This document shows positions 1-64,000 of a DNA stretch of 64,000 nucleotides, piece by piece. The notes under the pieces are model-generated. The model did no database searches. It had not been told where the DNA came from and saw nothing but the letters and a program-made list of their open reading frames with translations. Source of the DNA: Cellulophaga sp. HaHaR_3_176 (GTDB lineage: Bacteria > Bacteroidota > Bacteroidia > Flavobacteriales > Flavobacteriaceae); NCBI RefSeq assembly GCF_019021925.1, contig NZ_CP058990.1, forward strand, positions 860,001 to 924,000. Reading direction: 5' to 3'. Every line of letters starts with the position of its first letter. Position 1 is the stretch's first letter. The translations under genes were made by a program, and so were the position numbers.

Positions 1-708
1 TTGAGGTAATTCATTAGCCTTGTCACCCAAGTATTTTTTATATAAATCTAGTGCAGGCTTATCATCTAATTCATACAAAATATTATCTTTTGATTTTGTA
101 ATTGTGCGCTCAGGTCCAAAAGTTGTCCAACCGCCATAATTAGCACATGTAATTTCTAATGCTTCACCATAAAAGCCGATAGCAACAACTTCTCCTTCTT
201 TAGGTAAAGAATTATAAGAAGCGAGCGTTTTTTCAAAACGGGCATCATCTCCACATAGGCCACCTGAAATTAAAATATTTTTACTTAAGTTTTTTTCTAA
301 TCCGTCAATTAATGTACTGCCATTAACAGTACTTCCTTCTGAAACTATAAACAAGTGTTTTAATGAATTTTTCGGAAATTCACTGCTGAGGTCTTCTCCT
401 AATTTTTGAAAATTACCATCATAGTTTTTTACATTTTTAGAATGAATTATAAATGAGCTTTTTTCAAATTCAATAGCAGTTACAGAAACTGTTTCATCAT
501 ACACGTTATTACCTAAAATTTCACCAGCGGTAGATCCTAAAATAATATCTCCATCTGGAAATATTTTATTTATGTCTTTGTAAATATTGGGTTCTTCAAG
601 TAAATATCTATTTCCGAAAACAAAAACCAATGGTTTGTTTAATATTTGCTTTTCAGATATATATAACCATTTTCTATCTTTATCTCTATATAATTGAATA
701 GTTTTCAT
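1..708 (-). CDS. FIST-domain protein (NosP-like candidate), 3' part outside window
   Basis: This is a partial gene: 236 codons are visible from an ATG and the frame is still open at the left edge. The translation carries FIST_N features, namely a G-S-T-A-G-E-I motif near residue 58 and an I-S-G-G-L-C-G-D-D motif near residue 150. FIST domains are sensory domains. Some free-standing members (NosP) are haem-based nitric oxide sensors encoded next to histidine kinases. The ATG lies 4 nt after the stop of the upstream histidine kinase gene, so the two are surely co-transcribed. No membrane segment or signal peptide is seen, so it should be cytoplasmic. Two histidines are visible (in I-I-H-S and L-K-H-L), but I cannot say whether either binds haem. 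The FIST_C half is not visible. The family call is firm; haem or NO binding is inferred from context. Confidence 0.85.
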   Translation of the reverse strand, partial: MKTIQLYRDKDRKWLYISEKQILNKPLVFVFGNRYLLEEPNIYKDINKIFPDGDIILGSTAGEILGNNVYDETVSVTAIEFEKSSFIIHSKNVKNYDGNFQKLGEDLSSEFPKNSLKHLFIVSEGSTVNGSTLIDGLEKNLSKNILISGGLCGDDARFEKTLASYNSLPKEGEVVAIGFYGEALEITCANYGGWTTFGPERTITKSKDNILYELDDKPALDLYKKYLGDKANELPQ

Positions 709-712
709 AGTT

Positions 713-3067
713 TTATTTTTCTATTGTAAAGTAAAAAGTAGTTCCGATACCAATTTCACTTTCTAGCCAAACATTACCGTTATATAGGTCTATAATTTTT
801 TTAACAATTGATAATCCAATCCCAGTAGATCTTTCTTTATTACCTACAGATTCAAAAATTTTAAATATTTTTTCATGGTATTCTTTTGGTATACCAACTC
901 CATTATCTTTAACGCTAAATTGCCAGTGTGTATTTACATCTTTACAAGCAATTTCCACAAGACCTTCTTTTCGTTCTATATGAACTACTGCATTGCTTAA
1001 AAAATTCTGTATTAGTTGATGAATTTTAGTGCGATCAGCATTAATGATAGGTAATTTATTAACGACTACAACTTTAACATGTTCTGGTATATAAATAATA
1101 TCTGTTATTTCTTTAATAACTTCATTAACATCAACATTATCGTTTTCTATATTATCGCTATTTATTGTAGAATATTTTAAAATGCCATCAATCAAATTAT
1201 CCATGGCTTCAACTTTTTCTTGCATCAAAGACAAGTTATTTTTACCATTATCATCTAATACATTTATATAGTCTTCATATAACCAGGTGCATAAGGCACT
1301 AATACTTCGTAAAGGAGATTTTAAATCATGTGATACTATATGGGCGTATTCTTGTAAGCCTAAATTACTTTTTTCTAATTCTGTTACTAATTTTTCTTTT
1401 TGAATTTCAAGTCTTTTTTGATTTGTAATATCCAAATTTATACCTAAAGAACCTATAATTTTACCAGTATGGTCATATCTAGGGGCTCCACTGATCAGCC
1501 AATGTTTTTTACTGCCATCTTTATGGCAAATTTCAATTTCGTATGAGTCAGACTTCCCATCGAGTCGGCTACTCATTTTTTCTTTAATTTTTTCTTTTTC
1601 CTTACTATATATTACATCAATAGCATTATTATTTAGTAACTCATATTCTGAGTAACCACTCATTTTAGAAAAACTATTGTTTACCATCTGCACTTTAAAA
1701 TTTTCATCAATTTCAATAAGTCCCAAGTTCATGTTAGCTATAATACTTCTATATTTTTCTTTTTCAGCTTCTATATTTTTTTTATAATTTTTAGAAAGAG
1801 TTATATCTGTATAAGCCCATAAATGGCCGTTATAATTCCCATCGCTAAAAATAGGTATATAATCTCGTTCTAAAATTCGACCATCTTGCATCAATAGTTC
1901 GTCAGCTAAAACAAGTTTTTTATTTTTTAAAATTGTTTCTATTTTAAGTAGTTCAACATCAGGGTTTTTAAATAAATTTTTGGTATTATTCATTGCTTTT
2001 GAACAGTCTATACCTTTTAATCTTTCAGGAGATATTTTAATATCAAAAATGTTACAAAACATTTTATTGGTAAGCTCTATTTTTCTGTTTTCATTCTCAA
2101 CTAAAATACCTGTATGTAAATTGGCTATTAATGATGAAAGTCTATTTTCAGAAGCCTTAACTTGTTCTTTCGCTTCTATTTCTTTCGTGATATCTTCAAT
2201 TACTATTACTTGATAATCTAGCGTTCCACTTTGATTTTTTACAGCACTTACGGAAGTTTTTCCTAAAATGGATGAACCATCTTTTTTTAAGTATTTTTTT
2301 ATTGTAGAATACGTTTCTATTTCACCACTATGTAATTTTTTACATAGTATGTCGGCTAGCTCTTTGTTTTCAGCTGTAGCAATAGAATTTATAGTTTGTT
2401 TTTTTATCTCTAAGTCAGTATAGCCTAAAAGCAATAAGAATGCGCCATTTGCTTTTATAATTTTTTGATCATCTACTAATAAAATACTTAAAGGAGAATT
2501 TTCTACAATAATATCTAATTGCTTTCTTTGAGTACCTAACAATTCTTTTATTTCTGTTTCTTGGCTAATATCACGTATAATTCCTTGAGCTCCAATAGGC
2601 TTTCTATTATTATCATAAATCAAGCAACTATTTATTTCAACAAATTTTTCTTCTTTATTTTTAATTACAATTTTGGCTCTATAATTTTTTAACGTACCTA
2701 CTTCAATAAGTGTTTTAAATGACTGTATGGTGTATTCTAAATAATCTTGGTGAACTAATTCTGTTAAGTTTTGATTCTCTTTCAAATTATCAAATCCTAA
2801 AAATTCTTTAGCAGAGTTGTTCATTTTCATAACATTACCAAACAAATCTATAACAACATAAGGGTCTATTATGTTAGTGAAAACACCATCTAATTCAGAT
2901 GATTTTTCGCTAAGCATATTCTCTAATCTTGAATTTACTTCTTTTAAATGCTTGGCTGTGTCGTAAAGCTCTTTAGATTTTTTTTCTAAAATACCTTCGG
3001 CTTGTTTTCTAGCTTTTATTTGGCGATTGAGTGCTTTTTTAAGTAAAATAACTTCTTTGTTATCCAT
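713..3067 (-). CDS. Soluble four-PAS sensor histidine kinase paired with H-NOX
   Basis: The protein is 784 residues from the chosen ATG, which overlaps the end of the H-NOX gene; a TTG 15 nt further upstream is the alternative. Order of parts: an N-terminal coiled coil (about 5-60), four PAS domains (about 57-175, 180-300, 308-425, 437-555), then a kinase core. The phospho-acceptor is H580 in H-D-L-K-S-P. The ATPase has its N-box near N692, G1 box D-N-G-V-G-I-P near 721 and G2 box G-I-G-L-S-I-V near 749. There are no membrane segments and no HAMP domain, so it works in the cytosol and probably receives its signal from the H-NOX protein. It has no fused receiver. The single-domain receiver gene upstream is the natural phosphate acceptor. 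Kinases next to H-NOX genes are known NO-controlled kinases; that role here is inferred from adjacency. Confidence 0.93.
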   Translation of the reverse strand: MDNKEVILLKKALNRQIKARKQAEGILEKKSKELYDTAKHLKEVNSRLENMLSEKSSELDGVFTNIIDPYVVIDLFGNVMKMNNSAKEFLGFDNLKENQNLTELVHQDYLEYTIQSFKTLIEVGTLKNYRAKIVIKNKEEKFVEINSCLIYDNNRKPIGAQGIIRDISQETEIKELLGTQRKQLDIIVENSPLSILLVDDQKIIKANGAFLLLLGYTDLEIKKQTINSIATAENKELADILCKKLHSGEIETYSTIKKYLKKDGSSILGKTSVSAVKNQSGTLDYQVIVIEDITKEIEAKEQVKASENRLSSLIANLHTGILVENENRKIELTNKMFCNIFDIKISPERLKGIDCSKAMNNTKNLFKNPDVELLKIETILKNKKLVLADELLMQDGRILERDYIPIFSDGNYNGHLWAYTDITLSKNYKKNIEAEKEKYRSIIANMNLGLIEIDENFKVQMVNNSFSKMSGYSEYELLNNNAIDVIYSKEKEKIKEKMSSRLDGKSDSYEIEICHKDGSKKHWLISGAPRYDHTGKIIGSLGINLDITNQKRLEIQKEKLVTELEKSNLGLQEYAHIVSHDLKSPLRSISALCTWLYEDYINVLDDNGKNNLSLMQEKVEAMDNLIDGILKYSTINSDNIENDNVDVNEVIKEITDIIYIPEHVKVVVVNKLPIINADRTKIHQLIQNFLSNAVVHIERKEGLVEIACKDVNTHWQFSVKDNGVGIPKEYHEKIFKIFESVGNKERSTGIGLSIVKKIIDLYNGNVWLESEIGIGTTFYFTIEK

Positions 3068-3602
3068 TTTGGACAATATCAAATTTGACTTCTGTTCCGT
3101 CTTCTTTTAACAACTCATAGGTTATCGTAGAAGTACCATTAAAGTGTTCGAAAGTTTTTTCAATTAAACCTTCGGCTAATCGATATAATCCTCTAGATGA
3201 AGAATATATCATGCTTATAGAATTATCTGTTTTATCTAAAATTTTAAAGCTAGGTAGTTCAGCATCAGGGTATAATTTTTTGACATGAACATGTATATGA
3301 TCTTCTATAGCATATAAGAGAGCTATAGGGGTAGTGTAATTTTGTATAACTTCAGGATGAGATCCTCCTAGACCGTCAAATAAATATAAACCAAATGCAT
3401 ATATTAAATCGCCTGCTGGTATTTTTACTTTATCACTTAAACTAGTAATAAGGCTAACCATTTCATTGAAATTATAGGTCCCTACTGAAGTATATATCCC
3501 TTCAGAAGGCAAGTCTGAATTTTCAATAATAGAATCTACAATTTCGAGACCAAATTTAGATTCTACCATCTCCAAAAATTCTGTAAAAACAACTCCTTTC
3601 AT
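3060..3602 (-). CDS. H-NOX (haem NO-binding) sensor protein
   Basis: This 180-residue protein has the length and features of a stand-alone H-NOX domain, which binds ferrous haem and senses nitric oxide. The proximal haem ligand is H104 by alignment to I-H-x-H-V-x-K-L-Y-P. The haem-propionate motif YxSxR is intact at Y133, S135 and R137, and the conserved L-P-S-F follows the ligand helix. The residue five after R137 is L142. In O2-binding H-NOX proteins a distal tyrosine sits there, so this one is predicted to be NO-selective and not to bind O2. The gene overlaps the start of the histidine kinase by 8 nt, which implies translational coupling and a functional pair. There is no signal peptide, so it is cytosolic. 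The ATG is followed by a good N-terminal helix, which supports the start. Confidence 0.95.
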   Translation of the reverse strand: MKGVVFTEFLEMVESKFGLEIVDSIIENSDLPSEGIYTSVGTYNFNEMVSLITSLSDKVKIPAGDLIYAFGLYLFDGLGGSHPEVIQNYTTPIALLYAIEDHIHVHVKKLYPDAELPSFKILDKTDNSISMIYSSSRGLYRLAEGLIEKTFEHFNGTSTITYELLKEDGTEVKFDIVQNG

Positions 3603-3604
3603 AT

Positions 3605-3622
3605 ATTGATAGATTAATCAAT
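3605..3622. repeat. Small inverted repeat just upstream of the H-NOX start
   Basis: ATTGAT and ATCAAT flank a 6-nt spacer, 2 nt upstream of the H-NOX start codon in the 79-nt gap after the receiver gene. It could be an operator or an mRNA hairpin affecting H-NOX translation. Short AT-rich palindromes are common by chance in this genome, so confidence in a function is low. Confidence 0.25.
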
Positions 3623-3681
3623 AATAAATGTAGGAAAATATGTGCTATTTTTTTAAAAAATGTTGTGAAATAGCTTTTTTT

Positions 3682-4083
3682 CTAAGCTTTTACAAGTTCA
3701 TTTGTTTCCCAGTATTCAAAAACAGTTTTTAATTTATACTCGTAATCTTCATATTTTAAGGGTTTTATAACATAACCTGCTATGCCGACTTTATAACATT
3801 CAAGTAAATCAGCTCTGTTTTCAGATGTTGTGAGTATGATTGTAGGTAGATATTTAAAATTACTATCAGCTTTAAGTATTTTAAGAAATTCTATACCATT
3901 CATACGAGGCATGTTCAAATCAAGTAAAATAATATCAGGTAGTTTAGAACTAGATTTTAGAATATCTAATGCTTGTTCTCCATTTTTAGCTTCAATAATA
4001 TTATGTTTTAATTGAAGTTTAGAAACAGTTCTCTGAAGTTTCATTGTTTCAATTGTGTCGTCTTCAATAAATAATACATTCAT
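3682..4083 (-). CDS. Single-domain response regulator (CheY-like receiver)
   Basis: The 133-residue protein is one receiver domain with nothing attached. It has the acidic pocket E7-D8-D9, phospho-acceptor D55 in L-L-D-L-N-M-P, T85/T86 and the conserved K107-P. It is closest to the Rcp1-type receivers that partner phytochrome-like or PAS kinases. It lies upstream of, and on the same strand as, the H-NOX and kinase genes with a 79-nt gap, so it is probably transcribed with them or shares their regulation. With no output domain it must act by protein contact or as a phosphorelay intermediate; no target is apparent in the window. A sequence with one mismatch to the -7 consensus lies at 4104-4111 on the same strand and may be its promoter. 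Confidence 0.93.
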   Translation of the reverse strand: MNVLFIEDDTIETMKLQRTVSKLQLKHNIIEAKNGEQALDILKSSSKLPDIILLDLNMPRMNGIEFLKILKADSNFKYLPTIILTTSENRADLLECYKVGIAGYVIKPLKYEDYEYKLKTVFEYWETNELVKA

Positions 4084-4273
4084 GACTTTCTATTTTTATA
4101 CGGCAAATATTGTTTTTTATTAAATAGTAAATAAATCAAATTGGATAGAATACATTTAAGTATAGACGAATGGTATTTTAAAATAGATGAATTTTTTCAA
4201 AGGTATCTTTATATATTAATTCTTTTAGTTTTAAAAAAGTACTACTTTAAACCTTTAATTAAAATTAGATCAT

Positions 4274-5725
4274 TTGAAATCAATTTATGTATTTAGTATA
4301 ATAGCTTTTTATTTTATTATTTTAATGGTGATATCGTACTTAACTTCTAGAAACAGAAGTGACGAATCATACTTTACAGGAGATAGAAAATCACCTTGGT
4401 TTTTAGTAGCCTTTGGTATGGTAGGGGCGGGGCTTTCGGGTGTTACTTTCGTTTCTGTACCAGGTATGGTAGGTAATAACAATTTCTATTTTTTTCAATT
4501 TATTTTGGGTAATGTGGTAGGTTATATATTTATCACATTTGTGTTAATACCTCTTTATTTTAAACTAAAATTAGTTTCTATTTATGGGTATTTAAAAGAC
4601 CGTTTTGGGGTTAAATCATATAAAACAGGTTCCCTTTTCTTTTTAGTATCACAATCATTCGGTGCAGCATTACGATTGCTCTTGGCATCTAAAATTTTGC
4701 AACTTGCTTTATTTGATGATTTAGGTATTCCATTTTATATTACAGTAATTCTAATTTTAATTTTGGTTTGGTTGTACACTAATAAATCAGGAATAAAAAC
4801 AATAGTTTGGACAGATACTTTACAAACGACTTTTTTAATTTTAGGAGCCGCAATATCTATTTATTCTATAACAACATCATTAGACATTACATTAGCAGAA
4901 TCGGTTAAAGAAGTTAGTCAGCACGCTTATTTTGATATATTTAATTGGGATGGAGAATCAGGCAATAATTTTTACAAGCAATTTATTGCAGGTGTATTAG
5001 TAGCTATAGCTATGATTGGGTTAGACCAAAACATGATGCAAAAAACATTGACTTGTAAAAACCAATGGGATGCTCAAAAAAACACACTTACCTATAGTTT
5101 AATTTTGGCTCTTACTCAATTTTTGTTTTTAGGCTTGGGAGTTTTGTTATACATATATGCTGAGAAAAATGGAATAAAATTAGAAGTTAATGATGCTGGT
5201 AAATTATTGAAAACAGATACTTTATTTCCTGATTTAGCGCTAAATCATTTAGGAACTCTTGCAGGTGTTTTCTTTTTATTAGGTATTATAGCGGCCTCTT
5301 TTTCAAGTGTCGATTCTTCATTAACCGCTTTGACAACATCTTTTACATATGATTTTTTGGATATTTCGAAAAAACCTGAATTGGAACGTAAAAAGTTAAA
5401 AAACAGAGTTTTATTTGGTTTTTCAGTCTTAGTTTTTATAATTATCATGGCTTTTTCAAATAGTAAGGGCGATGTAATTTCGTTAGTATTTAAGATTGCT
5501 GGTTACACATATGGTCCTCTTTTGGGCTTGTACATGTTAGGCATGTTTACTAAAATTAATGTAAAAGATAAGTTAGTTCCATTTGTATGTTTATCAGCTC
5601 CAATAATAACATATTTATTAAGTGCATATTTATTGAAATTTTATAAATTCGACTTTGGTTTTGTTAATATAGCAGTGAATGCATCCATTACTATTTTAGG
5701 CTTATTGTTAATTAGAAAAAAATAA
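4274..5725 (+). CDS. Sodium:solute symporter (SSS/SLC5 family)
   Basis: The 483-residue integral membrane protein has about 13 hydrophobic helices. Its N-terminus has the family pattern: a first helix, then R-S-D-E-S-Y-F-T-G-D-R and G-A-G-L-S-G at residues 51-56, as in Na+-coupled transporters of the solute:sodium symporter family. These import sugars, carboxylates, amino acids or similar solutes with Na+. The substrate cannot be read from sequence, and no catabolic neighbour helps, because it stands alone between the divergent signalling array and a tRNA gene. The start is TTG; the next in-frame ATG (codon 19) would cut the first membrane helix. No clear terminator follows. Confidence 0.9.
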   Translation: MKSIYVFSIIAFYFIILMVISYLTSRNRSDESYFTGDRKSPWFLVAFGMVGAGLSGVTFVSVPGMVGNNNFYFFQFILGNVVGYIFITFVLIPLYFKLKLVSIYGYLKDRFGVKSYKTGSLFFLVSQSFGAALRLLLASKILQLALFDDLGIPFYITVILILILVWLYTNKSGIKTIVWTDTLQTTFLILGAAISIYSITTSLDITLAESVKEVSQHAYFDIFNWDGESGNNFYKQFIAGVLVAIAMIGLDQNMMQKTLTCKNQWDAQKNTLTYSLILALTQFLFLGLGVLLYIYAEKNGIKLEVNDAGKLLKTDTLFPDLALNHLGTLAGVFFLLGIIAASFSSVDSSLTALTTSFTYDFLDISKKPELERKKLKNRVLFGFSVLVFIIIMAFSNSKGDVISLVFKIAGYTYGPLLGLYMLGMFTKINVKDKLVPFVCLSAPIITYLLSAYLLKFYKFDFGFVNIAVNASITILGLLLIRKK

Positions 5726-5898
5726 ACTTGACAAAAACATTTAATTACTTATCTTTTTGTGTAGATTTTTAAGTTAAATAATAAAAAATAAGCGATATTT
5801 TGTTACTCTTAACTATCTAATTTATAAACGCTTATATTTTTTTTTGAAAGAATAGTTAATTTACTTTAATAAAAGTGCAAAATATTTGTTGAAAACAG

Positions 5899-5906
5899 TA
5901 TATTTG
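5899..5906 (+). promoter_or_regulatory. -7 element of the tRNA-Arg promoter
   Basis: The octamer TATATTTG fits the Bacteroidota -7 consensus TAnnTTTG and ends 41 nt before the mature tRNA 5' end. A good TTTG -33 box at the usual distance is not obvious. The rest of the gap between the symporter stop and the tRNA shows nothing else that I can support. Confidence 0.6.
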
Positions 5907-5947
5907 CACCCGCAAACTGAAAGAAATGATAATTTTCGTTTGTGAAT

Positions 5948-6021
<74 letters not shown>

Positions 6022-6027
6022 CCTAAC

Positions 6028-6054
6028 AAAAGCCCCTTTTTAAGGGGCTTTTTT
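6028..6054 (+). terminator. Rho-independent terminator of tRNA-Arg
   Basis: A strong hairpin with stem AAGCCCC/GGGGCTT and a short T-rich loop is followed by a run of T, beginning 7 nt after the tRNA. It ends the tRNA transcript. The region from here to the next gene at 6271 is AT-rich and shows only the promoter and operator listed separately. Confidence 0.9.
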
Positions 6055-6231
6055 AGTTATATATCATTCCTTTTACTTTCTTAAAATTTTAAAGTCTAAC
6101 CAATAAATTTAAAAACCAATAGGTGTTGATTTATAATTAAAGCAATATAAAATTAGAATTAACTAAAAGTAACTTTAACTAAAAAAGGAAAAAGTAGAAA
6201 TGTAAAGTACAAGACAACTAAAAAAACATTT

Positions 6232-6246
6232 TGCAATCTAATTGCA
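6232..6246. promoter_or_regulatory. Candidate Fur-family operator 1 (metal export operon)
   Basis: TGCAATCTAATTGCA is a near-perfect 7-1-7 palindrome of the type bound by Fur-family repressors. It lies 12 nt upstream of the -7 box of the metal export operon. A related site sits at exactly the same distance from a -7-like box in front of the P-type ATPase gene. The Fur-family gene inside the operon is the likely binder (inference). Confidence 0.6.
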
Positions 6247-6258
6247 TTAAATACTTTT

Positions 6259-6266
6259 TATATTTG
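6259..6266 (+). promoter_or_regulatory. -7 element of the metal export operon promoter
   Basis: TATATTTG fits the TAnnTTTG consensus. It ends only 4 nt before the GTG start of the first gene, so transcription should begin at or within a few bases of the start codon. A TTTG at 6230-6233 is 25 nt upstream, slightly beyond the usual spacing. The candidate operator overlaps the -33 side, which fits repression. Confidence 0.6.
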
Positions 6267-6270
6267 CAGT

Positions 6271-6588
6271 GTGAAAATCTTTACAGTCATATTTTCAATA
6301 TATATACTTAGTCTAAACATAATTCCATGTTCAGACTCAACTACTATTGATTATGATTCAGAAATTGCACAAGTTCAAAAATCTATATCAGAACAAGACC
6401 ATAATTCAACAATTGGAGATACGTGTTCTCCTTTTTGTAATTGTCAATGTTGTCATTCAAATACAATAGATTTTGGTTTAATAAACTTCGAACCTTTTCA
6501 ACCTAAATTTTTAGAAAACAAATTTTCTCATTTTAGTGGTTTAGGTAAAGATGTTTTTCTTTCATTGCTTCAGCCTCCACGGGCTTAA
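6271..6588 (+). CDS. Small exported Cys-rich protein (DUF6660-like), first gene of metal export operon
   Basis: The 105-residue protein has an N-terminal hydrophobic segment (about 2-18) that looks like a signal peptide. An acidic/polar stretch follows, then a dense C-x-x-x-C-x-C-x-C-C-H cluster near residues 52-61. It resembles the short DUF6660 proteins that precede CzcA-type pumps in Bacteroidota (recalled from the family, not searched). The Cys/His cluster suggests periplasmic metal binding, for example handing metal to the adaptor or pump; this is inference. The start is GTG, with a -7 promoter element ending 4 nt upstream, so the mRNA may be leaderless. It is followed by the pump gene on the same strand after about 118 nt. 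Confidence 0.72.
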   Translation: MKIFTVIFSIYILSLNIIPCSDSTTIDYDSEIAQVQKSISEQDHNSTIGDTCSPFCNCQCCHSNTIDFGLINFEPFQPKFLENKFSHFSGLGKDVFLSLLQPPRA

Positions 6589-6706
6589 TTCAGTTTTTTA
6601 TAGGATAATTATATCCGATTTTGACCATTTTTATTATGGTTGATTTTCTCTTTTGAGCATTTTAAAATTTGCCTCAAGAATGTTTAACTGAATTAATATT
6701 TATAAG

Positions 6707-9700
6707 ATGATTAATAAAATCATTGATTTTTCAATCAATAATAAATTTATAATAGGCTTATTTACACTAGCACTTATTGGTGTTGGTTTGTGGAGTGTAA
6801 GTCAAGTACCTATTGATGCGGTGCCAGATATTACCAATAACCAAGTACAAATAATTACGCAGTCTCCAAACTTAGGTACTGAAGATATAGAGCAGTTTGT
6901 TACATACCCTATCGAGGTTGCAATGAGCAACTTACCAAATGTATCAGAAATTCGTTCAGTTTCTCGATTCGGACTTTCAGTAGTTACAATTGTTTTTGAT
7001 GATGAAGTGGGTACTTATTTACCTCGCCAATTAGTAGCTGAAAAATTACCAGAAATACAAAAACAAATACCAGATGGGTTTGGAGAACCTTCAATGGGGC
7101 CAATTTCAACAGGTTTAGGTGAAGTTTATCAGTATACTTTAGAAGTTGATGAAGCTTTTAAAGGGGAGTATTCACTTACTGAATTAAGAACAATGCAAGA
7201 TTGGATTGTTCGCAGGCAAATGGCAATGGTGTCGGGAGTTGTAGAAGTTAATGCATTTGGAGGGAATAAAAAACAGTACGAAGTTACTGTGGATCCGAAC
7301 GAATTAAGAGCTATCGGAATTTCAATATCAGAAGTATTTACGGCACTTTCAAATAATAATGAGAATGTAGGCGGCGCTTATATAGAGCGAAACCACAAAG
7401 CAAATTTTATTAGAGGAGAAGGGCTTGCAAGAACAGTATCGGATATAGAAAATATAGTAATTAAAAATGCGGGAGGCGTTCCTATAAAAATTAAAGATGT
7501 AGGAGAGGTGAAAATAGGTAGTTCAGTTCGCTACGGTGCTTTAACTAAAGATGGTAAAGGAGAAGCTGTCGGGGGTATGATTTTAATGCTGAAAGGAGCA
7601 AATTCAAATAAAGTAATTGAAGCTGTAAAAGAAAGAATAGCAGAAATTCAAAAATCGCTACCTGAAGGAGTGCAGATAAAACCTTTTTTAGATAGAAGCG
7701 AGTTAATTGAAAAAACAACAGGAACAATTACTTTAAACTTATTAGAGGGGGGATTGATTGTAGTTTTTGTTTTAATGCTTCTTTTGGGCAACTGGCGTGG
7801 AGGTTTAATTGTAGCATCTACAATACCATTGTCTTTATTATTTGCATTTATATTGATGAACATATTTGGTGTCTGGGCAAATTTAATGAGCTTAGGTGCT
7901 ATTGATTTCGGAATTATTGTTGATGGCGCTGTAATTATAGTAGAAAGTACGGTTTTTTTAATGTACAGTTATGCTAAAAAGAATGAGGGGCAAAACACAT
8001 CTATGGATGCAATATCAGGTCTTGCTTCTAAAAAAATGATGAATGCAGCTTTTTTTGGTCAGTTAATTATTCTAATAGTTTTTCTTCCCATTTTAGCTTT
8101 AGAAGGTGTCGAAGGTAAAATGTTCCAACCAATGGCGCTTACATTTATTTTTGCAATGATTGGGGCAATGATTTTGTGTTTAACTTACGTACCAATGATT
8201 TCGGCTTTGTTTTTAAAAGCACCTAAACCAAATGAAGTACATAAGCATAGTTATGGTGATAAGTTTGTATTTTGGGTAGAAGAGAAGTACAAACCACTTT
8301 TAATAAAGTCTCTTACTAAAGGTAAAACAATTATAGTTTCTGCAGTTGTCCTTTTTTTAATAGCCTTATTTGCTTTTACAAAAATGGGAGGTGAATTTAT
8401 TCCTCAACTAGATGAGGGAACTATTGCTTTTCATGATATTTTAAAACCAGGTAGCTCACTTACAGAAAGTATTAATATAACTACTAAAATTGAGCGAATT
8501 GTAAAATCTAAATTTCCTGAGGTTGAGAGTATAATCAGTCGTATAGGTGTAGCAGATGTACCTACAGATCCTATGCCTATGGATATTGCAGATGTATTTG
8601 TAATATTAAAACCTGAAAAAGAATGGGTTTCTGCAAGTTCTAAATCTGAATTAGTTGAAAAAATAAAAGAAGCAATTAGTGTTGTTCCTGGTGTTGGATT
8701 TGAGTTTACACAGCCTATCGAAATGCGATTTAATGAGTTACTTACGGGAGTTCGTGAAGATGTAGCTATAAAGTTATTCGGAGAAGATTTAGATGTTTTG
8801 GCACGTAAATCGGAAGAAATGGGGCAAATAATAGCTACAGTACCTGGTGTGGCCGATATAAAAGTTGAAGCAACAGCTGGTTTGCCTCAAATTACAATTC
8901 ATTATAACAGAAATAAGCTTGCACAGTATGGCTTACATATAAATACTTTAAATAATACTGTACAAGCTGCATTTGCAGGTGGGCACTCGGGAGTAATTTT
9001 TGAGGGAGAAAAACGCTTTGATTTGGTTGTTCGATTAAAAGAAGAAAACAGAAAGAGTATAAGTGATATTCAAAACCTGTTTATTAATCTGCCAAGTGGT
9101 TTTCAAATTCCATTACGAGAAGTAGCAGATATTAGTTACGAACCTGGACCAATGCAAATTAGTAGAGATAATACCAACCGTAGATCGTATGTAGGTATTA
9201 ATATTAGAGATAGAGATGTAAAATCTGTTGTAGAGGAGATAAAGCAAAAACTAGATGCTCAATTCGAATTGCCTTCAGGCTATTTTATTCGCTATGGTGG
9301 TGCTTTTGAGAATTTAGAACGTGCTACTAATCGTTTAAAAATGGTTGTACCTATTGCATTACTTTTAATTTTCACCCTAATATATTTTGCATTAAAATCA
9401 TTCAAGCAAACGATAATGATTTATTTAGCAATACCAATGGCAACTATAGGTGGTGTGTTTGCTCTTTGGTTGCGTGATATGCCTTTTAGTATTTCAGCAG
9501 GTATTGGTTTTATTGTGCTTTTTGGAGTAGCAGTACTTAACGGTTTGGTGATGATTAGTGGTTTAAATGAGTTGAAGGAAGAAGGTGTAATCAATTTAAG
9601 AGACAGAATTGTAGAAGGAACCAAAAGAAGAATTAGGCCTATTTTATTAACGGCATTTACAGATGTGTTAGGATTTTTACCCATGGCAATATCATCATCG

Positions 9701-11068
9701 GCAGGGGCAGAGGTACAAAGGCCTTTAGCGACAGTTGTTATAGGTGGTTTGATTACATCAACATTATTAACATTGTTTATTTTACCTATTTTTTATCAAT
9801 GGATAGAAAATAAATCAATAACAACAAACTTTGCAGGAAATAAGAGTAAAGTAGTTTTTTTGTTAATAGCACTATTGGTTATAATACCTTTTGCGAATGC
9901 GCAAGAAATTCCTAAAGATTCTATTTTGCCAATTTCTTTAGTAGATGCAATAAAGATTTCAAAAGAGAATTATCCGATATTAAAATCTCAAAAATTAGAA
10001 GTCGAAAAGCAAAATGCATTAAAAGGATCAGCATATGATTTTGGAAAAACTCAAATTTTCACAGGAGGAGAAGAAATAAACGAATCTCAAGGAGTTTATA
10101 CAACAATTGGTTTTGGACAGCAAAGCATAAATATTTTTGGAGTATCTGCAAAAAATAAATTACAAAAACAGCGTGTAAAATTAGCAGAAACAGCTTATTT
10201 ACTTTCAGAACTAGAAGTTGAACAAGAAGTTAAAAAAGCGTGGTCAGATGTTTTTAAAGCAAAACAAAAATTACTCCTTTTTGAAGAAATGGATTCAATT
10301 TACGGTAAGTTTTCAAGAGCAATAGCTTTAAATTTAGAAGTAGAATCTATTTCTAAACTAGAATATGCGTCTGCAAAAAATCAAGCATTACAAATTCTGA
10401 ATAAAAAACAACAAGCACAAAGCGATTATGATATTACACTGCAACGTTTTAATTTATGGTTGGTTTCAGATGCTTTTTATACGGTAGCTAGTAATTTAGA
10501 TGAAAGTATATTTTTTATAAATATGACAGATGTAGAACTAGAAAAGCATCCAAGTTTTATTCTAACCAATAGCCAATTAAATGAGGCTCAGGCAAATTAT
10601 AAAATGGCTAAATCAGATATGTTGCCAAAACTAAATTTGCAAGGAGGGTTACAAAGGTTAAATGGACAAAATGGTTTTTATAGCTATCAGGCAGGTTTAT
10701 CTATTCCTTTGTTTTCGGGATTAGAGCGTAGTAAAGTCAAAGCATTAAAAATAGAAAAGCAAATTATAGAAACAGATGTTTTATTCAAGCAAGATCAGAT
10801 AAAAGCAGCATATAAACAAATATTTATGGAGTATAAGAAATGGCAAACTTCATGGGTTTTTTATACAAACAATGTGCTACCGTTGGCAAAAGAACAGCGT
10901 AAAGGTGCTTTGTTTGCTTATACTGAAGGAGCACTTGACTATACAGCATTTAGCCAAATAATGCGAGATGCTATCCAAATTGAAATAGATGCATTAACGG
11001 CATTAGATAATTATTTACAGGCTTTATTTGAGTTGCAATATTTTAAAAATGAAAAAAATGAAAAATAA
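6707..11068 (+). CDS. czcA: CzcA/CusA-type heavy-metal RND pump fused to a TolC/CzcC-like outer-membrane channel
   Basis: The 1453-residue protein has two parts. Residues 1 to about 1040 form a complete HME-RND pump: N-terminal helix, two periplasmic loops, and the TM4 motif D400-F-G-x-x-V-D406-G with E413, which marks proton-coupled metal exporters. Residues 1046-1065 form a second hydrophobic stretch ending A-N-A, followed by Q1066, which is a textbook signal peptidase I site. Residues 1066-1453 resemble a TolC/CzcC outer-membrane factor with long helices and a repeated half. Normal CzcA is about 1040 residues, with CzcC separate. Such fusions occur in Bacteroidota. The fusion is probably cleaved after A1065 to give pump and channel (inference). 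The adaptor gene overlaps its end by 20 nt. Expected substrates are Zn2+, Cd2+, Co2+ or Cu+; which one cannot be read here. Confidence 0.93.
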   Translation: MINKIIDFSINNKFIIGLFTLALIGVGLWSVSQVPIDAVPDITNNQVQIITQSPNLGTEDIEQFVTYPIEVAMSNLPNVSEIRSVSRFGLSVVTIVFDDEVGTYLPRQLVAEKLPEIQKQIPDGFGEPSMGPISTGLGEVYQYTLEVDEAFKGEYSLTELRTMQDWIVRRQMAMVSGVVEVNAFGGNKKQYEVTVDPNELRAIGISISEVFTALSNNNENVGGAYIERNHKANFIRGEGLARTVSDIENIVIKNAGGVPIKIKDVGEVKIGSSVRYGALTKDGKGEAVGGMILMLKGANSNKVIEAVKERIAEIQKSLPEGVQIKPFLDRSELIEKTTGTITLNLLEGGLIVVFVLMLLLGNWRGGLIVASTIPLSLLFAFILMNIFGVWANLMSLGAIDFGIIVDGAVIIVESTVFLMYSYAKKNEGQNTSMDAISGLASKKMMNAAFFGQLIILIVFLPILALEGVEGKMFQPMALTFIFAMIGAMILCLTYVPMISALFLKAPKPNEVHKHSYGDKFVFWVEEKYKPLLIKSLTKGKTIIVSAVVLFLIALFAFTKMGGEFIPQLDEGTIAFHDILKPGSSLTESINITTKIERIVKSKFPEVESIISRIGVADVPTDPMPMDIADVFVILKPEKEWVSASSKSELVEKIKEAISVVPGVGFEFTQPIEMRFNELLTGVREDVAIKLFGEDLDVLARKSEEMGQIIATVPGVADIKVEATAGLPQITIHYNRNKLAQYGLHINTLNNTVQAAFAGGHSGVIFEGEKRFDLVVRLKEENRKSISDIQNLFINLPSGFQIPLREVADISYEPGPMQISRDNTNRRSYVGINIRDRDVKSVVEEIKQKLDAQFELPSGYFIRYGGAFENLERATNRLKMVVPIALLLIFTLIYFALKSFKQTIMIYLAIPMATIGGVFALWLRDMPFSISAGIGFIVLFGVAVLNGLVMISGLNELKEEGVINLRDRIVEGTKRRIRPILLTAFTDVLGFLPMAISSSAGAEVQRPLATVVIGGLITSTLLTLFILPIFYQWIENKSITTNFAGNKSKVVFLLIALLVIIPFANAQEIPKDSILPISLVDAIKISKENYPILKSQKLEVEKQNALKGSAYDFGKTQIFTGGEEINESQGVYTTIGFGQQSINIFGVSAKNKLQKQRVKLAETAYLLSELEVEQEVKKAWSDVFKAKQKLLLFEEMDSIYGKFSRAIALNLEVESISKLEYASAKNQALQILNKKQQAQSDYDITLQRFNLWLVSDAFYTVASNLDESIFFINMTDVELEKHPSFILTNSQLNEAQANYKMAKSDMLPKLNLQGGLQRLNGQNGFYSYQAGLSIPLFSGLERSKVKALKIEKQIIETDVLFKQDQIKAAYKQIFMEYKKWQTSWVFYTNNVLPLAKEQRKGALFAYTEGALDYTAFSQIMRDAIQIEIDALTALDNYLQALFELQYFKNEKNEK

Positions 11069-12257
11069 ATTGACATATAAGATTGCTATTATTCTTTTAG
11101 TAACATTGCTTGTTTTTAGCTGCAAAGAAAATGCCCATAGTAATAATGAGAGTAATAGTTCTGAAAAAGAACATGTAGAAAAAAAATCGCACCAAAAAGT
11201 TGTTGAAGCGATGTTAAGTGCACGGCAATTTGAAGTTATGCAAATGAAAATAGATACTATTAGCGAAAGGACTATTGAGAATTATATTGAGGCAAATGGA
11301 GAGTTAGATGTTCCGCCTCAAAATGAAGCTGTTATAACTTCAATGGTTGGTGCTAATATAGTTTCAATAGAAGTTATTGAAGGCGATAAAGTATCAAAAA
11401 ACCAGGTTGTAGCATATTTAGCACATCCAAATATTATTCAAAAGCAAACCGATTATTTGAGCGCATTTAGTCGCAGTCAATTTTTGAAAAAAGATTTTGA
11501 AAGGCAAAAAAAATTATATGAGGCAGGTGTAGGGTCTGGTTTAAATTTTCAAAAATCAGAATCAGAATATTTAGCATCAAAAGGTATGGAAAGAGGGTTG
11601 GAGGCACAGTTGAAACAGTTTAATATTAATGCAGCGAGTGTTAGAAATGGAGTAATTTATCAAAAGGTAGCTTTAAAGTCTCCGATTGAAGGTTTCGTAC
11701 AGCGAGTAGGTATAAAAACAGGGCAGTATGTAGAGCCACAAACTAATCTTTTTGAAGTGGTAAACACGCATCATGTACATGCCGATTTAATGGTTTTTGA
11801 AAAAGATGTAGATAAAGTAAAAAAAGGACAGGTAGTGAGTTTTATAATACAATCTTCACCAAATAAAAAGTTTGCTGCTGAGATTTATTCGGTAAGTAAA
11901 ACTTTTAAGAAAAATCCTAAAGCGGTACATGTACATGCTGAAATTGAAAATAAAGAAGGTAATTTAATACCAGGTATGTATATTCAAGGTAAAATTGCAA
12001 CTTCAGAGATTAAAACTTTAGCATTGCCAGAAAGTGCAATAGGAGAAGATGATGGTAAATTTTATGCTTTTAAAGCAGAAATGGAGGGTGAAGATTGGAG
12101 TTTTAAACCTATAGAAGTTAAAATAGGAGTCAAAGACAATAATTGGGTTAGTGTAGTATTTTTAACAGCTATGCCACCTAATATAAAATATGCTTTTAAT
12201 AATGGATATTACCTAATGGCAGAAGCCAAAAAGGGAGATGCAGAACACAGTCATTAA
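11049..12257 (+). CDS. czcB: RND periplasmic adaptor lipoprotein (CzcB/CusB family)
   Basis: The 402-residue membrane fusion protein links the inner-membrane pump to the outer-membrane channel. Its N-terminus is a lipoprotein signal with lipobox L-V-F-S-C, then a His/Asn/Ser-rich stretch, a barrel-sandwich (lipoyl-like) half, a helical hairpin rich in K/Q/S, the second lipoyl half and a beta-barrel. The C-terminus ends in a short His-containing tail. The chosen ATG overlaps the end of the pump gene by 20 nt; a TTG 21 nt upstream is less likely because it adds residues before the signal. The regulator gene starts 6 nt after its stop. Pump, channel, adaptor and regulator are thus one transcript. 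Confidence 0.93.
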   Translation: MKKMKNKLTYKIAIILLVTLLVFSCKENAHSNNESNSSEKEHVEKKSHQKVVEAMLSARQFEVMQMKIDTISERTIENYIEANGELDVPPQNEAVITSMVGANIVSIEVIEGDKVSKNQVVAYLAHPNIIQKQTDYLSAFSRSQFLKKDFERQKKLYEAGVGSGLNFQKSESEYLASKGMERGLEAQLKQFNINAASVRNGVIYQKVALKSPIEGFVQRVGIKTGQYVEPQTNLFEVVNTHHVHADLMVFEKDVDKVKKGQVVSFIIQSSPNKKFAAEIYSVSKTFKKNPKAVHVHAEIENKEGNLIPGMYIQGKIATSEIKTLALPESAIGEDDGKFYAFKAEMEGEDWSFKPIEVKIGVKDNNWVSVVFLTAMPPNIKYAFNNGYYLMAEAKKGDAEHSH

Positions 12258-12262
12258 ATAGT

Positions 12263-12676
12263 ATGGATAAAATAGAAAAGTTTTTAGAAGAAAAAAATGT
12301 TAGACCTACAGCGATGCGTATTCTTATCTATAAATACATGGCAAATACAGCCAATGCTGTAGCGCTAACAGATGTAGAAAATGTTTTTGAAAAATCAGAA
12401 AGAACAACGTTGTATCGTACCTTAAAAACGTTTGAAGAAAAGGGTGTGGTTCATCAAATTGACGATGGTACAGGTGTAAGTAAATACGCTTTATGTGAAG
12501 AAGGGTGTACTTGTGATATTGAACAAGACTTACATTTACATTTTCATTGTAATAAATGCAATGAAACAGTGTGTTTAACCAATCATAAAATTCCACAGAT
12601 AAATTTACCAGAAGGTTTTTTAGCAGAAGACATAAACCTTGTTGTAAAAGGTGTTTGCGATAAATGTAGTATGTAA
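12263..12676 (+). CDS. Fur-family metalloregulator of the metal export operon
   Basis: The 137-residue protein has a winged-helix DNA-binding half (recognition region about 46-62, E-R-T-T-L-Y-R-T-L) and a metal-binding dimerization half. It has the structural zinc pairs C96-x-x-C99 and C132-x-x-C135, the H-L-H-F-H cluster at 91-95, and extra cysteines at 78, 82 and 84. It is a Fur/Zur/PerR-superfamily member; which metal it senses is not clear. It is encoded 6 nt after the adaptor gene in a metal export operon, where MerR, ArsR or two-component regulators are more usual. Palindromes of Fur type in front of the operon and in front of the next gene make it the likely regulator of both. Confidence 0.92.
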   Translation: MDKIEKFLEEKNVRPTAMRILIYKYMANTANAVALTDVENVFEKSERTTLYRTLKTFEEKGVVHQIDDGTGVSKYALCEEGCTCDIEQDLHLHFHCNKCNETVCLTNHKIPQINLPEGFLAEDINLVVKGVCDKCSM

Positions 12677-12677
12677 T

Positions 12678-12692
12678 TGCACTACAATTGCA
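12678..12692. promoter_or_regulatory. Candidate Fur-family operator 2 (P-type ATPase gene)
   Basis: TGCACTACAATTGCA shares TGCA...AATTGCA with the site in front of the metal operon (11 of 15 positions identical). It begins 2 nt after the stop of the Fur-family gene. Twelve bases separate it from a -7-like box (GACCTTTG, one mismatch to consensus) at 12705-12712, the same spacing as at site 1. This suggests a second regulated promoter for the ATPase gene. Confidence 0.5.
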
Positions 12693-12736
12693 TATATTAT
12701 TAAAGACCTTTGTTGTAGCTTATAAAGTCTATAGTT

Positions 12737-14686
12737 ATGAATAAAGATAATACCCACAAAAATGAAGCTAGTTGTTGTAGTACAGAGGATAATCATGATG
12801 GTCATTCTCATGGTACTGGCATAATAAGTTTTAAAACCTATATTCCATCAACAGTAAGTTTCATTATGTTAATGATAGGTATCGCTGTTGATTACTTTAA
12901 TGTTCTTCCTTTTTTAAAAGGATGGATAAGAATTATTTGGTATGTAATTGCATATATTCCTGTTGGTTTACCTGTCTTAAAACAAGGGTGGAAGAGTATA
13001 AAAAGAGGTGATGTTTTTACTGAATTTTTATTGATGTCTATTGCAACAGTTGGTGCCTTTGTAATCGGAGAGTATCCAGAAGGTGTCGCAGTAATGCTTT
13101 TTTATGCGGTAGGTGAATTATTTCAAGCAGCAGCAGTTAGTCGAGCAAAAGGAAATATAAAAGCGTTATTAGATGTTAGACCTAATGAGGCATTAGTTTT
13201 TAGAAATAATGAATATATAACAGTCGACCCTGAAATAGTAAAAATAGGAGAGAAGATAAAAGTACGTGTTGGAGAAAAAATTCCATTAGACGGTAATCTG
13301 TTATCAGACAAGGCTGTTTTAAATACAGCTGCAATAACAGGCGAAAGTAAACCAGATTCTATTTTAAAAAATGAAAAGGTTTTTGCTGGAAGCATAAATT
13401 TAGAAGGAGTTATAGAAATAGAAGCAACAAAAGAATTTAAAAATAGTTCTATTGCTCGTATTTTAGAATTAGTCCAAAATGCTACTGCTCGTAAGTCAAA
13501 AACGGAATTATTTATAAGAAAATTTGCAAGAATTTATACACCTATAGTAGTCTTTTTAGCTATTGGTTTAACCTTATTACCTTTCTTCTTTATAGATGAT
13601 TATGTTTTTAATGATTGGTTATACCGAGCTCTCATATTTTTAGTAGTCTCGTGCCCTTGTGCATTAGTTATATCTATTCCATTGGGGTATTTCGGTGGTT
13701 TAGGAGCGGCTTCAAGAAACGGAATATTGTTTAAAGGTGCTTCTGTTTTAGATGCGATTACAAAAGTAAATGTTGTTGTAATGGATAAAACAGGAACAGT
13801 TACAAAAGGAGTTTTTAAAATAAAAGAAATTAAAACTTCGGGTATAATCGAAAAAGAAATGATGTCTTATCTAATAGCAATAGAAGAACAATCTACACAT
13901 CCTATTGCAAAAGCTATTTTAGAATATAAGTTAGCAGAACATACATTTAAATCTTCAGAAATTACAGAAATTGCAGGCAAAGGATTAAAAGGTATTGTTA
14001 ATGAAAAAGAGGTGTTAGTTGGTAATAAATCTTTGTTAGCATTATATAACATACCAGTACCATCAGAAACAAATGCGATTGTAGAATCTGTTATAATGAT
14101 AGCTGTTGCTGGTAAGTTTGCTGGTTATGTAGTAATTGCAGATGAATTAAAAACTGACGCTCACGCAGCTGTTCGAAAAATCAATAATGTAGGTATCGAT
14201 AAAGTAATTATGCTTTCTGGAGATAAGGATTCGATAACTCAAAAAGTTGCTAAAGAATTAAATTTAAGCTGGGCAAAAGGGGCAATGCTACCAGAAGATA
14301 AATTAAATGAGGTTGAAATTTTAAAAAAGCAACCAAATATAAAAGTAGCTTTTATAGGTGATGGTATAAATGATGCTCCTGTATTAGCTAGTAGTGATGT
14401 TGGTATTGCTATGGGTGGGTTAGGTAGCGATGTAGCTATTGAAACTGCAGATATAATTATCCAAACCGATCAACCTTCAAAAATTGCAACGGCAATAAAA
14501 ATAGGTAAGTCTACTCGAGCTATTGTTTGGCAGAATATAGCACTTGCTTTTGGTGTAAAATTAATAGTATTGGCATTGGGGGCAGGAGGTTTAGCATCTA
14601 TGTGGGAAGCGGTCTTTGCAGATGTAGGAGTAGCGTTATTGGCAATATTAAACGCCATTAGGTTACAAAAAATGAAATGGGAATAG
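12737..14686 (+). CDS. zntA: Heavy-metal-exporting P1B-type ATPase (ZntA/CadA-like)
   Basis: The 649-residue pump uses ATP to move soft divalent metal ions out of the cytoplasm. Visible motifs are T-G-E-S at 201-204, the transmembrane metal site C306-P-C308, phosphorylation site D350-K-T-G-T, the S-T-H-P motif, and the hinge G-D-G-I-N-D-A-P. The last helix carries a conserved Asp in A-D-V-G, as in Zn2+/Cd2+ (P1B-2) pumps. There is no ferredoxin-like HMA domain; the N-terminus has only a short Cys-Cys and His-rich tail (residues about 7-26). It lies 60 nt after the Fur-family gene with its own candidate operator and promoter. With the RND system it gives two-step export: cytoplasm to periplasm, then periplasm to outside. 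Zn/Cd is the best guess. Confidence 0.94.
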   Translation: MNKDNTHKNEASCCSTEDNHDGHSHGTGIISFKTYIPSTVSFIMLMIGIAVDYFNVLPFLKGWIRIIWYVIAYIPVGLPVLKQGWKSIKRGDVFTEFLLMSIATVGAFVIGEYPEGVAVMLFYAVGELFQAAAVSRAKGNIKALLDVRPNEALVFRNNEYITVDPEIVKIGEKIKVRVGEKIPLDGNLLSDKAVLNTAAITGESKPDSILKNEKVFAGSINLEGVIEIEATKEFKNSSIARILELVQNATARKSKTELFIRKFARIYTPIVVFLAIGLTLLPFFFIDDYVFNDWLYRALIFLVVSCPCALVISIPLGYFGGLGAASRNGILFKGASVLDAITKVNVVVMDKTGTVTKGVFKIKEIKTSGIIEKEMMSYLIAIEEQSTHPIAKAILEYKLAEHTFKSSEITEIAGKGLKGIVNEKEVLVGNKSLLALYNIPVPSETNAIVESVIMIAVAGKFAGYVVIADELKTDAHAAVRKINNVGIDKVIMLSGDKDSITQKVAKELNLSWAKGAMLPEDKLNEVEILKKQPNIKVAFIGDGINDAPVLASSDVGIAMGGLGSDVAIETADIIIQTDQPSKIATAIKIGKSTRAIVWQNIALAFGVKLIVLALGAGGLASMWEAVFADVGVALLAILNAIRLQKMKWE

Positions 14687-14697
14687 ATTTATATAGT

Positions 14698-14732
14698 AAA
14701 AAAGCGATGATGTATTAAATCATCGCTTTTTT
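14698..14732. terminator. Bidirectional terminator between ATPase and msrA
   Basis: AAAAAGCGATGAT and ATCATCGCTTTTTT form a long hairpin with a short loop, with A-rich and T-rich flanks that serve both strands. It sits between the convergent ends of the ATPase operon and the msrB-msrA operon and probably stops both. Confidence 0.88.
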
Positions 14733-14751
14733 ATTAAACAGTAATATAAGA

Positions 14752-15285
14752 TTACGCCTTTAACTTATTCCCATATAAACTACGCAATTTGTTAATTTTT
14801 GGGGTAATAACAGCAGAACAATAACCATTTGTAGTATTATTTTCATAATAATCTTGATGGTATTCTTCTGCTTCATAAAATATACCTAAAGGGCTTAATT
14901 CTGTTACAATTGGGCTTTCAAAAAAGGCATCCAATTCTTTTAGTACAACTTTTGCTATATTTTGTTGTTCTTCATTATGGTAATAAATAACAGATCTATA
15001 TTGTGTTCCAGCATCAGCTCCTTGTCTGTTTAATGTAGTAGGGTCATGGGTGGTCATAAAAATAACAAGTAAGTCTTGATATGATACAATATCACTATCA
15101 TAAGTTACTTGAACAACTTCCGCATGTCCAGTTAAACCAGAGCAAATTTCTCTATACGTGGGTCTTCCAGGAGCTTTACCGCCTGTATAGCCAGAAATAA
15201 CTTTATCAACTCCTTTAATTTCATTTAATACAGCTTCAACGCACCAAAAGCATCCCGCACCAACAGTCATCGTTTCAATTTTCAT
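14752..15285 (-). CDS. msrA: Peptide-methionine (S)-S-oxide reductase MsrA
   Basis: The 177-residue enzyme reduces the S-epimer of methionine sulfoxide in proteins using thioredoxin. It has the catalytic G-C12-F-W-C motif near the N-terminus, the conserved E/Y/H core, and a C-terminal cysteine C156 that can act as resolving residue. There is no signal peptide, so it is the cytosolic form. It is encoded 4 nt downstream of msrB, giving a two-gene repair operon for both sulfoxide epimers. The ATG start is followed directly by the first beta strand, which fits family length. Confidence 0.97.
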   Translation of the reverse strand: MKIETMTVGAGCFWCVEAVLNEIKGVDKVISGYTGGKAPGRPTYREICSGLTGHAEVVQVTYDSDIVSYQDLLVIFMTTHDPTTLNRQGADAGTQYRSVIYYHNEEQQNIAKVVLKELDAFFESPIVTELSPLGIFYEAEEYHQDYYENNTTNGYCSAVITPKINKLRSLYGNKLKA

Positions 15286-15289
15286 AATT

Positions 15290-15733
15290 TCATTTTTTTA
15301 ATTTCAAAGCTTCAGAGTTTATACAATACCTTAACCCACTTGGCTCAGGCCCATCAGGGAAAACATGACCTAAATGCGCATCACATGTATTGCAAAGTAC
15401 TTCAACTCGTATCATACCAAAAGAAATATCTTTTATGTATTTAATTGCATTTTCTTTTATAGGTTGTGTAAAACTAGGCCAACCTGAACCTGATTCAAAT
15501 TTGATAGTAGCATCGAATAATGATGAATGGCAACAAGCACAATTATATTCACCTAGCTCATAAATACTACATAATGCTCCAGTATGTGCTCTTTCAGTAC
15601 CTTTTTGCCGTGTTATTCTAAACTGTTTATCAGATAAAATTTCGCGCCATTCATTTTCTGATTTTAAAATTTTAGAATCAGGTTCTAAATTTCCTTTAAC
15701 GGTAAAATTAATTATATTTTTCCATGTTAGCAT
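15290..15733 (-). CDS. msrB: Peptide-methionine (R)-S-oxide reductase MsrB
   Basis: The 147-residue enzyme reduces the R-epimer of methionine sulfoxide. It keeps the four zinc cysteines (C65-x-x-C68 and C114-x-x-C117), the substrate motif S-G-S-G-W-P-S-F, the H-L-G-H-V-F core and the catalytic C137 in R-Y-C-I-N-S. There is no export signal. It is the first gene of the msrB-msrA operon. An AAGGA-type ribosome site lies about 10 nt before the ATG and a TAAATTTG -7 box about 37 nt upstream. Its position after a metal export operon may be chance, although both relate to stress. Confidence 0.97.
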   Translation of the reverse strand: MLTWKNIINFTVKGNLEPDSKILKSENEWREILSDKQFRITRQKGTERAHTGALCSIYELGEYNCACCHSSLFDATIKFESGSGWPSFTQPIKENAIKYIKDISFGMIRVEVLCNTCDAHLGHVFPDGPEPSGLRYCINSEALKLKK

Positions 15734-15769
15734 TTTAAAAATCCTTTCTTCTTTTAAGTTTATGATTTA

Positions 15770-15777
15770 CAAATTTA
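15770..15777 (-). promoter_or_regulatory. -7 element of the msrB-msrA promoter
   Basis: Read on the minus strand this is TAAATTTG, matching TAnnTTTG, about 37 nt before the msrB start. No TTTG box is visible at the expected distance upstream, so only the -7 half is supported. Confidence 0.45.
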
Positions 15778-15963
15778 TATTATAATAGTCGTTTTAATTG
15801 ATCGTATCTTACGGCGGAATGTAGTAAATAGGGGGCTTATCTATAATAATTTTTGAATATTAAAACCTGATTTTTAAAACTATACCCTGTAAAAATGTGA
15901 GATTTTATATTTTCAGGTAATTATACTAAAATGAAAGTTTGATAAATGAATAGAAGTCTTAAT

Positions 15964-15994
15964 TTTGGCATCAATTTTATTGTAATTATCTTTG
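15964..15994 (+). promoter_or_regulatory. Full Bacteroidota-type promoter of eda
   Basis: TTTG at 15964-15967, a 19-nt spacer and TATCTTTG at 15987-15994 match the TTTG-N17-23-TAnnTTTG consensus. The predicted transcript has a leader of about 60 nt before the aldolase ATG. Confidence 0.7.
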
Positions 15995-16060
15995 AATTGT
16001 TAATGATTACAATCTATTGTATTATTACAGTCACACTTAAAAATAAAACCAAAATAAAAA

Positions 16061-16729
16061 ATGGCACAGTACTCAAGAATTGAAGTAGCAAATGTGATGA
16101 AGGAAAACGGAATGGTTCCTTTATTTTATCATCCAGATGTTGAATTAGGAAAAAAAATATTAAAAGCGGTTTACGATGGTGGCTCTCGCTTAATGGAATT
16201 TACTGCTCGTGGAGATTTCGCTTTTGAAGTTTTTTCTGAATTAAATAAATATGCTATTAAAGAACTTCCAGGTATGATCTTAGGTGTAGGTTCTATAACA
16301 GATGCAGGAGCAGCTTCTATGTTCATGCAAATGGGAGCTAATTTTATTGTAACACCTTCTTTAAGAGAAGATATTGCAATAGTTTGTAACAGAAGAAAAG
16401 TATTATGGTCACCAGGTTGTGGTTCTTTAACTGAAATAAATGCAGCTGAAGAATTAGGTTGTGAAGTTGTAAAACTTTTCCCTGGAGATTTATATGGACC
16501 TGGTTTTGTAAAAGGAATTAAAGGCCCTCAGCCTTGGACTAGCATTATGCCTACTGGTGGGGTTAGTACTGATGAGGCTAACCTAAAAGGTTGGTTTGAT
16601 GCAGGTGTAACTTGTGTTGGTATGGGATCTAAGCTTATTAGTAAAGAAATTTTAGCTAATAAAGATTATGCAGGGTTAGAAAAAACAGTAAGAGAAACTT
16701 TAGCTTTAATTAAAAAATTAAGAGCGTAG
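16061..16729 (+). CDS. eda: Bifunctional KDPG/KHG aldolase
   Basis: The 222-residue class I aldolase splits 2-keto-3-deoxy-6-phosphogluconate to pyruvate and glyceraldehyde 3-phosphate. The Schiff-base lysine is K138 in V-V-K-L-F-P-G and the acid/base residue is E46 in M-E-F-T-A-R-G; the phosphate-binding P-T-G-G-V is present. It ends the Entner-Doudoroff path or the uronate (alginate/pectin) path. No KDG kinase, dehydratase or uronate gene is adjacent. It has its own promoter and terminator, so it is a single-gene unit. Its direct metabolic context is therefore outside the window. Confidence 0.95.
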   Translation: MAQYSRIEVANVMKENGMVPLFYHPDVELGKKILKAVYDGGSRLMEFTARGDFAFEVFSELNKYAIKELPGMILGVGSITDAGAASMFMQMGANFIVTPSLREDIAIVCNRRKVLWSPGCGSLTEINAAEELGCEVVKLFPGDLYGPGFVKGIKGPQPWTSIMPTGGVSTDEANLKGWFDAGVTCVGMGSKLISKEILANKDYAGLEKTVRETLALIKKLRA

Positions 16730-16756
16730 TTTTTTAAATAAACAATTCTAATTATT

Positions 16757-16791
16757 AAACCCTGTTCAATTTTTTTGAACAGGGTTTTTTT
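16757..16791 (+). terminator. Rho-independent terminator after eda
   Basis: AAACCCTGTTCAA pairs with TTGAACAGGGTTT around a T-rich loop and is followed by a T run. It ends the single-gene aldolase transcript. Confidence 0.93.
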
Positions 16792-16839
16792 ATGTGCTTG
16801 CGTATCTTTTTTTGTAACTTCTGCCTTTCAAAATTCTAC

Positions 16840-17553
16840 ATGATCAAAACGATAAAAGTCATTACGCTATTACTTATTACTTTCCAAATTCAATCTTGTG
16901 CTGGTCAATCTACTGTGGTAGAAGGATATTTAGAGACTGTGGTTACTAAGCCGATTGATTATTATTTATATTATCCAGAAGACTACGAAGTAAATAAAAA
17001 TAAAAAATACGGAATTCTCTTATTCTTGCATGGCTCAGGGAGTATACCAGGTAAAGGGCAAGAAAAAATGGCTCCACCAGATGCTTTAGTCGATGGTACG
17101 GAATACCCATTCCTTATACTGGTACCACAATTACAAGAGCCTACTAAAATGTGGAACACAGCAGCCGTAATGCAATTATTAGATACAGTGATAGCACAAC
17201 ATCGAATAGATGATAAAAAAATATATGTTTCAGGGCTGAGCCGAGGAGGAGCAGCAGCTTGGAATTTAGCAATAGAATATCCTGATAAATTTGCCGCATT
17301 AGCTGTAGTTTGTGGAATGGCACCAACACCTTATGCACATTGGATAGATAAAAGCTTACCTATAAAAGTTTTTCATGGAAAAAAAGATGCTATTATACCT
17401 TATACTGAATCAGAGGAAATGGTTAATAGGCTTAAATCTTTAGGTTATAACGTTTCTTTGACTAGTTATGAAAATTACGGACATGCTATTTGGGATGTAG
17501 TTTATAAAGAACCAAAGTTGTACGAATGGTTTAATAAGCAAAAAAAGATGTAA
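16840..17553 (+). CDS. Lipoprotein alpha/beta hydrolase (esterase/peptidase-like)
   Basis: From the chosen ATG the protein is 237 residues and begins with a lipoprotein signal (basic start, hydrophobic stretch, C20 in I-Q-S-C). An ATG 48 nt upstream lies in the terminator tail and would put extra residues before the signal. The hydrolase core shows the oxyanion motif F-L-H-G-S-G, nucleophile S134 in G-L-S-R-G-G, acid D183 in K-K-D-A and H215 in G-H-A-I-W. It belongs with predicted peptidases/phospholipase-carboxylesterases anchored in the envelope; the substrate is unknown. It stands 38 nt before the GMC oxidoreductase gene on the same strand, so it may act on an ester whose product the dehydrogenase oxidizes (inference). 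Confidence 0.85.
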   Translation: MIKTIKVITLLLITFQIQSCAGQSTVVEGYLETVVTKPIDYYLYYPEDYEVNKNKKYGILLFLHGSGSIPGKGQEKMAPPDALVDGTEYPFLILVPQLQEPTKMWNTAAVMQLLDTVIAQHRIDDKKIYVSGLSRGGAAAWNLAIEYPDKFAALAVVCGMAPTPYAHWIDKSLPIKVFHGKKDAIIPYTESEEMVNRLKSLGYNVSLTSYENYGHAIWDVVYKEPKLYEWFNKQKKM

Positions 17554-17591
17554 CTTAACTCCGCTAAATTAGCAACCAAAAGTATTATTTT

Positions 17592-19310
17592 ATGCAGATT
17601 ATAGAAAATTCAACCATTTACGATGTGATAATCGTAGGTTCAGGGGCTGGGGGAGGAATGGCGACTAAAATACTTGCAGAGGCAGGTTTGAAAGTAGCTG
17701 TAGTAGAAGCAGGGCCTTATTTTGATCCTGCAGCTCCAGAACAACAAACACAACTAAAATGGCCTTATGAGTCGCCTCGAAGAGGTGCAAACACAGTTAG
17801 GCCTTTTGGAGATTTTGATAGTGCTTATGGCGGATGGGATATTGATGGAGAACCTTATACGAATGAAGAAGGCTCTAATTTTAGATGGTTTCGATCAAGA
17901 ATGTTAGGTGGAAGAACTAATCATTGGGGAAGAATTTCATTACGCTTTGGACCTAATGATTTTAAGCGAAAAAGTATTGATGGATTAGGTGATAACTGGC
18001 CAATAGGGTATGAAGATGTAAAGCCTTATTATGATAAAGTAGATAAGTTGATAGGTGTATTTGGCTCAAATGAAGGGTTGCCTAATGATCCTGATGGATT
18101 TTTTCTTCCCCCTCCAAAACCAAGGTTACATGAATTGTTTTATATAAAAGGAGCTCGAAAGTCTAATATTCCTGTGTTTCCATCACGAATGTCTATGTTG
18201 ACTAAAAGAATAAATGATGAACGAGGTATTTGCTTTTATTGTGGGCAATGCTCTCGTGCGTGTTCGGTGTCTGCCGATTTTTCATCGGGGACTTGTTTAA
18301 TTTTTCCTGCTCAAAAAAATGGAGGAAGAGTAGATCTTTTTGTTAATGCAATGGTGCGGGAAATAACAACTAACGATGAAGGGAAGGCAACTGGAGTTTC
18401 ATATATTAATAAAGAAGATAGAAAAGAGTATAAATTAAAAGGAAAGATAGTGGTTCTTGCTGCGTCAGCATGTAGTTCTGCGCGTATTCTTTTGAATTCA
18501 AAAAGTAAACAACATCCTAACGGTTTAGGGAATGGTAATGATATTGTTGGTAGATATTTGCATGATTCAACAGGGGGAAGTAGATCTGCTTTTATACCTG
18601 ATTTAATGAATCGTAAAATGTATAATGAAGATGGTGTTGGAGGAATGCATGTTTATACACCTTGGTGGTTAGATAATAAAAATCTCGATTTTGCTAGAGG
18701 ATACCATATTGAAGTTTGGGGAGGAATGGGGATGCCTAGTTATGGTTTTGGATTCAATCACAATGATTTCAATAAATATTTCGGAATTAAAGTTGGTGGA
18801 TATGGTAATCCATTAAGAGATGAAGTTAAAAAATACTATGGCTCTACAGTTGGTTTTGGTGGTCGTGGAGAATCTATTCCTCAGAAAGATAATAAGTGTG
18901 AAATAGACCCTACTAAAGTGGATGAATTTGGAATTCCGGTACTAAAGTTTAAGTATCAATGGACGGATCATGAAATAAAACAAGTGGGACATATGCATAA
19001 TAGTTTTGAAGAAATTATTCATAATATGGGAGGTACAGTTTTAGGTGATAAGCCTACATTAGCTGAGAAAAACGGTATTTATGCACCAGGAGAAATTATA
19101 CATGAAGTAGGTACTACTAGAATGGGGAACGACCCGAAAACGTCTGTGGTGAATCAACATCAGCAATTACACGAGGTAGATAACGTATTTATTGTAGATG
19201 CAGGACCTTTTGTTTCTCAAGCAGATAAAAACCCAACGTGGACAATTTTAGCTTTATCATGGAGAACTTCAGATTATATTGTAGAACAGCTTAAAATGCA
19301 AAACATCTAA
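17592..19310 (+). CDS. GMC-family FAD dehydrogenase with Fe-S-like Cys motif
   Basis: The 572-residue flavoenzyme begins with the FAD-binding G16-x-G-x-x-G dinucleotide fold and ends with the GMC C-terminal active-site region (H-E-V-G-T and N547-P-T). It belongs with sugar/polyol dehydrogenases related to the gluconate 2-dehydrogenase large subunit. Residues 214-224 read C-x-x-C-x-x-C-x-x-x-C, which looks like an iron-sulfur ligand set; related bacterial FAD-glucose and fructose dehydrogenases carry a 3Fe-4S cluster in this subunit. There is no signal peptide. The next gene, 4 nt on, encodes the small subunit with a Tat-like signal, so the complex is probably exported folded. The electron acceptor is unknown, as no cytochrome gene is adjacent. 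Confidence 0.9.
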   Translation: MQIIENSTIYDVIIVGSGAGGGMATKILAEAGLKVAVVEAGPYFDPAAPEQQTQLKWPYESPRRGANTVRPFGDFDSAYGGWDIDGEPYTNEEGSNFRWFRSRMLGGRTNHWGRISLRFGPNDFKRKSIDGLGDNWPIGYEDVKPYYDKVDKLIGVFGSNEGLPNDPDGFFLPPPKPRLHELFYIKGARKSNIPVFPSRMSMLTKRINDERGICFYCGQCSRACSVSADFSSGTCLIFPAQKNGGRVDLFVNAMVREITTNDEGKATGVSYINKEDRKEYKLKGKIVVLAASACSSARILLNSKSKQHPNGLGNGNDIVGRYLHDSTGGSRSAFIPDLMNRKMYNEDGVGGMHVYTPWWLDNKNLDFARGYHIEVWGGMGMPSYGFGFNHNDFNKYFGIKVGGYGNPLRDEVKKYYGSTVGFGGRGESIPQKDNKCEIDPTKVDEFGIPVLKFKYQWTDHEIKQVGHMHNSFEEIIHNMGGTVLGDKPTLAEKNGIYAPGEIIHEVGTTRMGNDPKTSVVNQHQQLHEVDNVFIVDAGPFVSQADKNPTWTILALSWRTSDYIVEQLKMQNI

Positions 19311-19314
19311 AAAA

Positions 19315-20031
19315 ATGGATAGAAGAAAAAGTATAAAATCGATTATTTTAGGTGGAGTAGCAGGTGGTTTAGCACTTAATGGCTGTAAGCCTGAAAATGT
19401 AGAGCCAACAGGTGAAAATATTGCTTTGGCTGCAGAAAAACATTTTGGTAGAACCCCAGAGGAAAAAGAATTGATAGCAAAACTTAATGCAGATCAGTTT
19501 TTAAATTCACATGAAATGTCAACACTTAATGTTTTGGTAGCTATAATTCTTCCTGCTAATGAAAGTTATGGTAGTGCTCTAGATGCAGAAGTGCCTGATT
19601 TTATTGAGTTTATGACTAAGGATTATCCTAAATTTCAAATGCCTATTCGAGGTGGCTTAATGTGGTTAGATCATAAGAGTAATACAGACTTTGGAGTCGA
19701 GTTTATTGCAAGTACAGCTGAACAACAAAAAGTGATATTAGACACTATTGCCTACCCAAATATTGAAATTCCTGAAAATGAAAGGCCCCTAGAGGTTCAA
19801 TTTTTCTCATTAATTCGCAATTTAACATTAACCGGTTATTATACCTCAAAAATGGGAATTGAAGATTTGGGATATGTGGGTAATTCACCTAATGTTTGGG
19901 ATGGTGTACCTGATGATGTTTTAAAACAGCATGGAGTAGCTTATGAAGAAGAATGGCTTGCAAAATGTGTAGATCAGAGCAAACGAAATACGAAAGCAGA
20001 GTGGGATGAAAAAGGGAATTTACTGACTTAA
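19315..20031 (+). CDS. Gluconate 2-dehydrogenase subunit 3 family protein (Tat/lipoprotein)
   Basis: The 238-residue protein is the small partner of GMC dehydrogenases. Its N-terminus has a twin arginine (D-R-R-K-S-I) before a glycine-rich hydrophobic stretch ending in L-N-G-C24, so it looks both Tat-dependent and lipidated. The body matches the subunit 3 family, with a conserved acidic/aromatic helical domain (about 60-200). In known systems this subunit carries the FAD subunit across the membrane and helps it fold. It lies 4 nt after the GMC gene. It is the last clear gene of the unit; 166 nt without features follow. Confidence 0.88.
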   Translation: MDRRKSIKSIILGGVAGGLALNGCKPENVEPTGENIALAAEKHFGRTPEEKELIAKLNADQFLNSHEMSTLNVLVAIILPANESYGSALDAEVPDFIEFMTKDYPKFQMPIRGGLMWLDHKSNTDFGVEFIASTAEQQKVILDTIAYPNIEIPENERPLEVQFFSLIRNLTLTGYYTSKMGIEDLGYVGNSPNVWDGVPDDVLKQHGVAYEEEWLAKCVDQSKRNTKAEWDEKGNLLT

Positions 20032-20215
20032 TAGTATTTCATTAAGACTAAATTATTTTTCTCTATTTAAATAGAAACTATGCTTTAATGCTTTTGTAAA
20101 TAAATAGAAGGAACATTTGAGGATTCATAAGTTAAATAGATTTAGACTTTAAAATAAAAGATTTTTAAAATCTTTCTAGTAATTTGCACTCAATTTTTTG
20201 AATCAATTTTTAAAT

Positions 20216-20947
20216 ATGCAAGTGGTAAAAGTTATATGCTTTATAGGGGGGTTATTGTTCTTTGTTTCGTGTAAAAATGAACCTAAAAAAGTGTTGCAAA
20301 GTACCGATGAGATAACGGTAAAAGTAAAAGATACAATAAAGAGTTTAGATGTAATTAAGCCAAATAAGCCAGTTTTAAAGAGTTTAACAAGTCTAGCTGA
20401 TACAACTTTTATCCGCTTAGCTGATTTTAGTGATGATTTTGCTTACGATTTACGATATGCTACAACCAACAATTTTTTAAAAGCACAAGTGTACGATTGT
20501 GCGGAGTGCTATACGCGAGTAAAAACAGCAAAAGGATTATTAAAAGCTAATGCTGAATTTATGGAGAAAGGGTATAAAATCAAATTTTTTGATTGCTACA
20601 GGCCTAATTCTGTTCAATATAAAATGTGGAAGATTGTACCAAATCCACAATATGTAGCAAACCCTGTAAAAGGCTCAATCCATAATAAGGGAGGCGCTGT
20701 AGATATAACACTAGTAACACTTGAAGGAGAAGAATTAGATATGGGGACTGATTTTGATTTTTTTGGGAAAAAAGCATACCATGATAATCTTGATTTACCT
20801 CAAGAAATTTTAGAGAATAGAAAAGTGTTGAAAGAAGTAATGGAGTCTTATGGCTTTTGGTCTATAAGAACTGAGTGGTGGCATTATAACTTATCAGCGG
20901 GTAGTAATGCTAAGATTGCTAATTTTAAGTGGGATTGTAAAGATTAA
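20216..20947 (+). CDS. D-Ala-D-Ala dipeptidase lipoprotein (VanX/DdpX-like, M15D)
   Basis: The 243-residue protein starts at an ATG that gives a clean lipoprotein signal (C19 in F-V-S-C); a TTG 18 nt upstream is the alternative. The peptidase domain has the VanX zinc and catalytic residues: R129 in C-Y-R-P, H156 and D163 in the S-x-H-x-x-G-x-A-x-D motif, and E220-x-x-H223. Such enzymes cleave D-Ala-D-Ala in the envelope for peptidoglycan turnover or recycling. There is no vanHA-type neighbour, so glycopeptide resistance is unlikely. It ends head to head with the methyltransferase gene; the two stop codons abut. Confidence 0.92.
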   Translation: MQVVKVICFIGGLLFFVSCKNEPKKVLQSTDEITVKVKDTIKSLDVIKPNKPVLKSLTSLADTTFIRLADFSDDFAYDLRYATTNNFLKAQVYDCAECYTRVKTAKGLLKANAEFMEKGYKIKFFDCYRPNSVQYKMWKIVPNPQYVANPVKGSIHNKGGAVDITLVTLEGEELDMGTDFDFFGKKAYHDNLDLPQEILENRKVLKEVMESYGFWSIRTEWWHYNLSAGSNAKIANFKWDCKD

Positions 20948-22126
20948 TTAAGCTTTACGGCAGTTAATTACAACCAGCTTATCCTCTAAATTAGTGGTGA
21001 AAAACAGGTATATATCTCCGCCATCTTTAATCTTATATTTTTTACGAATAATAGCTACAGAATCAGGAAAGTTTCTGGTAGTAATATTTGCTTTTTGTAT
21101 CCGTAATTTTTGAAGCTCTTTTTTGTTGTAAGAAGTTACGGTTTCTATTTTAAAACACCTTCCCGGAAATTCAATTAAAACATCAGAGGTGTATAAATGA
21201 CTATGATTGTGTAGTTTTTTTAAGTTAAAATGGCTTCCAAGGCTTTTAAATGCTCCAGATTTTAAAATAGCACTATTAGGCTCGTAAATATAAGAAAGAG
21301 GCTCAGAGAACTCTGAAACAGCTTCTCTTTCATCGTTGAGGTTAAAATTATAAGCTTCATTGGTTGTTTTTGTCAAGTTTATGGTCTTGATTGAAATGTT
21401 GCCTTGATAATTTTTTTCTAAAATCCACAGTAATTCTTTAACGTCATTCTGTAATGCAACTACATGAATTTCTTTTACAAATTGAAATTCATTTACACCT
21501 ATTGAGAAATCTAAAAGGGGTGAGGTCTTGATCAAGATATTAGAAGACCTTGAAAAAAGTAAGTCTAAATTATTAGGAACGTTTGGTAAACAATCAGACA
21601 TGAAAAACACCTTTTCTTTGGCGTCATTTCGTCTAGAAGGATCAATAAAAATCCAATCGAAATTTAAGTCATTTTGTTGTAGAAATTCTAGCCCATTTTG
21701 AGCAATTATTTTTATGTTTTTTTTACCTAAAACTTCAAAATTATAAGCTGCTATTTCTGATACTTTTTGATCAATTTCTGTATGGTAAATTTGAGTGAAA
21801 TTTTGACTAAAAAAATAGCAGTCAATACCTAATCCTCCAGTAAGATCAATTAGTGAGTTTCCGCCTATTAAATTAGCCTTATATTGTGCTGTAGGTTCTG
21901 ATGAGGTTTGCTCAATATTTAACTTGTTAGGGTAATATATAAATGGTGTATTAAACCAAGTAGGGAGTTTGTCTTTACATTTTTTTTTAGCTTCTAGTTG
22001 TTCTACTAGCTCTTTTTGAGAAACTCCTTCGAAAAGTTGTTTTTTTAACAATACTGACATCATGTCAGTATTCCATTTTTTTTCTATAAATTCTTGAACA
22101 CCAGTTTTTAATATATATTTATTCAA
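20948..22126 (-). CDS. Class I SAM methyltransferase with C-terminal THUMP-like domain
   Basis: The 392-residue protein has an N-terminal helical region, a Rossmann methyltransferase with SAM motif D94-L-T-G-G-L-G and an I-D-P-S-R-R motif at 161-166, and a C-terminal (about 300-392) THUMP-like domain typical of a Bacteroidota family. DPSRR at the motif IV position resembles nucleic-acid base methyltransferases, so an RNA substrate is likely. The exact target is not known to me. It is followed in the transcript by nothing on this strand, and the exporter gene lies 7 nt upstream, so it is probably the last gene of a three-gene unit with that exporter and DUF4159. Confidence 0.85.
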   Translation of the reverse strand: MNKYILKTGVQEFIEKKWNTDMMSVLLKKQLFEGVSQKELVEQLEAKKKCKDKLPTWFNTPFIYYPNKLNIEQTSSEPTAQYKANLIGGNSLIDLTGGLGIDCYFFSQNFTQIYHTEIDQKVSEIAAYNFEVLGKKNIKIIAQNGLEFLQQNDLNFDWIFIDPSRRNDAKEKVFFMSDCLPNVPNNLDLLFSRSSNILIKTSPLLDFSIGVNEFQFVKEIHVVALQNDVKELLWILEKNYQGNISIKTINLTKTTNEAYNFNLNDEREAVSEFSEPLSYIYEPNSAILKSGAFKSLGSHFNLKKLHNHSHLYTSDVLIEFPGRCFKIETVTSYNKKELQKLRIQKANITTRNFPDSVAIIRKKYKIKDGGDIYLFFTTNLEDKLVVINCRKA

Positions 22127-22133
22127 AGTAAAA

Positions 22134-23234
22134 CTATATATTTTTAGTTAGTGATTTTACTAGTTTGTTTTCAGATAAAAACTCCTTTAAAATAACTTTT
22201 ATCGCAGTGTAACCAGGTACGGCAACAATCATTCCTACGATTCCGAAAAGTAAACCCGCAATAATAATAATTAAGAAAATCTCTAACGGATGAGACTTTA
22301 CGCTGTTAGAAAAAATTAAAGGTTGAGAGAAAAAATTATCTACCAATTGACCTATCGCTAAACCTATAAAAACATACCCTGTTTTAGCTAAAATAATACT
22401 GCTGAAATCGGCCCCTAAATTAGTGGTCATTGTTAGTACAATCATAAGCACTCCGCCAATGATTGGACCGATGTATGGAATGACATTAAAAAGGGCGCAT
22501 AAAAAAGCGATTACAATGGCATTTTCTATGCCCACAATAAAGAGCGTAATTGTGTAAATTACAAACAAAATAAAGAGTTGTAAAAGTAGTCCGACAAAGT
22601 ATCTAGAAAGTAGGTTGTTAATCTTTTCAATCGAGTTAGACATTCTACTTTCTTTTCCGTTTGGAACGAACATAATAATTCCGTTTTGAAATAACATGCT
22701 GTCTTTTAAAAAGAAAAATGAAATGAATAAAACAGAAAATAAACCAATGCTTGCCGTACTCAAAACTCCTAAAAATGAATTTAAAAAATTAGGAATAAAA
22801 CCAACATCTAATCCTTTCAAAATATTTTTTTCTAATTCAGATTCTTTAAGCAATTCATTGACCATATTTGGAGAAGAACTAAAGTATTGAGTAACCTCTA
22901 AATAAAGCGTATTTAAGTTATCTTGTAATTTGTTAATATCAAGTAAAGAAAGGTTTTTACCTTGTTCAGTTAAAAGAGGAATAAATAAAGCTATTATGCC
23001 TGCAAATATACCTACCATAAGCAGCATTGTTATAATTACAGAAACTGTATTGGGTAATTTTAGTTTCTTTCTTAAAAAACGAACAATAGGTCTTCCTATT
23101 AATGCAATTACTGCAGCAATGCACAGGTAAGCTAAAACTGACTGAATTTTGTACAAGAAGAATAATGTTAGCGCAATTGCTGCGATAACGCCAAGGGCTC
23201 TTAAAATGCCGTTAGCAATGGTTTTAGAGGTCAT
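22134..23234 (-). CDS. AI-2E family (PerM/TqsA-like) membrane transporter
   Basis: The 366-residue membrane protein has the AI-2E family layout: paired N-terminal helices, a third helix, a long soluble segment (about 85-150) and a C-terminal block of helices with a conserved P-Y-I-G-P-I-I-G-G motif. Members export small signals or act as Na+/H+ antiporters; the substrate here is unknown. It starts 5 nt after the DUF4159 gene and lies just upstream of the methyltransferase gene, so all three are probably co-transcribed. Confidence 0.9.
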   Translation of the reverse strand: MTSKTIANGILRALGVIAAIALTLFFLYKIQSVLAYLCIAAVIALIGRPIVRFLRKKLKLPNTVSVIITMLLMVGIFAGIIALFIPLLTEQGKNLSLLDINKLQDNLNTLYLEVTQYFSSSPNMVNELLKESELEKNILKGLDVGFIPNFLNSFLGVLSTASIGLFSVLFISFFFLKDSMLFQNGIIMFVPNGKESRMSNSIEKINNLLSRYFVGLLLQLFILFVIYTITLFIVGIENAIVIAFLCALFNVIPYIGPIIGGVLMIVLTMTTNLGADFSSIILAKTGYVFIGLAIGQLVDNFFSQPLIFSNSVKSHPLEIFLIIIIAGLLFGIVGMIVAVPGYTAIKVILKEFLSENKLVKSLTKNI

Positions 23235-23239
23235 TTAGT

Positions 23240-23881
23240 TTAGTTTTTAAAAACATATTGTATAATGTTTGCACCCATTTGCAGTGCTTTATTACGAATA
23301 TCTTGTGAATCGTTATGAACTTCAGGGTCTTCCCAGCCATCACCTAAATCACTTTCATACGTAAAAAGTAGTACGAGTCTGTTTTTATGGTATATACCAA
23401 ATGCTTGTGGTCTTTTGCCATCGTGTTCGTGAATTTTTGGTAAGCCCTCAGGAAAATTATAGGTTTGATTGAAAATAGGATTATCTGCTGCAAGCTCTGT
23501 TAGCTCTTTGTTTGGAAACATTTTTGTAAGTTCTTTTTTTAAATACGGCTCCATTCCATAATTATCATCAATATGTAAAAAGCCACCGCTCAATAAATAT
23601 GTTTTTAAATTTTCAGTATCTTCTTCAGAAAAAAAAACATTACCGTGTCCTGTCATGTGTAAAAAAGGATATTGAAAAATTTCTGGACTATTTATTTCAA
23701 CAGTTTCAACTTTAGGATTAAGTTTTGTGTCTATTTCTGCGTTGCAAAATTTAATTAAGTTTGGTAGTGCAGTGGGGTTTGAATACCAATCTCCGCCACC
23801 ATTGTATTTTAAAATGGCAATATCTTGAGCATTTGTTGTTAAAATACTGGTAAAAATCAATAAAGCAGTAAGTACTTTCAT
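23240..23881 (-). CDS. Exported DUF4159 protein
   Basis: The 213-residue protein has a cleavable signal peptide ending T-N-A-Q. The body matches DUF4159, with the conserved Y-N-G-G-G-D-W-Y, M-T-G-H-G, L-x-x-G-G-F-L-H-I-D-D-N-Y and Y-E-S-D-L-G-D-G motifs. The fold resembles glutamine-amidotransferase-like domains, but no function is established. It heads the three-gene minus-strand unit and is divergent from the DUF1223 gene, with only 40 nt between them. Confidence 0.88.
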   Translation of the reverse strand: MKVLTALLIFTSILTTNAQDIAILKYNGGGDWYSNPTALPNLIKFCNAEIDTKLNPKVETVEINSPEIFQYPFLHMTGHGNVFFSEEDTENLKTYLLSGGFLHIDDNYGMEPYLKKELTKMFPNKELTELAADNPIFNQTYNFPEGLPKIHEHDGKRPQAFGIYHKNRLVLLFTYESDLGDGWEDPEVHNDSQDIRNKALQMGANIIQYVFKN

Positions 23882-23921
23882 GTAAAATCGACTTTCTCTA
23901 TAGTTTCAAATTTAAAATATT

Positions 23922-24701
23922 ATGAAGAATAAAGGGATAATTTTTGCATTACTTTTAATAAGCTTACTAATCATGTCATTTAAATTTGATTCTTATTCAA
24001 GTAAAAAAGGAGCTCGTACATTAAATTCAGAAGAAAATAAAGGAGTGGTGGTGTTAGAATTGTACACCTCGCAAGGTTGCTCTAGCTGTCCATCAGCAGA
24101 TGCTTTATTAGAGAAGGTTAAAAAACAATATAGCAAAGAAGTTATTCCGTTATCATATCATGTCGATTATTGGAACTATATAGGGTGGAAAGACCCATTT
24201 AGTAAAGCAGTATACACTGAAAAGCAAACAGCTTACAACTACAAATTTAAAAATAGAAGCAATTACACGCCACAAGTTGTAGTGAATGGAGCAACACATT
24301 TTGTTGGTTCTAATTCATCAGAGATGTATTCGAATATAAATACATTTAAAAGTAAAAAAATAGATAATGATGTGACATTTTCAAATGTAAAGGTAAGTTC
24401 TGGCTTTGTTAAGTTTAATTATGAAATTAAGGGAGATTTATCATTAAAAAAAATGCGAGTAGTTTTGGTTTTAGATAAAAGAAGTACAGAAGTAAAACGT
24501 GGAGAAAATAGAAACAGAACTTTAATAAATAGTAATATTGTAGTTGCTGAAAAGTATATAAAACCAAATGCAAAGGGTGGTGAAACTATTCAGATACCTA
24601 GCATTGTAAATGCAAATGAAAAAATTTCAATATTGTTGATTGTTGAAAATGATAATTTTGATATTACTGGAGCTACAAAAGCAAGTTTGGTAAAGGAATA
24701 G
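23922..24701 (+). CDS. Exported DUF1223 thioredoxin-like protein
   Basis: The 259-residue protein has an N-terminal hydrophobic helix that acts as signal or anchor. It continues with the DUF1223 motif E-L-Y-T-S-Q-G-C53-S-S-C56-P-S-A-D, a thioredoxin-like CxxC, followed by Y-H-V-D-Y-W-N-Y-x-G-W-K-D-P and Y-T-P-Q-V-V-V-N-G. A periplasmic redox function is likely but unproven for the family. The C-terminal third is beta-rich. It is a single gene, divergent from DUF4159 and convergent with rsmE 11 nt downstream. Confidence 0.88.
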   Translation: MKNKGIIFALLLISLLIMSFKFDSYSSKKGARTLNSEENKGVVVLELYTSQGCSSCPSADALLEKVKKQYSKEVIPLSYHVDYWNYIGWKDPFSKAVYTEKQTAYNYKFKNRSNYTPQVVVNGATHFVGSNSSEMYSNINTFKSKKIDNDVTFSNVKVSSGFVKFNYEIKGDLSLKKMRVVLVLDKRSTEVKRGENRNRTLINSNIVVAEKYIKPNAKGGETIQIPSIVNANEKISILLIVENDNFDITGATKASLVKE

Positions 24702-24712
24702 TTGTTTTTTTT

Positions 24713-25429
24713 TTAGTTTATAAATTTCATTGTAGCACAAGCAAAAATAGCTGCAGTTTCAGTTCTTAATCTGTTTTCTCCTAAAGAAACAGGTTCGTAA
24801 CCTGTTTTTAGCGCAGTCTTTATTTCTGAATTGCTAAAATCACCTTCAGGACCAATAAGTATTATAGCATTTTTAGTAGGTGTTAAACGTTCTTTTAAAT
24901 CAACTTTTTTTGTTTCTTCGCAGTGAGCTATATAAAATTGATCTTTTTTATTTGTAATTGGTGAATTTTTTTCAATAAAAGCCTTTGCAGTAATAGGGTC
25001 GTTTAAAACAGGTAAATGAAATTGTAATGATTGTTTCATTGCTGATTGCAATACTTTTTGCATTCGTTCTAACTTTATAACTTTTCGCTCAGAATGATCG
25101 CAAATAATTGGTGTGATTTCAGAAACACCAATTTCTGTGGCTTTTTCTAAAAACCACTCAAAACGATCGTTCATTTTAGTTGGAGCTACTGCTAAATGCA
25201 GGCAAGGTTCGCTTTTTTGATAATATGTGCTTTTTATAATTGTTGCAGCACATTTTCTAATATCTGTAGCCATAATTGTAGCTTCAAAAAGAAAACCTTT
25301 TCCATTTGTGATATGTAGCGTGTCTCCTTCTTTTTTACGAAGTACTTTTACAATATGTCTGCTTTCATCAGCAGGAAATGTAAACTGTGGAGTATCCTCA
25401 TTAATATCAGGACTAAAAAAAAGCTGCAT
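24713..25429 (-). CDS. rsmE: 16S rRNA (uracil(1498)-N3)-methyltransferase RsmE
   Basis: The 238-residue SPOUT-class enzyme methylates U1498 of 16S rRNA. It has an N-terminal PUA-like domain (about 1-70) and the knot domain with G-P-E-G-D-F-S and L-G-x-N-R-L-R-T-E-T-A, the SAM-binding loops of this family. The length is normal. The TfoX-like gene ends 1 nt upstream and tsaD follows further upstream, so the order tsaD, tfoX-like, rsmE is one transcript devoted partly to RNA modification. Confidence 0.95.
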   Translation of the reverse strand: MQLFFSPDINEDTPQFTFPADESRHIVKVLRKKEGDTLHITNGKGFLFEATIMATDIRKCAATIIKSTYYQKSEPCLHLAVAPTKMNDRFEWFLEKATEIGVSEITPIICDHSERKVIKLERMQKVLQSAMKQSLQFHLPVLNDPITAKAFIEKNSPITNKKDQFYIAHCEETKKVDLKERLTPTKNAIILIGPEGDFSNSEIKTALKTGYEPVSLGENRLRTETAAIFACATMKFIN

Positions 25430-25430
25430 A

Positions 25431-25772
25431 TTATTTTAATTTGTTTTGGGCGTGTGCTACGCCTAATTCTACCCAATGTTGTAATTCTTCTTCTGTTTTA
25501 AAACCATTAAGGTTTACGTAAATAAACTCTTTTATTGGTTTTTTTGTAAAGTCCATAGGTCTTACGTGAGAGTTTTTCATAATGACTTCCATCTGGTCGC
25601 CTAAAACCCGAACCATTAAATCATTTTTCATGATTCCAATAGTCATTTTACCTTTATATAAAAATACAAGTCCGCCAAACATTTTCTTCTGTGTAATTTC
25701 ATTTGAAATCTCTTTTGGAAAATAATAAAAGGAAGATTCAATTCTTTTTGCTAAACGGTCATTGTAAGCCAT
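25431..25772 (-). CDS. TfoX N-terminal domain (TfoX/Sxy-like) protein
   Basis: The 113-residue protein matches the TfoX_N domain: K-x-M-F-G-G-x-x-F near residue 31, a K-x-x-I-G-I strand, M-V-R-V, and a G-F-K-T-E-E-E-L-x-x-W C-terminal helix. It lacks the TfoX_C half, so a role in competence like Sxy/TfoX of gammaproteobacteria cannot be assumed. It sits between tsaD (7 nt upstream) and rsmE, in one operon. Function unknown. Confidence 0.88.
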   Translation of the reverse strand: MAYNDRLAKRIESSFYYFPKEISNEITQKKMFGGLVFLYKGKMTIGIMKNDLMVRVLGDQMEVIMKNSHVRPMDFTKKPIKEFIYVNLNGFKTEEELQHWVELGVAHAQNKLK

Positions 25773-25779
25773 TATTTTT

Positions 25780-26808
25780 TTATGTATTAATTACATAGCG
25801 TGCTTTTGCAGTAACGCTCTGGTCTGTAAATTTTTCTTCTTTATATTTTAGATATCCAACAATGCCAATCATTGCTGCATTATCTGTACAATATTCAAAT
25901 TTAGGAATGTAAGTTGTCCATCCTAAATCTTTCTCTGCATTTTCAAGAGCTTTTCTTATGCCTGAATTAGCAGAAACACCACCGCCAATTGCTATTCTTT
26001 TAACACCTGTTTTTTTAACCGCTTTTTTAAGCTTGGTCATTAAAATATCAACAATAGTATATTGAATAGAAGCACAGATATCATCTCTGTTTTCTTCTAT
26101 AAAATTCGGATTTTCTTTAGTTTGTTTTTGGATAAAATAAAGAATGCTAGTTTTTAACCCGCTAAAACTAAAATTCAGGTCGTCAACTTTGGGCCTAGGA
26201 AAGGGAAAAGCTTTTGGGTTTCCGCTTTGAGCATATTTATCGATTAAAGGGCCGCCAGGGTAAGGTAAACCTAGTATTTTAGCACTTTTGTCAAAAGCTT
26301 CACCAACAGCATCATCGAGTGTTTGTCCTAAAATATCCATTTTAAAATAATCTTTAACGAGAACAATTTGTGTGTGTCCACCACTAATGGTCATTGCTAG
26401 AAAAGGAAATGTTGGAGTTTTGTTATTTTCTTCTTCAATAAAATGAGCTAAAATATGCGCTTGCATGTGGTTAACCTCTATTAATGGTATGTTTAAACCC
26501 ATTGCTAATGACTTGGCAAAAGAGGTTCCAACTAATAATGAACCCATAAGTCCAGGTCCGCGTGTAAAAGCTATGGCGGATAACTCTTTTTTATCGATAT
26601 TTGCTTTGGCTAATGCTTGGTGAACTACGGGAACTATATTTTGCTGATGTGCTCTGGATGCCAGTTCAGGAACAACTCCACCATATTCTTCATGTATTTT
26701 TTGTGTTGCCACAACGTTACTGAGTCTTGTTTTGTTGCATAAAACGGCCGCAGATGTGTCATCACAAGAAGACTCGATAGCTAAAATATAAATACTGTTA
26801 TTTTCCAT
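25780..26808 (-). CDS. tsaD: tRNA N6-threonylcarbamoyl transferase TsaD
   Basis: The 342-residue enzyme transfers threonylcarbamoyl to A37 of ANN-decoding tRNAs, with TsaB, TsaE and TsaC. It has the start I-L-A-I-E-S-S-C-D-D-T, the metal-binding H114-M-Q-A-H118, the nucleotide loop G-G-G-V-S-A-N and C-T-D-N-A-A near the end. The frame stays open for another 33 codons upstream, but these encode a hydrophobic stretch that no TsaD has, and a consensus promoter lies inside that stretch. The ATG (or the ATG directly before it) chosen here fits the family. It heads the tsaD, tfoX-like, rsmE operon. Confidence 0.96.
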   Translation of the reverse strand: MENNSIYILAIESSCDDTSAAVLCNKTRLSNVVATQKIHEEYGGVVPELASRAHQQNIVPVVHQALAKANIDKKELSAIAFTRGPGLMGSLLVGTSFAKSLAMGLNIPLIEVNHMQAHILAHFIEEENNKTPTFPFLAMTISGGHTQIVLVKDYFKMDILGQTLDDAVGEAFDKSAKILGLPYPGGPLIDKYAQSGNPKAFPFPRPKVDDLNFSFSGLKTSILYFIQKQTKENPNFIEENRDDICASIQYTIVDILMTKLKKAVKKTGVKRIAIGGGVSANSGIRKALENAEKDLGWTTYIPKFEYCTDNAAMIGIVGYLKYKEEKFTDQSVTAKARYVINT

Positions 26809-26834
26809 CATAGATTGGAATAAAATTTGAAGTA

Positions 26835-26863
26835 CAAAGGTAAAACATAAAATCACTATCAAA
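26835..26863 (-). promoter_or_regulatory. Full Bacteroidota-type promoter of the tsaD operon
   Basis: On the minus strand TTTG (26860-26863), a 17-nt spacer and TACCTTTG (26835-26842) fit TTTG-N17-23-TAnnTTTG. It lies 26 nt before the tsaD ATG, which supports that start over the longer open frame. It also overlaps the uncertain 5' end of the tamB frame on the other strand. Confidence 0.72.
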
Positions 26864-26878
26864 AAGCTACTTAAAATA

Positions 26879-29800
26879 TTGGTCAGAACAATTTTGGTAA
26901 TTATCATTGCCTGTGTTGTTGCGACTTTAGTTTTTTCAATTCCATTTGTGCAAACAAATATCGCTTCTTATGCAACCAACTCTATAAATAAAGAGTTTGG
27001 TACCAATATATTTTTAGATAAAGTAAAGATATCACTAATAACATGGGATACTGATTTGAAAGGTGTTTATGTTAGAGATTACCAAAAGGATACACTTTTT
27101 TACATAAATAAGCTAAATACTTCTATTCTTAATATTGGTAATTTAATTAAGGGAGATTTAGAATTTGGTGCGATAAAAATCGAAGAGCTTAATTTTAAGC
27201 TAAAAACTTACAAAGGAGAAACAACAACAAATTTAAATGTTTTTGTAGATAAGCTAGATGATGGTAAGCCAAGAGAACCGGGTACACCACCTTTTATTTT
27301 AACAGCATCAGGTGTAACTATTGAAAATAGTGAGTTTAAATTAATTGATTATAATTTAGAGAATAGCGAGTCATTAAATTTTACTAATTTAAATATTAAT
27401 GCTGGCGATTTTAAAATTTTAGGCCCTGATGTGACTGCAGATATAGATAGGTTGTCTTTTGAAAGTAAAAGAGGTATTTCTGTAGAGCATATGTCAACTC
27501 TTTTTAAGTATACAAAAGAGAGAATGAATTTTGACTCACTAGTTATAGAAACAAAACAATCGAATATTAAAGGAGATTTAATGATGGACTATGGTCCTGG
27601 TGATTTTCTTAATTTTTTGAATAAAGTTAAATTCACAGCAGATTTTGTAGATTCTAAAGTAGCTTTTGATGAAATTAATAAATTATATGATCAATTCGGA
27701 GCAGGGAAAATCGCGTACTTTTCTTCAAATGTAACAGGTGTTTTAAATGATTTGACGGCAACCAATTTATTTTTAACATCAGAAAATACAGGTATAAGAG
27801 GTAATTTCAACTTTAAAAATCTTTTTAAAAGTAAACAACCTTTTGTGATGGAGGCAGATATTAGAAATATATCTACTAGTTATTATCAGTTAAGAAGCTT
27901 GATGCCGAATTTACTAGGTAAAACATTACCATCTTCTTTTGAGAAATTAGGAGAGTTTACAATAAGGGGGCAAGCAACAGTTACAGAAAACTCTATAAAC
28001 TCAAAAGTTAATATAAATACAGCTATTGGTAGTAGTTATTCAGATTTAGAGCTTACGGATATTAAAAAAATAGACAATGCATCTTATAAGGGGTTTTTCT
28101 CTTTAATAGATTTTGATTTAGGTTTTTTTGTTGGAAATGCAGATTTAGGTAAAACCTCTTTAGATTTTAATGTTGAGGGAAAAGGTTTTATAAAAGAAAC
28201 TTTAAATACTGAAGTAATAGGAGAGGTTTATGCGATAGATTTTAATAATTATAATTATAAAAATTTAAAAGTTTCTGGAGTCTTAAAAGATCAGCTATTT
28301 GATGGGCTTTTAGTGTCTAACGACCCCAACATACAGTTTACGTTTAAAGGATTGGCAGATTTTGCAGAAGAGCAAAACAATTTTAATTTTATAGCTTCAG
28401 TTGGGTATGCTGATTTTAATAAATTAAACTTTATAAAAGATAGCGTTTCTGTTTTTAAAGGAAATGTGAATATGGATATTACAGGTAATACCTTAGATGA
28501 TATTATTGGTGATATTAAATTTTCGAAAACAAGTTATCAAAACAAAAATGACACCTTTTATTTTGATGATTTTAAAATATCATCTTCATTTGAAAATGAT
28601 AGTGTAAGGTTGGTTGATATCAATTCTCCAGATATCATTACAGGTTATATGAAAGGGAGGTTTAAGGTAGCTGAGTTGGGTAGGTTAGCAGCTAACTCTA
28701 TTGGTAGTATTTATACTAATTACAAGCCATACGAAATTTCATCAGGTCAAAACTTAGCTTTTAATTTTAAAATTTATAATAAAATAGTAGAGGTGTTTTT
28801 ACCAGAAGTAGAGTTTGGTGCTAATACATTTATTAAAGGAAAAATTATTGCAGATCAAGGCGATTTTAAATTGATTTTTAAATCACCAAGTATACAGGCA
28901 TATGGTAACGTTTTAGATAGTTTAGATATTAAGATAGATAATAAAAACCCCTTGTTTAATACGTATGTTTCTGTTGCAGATTTATCTACTAGTTATTATG
29001 ATGTAAAAGATTTTAACTTAATTAATACAACTCTAAAAGATACTTTGTTTTTTAGAACAGAATTTAAAGGAGGAAAAAAATTTACCGATAAATTTAATTT
29101 AAACTTTTACCACACGTTTAATGAAAATAGAAAGTCTGTAATAGGATTGAAAAAATCTGATGTTAGTTTTAAAGGAAACTCATGGTTGTTAAATAAAAAT
29201 GGAGATAAAAATAATAAAGTTATTTTTAATAAAACATTAGATAGTGTAAACATTCAAGAAATTGTGATGAACAATGATTTGAATGAGCAAATTAGATTAA
29301 ATGGACAAATAGCAGATTCAACATATAAAGATTTGGAATTGGAGTTTAAAGCAGTTTCATTAAGTAAAATCACTCCAACTATTGATAGTTTAAAGTTAGA
29401 TGGTCGTATAGATGGAACGTTGCATATTAGACAAAAAGATAAAGTTTATAGACCGACATCTAATTTAGAAATAAAAGATTTTTCTGTCAATACTATTCGT
29501 TTAGGTGATATGATTGTTAATGCTTTTGGTAATAAAGACTTGACTAAAATAGCATTAAGTACACGACTTACAGATAATGGTGTAGATAAGTTAGATGTTA
29601 ATGGTAGTTTAGATATTAGTGGTAACTCTACCCAGGCAGATTTACTTGCTACATTTAACTCGTTTAGTTTAGAGCCCTTTAGACCATTAGGTGAGCCGGT
29701 TTTATCAAATATCAGAGGTTTTGTTTCAGGTAATGCAAGAGTGCAAGGGCGAATAGATAACCCTTCAATATCAGGCGTTTTAAACTTATCAAACGCAGGT

Positions 29801-31327
29801 ATCGGCATACCGTATTTAAATGTGGATTATGATTTTGGCTTTAATTCTCAAGTCGTTTTATCAGACCAAACATTTGACTTTCAGAATATACAATTAACAG
29901 ATGTATCTCAAAAAACGAAAGCAACTTTAAATGGTACGATCAATCATAGTTTTTTTAGAGATTGGAATTTAGATTTAAACCTAAATACAAATAAAGATCG
30001 ATTACTAATTTTAAATACAGGTTTTGAAGAAGATGTTTTATATTACGGGACAGGTTATTTAAATGGTTCAGGTAGAATTTACGGGCCAACAAAAGCATTA
30101 AGTATTGATGTAGAGGGGAAAACAGCAAGAGGTACCTCTCTGAAAATTCCGTTAAGTGATGTTGCGACAATAGGTGACTATTCATTTATAAATTTCATCA
30201 ATAAAAATGAAACAAAAGAAGATGAAAAGGCAAGAGAGTTAGAAAAATATGAAGGTTTAGAGCTATTTTTTGATTTAGATATTACACCAGATGCAGAAGT
30301 GGAAATTATAGTAGACCCAAAAACAAAGAGTAGCTTAAAAGGTACAGGTAGAGGTTTGATTTTAATGGAGATTAATACAAATGATAAATTTATAATGGAA
30401 GGTACCTTTGTAGTGGTTACAGGTGAGTACAATTATAAGTTTGGAGGTTTTATTGATAAAACTTTTTCGGTGGTGCCAGGTGGTACTATAAACTGGGAAG
30501 GAGATCCTTTAGATGCACAATTAAATATGCAGGCGGTTTATGCTTTAAACGCAAACCCAGCTCCTTTATTAGATAATGCTGGGTATACAAAAAGAATACA
30601 AACACAAGTAATTATAAATTTAAAAGAATCATTAGAACAGCCAGATATAAGCTTCGATATTGCTTTTCCGGGGGTGAGCTCATTAACTAAATCAGAATTA
30701 GAGTATCGTTTGCAAGATCCTACGGTTTTAGATAATAACGCCTTTTCGTTATTAGCTCAAGGAACATTTTTAAGTGAAACTAATGGAGGTATTAATCAAC
30801 AGGCATTAACGGGTAATTTGATTCAGTCTGCATCAGGTATTTTAAATTCGGTGATTGATAATAATGATGATAATGTAGATATAGGGTTCTCTTATGAACA
30901 GGGCAGTACAGGCACTTCAACATATCAAACAGAAAATAAAGCAGTTTTTAACTTCGCTACAAGTATTAGTGATAAATGGTTGTTTAGTGGTAGTTTAGGG
31001 ATACCTGTAGGAGGAGGAGATGGTATAAGTCAATCTGCTGTAGGTGGAGATTTTGAATTACAATATTTATTTAATGAAGATGGTAATTTAAGAGCTAAAA
31101 TATTTAATCGTGAAAACGAAATTCAGCAATTTGTGGGTGATGTTCAAGGCTACACTCAAGGTGTTGGTTTATCTTATCAGGTAGATTTTAATTCTTTTAG
31201 ACAACTTAAAAGAAAGCTATTTGCAAGAAAACCAAAAGAATCTAAAATAATGTCTGATTCTCTTCAAACAGAAATGGCAAAAGATAGTTTGATGAGAATT
31301 ATTTATAAGGATAGAAAAAATCCTTAA
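26879..31327 (+). CDS. tamB: TamB/YtfN-like translocation and assembly module (DUF490)
   Basis: The 1482-residue protein has one N-terminal membrane helix (about 5-22) and a very long repetitive beta-rich body. It ends in the conserved TamB C-terminal (DUF490) domain (about 1050-1430), including the G-x-x-x-L-x-G-x-G motif and W-E-G-D-P-L-D-A. TamB proteins form a hydrophobic groove across the periplasm and help lipid transport or outer-membrane protein assembly. The Bacteroidota form is usually about 1450-1700 residues. The only standard start codon in frame is the TTG used here. The 16 codons before it have no ATG, GTG or TTG but encode a basic segment typical of the cytoplasmic tail, so the true start may lie upstream. 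No tamA-like gene is adjacent. Confidence 0.92.
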   Translation: MVRTILVIIIACVVATLVFSIPFVQTNIASYATNSINKEFGTNIFLDKVKISLITWDTDLKGVYVRDYQKDTLFYINKLNTSILNIGNLIKGDLEFGAIKIEELNFKLKTYKGETTTNLNVFVDKLDDGKPREPGTPPFILTASGVTIENSEFKLIDYNLENSESLNFTNLNINAGDFKILGPDVTADIDRLSFESKRGISVEHMSTLFKYTKERMNFDSLVIETKQSNIKGDLMMDYGPGDFLNFLNKVKFTADFVDSKVAFDEINKLYDQFGAGKIAYFSSNVTGVLNDLTATNLFLTSENTGIRGNFNFKNLFKSKQPFVMEADIRNISTSYYQLRSLMPNLLGKTLPSSFEKLGEFTIRGQATVTENSINSKVNINTAIGSSYSDLELTDIKKIDNASYKGFFSLIDFDLGFFVGNADLGKTSLDFNVEGKGFIKETLNTEVIGEVYAIDFNNYNYKNLKVSGVLKDQLFDGLLVSNDPNIQFTFKGLADFAEEQNNFNFIASVGYADFNKLNFIKDSVSVFKGNVNMDITGNTLDDIIGDIKFSKTSYQNKNDTFYFDDFKISSSFENDSVRLVDINSPDIITGYMKGRFKVAELGRLAANSIGSIYTNYKPYEISSGQNLAFNFKIYNKIVEVFLPEVEFGANTFIKGKIIADQGDFKLIFKSPSIQAYGNVLDSLDIKIDNKNPLFNTYVSVADLSTSYYDVKDFNLINTTLKDTLFFRTEFKGGKKFTDKFNLNFYHTFNENRKSVIGLKKSDVSFKGNSWLLNKNGDKNNKVIFNKTLDSVNIQEIVMNNDLNEQIRLNGQIADSTYKDLELEFKAVSLSKITPTIDSLKLDGRIDGTLHIRQKDKVYRPTSNLEIKDFSVNTIRLGDMIVNAFGNKDLTKIALSTRLTDNGVDKLDVNGSLDISGNSTQADLLATFNSFSLEPFRPLGEPVLSNIRGFVSGNARVQGRIDNPSISGVLNLSNAGIGIPYLNVDYDFGFNSQVVLSDQTFDFQNIQLTDVSQKTKATLNGTINHSFFRDWNLDLNLNTNKDRLLILNTGFEEDVLYYGTGYLNGSGRIYGPTKALSIDVEGKTARGTSLKIPLSDVATIGDYSFINFINKNETKEDEKARELEKYEGLELFFDLDITPDAEVEIIVDPKTKSSLKGTGRGLILMEINTNDKFIMEGTFVVVTGEYNYKFGGFIDKTFSVVPGGTINWEGDPLDAQLNMQAVYALNANPAPLLDNAGYTKRIQTQVIINLKESLEQPDISFDIAFPGVSSLTKSELEYRLQDPTVLDNNAFSLLAQGTFLSETNGGINQQALTGNLIQSASGILNSVIDNNDDNVDIGFSYEQGSTGTSTYQTENKAVFNFATSISDKWLFSGSLGIPVGGGDGISQSAVGGDFELQYLFNEDGNLRAKIFNRENEIQQFVGDVQGYTQGVGLSYQVDFNSFRQLKRKLFARKPKESKIMSDSLQTEMAKDSLMRIIYKDRKNP

Positions 31328-31457
31328 TTCTATAATTTTTTGTTATAAATATGTTTTCATATTTAAATTTATCAACACTCTTTGTTACGAAAACGTTATA
31401 GCTTGACTCTGTTGTAAATAAAGGGATTAGACAGTTATTTTAATTCAAAAAGATTGC

Positions 31458-31465
31458 TATTTTTG
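31458..31465 (+). promoter_or_regulatory. -7 element of the pfkA-gapA promoter
   Basis: TATTTTTG matches TAnnTTTG and ends 15 nt before the pfkA ATG. No clear TTTG box lies upstream at the usual spacing. It falls inside the longer TTG-initiated frame, which supports the ATG start for pfkA. Confidence 0.45.
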
Positions 31466-31480
31466 TATTTTAAGAAATTG

Positions 31481-32467
31481 ATGAGTAGAGAGATAAAAAA
31501 AATAGGTGTTTTTACATCTGGAGGAGATTCCCCAGGAATGAATGCTGCAATTAGATCAGTAGTTCGTACCTGTGCCTATATGAAAATTGATTGTATGGGT
31601 ATTTACAGAGGGTATCAAGGTATGATTGAAGGTGATTTTAAACCGATGGATGCTCGTAGTGTTAATAATATTATTAACAAAGGGGGTACTATACTTAAAT
31701 CTGCTCGATCAATGGAATTCCAAACTAAAGAGGGGAGAAAAAAAGCATACGACCAACTTCAGGCCGCAGGCATTGATTCTTTAGTTGTAATAGGTGGTGA
31801 TGGTAGTTTTACTGGAGCTCTTATTTTTAACAAAGAATATAAAGTTCCAATTATAGGAATACCTGGTACTATTGATAATGATATTTTTGGCACAACCTAT
31901 ACTTTAGGTTTTGATACTGCTTTAAATACGGTTGTTGATGTTATAGATAAAATTAGAGATACAGCGAGTTCGCATAACAGACTATTTTTTGTTGAGGTTA
32001 TGGGAAGAGATGTTGGGCATATAGCATTAAATGCAGGTGTCGGAGCAGGAGCTGAAGAAATACTTATTCCTGAAGAAAATTTAGGATTAGAACGCTTGCT
32101 TGAATCTTTAAAACGAAGTAAACAATCAGGAAAATCATCAAGTATTGTTGTGGTTGCTGAGGGTGATAAAACAGGTAAAAATGTTTTTGAACTTAAAGAA
32201 TATGTAGAAGAGCATTTGCCAATTTATGATTGTCGAGTGTCTGTTTTAGGGCATATGCAAAGAGGAGGTTCGCCTTCTTGTTTTGATAGGGTTTTAGCTA
32301 GTAGAATGGGAGTTAGGGCTGTTGAAGCTTTAATGGAAGGAAAAACTAGCTTAATGGTAGGTATACAAGATAATAAAATAACGCTTACCCCAATTAGTAA
32401 GGCTATTAAAGGTCATACTAAAATTGATAAGGAACTTATGAGAGTTTCTGATATAATGACTGTATAA
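31481..32467 (+). CDS. pfkA: ATP-dependent 6-phosphofructokinase
   Basis: The 328-residue enzyme phosphorylates fructose 6-phosphate, the committed step of glycolysis. It carries G-G-D-S-P-G-M-N near residue 14 (ATP site), G-G-D-G-S near 104, the catalytic G-T-I-D-N-D motif and M-G-R-D-V-G-H. The ATG chosen is preceded by a -7 box; a TTG nine codons upstream adds a stretch unlike the family. gapA follows 26 nt later, forming a glycolytic pair, a common arrangement in Flavobacteriia. Confidence 0.96.
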   Translation: MSREIKKIGVFTSGGDSPGMNAAIRSVVRTCAYMKIDCMGIYRGYQGMIEGDFKPMDARSVNNIINKGGTILKSARSMEFQTKEGRKKAYDQLQAAGIDSLVVIGGDGSFTGALIFNKEYKVPIIGIPGTIDNDIFGTTYTLGFDTALNTVVDVIDKIRDTASSHNRLFFVEVMGRDVGHIALNAGVGAGAEEILIPEENLGLERLLESLKRSKQSGKSSSIVVVAEGDKTGKNVFELKEYVEEHLPIYDCRVSVLGHMQRGGSPSCFDRVLASRMGVRAVEALMEGKTSLMVGIQDNKITLTPISKAIKGHTKIDKELMRVSDIMTV

Positions 32468-32490
32468 TTTTAATTAATAAATAATAATAG

Positions 32491-33495
<1,005 letters not shown>

Positions 33496-33509
33496 TTTTT
33501 TAATTTAAG

Positions 33510-33555
33510 AAATCCTGAAAGTAATCACTTATGTTTGCTTTCAGGATTTTTTTTT
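33510..33555 (+). terminator. Rho-independent terminator after gapA
   Basis: AAATCCTGAAAG pairs with CTTTCAGGATTT around a 16-nt loop and is followed by a run of T. It ends the pfkA-gapA transcript before the kinase gene. Confidence 0.9.
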
Positions 33556-33570
33556 ATCACCTGAATATAT

Positions 33571-34434
33571 ATGATATTAATTGTAGATAGTGGCGCAACA
33601 AAGTCTGATTGGATTGCTTTAGATGAGAATTACCAAAGGTTATTTCTTACGCAAACTTTAGGGCTTAGTCCTGAGGTTTTAACAAGACCTGTTATTGAAG
33701 ACAGACTTGCTAATAATTTTGAGCTTTCAAAAAACAGCGAAAAAGTTACGCATTTGTTCTTTTATGGTGCTGGTTGTGGTACAGAAAGAATGCAGAATTC
33801 TCTAAAAGAAATTTTTAGTAGTTTTTTTCCGAATGCTATTTCAGAGGTTAGAGAAGATACGTATGCAGCTGTTTATGCAACAACTAATATTGGAGATCAG
33901 GGTATTGTTTGTATTTTAGGAACAGGATCTAATTGTAGCTATTATGATGGTGAAGTTCTTCATCAAAAAGTAGTTTCTCTAGGATATATTCCTATGGATG
34001 ATGGTAGTGGTAATTTCTTTGGGCGAAAATTAATTCGTGATTACTATTTCAATAAAATGCCAAAAGATTTAGCTGAAAAATTTACTTCAGAGTATAATTT
34101 AGAGGCTGATGTTATAAAAGAGAATTTATATAAACAACCCAACCCAAATACATACTTAGCAACCTTTGCTAGGTTTATTGTTGAAAACAAAGAGCATCCT
34201 TATTGTAAAGGAGTTATAGCTAAAGGTTTTCAGCAATTTATAAATAACTACGTTATGCAATTTGAGTTGGCTACAAAAGTGCCAATTTCGTTTGTAGGTA
34301 GTATTGCGTATTACTTAAGAGAAGAATTGAAAAGTACTCTAGAGCGCAATGATTTAGTTGTTGGTCAAATCAGGCAAAAACCAATTGATGGTTTAGTTGA
34401 GTTTCACCAAAGTAATCATAAAAAAACTATTTAA
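33571..34434 (+). CDS. BadF/BadG/BcrA/BcrD-type ATPase, N-acetylglucosamine kinase-like
   Basis: The 287-residue protein has an ASKHA fold: phosphate-1 motif V-D-S-G-A-T-K-S-D-W at the N-terminus, I-L-G-T-G-S-N (phosphate-2) in the middle and F-V-G-S-I-A-Y near the end. Its closest class is the GlcNAc kinase-like branch of the BadF family, which phosphorylates amino sugars, probably from peptidoglycan recycling. The true substrate is not shown by sequence. It begins 16 nt after the gapA terminator, and its end overlaps convergent ridA by 8 nt. Confidence 0.88.
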   Translation: MILIVDSGATKSDWIALDENYQRLFLTQTLGLSPEVLTRPVIEDRLANNFELSKNSEKVTHLFFYGAGCGTERMQNSLKEIFSSFFPNAISEVREDTYAAVYATTNIGDQGIVCILGTGSNCSYYDGEVLHQKVVSLGYIPMDDGSGNFFGRKLIRDYYFNKMPKDLAEKFTSEYNLEADVIKENLYKQPNPNTYLATFARFIVENKEHPYCKGVIAKGFQQFINNYVMQFELATKVPISFVGSIAYYLREELKSTLERNDLVVGQIRQKPIDGLVEFHQSNHKKTI

Positions 34435-34807
34435 CAGCAATCATACTAATTTCTACATTTACGAATTTAGGTAGATTAGCAACTTCAACGGTTTCTCTTG
34501 CAGGAGCTGTATTAGCATCAAAATACATAGCATAAACTTCATTTATTTGAGCGAATTGATGCATGTCACTAACAAATATTGATGCTTTAACAACATTTTC
34601 AAAAGTCATTCCTGCTTCAGTAAGAATGGCTTTTAAATTTTCCATAGACTGCTTTGTTTCTTTTTTTATATCACCTTCTATTAAATCACCAGTTTCTGGG
34701 TTTATTGGAATTTGACCTGATATATAAAGAGTGTTACCAGTTAAGACTGCTTGGTTATATGGACCGATAGGAGCAGGAGCTTTTGTTGTATTTATAATTT
34801 TTTTCAT
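34427..34807 (-). CDS. ridA: RidA family enamine/imine deaminase
   Basis: The 126-residue protein is a standard RidA: N-terminal A-P-A-P-I-G-P-Y-N-Q-A, the Y-I-S-G-Q-I-P core, and the conserved arginine in P-A-R-E-T-V-E-V that binds the substrate carboxylate. It hydrolyses reactive 2-aminoacrylate formed by PLP enzymes. It lies 22 nt downstream of lptD on the same strand, likely co-transcribed but functionally unrelated. Confidence 0.96.
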   Translation of the reverse strand: MKKIINTTKAPAPIGPYNQAVLTGNTLYISGQIPINPETGDLIEGDIKKETKQSMENLKAILTEAGMTFENVVKASIFVSDMHQFAQINEVYAMYFDANTAPARETVEVANLPKFVNVEISMIAVK

Positions 34808-34829
34808 AATAATAAATTAAAAGGTATTG

Positions 34830-37592
34830 TTATTGTCTACTTAGACTTCTTGTACTTTGTTTGTCCCATTTAAGGTCGCTTAGTATGGAGCTAGAAATTC
34901 CTATAAAGAAATCCCATCGTTCGTAGAGACCAAATGGTGTCCAGTTTAAACGTACGTTAAAACTTCCTAACTCTCTTTGGAAACGTAATTGGGTAATAGA
35001 GAAACCTTTATTTACAAAATCGTAACCAGAAGATGCTCCGACTTTCAGCTTGGGTGTTAATTCAATATTTCCTGAAAACATTAAACTGTGGGTGTTAATG
35101 ATATTTTCTCTATTAGGGTTGGAATAACTCACAGTGTAGGCCAATCTTAAATCCCAAGGTATTTTATTAGAATATAGGCCGGTTTCTCTTTCTTCCTCGT
35201 CTTCTTTATCATTTGGTCTCTTTTGATTCATAAAATCACTATCGCCAAAAAGATCATCAGTTCTACCGCCACTAGATGCGTTATAATCGTATTTGTTATC
35301 GATATCTTCCTCTTTGTTATCTTTATCGTTTTTCTTATCAAAATCTTTACTAGAAAAACTATAGCTAATATTACCTCTTGCATTAGTTAATCGAGCCCAG
35401 CTACCACCATTGTCAATGTTAAAAGTGTTTATTCTAGTTCCATTATTATCAATTGCATAAGGATCTAAAGTACCAGCAAAGTTAATAGACATTTTATTTT
35501 TTAAAATACTAGTACCACCACTAAAACTTATAGGACTTAATTTTAGAGAATCTGCATTAAAGTTATATCCTGTAGAGAAGTTTAAGTTTCTTAGAATTTG
35601 TATTTTCTTGGCTTCAGTTTCGGTAGAATCTTTAGATCTTACTTTTGCTTCAAGCGTATTTGCTAAAGAAAAACTCAATGAGTTAGATTTACTCAAACTT
35701 GGAGATCCATTTAAGGTACCTTCAAATCGAGTATATCTTTGGAGTTCTTCGTTTATAATTACTTGTTCACCGTTGCTATTTAATAGATCTTCATAAAACT
35801 GATCAAATGAAGGTGTGTACCCGTAGCTTATAGAGGGTCTAACGACATGTCGTATAGCCTGAATTTTTTTATCTTCTCCTAAATTAAGAGTACCATATAT
35901 GGTAGTACCTATACTTGTAGTGAAATTATATTTGTTAAAACGATCAAAGCCTTTTATGGTATCGGTAATTATCTCTGTTTTTGTAGTTTCGTCATAAGCT
36001 CTTCTGTAGGTATCTAGTGTCCATAAATCTTCATAAGTACCACCTACAGTAACACTAAGGTATTTAGCGACTTTAAAGTTGGTGCTTAATGGTATTCTGT
36101 GTCTGGCTCCAACTTTAGCATTATCAAACATTCTGCTAGACAAAAAATCGTCGTCATTTGTTGTAAGTGAGTTAGAGGCAGTTACATCATACTGAAAATT
36201 TATGTTTTGAATAAGTCCTTTCTTTATTCCATCTCTTTTTGCAAAAGGGTAAATACGCTCCATGCTAGCTTGAAAGGTAGGTAGTGTCATGGTGATATTG
36301 TCAGTATCGGTATCAGTTAAAGTGCTACTTGTTAATTGACTATGAGAAGCTGTTAAACTCATATTTACTGAAGGATACTCAGGAAATGTTTTTGAATAGG
36401 ATATGGAAGATGATAAGGTATTGTTTTGAGTGTTTGATATATCTTGTATTCTAAGCGAATTTATATAGTATTGGCTACTTCCTAGGTTTACAGAAGCTGA
36501 GAAACTTGAATTTGGATTCGATTTTTGATCTTGTGAGTGGTTCCATTGTATGTTGTAATTTGTACTTCTACTATAATCATCAAAACCTTTTTGACTGTTT
36601 ATAATATTTTGAAATTGTACATTAAAACCACCTCTAAATTTATATCTTTTAGCGTAAACAGATCTAGAGCTCAACCCATAACTACCATTAGTATATAAAT
36701 CTCCAGTTACTTCTAAATCAGCATATTCTCCAATTGGTAAATAATAACCTCCATTTTGTAAAAAATACCCACGGTCAGCTATGTTACCAAAAGTCGGAAA
36801 AATAAGTCCTCCAGTTCTACCCGTTGACATCGGAAAATAAGCAAAAGGTAAAAATAAAGGAGTGGGTACATCTGCAATATACATATTACTAAACCCAGCT
36901 ATTACCTTTTTTTTAGGTACAAACTTAGCTTTGTTAACGAGTATGTAATAATCAGGGTTAACTGTATCCTTTGAAGTAGTTAACCTTCCTTTATTTAAAA
37001 AATAAACAGAATCATTTTCTTTTTTAGTGATTTCGGCATAAACATTCATGGCATCACTACCGAGTTCTCCTAAACCAGCTTCTTGTTCTGTTCTAGAATT
37101 CCAAATTAATGCTTTTTTCGTATCGAAGTTAAATCGGATAGAGTCGGGTATAACTACACTTCCTCCTTGTTTAAAATAGGGTAATTGAGTGTAGTTGCCT
37201 AAAGAATCTTTAATTCTACCAGCGTAAACTTCATTTTTAATATAATCCATTATTATAATACCTGCTTTTAGCTCGGTATCTTGATAATAGATTTCAGCTT
37301 CATTGTATAAATAAATTTTTTGATCTTTCTGACTCAATTTAACATAGTCTTTAGCTCGGTATTTTATTTTATCTAATAAAAGAGTAGGCTTTTTGTTAAG
37401 TGAATCAATTTGTGTAGAATCTACAGTTGTGCTGTCTTTTATTAGTATGTTTGTATAGTCTGTAGGTGCTATAATTGAGTCTTGAATTGACTTTATAGGT
37501 AGTATAACTACTTTGTCTTCTTGACTAAACAAGCAAGAAAAGCTGCTAAATAGCAGAACTAATAAAAGTAAATGATGTTTGTTTGATTGCAA
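34830..37592 (-). CDS. lptD: LPS assembly outer-membrane protein LptD
   Basis: The 920-residue protein has a signal peptide, a periplasmic OstA/LptA-like beta-jellyroll region (about 80-230, with the D-x-x-x-N-x-x-Y-A pattern) and a large C-terminal beta-barrel (about 250-920) rich in alternating aromatic residues. It inserts lipopolysaccharide into the outer leaflet. An acidic low-complexity stretch of D, K and E (around 755-810) interrupts the barrel and is probably an exposed loop. The Bacteroidota form is longer than that of E. coli. A -7 promoter box lies about 62 nt upstream. Confidence 0.93.
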   Translation of the reverse strand: MQSNKHHLLLLVLLFSSFSCLFSQEDKVVILPIKSIQDSIIAPTDYTNILIKDSTTVDSTQIDSLNKKPTLLLDKIKYRAKDYVKLSQKDQKIYLYNEAEIYYQDTELKAGIIIMDYIKNEVYAGRIKDSLGNYTQLPYFKQGGSVVIPDSIRFNFDTKKALIWNSRTEQEAGLGELGSDAMNVYAEITKKENDSVYFLNKGRLTTSKDTVNPDYYILVNKAKFVPKKKVIAGFSNMYIADVPTPLFLPFAYFPMSTGRTGGLIFPTFGNIADRGYFLQNGGYYLPIGEYADLEVTGDLYTNGSYGLSSRSVYAKRYKFRGGFNVQFQNIINSQKGFDDYSRSTNYNIQWNHSQDQKSNPNSSFSASVNLGSSQYYINSLRIQDISNTQNNTLSSSISYSKTFPEYPSVNMSLTASHSQLTSSTLTDTDTDNITMTLPTFQASMERIYPFAKRDGIKKGLIQNINFQYDVTASNSLTTNDDDFLSSRMFDNAKVGARHRIPLSTNFKVAKYLSVTVGGTYEDLWTLDTYRRAYDETTKTEIITDTIKGFDRFNKYNFTTSIGTTIYGTLNLGEDKKIQAIRHVVRPSISYGYTPSFDQFYEDLLNSNGEQVIINEELQRYTRFEGTLNGSPSLSKSNSLSFSLANTLEAKVRSKDSTETEAKKIQILRNLNFSTGYNFNADSLKLSPISFSGGTSILKNKMSINFAGTLDPYAIDNNGTRINTFNIDNGGSWARLTNARGNISYSFSSKDFDKKNDKDNKEEDIDNKYDYNASSGGRTDDLFGDSDFMNQKRPNDKEDEEERETGLYSNKIPWDLRLAYTVSYSNPNRENIINTHSLMFSGNIELTPKLKVGASSGYDFVNKGFSITQLRFQRELGSFNVRLNWTPFGLYERWDFFIGISSSILSDLKWDKQSTRSLSRQ

Positions 37593-37653
37593 GGCTATAA
37601 GTCCTATTTTTGTAATAGTTTGTCTTGTCTTAATGACTGTTTAGAATCAATGC

Positions 37654-37661
37654 CAAACTTA
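37654..37661 (-). promoter_or_regulatory. -7 element of the lptD promoter
   Basis: On the minus strand TAAGTTTG matches TAnnTTTG, about 62 nt before the lptD ATG, within the 139-nt gap to the divergent amidase gene. No upstream TTTG box is clear. Confidence 0.45.
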
Positions 37662-37731
37662 CATATATTTTTTGTTCTGTAGTATGTACATTACAATTAA
37701 TTTAACCTTATAATGATTAATATTATATTTT

Positions 37732-38946
37732 ATGAATAAAAATTGTTTTTATCTGCTGTTCTTTTTTGTGTTAATATTTGCTTCCACATCATTTGCTAGC
37801 GGTAAAACTGAGTTCTCGCAAGAAAACCCATTTGTAGTTGTTTTAGATGCAGGTCATGGAGGTCATGACCCAGGAAATTTAGGAAATGGTTATTTAGAAA
37901 AAAACATAGCTTTAAATATTGTATTACAAGTTGGTGCTATTTTAGAAAAGAACCCTAATATTAAAGTCATATATACCCGTAATGATGATACTTTTGTTGA
38001 TTTATATGTAAGGGGAGAAATTGCAAATAAGGCAAATGCAAATTTATTTGTTTCAGTTCATTGTGATTCTCATACATCTGAAGCGCATGGGGCAGGTACA
38101 TTTGTATTGGGTTTACATGCTAATAAACAAAATTTCGAAATTGCTAAAAAGGAAAACTCTGCTATTTATTTAGAAGATAATTATGAGACTCGTTATGCTG
38201 AATACAATATTAATTCTCCAGAATCTGTTATAGGATTAACAATTATGCAAGAAGAGTTTTTAGATCAAAGTATACTTTTGGCTAAAACTATGCAAGATAA
38301 TTTTACAGGTCAACTAAAAAGAAAAGATAGACAGGTAAAACAAGCAGGATTTATTGTTTTGCACCAGACATTTATGCCAAGTGTTTTGGTAGAAACAGGT
38401 TTTTTGACTTACAAACCAGAGGGACAGTATTTAAATTCTGTAAAGGGACAAAAGGAAATGGGTACAGCTATAGCTACTGCTATATTAGATTATAAAAAGA
38501 ATTTAACAAGTAATACCTCTAATAGCACGCCAATAACAAAACCTAAAGAAACAGTTGTTGTAAAAGAAGTAAAGCCAGTTGTTAAAGAGGTTGTAAAGGC
38601 ACCTGAAGAAGTTATTGTAAAAGAAAAAACTCCTGTTGTAGTAAAAGAAGATAAGCCTATAATAAAGGAAGTTATAAAACCTAATGTGTTGTTTAAAATT
38701 CAAATCTTAGCTACTAGTCAAAATTGGTCAGTTACTTCTAATAATTTTAAAGGCTTAAAAAATATATCAAAAGAGAGTTATAAAACTTTTTTTAGATATT
38801 TATATAGTGAAACAGAATCGTTTAATAGTGCTAAGAAATTGAAAGAAGATGCTAATGCAAAAGGTTATAAAGATGCGTATATTGTAGCTTATAAAAATGG
38901 TGAGCGTATCACTATTAAAGAAGCTTTAAAATACGAGTCTAATTAA
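37732..38946 (+). CDS. N-acetylmuramoyl-L-alanine amidase with SPOR-like C-terminus
   Basis: The 404-residue protein has a signal peptide (about 1-23) and an Amidase_3 zinc hydrolase domain (about 33-255): H42 in L-D-A-G-H-G-G, E56, H110 in S-V-H-C-D and catalytic Glu in V-E-T-G-F. Residues about 265-320 form a linker of repeated V-V-K-E-V/P-type units. The end (about 322-404) resembles a SPOR peptidoglycan-binding domain. It cleaves stem peptides from glycan strands during cell division. It is divergent from lptD and heads a run of envelope genes on the plus strand. Confidence 0.93.
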   Translation: MNKNCFYLLFFFVLIFASTSFASGKTEFSQENPFVVVLDAGHGGHDPGNLGNGYLEKNIALNIVLQVGAILEKNPNIKVIYTRNDDTFVDLYVRGEIANKANANLFVSVHCDSHTSEAHGAGTFVLGLHANKQNFEIAKKENSAIYLEDNYETRYAEYNINSPESVIGLTIMQEEFLDQSILLAKTMQDNFTGQLKRKDRQVKQAGFIVLHQTFMPSVLVETGFLTYKPEGQYLNSVKGQKEMGTAIATAILDYKKNLTSNTSNSTPITKPKETVVVKEVKPVVKEVVKAPEEVIVKEKTPVVVKEDKPIIKEVIKPNVLFKIQILATSQNWSVTSNNFKGLKNISKESYKTFFRYLYSETESFNSAKKLKEDANAKGYKDAYIVAYKNGERITIKEALKYESN

Positions 38947-39002
38947 TAGTCTATCTTCTAAAAATTATTTCTAATTTTGTTAAGAATCCTAAATTTATTC
39001 AT

Positions 39003-39968
39003 TTGAAGATTTCAAGAGAAGTTAAAACAGGTATTATAGTTGTAGGTGGAATTCTATTATTTTTAATGGGGTTCAGTTATTTGAAATCATCATCTATTTT
39101 TGATAATAGTAAAACCTTTTATGCTATATACGATAACGTAGGTGGTTTACAAAGTGGAACGCCAGTTTCTATCAACGGTTTTACTGTTGGCAAAGTAAAT
39201 GATATAAAGTTTAAAGATGGTTCAGGTAAATTATTGGTTACTTTTTCGGTAAGTAATGATTTTGAATTTTCTAAAAACAGTAGAGCAGAGCTTTACGATA
39301 CTGGTATTATAGGAGGAAAAGGGATTCAGATAATTCCTATTTTTGATGAAGCACCTAAAGCCAAGTCAGGAGATATATTAGCTTCAAGCACTAAACCAGG
39401 TTTAACAGATCTTGTTCAACAAAATTTAGCACCATTACAAAGTAAAATAGAAGGTGCAGTTACCAATGCTGATTCACTTTTAATTAATTTTAATCAAATT
39501 TTAGACACAAAAACAAAGAAAGAGTTGAGAGAGAGTATAGGTGGTCTTAATGCTTTAATTAAAAACTTTCAAGTAACCTCTAATTCTTTAAATGGATTAT
39601 TAGCAGATAATAAAAAACAGCTAGATAATTCTATAAAAAACATTAATAATATCACTGATAATTTTTCTAAAATTTCAGATTCTATTTCACAAGTAGGTTT
39701 GACAAAAACAATGAAAAACCTAGAGTCTACTTTAGGTAATTTAGATGCGATGTTAGCTAAAATAGAAAAAGGAGATGGAACTCTTGGAAAATTAATGACA
39801 GATGAAGAACTTTATAATAACCTTACCGCATCTACAAGAGAGCTAGATTTATTGCTTCAGGATTTTCGTTTAAATCCAAAAAGGTATGTTAATGTATCTG
39901 TTTTTGGTAAAAAGCAAATAGACTACGAATTACCAGAAGAAGATCCTGCTCAGAATATAGAAAACTAA
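39003..39968 (+). CDS. MCE/MlaD family lipid transport protein
   Basis: The 321-residue protein has one N-terminal membrane helix (about 10-27), an MCE domain (about 36-115, with G-L-x-x-G-x-P-V-x-I-N-G-x-x-V-G-x-V) and a long helical tail (about 140-300). MCE proteins bind phospholipids in the periplasm as part of MlaFED-type importers. No mlaE or mlaF gene is adjacent. The start is TTG, followed at once by the conserved M-K-I-S-R-E-V-K-T pattern of the family. The Fe-S protein gene begins 6 nt after its stop. Confidence 0.92.
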   Translation: MKISREVKTGIIVVGGILLFLMGFSYLKSSSIFDNSKTFYAIYDNVGGLQSGTPVSINGFTVGKVNDIKFKDGSGKLLVTFSVSNDFEFSKNSRAELYDTGIIGGKGIQIIPIFDEAPKAKSGDILASSTKPGLTDLVQQNLAPLQSKIEGAVTNADSLLINFNQILDTKTKKELRESIGGLNALIKNFQVTSNSLNGLLADNKKQLDNSIKNINNITDNFSKISDSISQVGLTKTMKNLESTLGNLDAMLAKIEKGDGTLGKLMTDEELYNNLTASTRELDLLLQDFRLNPKRYVNVSVFGKKQIDYELPEEDPAQNIEN

Positions 39969-39974
39969 AATTTT

Positions 39975-41285
39975 ATGCAATACATCCCTCAAGTACTGTT
40001 TAGTATCTTACTGATTTTAGGAATTGGTTTGTTTGCTAACAACGTTAAAAAATTATCTCGTAATATTAAACTGGGTAAAGATGTTGATGTAAGTGATAAT
40101 AGGCCACAACGATGGAAAAATATGGCAAAAATAGCTTTAGGTCAAACCAAAATGGTGGTTAGACCAATTGCTGGTTTTTTACATATAATAGTTTACGTTG
40201 GTTTTATTATAATAAACATAGAAGTTTTAGAAATTGTTGTAGATGGTATTTTTGGAACTCATAGAATTGGTTTAAGTGTATTAAATAAATCAATTTACGG
40301 GTTTTTAATAGGCTCATTTGAGGTGTTAGCAGTTTTGGTATTAATCTCGGTAATACTTTTTTGGATCCGTAGAAATATTATAAAAATAAAACGTTTTCTA
40401 AGTGCTGAAATGACAGGGTGGCCAAAGAATGATGGTAATATTATTCTTTATTTTGAAGTTGTTTTAATGTGTTTATTTTTAATAATGAATGCAACCGATA
40501 CGAGTTTTCAAAACTTAGCATCAGGTAATGTAGTGAGCCAATTTATAGCACCTTTGTTTAGTGGAATGGCAGAAACAACACTACATATTGTAGAACGTAC
40601 AGCATGGTGGATTCATATTATTGGAATATTAGCTTTCTTAAATTACTTATATTTTTCGAAGCATTTACATATTCTTTTAGCTTTCCCGAATACTTTTTAT
40701 GGAAAATTAAGACCAAAAGGACAGTTTTTAAATAACGAAGCAGTAACAAAAGAAGTGAAATTAATGATGGATCCTTCTGCAGATCCATTTGCAGCACCTG
40801 CTGAAGATGCCCCAGTTCCTGAAAAATTTGGAGCATCAGATGTGATGGATTTAAATTGGGTACAATTATTAAATGCCTATACCTGTACTGAATGTGGTAG
40901 ATGTACTAGTGAGTGTCCTGCAAACCAGACTGGTAAAAAATTATCTCCTAGAAAAATTATGATGGATACCAGAGATCGCCTGGTTGAAGTAGGAAAAAAT
41001 ATTGATACCAACAAAGGAACCTTTGTACCTGATGGTAAACAATTATTAGGTGATTATATTTCGAATGAAGAATTATGGGCATGTACATCGTGTAATGCAT
41101 GTGTACAGGCTTGCCCTGTAAGTATAGACCCTCTATCAATCATTATGGATATGAGGCAATATTTAGTAATGGAGCAATCTGCTGCACCATCTGATTTAAA
41201 TAATATGATGGGGAATATTGAAAACAACGGAGCTCCATGGCCATTTAACCAACAAGATAGATTAAACTGGTCAAACGAATCATAA
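39975..41285 (+). CDS. Membrane 4Fe-4S protein, HdrD/GlpC-like
   Basis: The 436-residue protein has a hydrophobic N-terminal half of about five membrane helices (to about 235) and a ferredoxin-like domain with two full clusters: C304-x2-C307-x2-C310-x3-C314-P and C370-x2-C373-x2-C376-x3-C380-P. It resembles the membrane Fe-S subunits that pass electrons between quinones and soluble CCG-domain proteins. It is followed 12 nt later by a CCG-domain gene, so the two most likely form one complex, split in two where HdrD/GlpC-type proteins are fused. The donor and acceptor are unknown. Confidence 0.9.
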   Translation: MQYIPQVLFSILLILGIGLFANNVKKLSRNIKLGKDVDVSDNRPQRWKNMAKIALGQTKMVVRPIAGFLHIIVYVGFIIINIEVLEIVVDGIFGTHRIGLSVLNKSIYGFLIGSFEVLAVLVLISVILFWIRRNIIKIKRFLSAEMTGWPKNDGNIILYFEVVLMCLFLIMNATDTSFQNLASGNVVSQFIAPLFSGMAETTLHIVERTAWWIHIIGILAFLNYLYFSKHLHILLAFPNTFYGKLRPKGQFLNNEAVTKEVKLMMDPSADPFAAPAEDAPVPEKFGASDVMDLNWVQLLNAYTCTECGRCTSECPANQTGKKLSPRKIMMDTRDRLVEVGKNIDTNKGTFVPDGKQLLGDYISNEELWACTSCNACVQACPVSIDPLSIIMDMRQYLVMEQSAAPSDLNNMMGNIENNGAPWPFNQQDRLNWSNES

Positions 41286-41297
41286 TATAACTTAGGT

Positions 41298-42089
41298 ATG
41301 AGTAATGAATTAAAAGTGCCAACAATGGCATCTCTTTTTGCTGAAGGAAAACAACCAGAAGTTTTATTTTGGGTAGGTTGTGCAGGAAGTTTTGATGATA
41401 GAGCAAAAAAAATAACAAAAGCTTTTGTGAAAATTTTAAACAAAGCAAATGTTAGTTTTGCAGTGTTAGGTACCGAAGAAAGTTGTACTGGTGACCCTGC
41501 AAAAAGATCAGGTAATGAGTTTCTTTTTCAAATGCAAGCGGTAACCAATATAGAGGTATTAAATGCATATGAGGTTAAAAAAGTAGTAACTGCTTGTCCA
41601 CATTGTTTTAATACTTTAAAAAACGAATACCCAGGTTTGGGAGGTACGTATGATGTTGTACACCATACTCAGTTTTTAAAACAACTACTCGATGAAGGTA
41701 GAATTACAATGGAAGGTGGTAAATTTAAAGGAAAGCGTATTACTTTTCATGACCCTTGTTATTTAGGTAGAGCTAATGATATTTATGAAGCTCCGCGTGA
41801 TTTAATTAAGAAGCTAGATGCAGAGTTAGTAGAAATGAAAAACTGCAAAACAAAAGGACTTTGTTGTGGAGCAGGAGGTGCGCAAATGTTTAAAGAGCCT
41901 GAACCAGGTAATAAAGACGTTAATATTGAGCGTACAGAACAGGCTTTAGATGTTAAACCAGATATTATTGCTGCGGGTTGTCCGTTTTGTAATACGATGA
42001 TGACTGATGGAGTGAAAAATAAAGAAAAAGAAGCAAGCATTGCTGTTATGGATATAGCAGAACTTATTGCTAGTGCTGAAGATTTATAA
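41298..42089 (+). CDS. CCG-domain Fe-S protein (HdrB/LutA-like)
   Basis: The 263-residue soluble protein has two CCG-type cysteine domains. Each carries a C-P-H/F-C or D-P-C element, and the pattern C-C-G-A-G-G-A-Q-M appears near residue 191. In heterodisulfide reductases such domains hold a noncubane or 4Fe-4S catalytic cluster. Together with the membrane Fe-S protein just upstream it probably forms a quinone-linked oxidoreductase. The substrate is unknown; lactate (LutA-like) and glycerol 3-phosphate (GlpC-like) are the nearest family precedents, but their partner genes are absent. Confidence 0.9.
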   Translation: MSNELKVPTMASLFAEGKQPEVLFWVGCAGSFDDRAKKITKAFVKILNKANVSFAVLGTEESCTGDPAKRSGNEFLFQMQAVTNIEVLNAYEVKKVVTACPHCFNTLKNEYPGLGGTYDVVHHTQFLKQLLDEGRITMEGGKFKGKRITFHDPCYLGRANDIYEAPRDLIKKLDAELVEMKNCKTKGLCCGAGGAQMFKEPEPGNKDVNIERTEQALDVKPDIIAAGCPFCNTMMTDGVKNKEKEASIAVMDIAELIASAEDL

Positions 42090-42130
42090 ATAAATTTTAC
42101 GCATTATTTATTCAATTTTAAATTAAAATC

Positions 42131-42613
42131 ATGTTAGTAGAATTTGAAAAATTACCAGAATCTTCGAGAGTTTGGATTTACCAAGCAAGCAGAAGTTTTT
42201 CTGAAGCAGAACTAATAGAATTACGTAGTGAGCTAGATTCTTTTTTACAAGAATGGACAGCTCATGGAAATGATTTAAATGCAGGTTACGAAATACCATA
42301 CAATAGATTTATTGTTATAGCATTAGACCAATCTGTAGCAGGAGCAACGGGGTGTTCTATCGATTCTTCAGTACGTTTTATTCAAGCCTTAGAGGCAAAA
42401 TATAATATAGATTTATTAGATAAAATGAATGTTTCTTATAAGCAAGGAGAATTTGTTGCTTATAAAACCTTAATAGATTTTAGAAAAATGGCAAAAAATA
42501 AGTCTGTTTCTAAAAATACTATTGTTTTTAATAACCTTGTAATTAATAAGGGAGAATATCAAAACAATTGGGAGGTACCTGCATCTGAAAGTTGGCATGC
42601 TAGCTTTATGTAA
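42131..42613 (+). CDS. Conserved Bacteroidota protein of unknown function
   Basis: The 160-residue soluble protein starts M-L-V-E-F-E-K-L-P and has conserved S-R-V-W-I-Y-Q-A, R-F-I-V-I-A-L-D, and A-G-A-T-G-C-S-I-D-S-S-V-R-F segments. I recognise it as a lineage-conserved family sometimes labelled as an ABC transporter ATPase. That label is not supported, because there is no Walker A, Walker B or signature motif. The V-x-G-x-T-G-C-S-I-D-x-S motif with its cysteine may be an active or binding site. It lies 41 nt after the CCG-domain gene, probably in the same transcript. Confidence 0.7.
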   Translation: MLVEFEKLPESSRVWIYQASRSFSEAELIELRSELDSFLQEWTAHGNDLNAGYEIPYNRFIVIALDQSVAGATGCSIDSSVRFIQALEAKYNIDLLDKMNVSYKQGEFVAYKTLIDFRKMAKNKSVSKNTIVFNNLVINKGEYQNNWEVPASESWHASFM

Positions 42614-42719
42614 TATTCTTTTAAATTCGTTTCCTCAAACCTATAATTTTAATATAAAACATCGATTAAATGCAATAAAAGGCATTATTTTTGGTTGCCT
42701 ATATTAGATGTATTTCCCT

Positions 42720-45632
42720 ATGTATAAAAATTCTTTTTTCTTTTTCTTTTTTCTTAGCTTAACCTTCGCTGTAGCACAAATAAACCCTTTAGTTGTAAAA
42801 GATAGTCTGGCTCAAAAAAGTTGGGTAAATGCTCAATACCAAACAATGTCTTTAGAAGAAAAGATAGGTCAACTTTTTATGGTTAGTGTAGCTTCAAATC
42901 AAAACAAAGCGGCTACTGATAAAATAGAGCAGTTGGTTAAAGAACATCATATCGGAGGTGTTATTTTTTCTAATGGAGGGCCTGTTAAACAAGCAAAACT
43001 TACAAACAGTTTTCAATCAGCATCAAAAACACCTTTATTTATTGCAATGGATGCCGAGTGGGGTTTATCTATGCGATTAGATTCTACTTATGCATTTCCT
43101 TGGAATATGACATTAGGAGCAATAAAAGATAGTTCTATAGTTGAAGAAGTAGGAAAGCAAATAGGTAAACACGCTAAGAGATTAGGAGTGCATATAAATT
43201 TTGCTCCAGATATAGATATTAATACAAATCCACAAAATCCTATTATTGGTAACCGTTCTTTCGGAGAAGATAGAGAAAACGTAACTCGGAATGCTATAGC
43301 TTTTATGAATGGTATGGAAAGTGAAGGGGTTTTGTCTAGTGGAAAACATTTTCCTGGTCATGGTGATACTTCGAGCGATTCTCATAAAACATTACCACAA
43401 ATTACTTTCGAGAGACCTCGATTAGATAGTATAGAAATGTATCCTTTTAAAAAACTTATAAATGCAGGTATAAGTTCAATAATGGTAGCACACCTTAACG
43501 TGCCTAGTTTAGAGATAGAAGAAGATCTACCATCATCATTATCAGAACAGATAATATCAGGAGTGTTAAAAGAAGAAATGGGCTTTAAAGGCTTAGTTTT
43601 TACTGATGCTCTAAATATGAATGGTGTTGGAGTGGCTAAAAAACCGGGCGATGTTGAATATGCTGCTTTTGTTGCTGGAAATGATATTTTGTTGATGCCT
43701 AAAGATGTACAAAGTGCCAAAGAAAGGTTGCTTAGGGCTTATGAAAAAAATAAAATTACAGAAGAGCGTTTAGAAACTTCAGTAAAGAAAATTTTAATGG
43801 CAAAATATAAAGCAGGTCTTTATAACTACAAGCCTATTAAAATTTCTAACCTTTATGAAGATTTAAATAGTATAGAGAATGATTTAATTTATGAAAAGGC
43901 TATCGAAAATGCAATAACTGTAGCCAAAAATGATTTTTCATTATTACCGATTAAAAAGCTAGATAATAAAAAAATTGGATACGTTCATTTAGGTGATGAC
44001 AGTGCTGAAGATTTTTTTAACACGTTAAATAAATATACAACGGTTACTAAAATACCTGTTAGTCAAGTTATTTCAAACTCAAGTAGCATATCAGCTTATA
44101 ATTTAATTATAGTAGGTCACCATAAAAGTAATGAAAGCCCTTGGAAAGGTTATAAATATAGTAGTTCAGAAAGAGAGGTAATAAAAAAAATAGCAAGTTT
44201 AAGAACATCAAACCTAATTTTGACAGAATTTGTTAAGCCATATTCTTTATTAGATATAAAAAGTTTAGATGGTATTGATGCGATTGTTGTAGCATATCAG
44301 AATAGTAAACTAGCACAAGAAAAAGCAGCTCAGGTAATTTTTGGAGCTATTTCGGCTAAAGGTAAATTACCTGTTACTTCTAACACAGAACTACCTGTTA
44401 ATACGAGTATAAAATTAGATTCTTTACTGAGATTAGGGTATAGTTTTCCTGAAAGAGTAGGTTTTGATTCTAATAAATTAGCAATAGTAGATGAGTTGGT
44501 TCAAGCAGGTCTAGATTCTTTAATGTTTCCTGGGGCACAAGTGTTGGTAGCTAGAAAAGGAAAAATAATTTATAATAAAGCATTTGGTAAGCCAACTTAC
44601 GAATCTGATGAAGAACTTACAACAGATCATATTTATGATTTGGCTTCGTTAACTAAAATATTATCTACGCTTCCTCTTTTAATGAAAATGGAAGAAGAAA
44701 ATAAGTTGTCTCTAAATCAAACTTTTAAAGATTTAGTACCTGCTTATGCAGATTCAGAGCTTAAAAATGTTACAGTATTAAAAGCACTTTCTCATTACGG
44801 AAGATTGCCAGCTTGGATTGCTTTTTATGTAAGTACATTAGATAAAAACAGAAAACCCTCATCTGAATTTTACAGAAGCGTTCCATCTGATGGTTTTTCA
44901 ATAAAAGTTACTGATAAGTTATATTTAACAGATGCATATAAAGATTCTATTTATAATAGAATAGGAAGACAAGATTTAAAACCAAACCGCTATAGATATA
45001 GTGATGTAGGTTATTATGTGTTTCATAAATATATAGAAGATACTTTTGGAGACACGCAAGATAAGCTTGCTGATACGTATTTTTATTCACGATTAGGAGC
45101 AAAAAACACAACATACAATCCTCTTGATAAATTTCAGAAAGAAAGAATAGTACCTAGTGAGGTTGATAACTATTATCGTTTTGAAACTGTACAAGGTTAC
45201 GTGCACGATATGGGGGCAGCTATGCAAGGTGGAGTAGGAGGTCATGCAGGTTTATTTAGTAATGCAAATGATGTTGCTAAAATTATGCAAATGTACCTAC
45301 AAGGAGGAACTTATGGAGGTGATCGCTTTTTAAATTCTAGAACTATTAAAAAATTTAATACGTGTTATTTTTGTAATGAAAATGTGCGTAGAGGAGTAGG
45401 ATTTGATAAACCAGACCCCAAAACAGGCTCGCCAACTTGCGGATGTGTTTCTCAAAAAAGTTTTGGACATAGTGGTTTTACAGGTACATATACTTGGGCT
45501 GACCCAGATAAAGAATTAGTGTATGTGTTTTTGTCAAATAGAACATATCCTACCGCTAGAAACACGCTTTTAGTTAAATCTAGTTTAAGAACTAGAATAC
45601 AACAAGCTATTTATGATGCAATAGAAAATTAA
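42720..45632 (+). CDS. GH3 beta-N-acetylhexosaminidase-like domain fused to a serine beta-lactamase-type hydrolase
   Basis: The 970-residue exported protein has a signal peptide ending A-V-A-Q, a family 3 glycoside hydrolase (about 30-590) and a class C beta-lactamase-like domain (about 600-970). The GH3 half has the NagZ-type loop K-H-F-P-G-H-G-D-x-x-x-D-S-H and the likely nucleophile D296 in F-T-D-A-L. The second half has S643-L-T-K646, a Y-S-D motif and H-S-G-F-T-G. It may remove GlcNAc and trim peptides from muropeptides in the periplasm (inference). Such fusions are known in Bacteroidota. An ATG 12 nt upstream is an equal alternative start. Confidence 0.92.
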   Translation: MYKNSFFFFFFLSLTFAVAQINPLVVKDSLAQKSWVNAQYQTMSLEEKIGQLFMVSVASNQNKAATDKIEQLVKEHHIGGVIFSNGGPVKQAKLTNSFQSASKTPLFIAMDAEWGLSMRLDSTYAFPWNMTLGAIKDSSIVEEVGKQIGKHAKRLGVHINFAPDIDINTNPQNPIIGNRSFGEDRENVTRNAIAFMNGMESEGVLSSGKHFPGHGDTSSDSHKTLPQITFERPRLDSIEMYPFKKLINAGISSIMVAHLNVPSLEIEEDLPSSLSEQIISGVLKEEMGFKGLVFTDALNMNGVGVAKKPGDVEYAAFVAGNDILLMPKDVQSAKERLLRAYEKNKITEERLETSVKKILMAKYKAGLYNYKPIKISNLYEDLNSIENDLIYEKAIENAITVAKNDFSLLPIKKLDNKKIGYVHLGDDSAEDFFNTLNKYTTVTKIPVSQVISNSSSISAYNLIIVGHHKSNESPWKGYKYSSSEREVIKKIASLRTSNLILTEFVKPYSLLDIKSLDGIDAIVVAYQNSKLAQEKAAQVIFGAISAKGKLPVTSNTELPVNTSIKLDSLLRLGYSFPERVGFDSNKLAIVDELVQAGLDSLMFPGAQVLVARKGKIIYNKAFGKPTYESDEELTTDHIYDLASLTKILSTLPLLMKMEEENKLSLNQTFKDLVPAYADSELKNVTVLKALSHYGRLPAWIAFYVSTLDKNRKPSSEFYRSVPSDGFSIKVTDKLYLTDAYKDSIYNRIGRQDLKPNRYRYSDVGYYVFHKYIEDTFGDTQDKLADTYFYSRLGAKNTTYNPLDKFQKERIVPSEVDNYYRFETVQGYVHDMGAAMQGGVGGHAGLFSNANDVAKIMQMYLQGGTYGGDRFLNSRTIKKFNTCYFCNENVRRGVGFDKPDPKTGSPTCGCVSQKSFGHSGFTGTYTWADPDKELVYVFLSNRTYPTARNTLLVKSSLRTRIQQAIYDAIEN

Positions 45633-45637
45633 ATAGT

Positions 45638-45645
45638 AATTTTGA
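45638..45645 (+). promoter_or_regulatory. -7 element of the bshA promoter
   Basis: TAATTTTG matches TAnnTTTG, 54 nt before the TTG start of bshA and just after the stop of the preceding gene. No TTTG -33 box is evident. Confidence 0.4.
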
Positions 45646-45699
45646 GTGTAATTAGTTTGAATTGTTTTCGACTTAGAAAAAAACCTAAAAAATAAAATC

Positions 45700-46842
45700 T
45701 TGAAAATTGCTATAGTTTGTTATCCAACTTTTGGAGGAAGCGGCGTTGTTGCTACAGAATTAGGTATTGCACTAGCTAATAGTGGGCACGAAGTTCACTT
45801 TGTAACCTACAAACAACCAGTACGTTTAGAGTTATTAAATAACAATATATTTTTTCACGAGGTTAATGTTCCTGAATATGCATTATTTCAGTATCAGCCT
45901 TATGAACTTGCTTTGTCAAGTAAATTAGTAGATACTGTAAAACTTCATAAAATAGATGTTTTACATGTTCATTATGCTATACCACATGCTTATGCAGGGT
46001 ATATGGCAAAAAAAATGCTCCAAGAAGAAGGGATATTTATTCCGATGATTACTACATTACACGGTACAGACATTACATTGGTAGGTAAACACCCGTTTTA
46101 TAAACCAGCAGTTACTTTTAGTATTAATAAATCAGATATCGTTACTTCAGTTTCTGATAACCTAAAAGAAGCAACATTAAATTTATTTAATATAGAAAAC
46201 GAAATAGAGGTTATTCCGAATTTTATAGATACTTCTAAATACAGAAATACGTTTACAGATTGTCAGCGATCATTAATGGCAAATGAAGACGAAAAAATTA
46301 TTACTCATATTAGTAACTTCAGAAAAGTAAAACGCATACCTGATGTTGTTAAAATATTTAATGAAATACAAAAGAAATTACCTGCCAAGTTAATTATGGT
46401 TGGCGAAGGCCCAGAAAAAGAAAAAGCAGAAGCACTTTGTGAAGAATTAGGGATAGCAGATAGAGTTGTTTTTTTAGGTAATAGTAATCAAATAGATAAA
46501 ATTCTTTGTTTTTCAGATTTATTCTTATTGCCTTCAGAGTCAGAGAGCTTTGGTTTGGCAGCATTAGAAGCTATGATTAATAGAGTACCTGTTATATCTA
46601 GTAATACAGGCGGAATACCAGAGGTAAATATAGAAGGTGTTACAGGCTATTTAAGCGATGTTGGTAATGTTGATGAAATGGCTAAAAATGCTATAAAAAT
46701 TCTTGAAGATGATGCTGTTTTAGAAGTATTCAAAAAGAATGCAGTAGAAAACGCTAATAGGTTTGATATAAAAAGAATTTTACCATTGTACGAGGCAGTT
46801 TATGAAAAAGCACTTCAGTTTAGATTTAAAAATATGCATTAA
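45700..46842 (+). CDS. bshA: N-acetyl-alpha-D-glucosaminyl L-malate synthase (bacillithiol synthesis)
   Basis: The 380-residue GT4 glycosyltransferase joins GlcNAc from UDP-GlcNAc to L-malate, the first step of bacillithiol. It has the diagnostic N-terminus C-Y-P-T-F-G-G-S-G-V-V-A-T-E-L-G, T-L-H-G-T-D-I-T-L-V-G, N-F-x-K-V-K-R and the retaining E-x7-E motif in S-E-S-E-S-F-G-L-A-A-L-E. Bacteroidota make bacillithiol. No bshB or bshC is in the window. The start is TTG, directly at the conserved first strand. After it, 193 nt of AT-rich DNA show no clear feature. Confidence 0.94.
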   Translation: MKIAIVCYPTFGGSGVVATELGIALANSGHEVHFVTYKQPVRLELLNNNIFFHEVNVPEYALFQYQPYELALSSKLVDTVKLHKIDVLHVHYAIPHAYAGYMAKKMLQEEGIFIPMITTLHGTDITLVGKHPFYKPAVTFSINKSDIVTSVSDNLKEATLNLFNIENEIEVIPNFIDTSKYRNTFTDCQRSLMANEDEKIITHISNFRKVKRIPDVVKIFNEIQKKLPAKLIMVGEGPEKEKAEALCEELGIADRVVFLGNSNQIDKILCFSDLFLLPSESESFGLAALEAMINRVPVISSNTGGIPEVNIEGVTGYLSDVGNVDEMAKNAIKILEDDAVLEVFKKNAVENANRFDIKRILPLYEAVYEKALQFRFKNMH

Positions 46843-47035
46843 TTTTTAATGATTAGATACTAAATAAAACTTAAAATAGTTTTCATTTTGCAAGGTGAAT
46901 AATATCGATTATTATTGCATTTTATAGTATATAATTAAAATGTAATCTATAATAAGATAATTTTATCTCTATTTAAATTTAACACGTAAAATATTCTTCT
47001 AATTCTTTATTTCAAGTACAAAATTGTAATCCCAT

Positions 47036-48484
47036 ATGTTATTTAATTCAATAGATTTTGCAATTTTTTTACCAATAGTATTTATTATTTATTGGTTTAT
47101 ATGTAATAAAAATTTAAAGCTTCAAAATTTATTTATAGTACTAGCAAGTTACTTGTTTTATGGCTGGTGGGATTGGAGGTTTTTAAGCTTAATCATATTC
47201 AGTACTCTTTTAGATTTTTCCATAGGTAATTTATTACATAAAGAAGAAAGAGTTTCAAAGAGAAAAATTCTTCTTTGGATAAGTATAACAATCAATTTAG
47301 GTTTTTTAGGCTTTTTTAAATACTATAACTTTTTTGTAGATAGTTTTGTTAATGCATTTACATTATTTGGGCAAAATATAGAGGCAGGTTCTTTAAGTAT
47401 TATATTACCTGTAGGTATTAGTTTTTACACTTTTCAAACTTTAAGCTATACAATTGATGTTTACAAAAAGCAGTTAGAACCCACTAATGATATTATAGCA
47501 TTTTCAGCTTTTGTTTGTTTCTTTCCTCAGTTAGTAGCAGGGCCAATAGAAAGAGCGACAAATTTATTACCTCAAATTTTAAATAAGCGTAAATTTTTAA
47601 GCGAACAAGCAACAGACGGTTTAAAACTAATTCTATGGGGTTTCTTTAAAAAATTAGCAATAGCAGATAGTTTAGCTCCTATCGTTAATGATATTTTTGA
47701 TAATTCAGCGAGTCATTCTAGCACAACATTAGCAATCGGAGCTGTATTTTTTGCTTTTCAAATATATGGTGATTTTAGTGGATATTCAGATATAGCTATC
47801 GGAACCTCAAAATTATTTGGGATAGAATTAATGAGTAATTTTAAATTCCCTTATTTCTCTAGAAATATTGGTGAATTTTGGCGTAAATGGCATATTTCAT
47901 TATCTACATGGTTTAGAGATTATTTATACATTCCTTTAGGAGGATCAAAAGGTACTAAATACAAGAGTATTAGAAATGTGTTTATAATATTTGTTGTTAG
48001 TGGATTTTGGCACGGTGCAAATTGGACATTTGTAGTTTGGGGCTTTTTTCATGCCTTACTTTTTTTACCATCTTTTATTGCAAATACAAACCGAAAATTT
48101 GTTGGAGAAGTCAATTTACTCAGTTCTTCTAAAAGCTTTGTTCTAAATACACTTCGTTTCATTCAAACATTTATTTTGGTAACCATTGGTTGGGTTTTTT
48201 TTAGAAGTGATAGTATTACTCAAGCGTTTGAATATATAAAACGATTATTATTTAATTTTAGTAGTGAAATATATAATCACCCTAGTGGTTATCGTATGAT
48301 AGATTACTATGTGCTAGTATTGTTTTTTATTGTTTATGAATACATAATTAGAAATAACGAACGCAATCCATTTTATTTTAAAAATAAGATTGTGAGGTTT
48401 TTAATATATGTTTTACTAGTGTTTTTAATAGTATTATTTTATGATGATGGAGTAGATAGGTCTTTCATATATTTTCAATTTTAA
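47036..48484 (+). CDS. MBOAT O-acyltransferase (AlgI-like)
   Basis: The 482-residue membrane protein has about 11 helices and the AlgI/DltB pattern: R-N-I-G-E-F-W-R-K-W-H-I-S-L-S-T-W-F-R-D-Y-L-Y-I-P-L-G-G-S followed by F-W-H326-G-A-N-W and the second histidine H339 in F-F-H-A. MBOAT proteins carry acyl groups across the membrane for O-acetylation of polysaccharides. The next gene, 3 nt on, encodes an SGNH hydrolase-like partner that would finish the transfer. It lies beside, and convergent to, a polysaccharide locus, so that glycan is the likely acceptor. Confidence 0.94.
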   Translation: MLFNSIDFAIFLPIVFIIYWFICNKNLKLQNLFIVLASYLFYGWWDWRFLSLIIFSTLLDFSIGNLLHKEERVSKRKILLWISITINLGFLGFFKYYNFFVDSFVNAFTLFGQNIEAGSLSIILPVGISFYTFQTLSYTIDVYKKQLEPTNDIIAFSAFVCFFPQLVAGPIERATNLLPQILNKRKFLSEQATDGLKLILWGFFKKLAIADSLAPIVNDIFDNSASHSSTTLAIGAVFFAFQIYGDFSGYSDIAIGTSKLFGIELMSNFKFPYFSRNIGEFWRKWHISLSTWFRDYLYIPLGGSKGTKYKSIRNVFIIFVVSGFWHGANWTFVVWGFFHALLFLPSFIANTNRKFVGEVNLLSSSKSFVLNTLRFIQTFILVTIGWVFFRSDSITQAFEYIKRLLFNFSSEIYNHPSGYRMIDYYVLVLFFIVYEYIIRNNERNPFYFKNKIVRFLIYVLLVFLIVLFYDDGVDRSFIYFQF

Positions 48485-48487
48485 GAT

Positions 48488-49453
48488 ATGTTCAAAATTT
48501 TCAAAAAGATTTTTCTTTATTCGATATTAGTTCTAATATCATTAGAGCTACTTGTAAGAGTATTTCATTTACATGATGAGCAACCAGTTCGTTATGAAGG
48601 AGAAAAAGGCATAGAGAAATGGGTACCTAACCAAACAGAGTATTCGGTTACAGGAAACCGTAAACAAAATGTTGGAAAATATCGTATTAATAATTTTGGT
48701 TTTAATTCTGTACATGATGATTATAACCCTACAGACGATGATTTTGAAATAGCTATTGTTGGCGATTCATTTATTGAAGGTTTTCATGAAGATTATACAA
48801 ATTCATTAGGACAACAAATTGAAAAAGGAATAGAAACTGGTAAAGTTCTAGAATTTGGTTATGCGGGCTATGATTTAGCAGATGAACTTTTTTTACTTAC
48901 GACATACAATGAAATTTTTGAGAAGATAGATCATACATATATCTATTTAAGATATACAGATGATTTAGAAAGAGATCATCATGTTCTTTCGTCTAGGTTA
49001 AGTTTAGATAGCCCTTTGAGTAGATTTGCAAAAAAAATTAAACTATTAGTATATCTTAAAGAAATAGGAGCTTTAGATCCAGTTTTAAAAATACCAGAAA
49101 GAATTAAAAATTTTACTTCTAATACTATTGAAAAAGTAGAGTCAGAACAGGAGCTAATGGAACGTACTCGTCAAGAGGATGCTTTTAGACTGCAGAATTT
49201 TAAAAAATTATTAGATTTATATCCTGTAAATAAAGATAAATATACTTTTTTATTCGATTCAAGCTTGTGTAGTAAAGAGTTCTTAGTTTACTTAAAAGAT
49301 AATAATTACAGAACATTAGATATTAATACTGTATTTAAAAATTCAGAAAAGCCAACAACATTAATTTACGACCAACACTGGAGTGAACATGGGCGAAAAT
49401 TAATGGCAAATTTATTAATTGATGATATAAAAAGTATGAAGTATTCTAAATAA
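48488..49453 (+). CDS. SGNH/GDSL-like O-acetyltransferase partner of the MBOAT protein
   Basis: The 321-residue protein has one N-terminal membrane helix (about 5-24) and an SGNH-type domain. Block I is V-G-D-S94-F with the nucleophile serine, and D295-x-H297-W near the C-terminus supplies the other two catalytic residues. Proteins like this (compare AlgJ/AlgX or PatB) take the acetyl group from an MBOAT partner and put it on the exported glycan in the periplasm. The 3-nt gap to the MBOAT gene supports that pairing. The fold call is from motifs; acceptor specificity is inferred. Confidence 0.85.
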   Translation: MFKIFKKIFLYSILVLISLELLVRVFHLHDEQPVRYEGEKGIEKWVPNQTEYSVTGNRKQNVGKYRINNFGFNSVHDDYNPTDDDFEIAIVGDSFIEGFHEDYTNSLGQQIEKGIETGKVLEFGYAGYDLADELFLLTTYNEIFEKIDHTYIYLRYTDDLERDHHVLSSRLSLDSPLSRFAKKIKLLVYLKEIGALDPVLKIPERIKNFTSNTIEKVESEQELMERTRQEDAFRLQNFKKLLDLYPVNKDKYTFLFDSSLCSKEFLVYLKDNNYRTLDINTVFKNSEKPTTLIYDQHWSEHGRKLMANLLIDDIKSMKYSK

Positions 49454-49496
49454 AATCAAATACGTATTAAGGTGCTTATTAGGTTAATATTTTAGT

Positions 49497-50156
49497 TTAT
49501 AAAATATTAATCTCTTTTAAATTGTATACAAAGTTTTTAGCAGCATGTTTATCATTTAAAAAATACTCCATTTTATTTATATGAATATTTTTCCCATTAT
49601 CAGCTAAGCAAATACTATTCCAGCCTAATAAATTAGGTGCAATAAAATCTTTTTTAAGATTATCTGCAATATATATATTAGAACTTGTTTTTAAAGATTT
49701 TTCAACGGCTTGAAAGTTTTTTAAACTTGGCTTTTCAGAGCCTATTTCTTCAGAAATTATGATAATATCTAAATCATCTTCTATCCCTAATTGTCTTATT
49801 TTATTTCTTTGAGTTTTACTTCTTCCATCAGTTATTAAAGCAATTTTACCACCTTTGTTTTTTATGCTTTCAAAAAGGTTTATAATGCCATCAAAAAGTA
49901 CAATATTTGGGATATGATTTCTGTAAATACTTATTAATTCTCTAATTTCTATAGCATACAATTCCGATAAAAATTGAAAAACATTCTTTTCATTTCTATA
50001 CAAAGAAATCATTTGGGCGTATAATTTTTTTGAATTCTTTAGATCTACTTTTTCTGCAATTTCTTTATAAGAAGATTTTAAATAATCTAATTCATTGTAT
50101 AAAGTATCATCTAAATCAAAAACAACAGCGGTATCCTTGTTAATTTTTAAATCCAT
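49497..50156 (-). CDS. HAD-superfamily hydrolase
   Basis: The 219-residue protein has HAD motif I F-D-L-D-D-T-L, motif II I-T-D-G in A-L-I-T-D-G-R, motif III lysine in G-S-E-K-P and a motif IV-like A-D-N-L-K-K-D. It is a small phosphatase with a helical cap. Its start overlaps the ATP-grasp gene by 17 nt, so the two are coupled. It is the last gene of the polysaccharide operon. It might dephosphorylate the product or substrate of the ATP-grasp enzyme; the substrate is unknown. Confidence 0.88.
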   Translation of the reverse strand: MDLKINKDTAVVFDLDDTLYNELDYLKSSYKEIAEKVDLKNSKKLYAQMISLYRNEKNVFQFLSELYAIEIRELISIYRNHIPNIVLFDGIINLFESIKNKGGKIALITDGRSKTQRNKIRQLGIEDDLDIIIISEEIGSEKPSLKNFQAVEKSLKTSSNIYIADNLKKDFIAPNLLGWNSICLADNGKNIHINKMEYFLNDKHAAKNFVYNLKEINIL

Positions 50157-51108
50157 GAACTAAAATTTCATTATCATACCTTAGCATCAATAAATTATCT
50201 TCCCAACAATCAAACATCTCATCAATATTTTTATCGAACAAATACTCTTCAATTATCCATTTTGAATAATTTGCTCCTGATAAATATGATAAAGGATATC
50301 CACCACCAAATCTCGGGTTTATTTCAATACCTACAATTCGCCCTGTTGTTTTATGTTTGAAAAATTGAGCAGTAAGGCATCCTTTAGCTCCTTCAATAAA
50401 GCTCAATCGTTCTTTTATGTACGGTACTAAACTATTATTTTCGGTTTTACCTTTATTTACTTCACCATCTCTAATTTCAATCCTTTTTCTAGGTACCGCA
50501 CACTTTAATTGGCTGTTCTTATCATAATATAAATCACATGTAAACTCTTCATGTTCGCTGTGATCTAAATATTCTAAAAACATTAATTTATCATTTTCGA
50601 AATGATATTTTATAAAATCACTTTCTTTTAAAATAGTATAAGTATCAACACTTCGACTACCATCTACTGGTTTTATGAAAATAGGTAATTTATAATCTGT
50701 TTTAGAATATTGTTTAGCTATTTCTATATTATGTTCATTAAAAAAATTATGAATATGATTTTTATCTCTACATTTAGAAATAAAATTTTCAGAAGATATA
50801 ACTGTTTTTATACCATACTCAAGTAGTAGTTTTTCATTTTTAGCTAATAGCATCAACTCAGTGTCAATAGTAGGAACAATAAGTTTTATATTATTTTTAG
50901 TACAGATTGTGATCAGTTCTTTGAAATAGTCTTCAGAATCAATTCTAGGCACTTCAAATGCAAGATCAGCTTCATAACAAGCCGCAGACAATTTAGGTTG
51001 TAAATCTACGGCTATAACCTTCCCATTCGGATATAACTTTATAAGTTCTTGTTTAAAAGACTTTACAAGCGAAACTCTTTTTCCTGCAGATGTTATAAGT
51101 ATGTTCAT
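50140..51108 (-). CDS. ATP-grasp ligase (carbamoyl-phosphate synthase/PylC-like)
   Basis: The 322-residue protein has an N-terminal pre-ATP-grasp Rossmann part (I-T-S-A-G-K-R near residue 5) and an ATP-grasp core with P-I-F-I-K-P-V-D-G-S-R-S and the metal-binding G-I-E-I-N-P-R-F-G-G-G-Y-P. Such stand-alone enzymes join an amine to a carboxylate via an acyl phosphate. In a surface-glycan locus, one possibility is amide formation between a sugar and an amino acid. It overlaps the HAD gene, and the NeuD-FemAB fusion gene lies 73 nt upstream. Confidence 0.88.
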   Translation of the reverse strand: MNILITSAGKRVSLVKSFKQELIKLYPNGKVIAVDLQPKLSAACYEADLAFEVPRIDSEDYFKELITICTKNNIKLIVPTIDTELMLLAKNEKLLLEYGIKTVISSENFISKCRDKNHIHNFFNEHNIEIAKQYSKTDYKLPIFIKPVDGSRSVDTYTILKESDFIKYHFENDKLMFLEYLDHSEHEEFTCDLYYDKNSQLKCAVPRKRIEIRDGEVNKGKTENNSLVPYIKERLSFIEGAKGCLTAQFFKHKTTGRIVGIEINPRFGGGYPLSYLSGANYSKWIIEEYLFDKNIDEMFDCWEDNLLMLRYDNEILVHGFKN

Positions 51109-51181
51109 TATTTTGGTTTAAAAATATTTGGTAGTGGTTGAACGTTAAATTACATTAAATTGTTATGGTTTTAGTATAAAA

Positions 51182-53032
51182 TCACTTTCTATATAAGGGG
51201 AAATATTCATTTACAATATCAGCTTCGTCAATAATATAAGTATGTTTTCTAGCCAATGTAACAAGTTTTTCATATGCCCTTTCGTTTAAAACTTTTCTTC
51301 CGGTATAATAAATAACATCATTATTGTTTGGAAAAAAACTTTTCTTATACTTATATAAGCTATCATTATTAGCTCTTCCTCCTCCTAATATGTATTTTTT
51401 AAAGCCATTTTCTCGACCCCAATTCATGGCTTCCATCTTTAAAAAATCATTTGGTCTTAGCTCAAAATAACTAGCCGTAGTACCTCCTAAAAATGAATAC
51501 ATGGTTTCTTTATTTAACAGTATTAATTCAGTAGATATAGGTGTATTATCTTTATAAATTAAAATTAATGCAGTGTTTTTTGGATTTGATAAAATTAAAT
51601 TCTTAAAATATGAAAGAGAGAAAAAATAATTATTTTCAGCTTGATTTCTTTTCATCGTGTTTATATAAATTTCATGAAAAACTTCTATAACACTTTCATC
51701 TATTTCCTTATGAAAAATTTTGGCTTCTAAATTATTACTTATTGCTTTTCTATAATTGTTACGAACCTTAGAAGCAAAGTCATCCCATTGTTCATTTTTA
51801 TCTTCTAAAATTTCTCCTTTTACATTATTAAGTGTAGGTATTATTTTACCAGAGTAGTTGTTATAATTACCTTCTAAGTTAAATCGAATAAATTCAGAGA
51901 TTACTTTATTGTTTTTATACCAATTATCTACATAACTCCAAAAGATTTCTAAATCGTTTGGAGAAGTTTTTTCATTATATAAAGGACCACTATAACCATA
52001 AAATGAGCTAACATCTTTGTACGTAGTATCTTTTTCTTTGATTATAATTTTTCTTAAAGAAAAGGGCATTAAAAACAAAGTTTCATTATTCTTTTCTAAA
52101 GTAAAATATTTAAGTTTTTCTTGTTCTGTATTTTTTATACTAAATAATTCGGGCTTATAAAAAGCATCAAAGCCATCAAAATTAGTTAGTTGTTTTTTAT
52201 ATGTAGCAATATCTTCTTCAGTGATTAAATCATGACAATTTAATTTGTATTCAGAATAATCAATAGATTTTTGTTTTTCAAAAACTTCTGATTCATTATT
52301 ACTATCAGAAATAACACTTTTCTCTTCTTTGACTATCGCTATTTTTGAACTATGTTTGTATAGGTATTTCTCACCTTTAACAAGGTCTCTAATTTTTTTA
52401 GCAGGTACACCATAAACTAATTTTAAATCTCCAATATCCTTATTTACTAAAGATCCAGCCCCAACAGTGGAATAATCACCAATTTTTATTTCTTGAATTA
52501 TATTAGCACCTAAAGATATTGCAGTACATTTTCCTATAGTAACATTTCCTCCCAATGTTGCATTTGGAGCCAAACTAGAGTAATTACCCATTAAACCATC
52601 ATGGTCTAACGATGAGTTTGTATTTAAGATACAAAAATCGCCAACTTTTGAATCACTATTTATAATTACTCCAGGCATTATGGCAACGCCAACGCCAATA
52701 GTAATATTTTTACCTAAACAAGCATTAGGGTGTATTGCATTTATATATTCAAAATTAGGTACTTTAGTTTTTAATTTGTCGTGTATTTTTTTTCTAGTCC
52801 AGTTATCTCCAATAGCTATTATTCCAGATGTAAAATTATATTTTTTAGATAATTCTAAAATATCATTTTCAGTACCTAATATATTATAGTCAAAAACATT
52901 TTCTTTTGTAGATTTAAAAGAATCAATTAAACCAACGATAATATAGTTAGAATTTCTCTCAATGATATCAATAATTACTTTAGCATGACCAGATGCGCCA
53001 ATAATAACTATGTTTTTTTTTTCTTCTATCAT
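51182..53032 (-). CDS. Fusion of NeuD/PglD-type sugar acyltransferase and FemAB-like GNAT domain
   Basis: The 616-residue protein joins two enzymes. Residues 1 to about 217 are a NeuD/PglD acyltransferase: I-I-G-A-S-G-H-A sugar-nucleotide fold, left-handed beta-helix hexapeptides, catalytic H144 in S-L-D-H-D, and the G-V-P-A-K-K end. A polar linker (about 220-258) follows. Residues about 260-616 resemble a FemAB/BioF2-type GNAT protein, with R-N-N-Y-R-K-A, a long helical part and F-L-G-G-T-T-A / L-G-G-G-R near the end. FemAB proteins add amino acids from aminoacyl-tRNA; relatives occur in exopolysaccharide loci. No stop codon or frame change is seen in the linker, so the fusion is real in this sequence. 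It lies next to the initiating sugar transferase gene. Confidence 0.88.
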   Translation of the reverse strand: MIEEKKNIVIIGASGHAKVIIDIIERNSNYIIVGLIDSFKSTKENVFDYNILGTENDILELSKKYNFTSGIIAIGDNWTRKKIHDKLKTKVPNFEYINAIHPNACLGKNITIGVGVAIMPGVIINSDSKVGDFCILNTNSSLDHDGLMGNYSSLAPNATLGGNVTIGKCTAISLGANIIQEIKIGDYSTVGAGSLVNKDIGDLKLVYGVPAKKIRDLVKGEKYLYKHSSKIAIVKEEKSVISDSNNESEVFEKQKSIDYSEYKLNCHDLITEEDIATYKKQLTNFDGFDAFYKPELFSIKNTEQEKLKYFTLEKNNETLFLMPFSLRKIIIKEKDTTYKDVSSFYGYSGPLYNEKTSPNDLEIFWSYVDNWYKNNKVISEFIRFNLEGNYNNYSGKIIPTLNNVKGEILEDKNEQWDDFASKVRNNYRKAISNNLEAKIFHKEIDESVIEVFHEIYINTMKRNQAENNYFFSLSYFKNLILSNPKNTALILIYKDNTPISTELILLNKETMYSFLGGTTASYFELRPNDFLKMEAMNWGRENGFKKYILGGGRANNDSLYKYKKSFFPNNNDVIYYTGRKVLNERAYEKLVTLARKHTYIIDEADIVNEYFPLYRK

Positions 53033-53068
53033 AATAAAAAACTCTGATTTTCAGATATTTATATAATA

Positions 53069-53689
53069 TTATTTTTGTAATTGCTTTTTTCTATAAGCAT
53101 CAAAATATTCACTCACTTCGTTTGATGCTACGGCAACATCACTTCCTTTAATTACTTTATTTATTGTTTTAAAAATAATTTTCAAATCATTTTTAAAAGA
53201 TAATCCTTTAACATATTCTATATCAAAAGCAAATTTCTCTTCCCATTGTAAATAATTTCGTCCAGAAATTTGTGCAAGTCCTGTAATTCCAGGTCTAACA
53301 GTGTGTCTTAAGCTTTCTTCTTTGGTGTAATAGGGTAAGTATTGTACAAGTAATGGTCTAGGGCCGATTAAGCTCATATCACCTTTTAAAACATTTATTA
53401 ATTGAGGTATTTCATCTAAAGAAGTTTTTCTTAAAATAGATCCAAATTGAGTAAGCCTTTTATCATCAGGAAGTAATACTCCATTTTTATCTTTTTTATC
53501 AGTCATTGTTTTAAACTTAAGTACTGAAAATACTTTCTCGTTTTTTCCAGGTCTCTTCTGAGTAAAAAAAGGGGATCCATTTAAAAAGATACTTATAATT
53601 GTAATTATAACAAATACAGGACTCAAGATCAATAAAAAACTAAGTGCTATTAAAAAATCCAAAAAACGTTTAAAAAAAAGTTTGTACAT
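53069..53689 (-). CDS. Undecaprenyl-phosphate sugar phosphotransferase (PglC/WcaJ-type)
   Basis: The 206-residue protein is a small monotopic phosphoglycosyl transferase with an N-terminal re-entrant helix. Family motifs are K-F-R/K-T-M, the D-E motif in S-L-D-E-I-P-Q-L, G-D-M-S-L-I-G-P-R-P and R-P-G-I-T-G-L-A-Q. It starts glycan assembly by moving a sugar phosphate to the lipid carrier. The short form without the membrane domain of WcaJ resembles PglC, which usually uses N-acetylated amino sugars. The neighbouring NeuD/PglD-like domain fits a diacetamido-sugar, but no aminotransferase gene is present in the window. Confidence 0.95.
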   Translation of the reverse strand: MYKLFFKRFLDFLIALSFLLILSPVFVIITIISIFLNGSPFFTQKRPGKNEKVFSVLKFKTMTDKKDKNGVLLPDDKRLTQFGSILRKTSLDEIPQLINVLKGDMSLIGPRPLLVQYLPYYTKEESLRHTVRPGITGLAQISGRNYLQWEEKFAFDIEYVKGLSFKNDLKIIFKTINKVIKGSDVAVASNEVSEYFDAYRKKQLQK

Positions 53690-53743
53690 GATATGGTGAT
53701 TGAATATAATGGTGTGCTATATATGATTTTTTTATTTTACTTA

Positions 53744-54940
53744 TTATAATTTTGCACCAATATCGTCAACCAGATTGGCAAATTGATCGCATAATATAGA
53801 CTTGTCAAATTTATTTTCAGCTAATAATCTAGCGTTTTTACCCATTTTAGCACAAAGTTCAGGATTATTTTTAAATTCAATAATTTTGTCAGCTAATTGT
53901 TTCGGTATTTTAACATCAACATATGCGCCACAATTATGGTCTTCAACCATATCTTTGGTCCACCCAGCTGAATTAACAATAATTGGTTTACCTGCAGATA
54001 ATGTATCAAATAATTTATTAGGCGAATTCGTAGCTAGAATTGGTAAATCAGAAAACGTTACTAATGAAACATCCGAAAGGTTAACAATTTCAGATAATTT
54101 TTTCATTGGTACTTTACCATAAAAATGCATAAAATCTAAGCCTTCATCTTCACATCTTTTCTTTATTAATGGTTCCATAGCCCCTGCACCCATAAATATA
54201 AATTCGATATCAGTTCTATCTTTTAAAAGTACAGCTGCATCAATAATATAGTCCATTGCATTTGCGAGCCCCATAGCTCCAAAATAAACCACTTTAAAAG
54301 TGTCTTCTTTTAAATTGATTTCTTTTAATAAAGACATATTTCTCTCTCTTGGCCAAAATTCATCTTTTTTAGACATATTTGGTATTGTGGTAACTTTTTC
54401 TATTGGAGTACCTGCGGCTAAAACACCATCTTGCATGCCAGGGGAAAGCGCTACAACGTGTTTTGAATTTTGATAAACTATTTTTTCGAACCAATATAAA
54501 AACTTAATAGCCAGTTTATTTTTTACACCACCCATTTGTACGGGAACTTCAGGCCATAAATCTCTAACTTCAAAAATATAAGGTAGTTTTTTAAATTTTT
54601 TACCCAACAAGGCAGGAAAGCCAATAGTTAATGGGGTAGAGGTAGCAATAGTTAAATCAAAATTATTATTTTTTAATACATAAATAGACGATAAAACCAT
54701 AAATTTTAAAAAAGCAATTATCCTTTTTAAAATTCCCATTTTATTACTGTATGGTATTTTATAATAAATAACCTTTATGCCGTCTATAATGGCTTCTTTT
54801 GGTTTGTCATCATCTTTTGTAGTAGTTATCATGGTCACTTCATGACCGTGCTTTATAAGCTCTCTACTTATCCAATAACTACGAGTACCACCTGGTTCAG
54901 ATGGGGTAATGAAGTATTGATGTATATATAATATTTTCAT
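53744..54940 (-). CDS. GT4 glycosyltransferase, WbuB-like
   Basis: The 398-residue protein has a GT-B fold: N-terminal Y-I-H-Q-Y-F-I-T-P with the G-G-T-R-S loop, V-R-D-L-W-P-E, and the donor domain with Y-F-G-A-M-G-L and K-L-F-D-T-L-S-A-G-K-P. This combination is typical of WbuB-like transferases that add a deoxy or amino sugar as second residue to the lipid-linked first sugar. It precedes the initiating sugar transferase gene in the operon. The donor sugar is not certain. Confidence 0.92.
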   Translation of the reverse strand: MKILYIHQYFITPSEPGGTRSYWISRELIKHGHEVTMITTTKDDDKPKEAIIDGIKVIYYKIPYSNKMGILKRIIAFLKFMVLSSIYVLKNNNFDLTIATSTPLTIGFPALLGKKFKKLPYIFEVRDLWPEVPVQMGGVKNKLAIKFLYWFEKIVYQNSKHVVALSPGMQDGVLAAGTPIEKVTTIPNMSKKDEFWPRERNMSLLKEINLKEDTFKVVYFGAMGLANAMDYIIDAAVLLKDRTDIEFIFMGAGAMEPLIKKRCEDEGLDFMHFYGKVPMKKLSEIVNLSDVSLVTFSDLPILATNSPNKLFDTLSAGKPIIVNSAGWTKDMVEDHNCGAYVDVKIPKQLADKIIEFKNNPELCAKMGKNARLLAENKFDKSILCDQFANLVDDIGAKL

Positions 54941-54946
54941 TATCTT

Positions 54947-55492
54947 TTATTTAGAATCAAATTTTGTTAAAATTTCTTTAGCTTTTTTATAATCGTAGTT
55001 CCAGTATTCAGTTTTTTTTAACCTCTCAAATGTAGTGTCATCTAATCTTTTTTTATAAAATTTGGCAGGACTTCCAAAATAAATAGAATTTTCAGGTATA
55101 TCTTGATTAACAAATGACATGGCTCCGATAACAGCACCGTCACCAATTGTAACTCCTTGTTTAATAATACATCCAGCAGCTATCCAAACATCGTTTCCAA
55201 TTATAGTTTTTTTATCAAAAATACATTGATCACTAAGTCTAGGTGATGTGCTTAGCCACCAGTATGAATGTTGCATTCCTCCAATTTGAACACCTGGTGC
55301 AATTGAACAATAGTTACCCAATTCGGTATTAATTAATACGGTATTATTGGCAATATAATTGCCTCTTCCTATTTTAGTTTTAGATATTAAAGTATTACTA
55401 CTTATTCGAGTAGTATTGTGAATATTATTTTTTTTTATAAAATCAAGAGGTAACCTTAATAAATGTTTAATAAAAAAATATATATTTTTCAT
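54947..55492 (-). CDS. Hexapeptide-repeat O-acetyltransferase (CatB/WbbJ-like)
   Basis: The 181-residue protein starts at an ATG overlapping the stop of the upstream GT4 gene (ATGA junction); a longer frame exists but would run into that gene. After a short helix come left-handed beta-helix repeats, then G-N-D-V-W-I-A-A-G-C-I-I-K-Q-G-V-T-I-G-D-G and G-S-P-A-K. It should acetylate a sugar hydroxyl or amine of the glycan, using acetyl-CoA. Confidence 0.9.
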   Translation of the reverse strand: MKNIYFFIKHLLRLPLDFIKKNNIHNTTRISSNTLISKTKIGRGNYIANNTVLINTELGNYCSIAPGVQIGGMQHSYWWLSTSPRLSDQCIFDKKTIIGNDVWIAAGCIIKQGVTIGDGAVIGAMSFVNQDIPENSIYFGSPAKFYKKRLDDTTFERLKKTEYWNYDYKKAKEILTKFDSK

Positions 55493-56607
55493 ATTGATTG
55501 GTATAGGTTTAAATATTTCTGAGCAATGTGTTTCCAATTAAACTCAATAAAATCTATTTTATGTAATTCGTATGTGCTGTAGTTAGAAAATAATTTCTTC
55601 AAATTATTTTTAATACTTAAGACATCATTTCCATTACAGGATTCTCCAATATTTATATCAAATACTCCATCTATTCCATCCGCTTTTGAGTATAATAATG
55701 GTAATCCCTGAGATAGTGCTTCTATATATACTAAACCAAAAGTTTCTCCTATTGATGGCATAGCAAAAATATCATTGTTGCTATAGTTTTTAAGGAGTTC
55801 TTCTTTATTATTAATCGAGCCTAAGCATTTTACTGTATCAGGATTGTTATTTGAAATTTCTTTTAATTTTTCTTCATCAGCACCTCCAGAACCGATTATG
55901 TTCAATTTAAAATTTATTCCTTCATTTTTTAATTCTAATATAGCAGTAGCTAAATTAATTATTTTTTTCCGAGGAATTAATCTTCCTACATATAATATAT
56001 TTTGGGGTTTATTATTATATTTTTTAAGCTGTGTTTTATTTAACCAAAAATCATCAATGCCATTATAAATTACAATACATTTTTTCTCTATTTCATCTTT
56101 TTTATTACTTAAAAAGGGATGGTTTAAAAACTTATTTTTTAATGAGTCACTAATGAAAATTAATTTACTTGCATTATTTATTATTTGTAAACCTAAAGAA
56201 TATAAATCTTTTCTATACTTTAAAAAAACAGTTAAATCAGTTGCTCTAACTGCTACAATATATGGGATGCTTTTTTTTTGATGTAGCTTATAAGCTAAAG
56301 CTCCATCACTAAAAAGTGTAGTTGCATGTATCAAATTAACATCAGATAAATTTTCATTTTCTAATAAATTTTTTTCTAAAAACTTAATCTTACTATTAAA
56401 AAATACCTTGTGGTACACCTTAAGAGTTTTTGAATAAACAACTTTACTATTATGAACTTTAAATTCAAATATATTATTTCCAATAGGTGTGGTATTACGT
56501 GTTGGGTTATATATTATTTGCTCAACATTTAGTTGGTCTAAGTTTTTATAAAGATTACTATGAACCTTTGTTAAAGAAAAATCATTACAGATATGGAGAC
56601 ATTTCAT
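55489..56607 (-). CDS. GT4 glycosyltransferase
   Basis: The 372-residue protein has a GT-B fold with Y-V-G-R-L-I-P-R-K-K in the donor domain and the E-x7-E region S-I-G-E-T-F-G-L-V-Y-I-E-A-L. The chosen ATG starts M-K-C-L-H-I-C-N-D; a longer frame overlapping the GT2 gene by 14 nt adds residues before the first strand. The donor and acceptor are unknown. It lies between the GT2 gene and the acetyltransferase, with overlapping or near-overlapping ends on both sides. Confidence 0.92.
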   Translation of the reverse strand: MKCLHICNDFSLTKVHSNLYKNLDQLNVEQIIYNPTRNTTPIGNNIFEFKVHNSKVVYSKTLKVYHKVFFNSKIKFLEKNLLENENLSDVNLIHATTLFSDGALAYKLHQKKSIPYIVAVRATDLTVFLKYRKDLYSLGLQIINNASKLIFISDSLKNKFLNHPFLSNKKDEIEKKCIVIYNGIDDFWLNKTQLKKYNNKPQNILYVGRLIPRKKIINLATAILELKNEGINFKLNIIGSGGADEEKLKEISNNNPDTVKCLGSINNKEELLKNYSNNDIFAMPSIGETFGLVYIEALSQGLPLLYSKADGIDGVFDINIGESCNGNDVLSIKNNLKKLFSNYSTYELHKIDFIEFNWKHIAQKYLNLYQSI

Positions 56608-56626
56608 TTTTTCATTTTTAATTAGT

Positions 56627-57502
56627 TTAACGTCTAACATTTCTAAATAATTTTAAATAAGTTTTTGGGAAGTATAATTTAAAGTAACCAAAGAAAACGT
56701 AGAACGGTAATCTTAAAGGGAAAAACTTTTTCATGTACTTGACATTAGATTTAAATGCCATTTTTGTGGGACTGTACAAAAGTTCTTTACGCTCTTTAAT
56801 TGTTTTAGAAGTATAATTAACATAAAAATCTATATGGTCATATTCACAATGTCCACAATATTCAGGAGCTATGATAACTGGTAATTTTTTCTGACTAGCC
56901 ATTAACGTATAATCATAATCTGCAATACCATGATCATATCCTGTAGATAGGATTCCGATTTTATCAACAACTTGTTTTGAAACGAGCATTATGTTAGCAT
57001 TAGCTAAATCACAATATTGAAAATCACCATTGGGTGCTAATCTTTTTTGAGTATATAAAAATTTATTTAGTAGAACAGATCCACTATAGGTTAACTTTTT
57101 TTTATGCTTATCTTCAGTTGCTCCTATATAAATGCCTTCTTGATTGAATTTTTTTAAAGAATGTACATGGCACGATAAAAGCTGTTCAATACTATTTTCA
57201 TAAAGTTCGGTATCGTCATTTAATAACAAATAACCATCATAATTATTCTTTAAAGCTTCTTTCCATGAATTGATCATTCCATTAGCCCAAAATAACTGAC
57301 CAGAACCTTTTAAAATTTGTACTTCAGAAAAAGAACTTCTTATAGCTTCACTGGTACCATCAGTAGAACCATCATCAGTTAAATAAACTTCAAACTCAAT
57401 TTGATTTTCGAGTTTTTGTATTGCTTTATATAAAGATTTTAAAGATTTTAAAGTTTTCTCTTTTCTGTTAAAACAAGTATATAAAATTGAAATTTTTTTC
57501 AT
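56627..57502 (-). CDS. GT2 glycosyltransferase
   Basis: The 291-residue protein has a GT-A fold with Y-T-C-F-N-R near residue 8, D43-D-G-S-T-D and the metal-binding L-N95-D-D motif, and a C-terminal W/F-rich helical part. It is a rhamnosyltransferase-like inverting enzyme of surface polysaccharide synthesis. No membrane helix is clear. It follows the polymerase gene by 27 nt on the same strand. Confidence 0.93.
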   Translation of the reverse strand: MKKISILYTCFNRKEKTLKSLKSLYKAIQKLENQIEFEVYLTDDGSTDGTSEAIRSSFSEVQILKGSGQLFWANGMINSWKEALKNNYDGYLLLNDDTELYENSIEQLLSCHVHSLKKFNQEGIYIGATEDKHKKKLTYSGSVLLNKFLYTQKRLAPNGDFQYCDLANANIMLVSKQVVDKIGILSTGYDHGIADYDYTLMASQKKLPVIIAPEYCGHCEYDHIDFYVNYTSKTIKERKELLYSPTKMAFKSNVKYMKKFFPLRLPFYVFFGYFKLYFPKTYLKLFRNVRR

Positions 57503-57529
57503 AAAATCATTTTGATTTGAAATAGTGTG

Positions 57530-58711
57530 TTAGTTATACTTGATACTATTTTTTATTATGCCTTGCATAAAACAAAATACTAAAAAGAAAGATAGAGCAC
57601 CTTGCATTATAGGTTCAACGAAAAACATCAAATTAATAATTATTGTATTTACGGTAATTAAATTAGTAAAATAGATGTTTGGTTTTAATTTTCTCACAGT
57701 TTTTAAAGTATCTGAAATTGTTCTTATGGAGAAGGCTAAAATTAAAACAAAAGGTAATAATCCATTTTGTTGCGCTACATCTAGCCACAAATTATGACTA
57801 AAACCAAATTCTCTAAAATCCCAACCTAAGGGTTTTGTAAATAAATTAGTTAAAGATTTTGTCCATCTTTCTGTTCTGCCACCTGCACTTCCAGCATTAC
57901 TATCAGTTTCTTGTAATCTTTTTCCTAAAGTTGAGAGATAATCGGCATTTAAGTCTATTGGAACAAATAAATAAAATAGAATAGATATTATGACTATTAC
58001 AGAAATTAACTTAAAATTAGTTTTTCTTTTTTGTTTTGGAATTATGAATGCTAATGTGATAACTAAACTTATAAAACATAATACAATTTGAGTTCTACTA
58101 CCTAATCTAAATACACATAACATGCTTATAATAAATAAAAAAGCTAATATTAATTTAAGAATAATATTTTTTATTTTCCCTGTAATAAACAGAGTAGGTA
58201 TTGCCATATTAAAAGTCAAATAAGCACCCATTAAAGTTGCTGTAATTGGACGTCCGTTCCAAAAATTAGGAATGTAACGATCAAATTGAGCAAAACCACC
58301 TTGAAAAATATTTAAGAGAACAGAAACAATGGCTGTAAAGGAGTATAATAATCCAACCGCTATCAAAATATAATAAACCTTTTGTAATGAGTTTATTTTT
58401 TGAGAAACATATTTTCCAAATAAATAAAATGTAGGTGGAAATAATAAATAAAATAAAATAGTTTGTATGTACTCTTCAGGGTCAAAAAATGAAAAAGAAG
58501 CGTAGGTAGAAGAAAAAATAAGTAATATAATAAAAATAAAATCTATATTTTGTATTAAATATTTTTTATCAAAAAAAACTAATACAAATAGAGTGTAACC
58601 TGCCAAGTAACCTAATTCAAATGGGTTGATAAGGTATAAAATAAAAAATATGCTTGGTAGCAAACCAACTTTATGAAAAATAGATCTTAATTCTAAAAAT
58701 AAATTGAACAT
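57530..58711 (-). CDS. wzy: O-antigen polymerase/ligase (Wzy-like)
   Basis: The 393-residue membrane protein has about 11 helices with a large loop near the C-terminal half (about 265-320), which holds G-G-R-T-E-R-W and F-S-H-N-L-W-L, as in O-antigen ligase/polymerase family proteins. In this locus, with a Wzx flippase gene, it most likely polymerizes lipid-linked repeat units in the periplasm. A ligase role (WaaL) is possible but less likely inside a synthesis locus. Confidence 0.9.
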   Translation of the reverse strand: MFNLFLELRSIFHKVGLLPSIFFILYLINPFELGYLAGYTLFVLVFFDKKYLIQNIDFIFIILLIFSSTYASFSFFDPEEYIQTILFYLLFPPTFYLFGKYVSQKINSLQKVYYILIAVGLLYSFTAIVSVLLNIFQGGFAQFDRYIPNFWNGRPITATLMGAYLTFNMAIPTLFITGKIKNIILKLILAFLFIISMLCVFRLGSRTQIVLCFISLVITLAFIIPKQKRKTNFKLISVIVIISILFYLFVPIDLNADYLSTLGKRLQETDSNAGSAGGRTERWTKSLTNLFTKPLGWDFREFGFSHNLWLDVAQQNGLLPFVLILAFSIRTISDTLKTVRKLKPNIYFTNLITVNTIIINLMFFVEPIMQGALSFFLVFCFMQGIIKNSIKYN

Positions 58712-58726
58712 TTTATTTTTTTTAGA

Positions 58727-59311
58727 TTAAATTTTTTTAATGAATTTAGCAGGATTTCCAGCCCATATTTCATCATCAGGTATAGATTTTGTAACCACTG
58801 AACCTGCTCCAATAATTGATTTGTTTCCAATTGTAACTCCCTTCAAAATTATTGAATGAGCTCCAATAAAAGCAAAATCTTTTATAATAATTGGTTTTGT
58901 TATTGGAATATCAGTTTTAGTATTCATTCTCAAATCAGCATTTAAAGAATGAAAATCTGTATCATAAATCTTAACACTTCCACCAATTTTCACATAACTA
59001 CCTATCGTTATTTTTTCATGACAAATTATTGTAGAATTTGAAATTCCGGTATTGTCACCTATTTCTATAATCGCATTTTGTTTTGTATTAAAAACCATAC
59101 GTACATCACCACCAATTGGGTTTGCTGAAGAACTAGAGTTGAATATGGTATTGTTACCTAAAATAATTTTTCCTTGCCCTCTTATAAAAAGCTTTCCATT
59201 GATCTTAGGGTAAGATTTATATTGTACTTTTTTATAAATTAAAAGAGCATAATTATATAAAACAGTATAAATGTTTAAAATAAAATAAATATTTTTTTTT
59301 AATTTATTCAT
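58727..59311 (-). CDS. Hexapeptide-repeat acyltransferase (WcaF/WbbJ-like)
   Basis: The 194-residue protein has an N-terminal hydrophobic helix, then beta-helix repeats, catalytic-loop region D-T-D-F-H-S-L and the end F-I-G-A-H-S-I-I-L-K-G-V-T-I-G, A-G-N-P-A-K. The D-x-x-F-H and N-P-A-K pattern is that of maltose/galactoside/WcaF-type O-acetyltransferases. It overlaps the upstream GT4 gene by 8 nt, so it is coupled to it. Confidence 0.92.
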   Translation of the reverse strand: MNKLKKNIYFILNIYTVLYNYALLIYKKVQYKSYPKINGKLFIRGQGKIILGNNTIFNSSSSANPIGGDVRMVFNTKQNAIIEIGDNTGISNSTIICHEKITIGSYVKIGGSVKIYDTDFHSLNADLRMNTKTDIPITKPIIIKDFAFIGAHSIILKGVTIGNKSIIGAGSVVTKSIPDDEIWAGNPAKFIKKI

Positions 59312-60578
59312 TTGAATGGATTATAGAATCATATATATTGGTTAATTGCTTGAGGTTTGTAGATCTTGAGTGCCTTTTTAGTGCAGCTTTATTTCCATTT
59401 AAACCTATTTCTTTTGCGAATTCGGGTGTATTTAAGATACGCTTGATACCAATTGCAAGCATTTCTACTTCTTCAAATCTATATAGTAAGCCAGTTTTCT
59501 CATTTTCTAGCATGTTTGACACGCCTCCAACATAACTAGCGATAACAGGAACACCTAAAAGTTGGGCTTCACCTAAAGAATTAGGACTGTTTTCAATACT
59601 TGAAGGACAAATAAACAAAGATGAATTTAAATATTCGTTTACCATTTGCTTTTCGTTAAGTGAGCCAGTAAACGTTACTTGATCTTGTAAGTCATACTTT
59701 GCTAAAAGCTTTTTAATGTACTTACCATATCCTGTGATACTAAGTTTTTCTTTAAACGTATCAGATTTAACAATATTACCTCCAGCTATACGCAGTTGCA
59801 ATTTTGGAAAATCTTTTTTTAATAAATAAACAGCTTTTAAAACGTTATGTAAACCTTTTAATGGAGTAGCTGCTTGTGATAAAAAAATTACTGGATTATT
59901 TTTTTCATTATTGGGAGACCAAAGTTGTGATTCATAAAAGATATCTCTCAAAGATTCATTACAAAAATAATAATTAACTTCAGGATTTAGAATTTTAGTA
60001 TGATCATGATCCCAGTCAGTTCTTCCAATAACATTTTTAGTTTTTAAAAGATATTTTTTTTCAATAGCACTCCCTCTTTTGTAAAACTCATTTTCTTGCT
60101 GTCTTAATGTTTTTCTTTTTAAAACATCACGGAAAGTCAAACTTCGAATTAAATCAATAGGCTTTAAACCAGCTAAAAAATATCGGGCATAAACACTAAT
60201 AAGTCCCTGTATAGAAATAACATAATTTAATTCAGGACAAGCATTCATTAATGAAAGTCCATGCGCATATTCTGTTCCATGTATATGAACTACATCAGGT
60301 TGAATTTTTTCAATAATTGATTTCCATTTTTTTTCTAATGTTATATCATAACTACTTATTGACGTTTTTCCTTTTAATAGTAAATAAGTAATATTTGAGA
60401 TTTCAACTTCTTTATCTTCAGTAGCGTTTCTAGATGTAGCAACAAATAAATCAATTTCAGAATTTTTAGAAAGATCTCTTGCTAAACCATACATCCAGCC
60501 ACCAACAACAGGAGGTCTTTGCCCGATTGAAACAGCCAAGTCTGGAAAAACAGTATTTGTAACCCAAAGTATTTTCAT
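59304..60578 (-). CDS. GT4 glycosyltransferase
   Basis: The 424-residue protein has a GT-B fold: N-terminal W-V-T-N-T-V-F-P and G-G-W-M-Y-G-L loop, H-I-H-G-T-E-Y-A-H-G, and donor domain with S-Q-A-A-T-P-L-K-G and P-S-S-I-E-N-S-P-N-S-L-G-E-A-Q (E-x7-E). The donor sugar is unknown. It overlaps its upstream GT4 neighbour by 4 nt (ATGA) and its downstream acyltransferase by 8 nt. Confidence 0.93.
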   Translation of the reverse strand: MKILWVTNTVFPDLAVSIGQRPPVVGGWMYGLARDLSKNSEIDLFVATSRNATEDKEVEISNITYLLLKGKTSISSYDITLEKKWKSIIEKIQPDVVHIHGTEYAHGLSLMNACPELNYVISIQGLISVYARYFLAGLKPIDLIRSLTFRDVLKRKTLRQQENEFYKRGSAIEKKYLLKTKNVIGRTDWDHDHTKILNPEVNYYFCNESLRDIFYESQLWSPNNEKNNPVIFLSQAATPLKGLHNVLKAVYLLKKDFPKLQLRIAGGNIVKSDTFKEKLSITGYGKYIKKLLAKYDLQDQVTFTGSLNEKQMVNEYLNSSLFICPSSIENSPNSLGEAQLLGVPVIASYVGGVSNMLENEKTGLLYRFEEVEMLAIGIKRILNTPEFAKEIGLNGNKAALKRHSRSTNLKQLTNIYDSIIHSNE

Positions 60579-61687
60579 TTTATATTATTTTTTAATATTT
60601 TAATTTGATTGATTGGGTTATAAAATTCATCAATTACTTGATATGATAATTTTCTAACAAGCTCTCTTTTTTCTAAATTTAAATTAATCCATTTTTTAAT
60701 TGTTGTCGTTAAATTTTCTAAATTATCATTTTCAAAAAATTCGCCAGTTATTTCGTTCTCTATTGCTTCAAACTCTGGCATTTGATTAAAATAATCATCA
60801 TTAGAAATTACGGGACACCCAAATGTCAAACAATGTAATGCTGTTAATCCAACAGGTCCAGGAGAAACACATACATCAGAATTAAATAAAAGAGACCCTA
60901 TTTCATTTTGATCATAAGAAGGACCGAAAAACCAGACAAAAGATTTTAATCGTTTTTCATTGACAAGTTGAGCTATATTATTATTATCTTTTAAATCATC
61001 TCCTACAAAAACTAAATTGCAATAAATTTCATCTTTTATTAATTTGTCTAAACTTTGTATTAATAAATTTAATTTTTTAGATTTTTGTATTCTTCCTATA
61101 TAAATTAGAACAGGATAGTCATTATTAAAGTGATTTTTAAAATTATCATTATAAGATAAGTTTTCTCTTATTTTTATATGTGCTTTATAATCTAAAGAAT
61201 TATAAATTAAAATTAAATTTTCAGGTTTAAAACCTTCATCAATCATTACTTTTTTTGAACTTTTACCGTATAGAAATACCTTGTTAAAAAGAGAGAAAAA
61301 ATTCTTTTCTAATATTCTTTTTTTTGTGTTACTATTTCCTTTCATTCCATGAGCCCAAGCATAAGTTTTTTTTCTAGTAAACTTTAATAAGATTAATAAA
61401 ACCCAAGATGATAAACAATATGGAGATCCAGTTATAATATAATGTTTATATGGCTTAAAAGCCAAATGAATTACTCCAATTTGCCACATAAATCCACTAT
61501 TAAAAATAAATTTATTTTTTAATAGTTTTTTGAAATTTTTTAATTTTTTGTATTCTAAAGTTTTTATTGAAGTCTGAATTTTATCTCCAATATAAAAATC
61601 ACAGTTAAGCTCTTTATCCATTAAATCATAAATAGGTAGCCTGTAGTGTGGAGCTAAATTAAAAATACAACATATTTCATTTTTCAT
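60575..61687 (-). CDS. GT4-like glycosyltransferase
   Basis: The 370-residue protein begins C-C-I-F-N-L-A-P-H-Y-R and has Y-I-G-R-I-Q-K-S-K-K-L and S-P-G-P-V-G-L-T-A-L-H-C-L in the donor domain. It is a GT-B glycosyltransferase, somewhat divergent in the E-x7-E region, where the first acidic residue is replaced by a P-G-P-V-G-L loop as in some GT4 subfamilies. It lies 8 nt after the flippase gene. Substrates unknown. Confidence 0.88.
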   Translation of the reverse strand: MKNEICCIFNLAPHYRLPIYDLMDKELNCDFYIGDKIQTSIKTLEYKKLKNFKKLLKNKFIFNSGFMWQIGVIHLAFKPYKHYIITGSPYCLSSWVLLILLKFTRKKTYAWAHGMKGNSNTKKRILEKNFFSLFNKVFLYGKSSKKVMIDEGFKPENLILIYNSLDYKAHIKIRENLSYNDNFKNHFNNDYPVLIYIGRIQKSKKLNLLIQSLDKLIKDEIYCNLVFVGDDLKDNNNIAQLVNEKRLKSFVWFFGPSYDQNEIGSLLFNSDVCVSPGPVGLTALHCLTFGCPVISNDDYFNQMPEFEAIENEITGEFFENDNLENLTTTIKKWINLNLEKRELVRKLSYQVIDEFYNPINQIKILKNNIK

Positions 61688-61695
61688 TTTAATGT

Positions 61696-63138
61696 CTATT
61701 TAGCATTTTTATTTAGATTTTTCACTTTAGATATTAAAGTATTTATCTCTTTTACCTTTAATAAATAGGCTGAGCCATAAAAAGTAGAGATAATAATAAA
61801 AGGAGAAATAATTAGCTTTAATAACGTATTTTCAATATAATAGACTGCTGAAAATAAAAGAATACTCATTAATATACCCGAAAATATAATAGGTAAAAGA
61901 TCTTTTAATTGATTTATAGCTCCGTATTTCATTATTTTACCTGGTGAATATGAATTTATAAAAAAGTGAATACTTGTGGAAACTAATTCAGCAAGAGCTA
62001 TGTAATAAATACCAAAAGGGACAGCAATTAATAGAAGTGCTATTCTCACAATTATCTTAATATATTCTTGTTTGAGTGATAAATCTGTTCTACCTATTAT
62101 ATGCAAAAGATTTACGTTTATTCCTGAAATAGTAGATATCAATCTAGAAAGGCAAAAGATTTGCATGATAGGTATACACATAGCCCATTTATCAGTTAAT
62201 AAAAAACGAATTAAAGGGTCTGCGATAACGATTAAGCCAAAAAAAATAGGAACAGTAACTAATGCTGTCATCTTTATAATTGTTTTGAAATAAGACCTTA
62301 AAAGGTTTAAATCTTTTTGAATAGCACTTAAACTAGGTAGTAAAACATTGTTTAAGCTAGATGTTAAAATATTGAAAGGAAAATCAGCAAATTGTACACC
62401 TCTTGAATAGAAACCTAAATCTTTTACTCCAATGTATTTACCAATTAAAATTGAATTTATTTGATTAAATGTTTTATTAAGTAAAGATGATATTAACAAT
62501 TTTGAGCCATAAGAAAAGAGTTCTTTAAATGACTGTTTTGAAAAAACTAATAAAGGTTTCCATTTAACAGCAACCCACATACTTACGCAAGTAATTATTG
62601 ATCTAGCTAATGTTTGATATACTAGAGACCAAACCCCATAACCATTATAGGCTAAATAAATAGCTAGACTACCAGATAAAACAGTTGCTATGAAATTAAC
62701 TTTTGCAAGTAATTTGAAGTTGAGTTCAATTGTTACTAATGTTGTAGATACTGTATATAATGCATTTATGATTAAAGATATAGCTGCAACTCTTAAAAGT
62801 GAAACTAGTGTTGGTGTTTCGTAGAATTCTCCAATCCAAGGAGAAATAAAGTAAATTAACACAAAACACAAAACACTAACAAAAATATTGAAAAAATAAA
62901 CTGTTGAAATATCAATTTGAGTTCGATCAACCTTATTTATTAAAGCTTTTGTAAATCCACTCTCTATAAAAACTTGAGAAATAGATATAAAAATCATCAA
63001 AATTGCAAATACTCCATATTCTTCAGGTAGAAGGATTCGTGCGAGAATAATTCCTAAAAAAAATTGAATGGCTTGAATTGCAATTCTTTCAATTGCACTC
63101 CAAGCCAATCCATTTAACATTTTGTTACCTAAGCTCAT
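61696..63138 (-). CDS. wzx: Polysaccharide flippase (Wzx/WzxC family)
   Basis: The 480-residue membrane protein has 12-14 helices and the N-terminal pattern of WzxC-type exporters (G-L-A-W-S-A-I-E-R then L-A-R-I-L-L-P-E-E-Y-G-V-F-A). It moves lipid-linked repeat units to the periplasmic face. With the Wzy-like protein it defines a Wzx/Wzy-dependent path. The GDP-fucose synthase gene is 17 nt upstream in the operon. Confidence 0.95.
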   Translation of the reverse strand: MSLGNKMLNGLAWSAIERIAIQAIQFFLGIILARILLPEEYGVFAILMIFISISQVFIESGFTKALINKVDRTQIDISTVYFFNIFVSVLCFVLIYFISPWIGEFYETPTLVSLLRVAAISLIINALYTVSTTLVTIELNFKLLAKVNFIATVLSGSLAIYLAYNGYGVWSLVYQTLARSIITCVSMWVAVKWKPLLVFSKQSFKELFSYGSKLLISSLLNKTFNQINSILIGKYIGVKDLGFYSRGVQFADFPFNILTSSLNNVLLPSLSAIQKDLNLLRSYFKTIIKMTALVTVPIFFGLIVIADPLIRFLLTDKWAMCIPIMQIFCLSRLISTISGINVNLLHIIGRTDLSLKQEYIKIIVRIALLLIAVPFGIYYIALAELVSTSIHFFINSYSPGKIMKYGAINQLKDLLPIIFSGILMSILLFSAVYYIENTLLKLIISPFIIISTFYGSAYLLKVKEINTLISKVKNLNKNAK

Positions 63139-63155
63139 TTATAAATCGCTTATTA

Positions 63156-64000
63156 CTATACCTGATTATTATACCAGCTATAAATTTTAGAAATTCCATC
63201 TTTTAAATTTACTTGATGTTTCCAACCTAAGTTATTAAGCTTTGATACATCAGTTAATTTTTTCATGGTACCATCAGGTTTTGAACTGTTATATATAAAA
63301 CCACCTTTAAAATTAATTTCTTCTTTAATTAAATTAGCTAATTCAGATATAGCAATATCAGAACCAGTCCCTATATTAATATGTGTATTTCTTATTTCTT
63401 CTGTGTTAGAAAAAGTATCTTTAAAATCTCTGTTTTCCATTATAAAAACACAAGCATCAGCCATATCTTCAGACCAGAGAAATTCTCTCATCGGTTGACC
63501 ACTTCCCCAAATTTCAACAGTTACTTCTTCATCATTTTTAATTATGCCATATTTTTCAAGCACATTTAAAATTTCAATTTGACTGCTACTACCATTAACT
63601 CCTTCAATAGGTAAATATGTCAAATCCTTTTTAATACTATCCCAATTTTCATTTTCTAAAGCTTTTGCCAAATGTATTTTCCTTATCAAAGCAGGTAAAA
63701 CATGAGATTTTTCTAAATCAAAATTATCATTAGGACCATATAAATTAGTTGGCATTACAGATATAAAATTTGTGTTATATTGTAAATTATAACTCTCACA
63801 CATTTTTATACCAGCAATTTTTGATATTGCATAAGGTTCATTAGTATACTCTAGCGTATCTGTTAACAGATATGCTTCTTTCATTGGCTGAGGACTATTT
63901 TTAGGATAAATACATGTACTGCCTAAAAACAATAATTTCTCTACATTATTTAAATAAGACTGATGTATTACATTATTTTGAATCATAAGATTCTCATAAA
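63156..64000 (-). CDS. fcl: GDP-L-fucose synthase, 5' end outside window
   Basis: This is a partial gene. The frame runs from its stop to the right edge without a start; the ATG at 63984-63986 is internal, because the codons before it (Y-E-N-L) continue the family pattern. Visible parts are S-T-C-I-Y-P with the catalytic serine, Y-A-I-S-K with the Y-x3-K pair, and the C-terminal substrate domain with N-x-Y-G-P-N-D-N-F and M-R-E-F-L-W. It is an epimerase/reductase that makes GDP-L-fucose from GDP-4-keto-6-deoxymannose. The gmd partner is expected beyond the edge. Fucose is therefore a likely component of the glycan. Confidence 0.95.
   Translation of the reverse strand, partial: YENLMIQNNVIHQSYLNNVEKLLFLGSTCIYPKNSPQPMKEAYLLTDTLEYTNEPYAISKIAGIKMCESYNLQYNTNFISVMPTNLYGPNDNFDLEKSHVLPALIRKIHLAKALENENWDSIKKDLTYLPIEGVNGSSSQIEILNVLEKYGIIKNDEEVTVEIWGSGQPMREFLWSEDMADACVFIMENRDFKDTFSNTEEIRNTHINIGTGSDIAISELANLIKEEINFKGGFIYNSSKPDGTMKKLTDVSKLNNLGWKHQVNLKDGISKIYSWYNNQV

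Follow-up and report, generated by a model that had tools for sequence, protein, structure and literature searches.

The window analysed here is a stretch of 64,000 nucleotides (C1:860001-924000) of the complete genome of Cellulophaga sp. HaHaR_3_176, which comprises one contig of 3,803,948 bases. At its left end lie four consecutive minus-strand genes. These encode a stand-alone receiver, REC (3682..4083; Response_reg 77.2 bits), which is the proposed first phospho-acceptor, the haem NO sensor H-NOX (3060..3602), a soluble PAS-rich histidine kinase, HK1 (713..3067; HisKA, HATPase_c and PAS models), and a FIST sensor (1..708; FIST 136.5 and FIST_C 119.5 bits), of which codons 1-236 of 377 are read before the frame exits the left window edge. 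A sequence-only reading had described this arrangement, and the common strand, the family calls, the 4-nt spacing between HK1 and FIST and, with the HK1 ATG at 3067, the 8-nt overlap of H-NOX and HK1 are all borne out; an alternative TTG start for HK1 lies at 3082. The same reading spoke of a single soluble kinase, which proves to be an effect of the window edge. The FIST gene, now recovered whole, continues to the left of the window (377 codons; positions 7575-8708 of the fetched locus stretch L003) and is overlapped by 1 nt by the gene of a second kinase, HK2 (355 aa; L003 6508-7575). An HPt-like gene (106 aa; L003 6191-6511) and a REC-LytTR gene (237 aa; L003 5473-6186; LytTR domain PF04397, 67.9 bits) follow. 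The full operon order is REC, H-NOX, HK1, FIST, HK2, HPt, REC-LytTR, and no c-di-GMP enzyme is encoded in it.

H-NOX passes the curated HNOB cut-off with ease (127.2 against 25.5 bits) and retains the residues for haem and NO. H104, which we take to be the proximal haem histidine, is kept in 94/95 loci, and Y133, S135 and R137, presumably the YxSxR motif of the family, are kept in 95/95, 95/95 and 89/95. Where an O2-binding tyrosine would be, the Cellulophaga protein has L142 (numbering by offset), and NO is the predicted ligand. HK1 comes after H-NOX in the surveyed operons. Against NCBIfam NF041832, a model of NahK/ErcS-type FIST kinases, HK1 scores 77.6 bits and HK2 73.0 bits, both below the 400-bit cut-off.

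The FIST protein has both FIST N and FIST C domains and, in keeping with a NosP, is encoded with a histidine kinase, the overlapping HK2. Its assignment as a NosP is rejected on score, 62.7 bits against the 450-bit cut-off of the NCBIfam equivalog NF041558, which leaves the sensing of NO or haem as no more than a candidate function of FIST. Stand-alone flavobacterial FISTs reach 84-98 bits or no score with this model, and a pair of plasmid FISTs, taken as comparators for NosP, falls below its cut-off too (50.4 and 75.2 bits). H366 is the sole invariant histidine across 15 diverse FISTs and is common to FISTs of quite different systems; the haem-ligand residue of NosP is not named in the portions of the NosP literature searched. 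Sequence searches of solved structures returned one weak unrelated match with FIST alone and two with a profile. A fold comparison did recover relatives, with no haem protein among the 50 matches listed, a result that rules nothing out.

In a survey of 249 genomes of the same family, H-NOX was found in 93. FIST lies 1.3-2.7 kb downstream of H-NOX on the same strand in 50 of these 93 genomes, and this adjacency is far beyond chance given that the pair falls within 2.8 kb in 50/93 and shares a strand in 50/50. The operon takes the form REC/H-NOX/HK1-FIST-HK2-HPt-LytTR in 43/95 loci and HK1-HPt-LytTR in 36/95. Because these 36 lack FIST and HK2 together, the two genes behave as a cassette between HK1 and HPt, and HK2 stands immediately after FIST in 80/80 loci of named genomes. 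Two H-NOX matches, one partial (G112) and one with stops (G076:C2), were dropped before fetching. Unlinked FIST places numbered 54, of which 26 lay within the 19 fetched stretches, and typing covered the 11 on the same contig as an H-NOX match. A link to denitrification was considered and rejected: NirK exceeds its cut-off in 47/249 genomes, in 15/93 with H-NOX against 32/156 without, and is absent from the Cellulophaga genome.

The kinase of the cassette looks chimeric. The N-terminus of HK2 resembles that of the kinases of stand-alone FIST genes (hhalign 98.5%), and an HMM of the FIST-kinase N-terminus matches 48/50 HK2 proteins at E<1e-3, that of Cellulophaga with E 4.4e-12. Its catalytic core groups in one clade with the HK1 core (support 100/100) in a tree of 82 of the 195 kinase cores. 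Descent of the HK2 core from FIST kinases is rejected by an AU test, designed after a first tree had been viewed, in which constraining it to group with them gave p-AU 1.7e-45. In the core tree HK1 is not a single clade, and the HK2 sub-clade also contains a GAF kinase. The interface quartet is RSAL in 79/94 HK1, RSAL, RSTL, RNAL or RNTL in 35/49 HK2, and NAGx or HGGL in 16/16 stand-alone FIST kinases; RSAL or RNAL occurs in none of the 29 other own-genome rows. HK2 is more variable than HK1 at positions +8 and +11, and the likeness of the two interfaces is also expected from common descent of the cores. Judged by its sequence, HK2 appears to combine a FIST-kinase N-terminus with the core and partner-facing residues of the H-NOX-kinase clade. 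A coil is, however, also common to the N-terminus of HK1 and that of stand-alone FIST kinases (hhalign 96.6%), which makes the splice less clean than it appears.

REC-LytTR has the attributes of a LytTR regulator, a LytTR domain and a predicted repeat target. LytTR targets are described as two 9-11-nt repeats, 11-13 nt apart, in the part of the literature searched (PMC4847170). A predicted operator precedes the operon in 83/91 loci; of 60 two-copy loci, 56 have a repeat period of 21 bp and three one of 22 bp. In Cellulophaga the strong copy (4155..4174, minus strand) lies 71 bp ahead of the start codon of REC and scores 25.4 bits to a matrix built from 91 operon upstreams, its own among them; the weaker second copy, 21 bp away (4176..4195, minus strand), scores below 9 bits alone. 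The operator is mostly absent where LytTR is absent, with four exceptions whose fetched stretch has the motif but no LytTR, and two of the reverse kind. It recurs upstream of neighbouring secreted-protein and glycosyltransferase genes, which makes the cell surface the probable output. Of the 1397 genes on these loci, 179 are preceded by a site above 15 bits; the count is only 4/27 for flippase-like genes and 0/46 for TPR/barrel genes, and the surface-target site in the Cellulophaga genome is weak (10.6 bits). A tandem search of that genome allowing up to three mismatches gave nine matches against one in the control. The best is the operon's own operator (C1:864161-864192, one mismatch), and most of the others look like chance.

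All phospho-sites of a His-Asp-His-Asp phosphorelay are present, in the kinases, REC, HPt and the output receiver. The phospho-histidine is kept in 94/94 HK1 and 49/49 HK2, D55 of REC in 91/91 loci, H56 of HPt in 84/84 and D53 of the LytTR receiver in 81/81. The Cellulophaga HPt-like protein has no Pfam match at 0.01; a homologue in another locus (L209) scores 28.8 bits as an Hpt domain against a cut-off of 24.6. We consider it quite probable that the operon encodes a modular multi-input phosphorelay in which two arms, each a sensor with its kinase, feed a common relay of REC, HPt and LytTR. In the first arm, H-NOX bound to its predicted ligand NO would alter HK1 activity. In the second, FIST would control HK2, probably via the N-terminal element of the kinase, in response to haem, to NO sensed via haem or to a redox or electrophile signal. 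The stand-alone REC is most likely the target of both kinases since the HK2 core belongs to the H-NOX-kinase clade. From REC we infer that phosphate would pass to HPt and on to REC-LytTR, which when phosphorylated may bind the 21-bp-period repeats before the operon as feedback, of a sign that we can only infer, and those upstream of nearby genes for polysaccharide and secreted surface proteins. We also favour, with somewhat less assurance, a broader reading in which HK2 is a naturally rewired kinase. It would plug a second sensor into the existing NO phosphorelay by way of a cassette that is present whole or not at all. The relay would drive a LytTR regulon for polysaccharide and type-IX-secreted surface proteins, and Bacteroidota would thereby possess a NO-to-surface switch whose operon encodes no c-di-GMP enzyme.

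The same two-arm relay with FIST sensing a cue other than NO, such as haem, an electrophile or redox signal or a metabolite, would act as an AND or OR gate with NO; we put this somewhat short of an even chance, as NosP in purified form binds haem and, with NO, controls kinases in the sections available (PMC12570481; PMC11237717) and an H-NOX neighbour suits an NO theme. Two separate pathways that are merely co-transcribed, from HK1 to REC and from HK2 to LytTR, would account for the two receivers and two kinases and for REC adjoining H-NOX with LytTR on the HK2 side. This is improbable, as the 36 loci with HK1, HPt and LytTR but no HK2 make LytTR independent of HK2, and the two kinases have similar interface residues, with RSAL or RNAL in none of the 29 other own-genome rows. 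The double input proposed by the sequence-only reading is well supported as far as the two inputs go, but its meeting point at HK1, gated by both sensors, is very unlikely: H-NOX, HK1 and FIST do adjoin, and in genome G050 FIST and HK2 are grouped with an HK1-like gene at a site apart from H-NOX (L200), yet HK1 occurs without FIST in 36 operons, FIST does not depend on HK1, and the kinase that follows FIST in all 80 named-genome loci is HK2, with the N-terminus typical of FIST kinases. The inputs most likely meet at the converging phosphorelay, given the same-clade cores, the similar partner-facing residues and the one HPt and one LytTR.

In Shewanella oneidensis, NosP signalling reportedly modulates an NO/H-NOX multicomponent network (Nisbett 2019, by its title), with c-di-GMP as the titled output, whereas the Cellulophaga operon has no c-di-GMP enzyme. 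A close parallel is the Vibrio quorum-sensing relay, where, in the excerpts available, several kinases feed a single HPt and a single regulator, LuxU/LuxO; NO enters through H-NOX-HqsK or NosP-VpsS and affects biofilm (PMC7595309, PMC8738867). There, as far as those excerpts describe, the inputs are separate loci, H-NOX is paired with one kinase and NosP with another, and LuxO/Qrr is the output; in Cellulophaga a single operon holds the two sensors and their kinases as well as REC, HPt and the LytTR regulator. The FIST protein of Burkholderia pseudomallei NosP-NosK-NosR is likewise encoded with a soluble kinase without a recognised sensor domain, although the operon, in the part of that account searched, has an HD-GYP-type response regulator and no H-NOX (PMC12570481). 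LytTR regulators with direct repeats before their own operon, 12 bp apart, are described for S. mutans HdrRM/BrsRM (PMC6193735), which according to the same extract are under membrane-protein control rather than the kinases and relay proposed here. That FIST genes lie near hnox is already in print: group 1 of an hnox genome-neighbourhood network counts them among neighbours within five genes, an entry that in the section seen gives frequency only and no gene order, second kinase, HPt, LytTR or operator (PMC8738867). No published account of the FIST-HK2 cassette, the HK2 chimera or the operator was found in the literature searched, and the H-NOX/NosP pathways in the cited portions belong to Proteobacteria, most of them leading to c-di-GMP or quorum sensing. 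With its predicted operator and targets, this widespread flavobacterial circuit makes NO responses in flavobacteria testable and offers a clean setting for asking what FIST proteins sense, and HK2 would serve as nature's own experiment on how two-component specificity is rewired. Versions of the one relay with and without the cassette exist in related genera. On a quick four-protein tree, which omits four loci whose branches were long or odd, cassette gain and loss takes 15 changes, seven of them forced by starred branches, and on a LytTR-only tree 21 changes, two of them forced.

The genome of Cellulophaga sp. HaHaR_3_176 is one contig of 3,803,948 bases, with the window at C1:860001-924000, and across the stretch left of the window (L003) and the window itself seven same-strand genes lie in a row. 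These encode, in order, a receiver (REC, 133 aa, Pfam-supported), H-NOX (180 aa, Pfam-supported), a PAS-rich kinase (HK1, 789 aa counted from TTG, Pfam-supported), a FIST protein (377 aa, both FIST domains in Pfam), a second kinase (HK2, 355 aa, with a HisKA match under the Pfam cut-off and HATPase_c well over it), an HPt-like protein (106 aa) and the output regulator REC-LytTR (237 aa, receiver and LytTR in Pfam). A Pfam search with the window-genome HPt gave no match; a homologue at the equivalent position scores above the Hpt cut-off. Successive intergenic spacings are 79, -23, 4, -1, -4 and 4 nt. The -23 overlap with the TTG start becomes 8 nt with the ATG start of HK1, which bears out the 8-nt H-NOX/kinase overlap and 4-nt kinase-FIST gap of the sequence-only reading. 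Its single soluble kinase is a window-edge effect, since L003 continues the operon with HK2, HPt and REC-LytTR. A genome search returned one HNOB and one FIST match.

FIST and HK2 behave as a cassette that is gained or lost as a pair between HK1 and HPt, as 43 of 95 loci carry both (H-NOX-HK1-FIST-HK2-HPt-LytTR) and 36 of 95 neither (H-NOX-HK1-HPt-LytTR). These counts include the window locus and 94 further H-NOX loci, mostly 14.5 kb with some ending at contig ends, in which genes were assigned by similarity to the window operon. The remaining 16 comprise four without an adjacent LytTR, one cut at FIST, seven with HK1 only (some at contig ends), two that end after HK2 in the automated gene ordering (one of which, L092, has HPt and LytTR), L125 with HK2 and no FIST, and L140 with HK1 then LytTR. 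A quick tree built from four proteins of the operon (76 loci) has 15 changes of cassette state, at least seven being forced by starred branches. Two genomes carry FIST-HK2 apart from a cassette-free H-NOX operon (L200 and L201), one of them with an HK1-like gene. Among individual loci, L138 has a duplicated HPt-LytTR pair, L127 an additional PAS kinase between REC and H-NOX, and L119 and L132 a second LytTR gene.

The co-occurrence survey proposed by the sequence-only reading covered 249 same-family genomes (235 genera), with H-NOX in 93 and FIST in 77. In 50 of the 93 a FIST gene follows H-NOX 1.3-2.7 kb further downstream, always on the same strand (50/50); among the remaining H-NOX genomes 10 have FIST elsewhere and 33 lack it. 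The H-NOX-FIST distances cluster near 1.35, 1.73, 2.1 and 2.5 kb, HK1 lengthening as distance grows, a pattern read as HK1 carrying between one and four PAS domains. A phylum-wide draw of 395 genomes gave H-NOX in 27, FIST in 89 and an adjacent pair in 11, with the full gene order in one genome outside the family. A second sample, the best 80 relatives of the window FIST in a named genome collection, was picked by FIST and is no measure of how often H-NOX occurs without it. HK2 directly follows FIST in 80/80, H-NOX is in the same gene chain in 75 and the complete seven-gene order in 68, the genera including Cellulophaga, Maribacter, Euzebyella, Flagellimonas, Arenibacter, Aquimarina and Flavobacterium. 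Saccharicrinis, one of the five chains without H-NOX, has HK1-FIST-HK2 only.

HK2 looks like a splice of a FIST-kinase-like N-terminus and a core of the HK1 clade. At unlinked FIST loci, FIST sits beside a ~575-615 aa kinase with a receiver in 15 of 19 examined, and the HK2 N-terminus is homologous to that of these stand-alone FIST kinases (hhalign probability 98.5%, E 1.7e-15), with no detectable homology to the HK1 N-terminus (20.7%). A 66-residue N-terminal HMM matches 48/50 HK2 and 3/95 HK1 at E<1e-3, the HK2 exceptions being L085 (different N-terminus) and L125 (E 0.01); against frames of 28 other kinase loci of the window genome it found no match. In an 82-row core tree, 20/21 HK1, 18/18 HK2, the three L200/L201 kinases and one window-genome GAF kinase form a 100/100 clade, and 14 stand-alone FIST kinases a separate 100/99 clade. 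Descent of the HK2 core from FIST kinases was rejected, a tree constrained to group HK2 with them costing 243.8 log units (p-AU 1.7e-45). A coil common to stand-alone FIST kinases and HK1 (hhalign 96.6%) counts against a clean splice story. Separately, tandem FIST genes occur at L206 4462-10484 (four) and L207 4436-10430 (at least three), accompanied by a 100-aa gene, a short kinase (346-367 aa) and a frame of 1480 aa; these arrays are another FIST system, in host genomes without H-NOX.

Residues T250, L254 and A255 of EnvZ lie at +7, +11 and +12 from the phospho-His. Substitutions T250V, L254Y and A255R give EnvZ the specificity of RstB (PMC2991266). At +7/+8/+11/+12 HK1 reads RSAL in 79/94, and HK2 RSAL, RSTL, RNAL or RNTL in 35/49 (RSAL and RNAL respectively in the window genome); 16 stand-alone FIST kinases read NAGx (14) or HGGL (2). 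Neither RSAL nor RNAL occurs among 29 other window-genome kinase rows, some repeated. This likeness would be expected if HK2 kept the partner of HK1, and equally from common descent, and is thus support and not proof. The phospho-sites are invariant: REC D55 (91/91), HPt H56 (84/84) and LytTR D53 (81/81).

The window H-NOX keeps the haem histidine, the YxSxR motif and the Gly hinge. Its closest solved relatives are 6bde/6bdd, structures of Kordia algicida H-NOX. L142, numbered by offset, occupies the place of Tyr140, the H-bond donor in an O2-binding H-NOX (PMC7356049). FIST fails NCBI's NosP model and was rejected as a NosP. Its predicted fold (pLDDT 88.1) matches the human FBXO22 FIST, chorismatase and cyanuric acid hydrolases, the same structural relations as reported for FBXO22 (PMC11185555). 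H366 is the sole invariant His across 15 diverse FISTs; C152 is present in 47/50 operon FISTs and is Ala in 9/9 non-cassette FISTs aligned.

A predicted operator precedes REC. Counting k-mers in the 300 bp upstream of REC at 91 loci found CATTCGTC in 50/91 against 0.1 expected, and the matrix from those sites, ACCATTCGTC[TG]ACACTTAA, exceeds 7 bits in 83/91 upstreams (its own training set) against 30/910 randomly placed stretches of 300 bp from these loci. Sixty loci have two copies, with a period of 21 bp in 56, 22 in three and 78 in one, which is compatible with LytTR because its sites are two 9-11 nt repeats with 11-13 nt between (PMC4847170). Motif and LytTR coincide on 79 loci and are both absent from six; four have the motif only and two LytTR only, one of which (L152) has sites just beyond the scored stretch. 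In 12 chosen H-NOX genomes the tandem pattern gave 28 matches against one in the reversed control, 22 of them no more than 25 kb from H-NOX. G227 had no tandem match near H-NOX, and its H-NOX operon (L107) lacks both LytTR and motif; a strong tandem site elsewhere in G227 (C1:4214877-4214908, L331) precedes another stand-alone REC gene.

Sites above 15 bits precede 179/1397 genes of all kinds on the loci and, outside the operon, 28/32 scored members of a ~860-aa secreted-protein family (one example has DUF6923 and a type-IX sorting tail). The counts are 9/21 for GT4-type glycosyltransferases, 4/27 for flippase-like and 4/11 for chain-length-like genes, 3/16 and 6/6 for two STAS-like sets, and 0/46 for TPR/barrel genes. 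Three of the 28 tandem matches in the chosen H-NOX genomes are flanked by a receiver-led gene on one side and a divergent gene for a membrane protein on the other; genes with similar starts, one a receiver-glycosyltransferase, adjoin the window operon. The window operon has a strong copy at 4155-4174 (25.4 bits) and its weak partner at 4176-4195. That the relay would control the cell surface is inferred mostly from relatives, since the window-genome glycosyltransferase site is weak (10.6 bits) and the 32 kb covered there showed no member of the secreted family. Elsewhere in this genome, a tandem operator-like site (C1:2151293-2151324, L237, 15.7 bits) lies ~90 bp upstream of a gene pair, PAS kinase then receiver, that may be a further target.

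The inputs themselves may be exchanged or added. Six loci of genus g128 (L208-L211, L221 and L225) have FIST and HK2, and five of these LytTR and HPt. Their H-NOX is of a different lineage (24-38 bits to the window H-NOX in five, undetected in L225) and HK1 carries an HNOBA domain in the three loci tested, and so these loci have exchanged the first arm while retaining the FIST arm. In L208 and L210 a third kinase gene separates HK2 from HPt. The GAF kinase inside the L208 operon is a full-length relative (55.6% identity over 426 residues) of the orphan GAF kinase of the window genome (~C1:1417866-1419164; L205 6866-8164), which, with its core in the HK1/HK2 clade and its own quartet INTL, may represent a third input.

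Bare co-occurrence of H-NOX and FIST is not new, since FIST genes near group 1 hnox are already listed (PMC8738867). Searches of an open-licence library, which covers few subscription papers, turned up nothing on the second kinase, the cassette, the chimera or the operator, which weakly suggests novelty. Nearby in the window, the beginning of a 1453-aa frame (6707-11068, + strand) resembles a CusA-type RND pump; past a signal-peptide-like stretch the frame apparently runs on into a part resembling an outer-membrane factor. A separate 1247-aa pump with likely partners lies at L205 559-6833.
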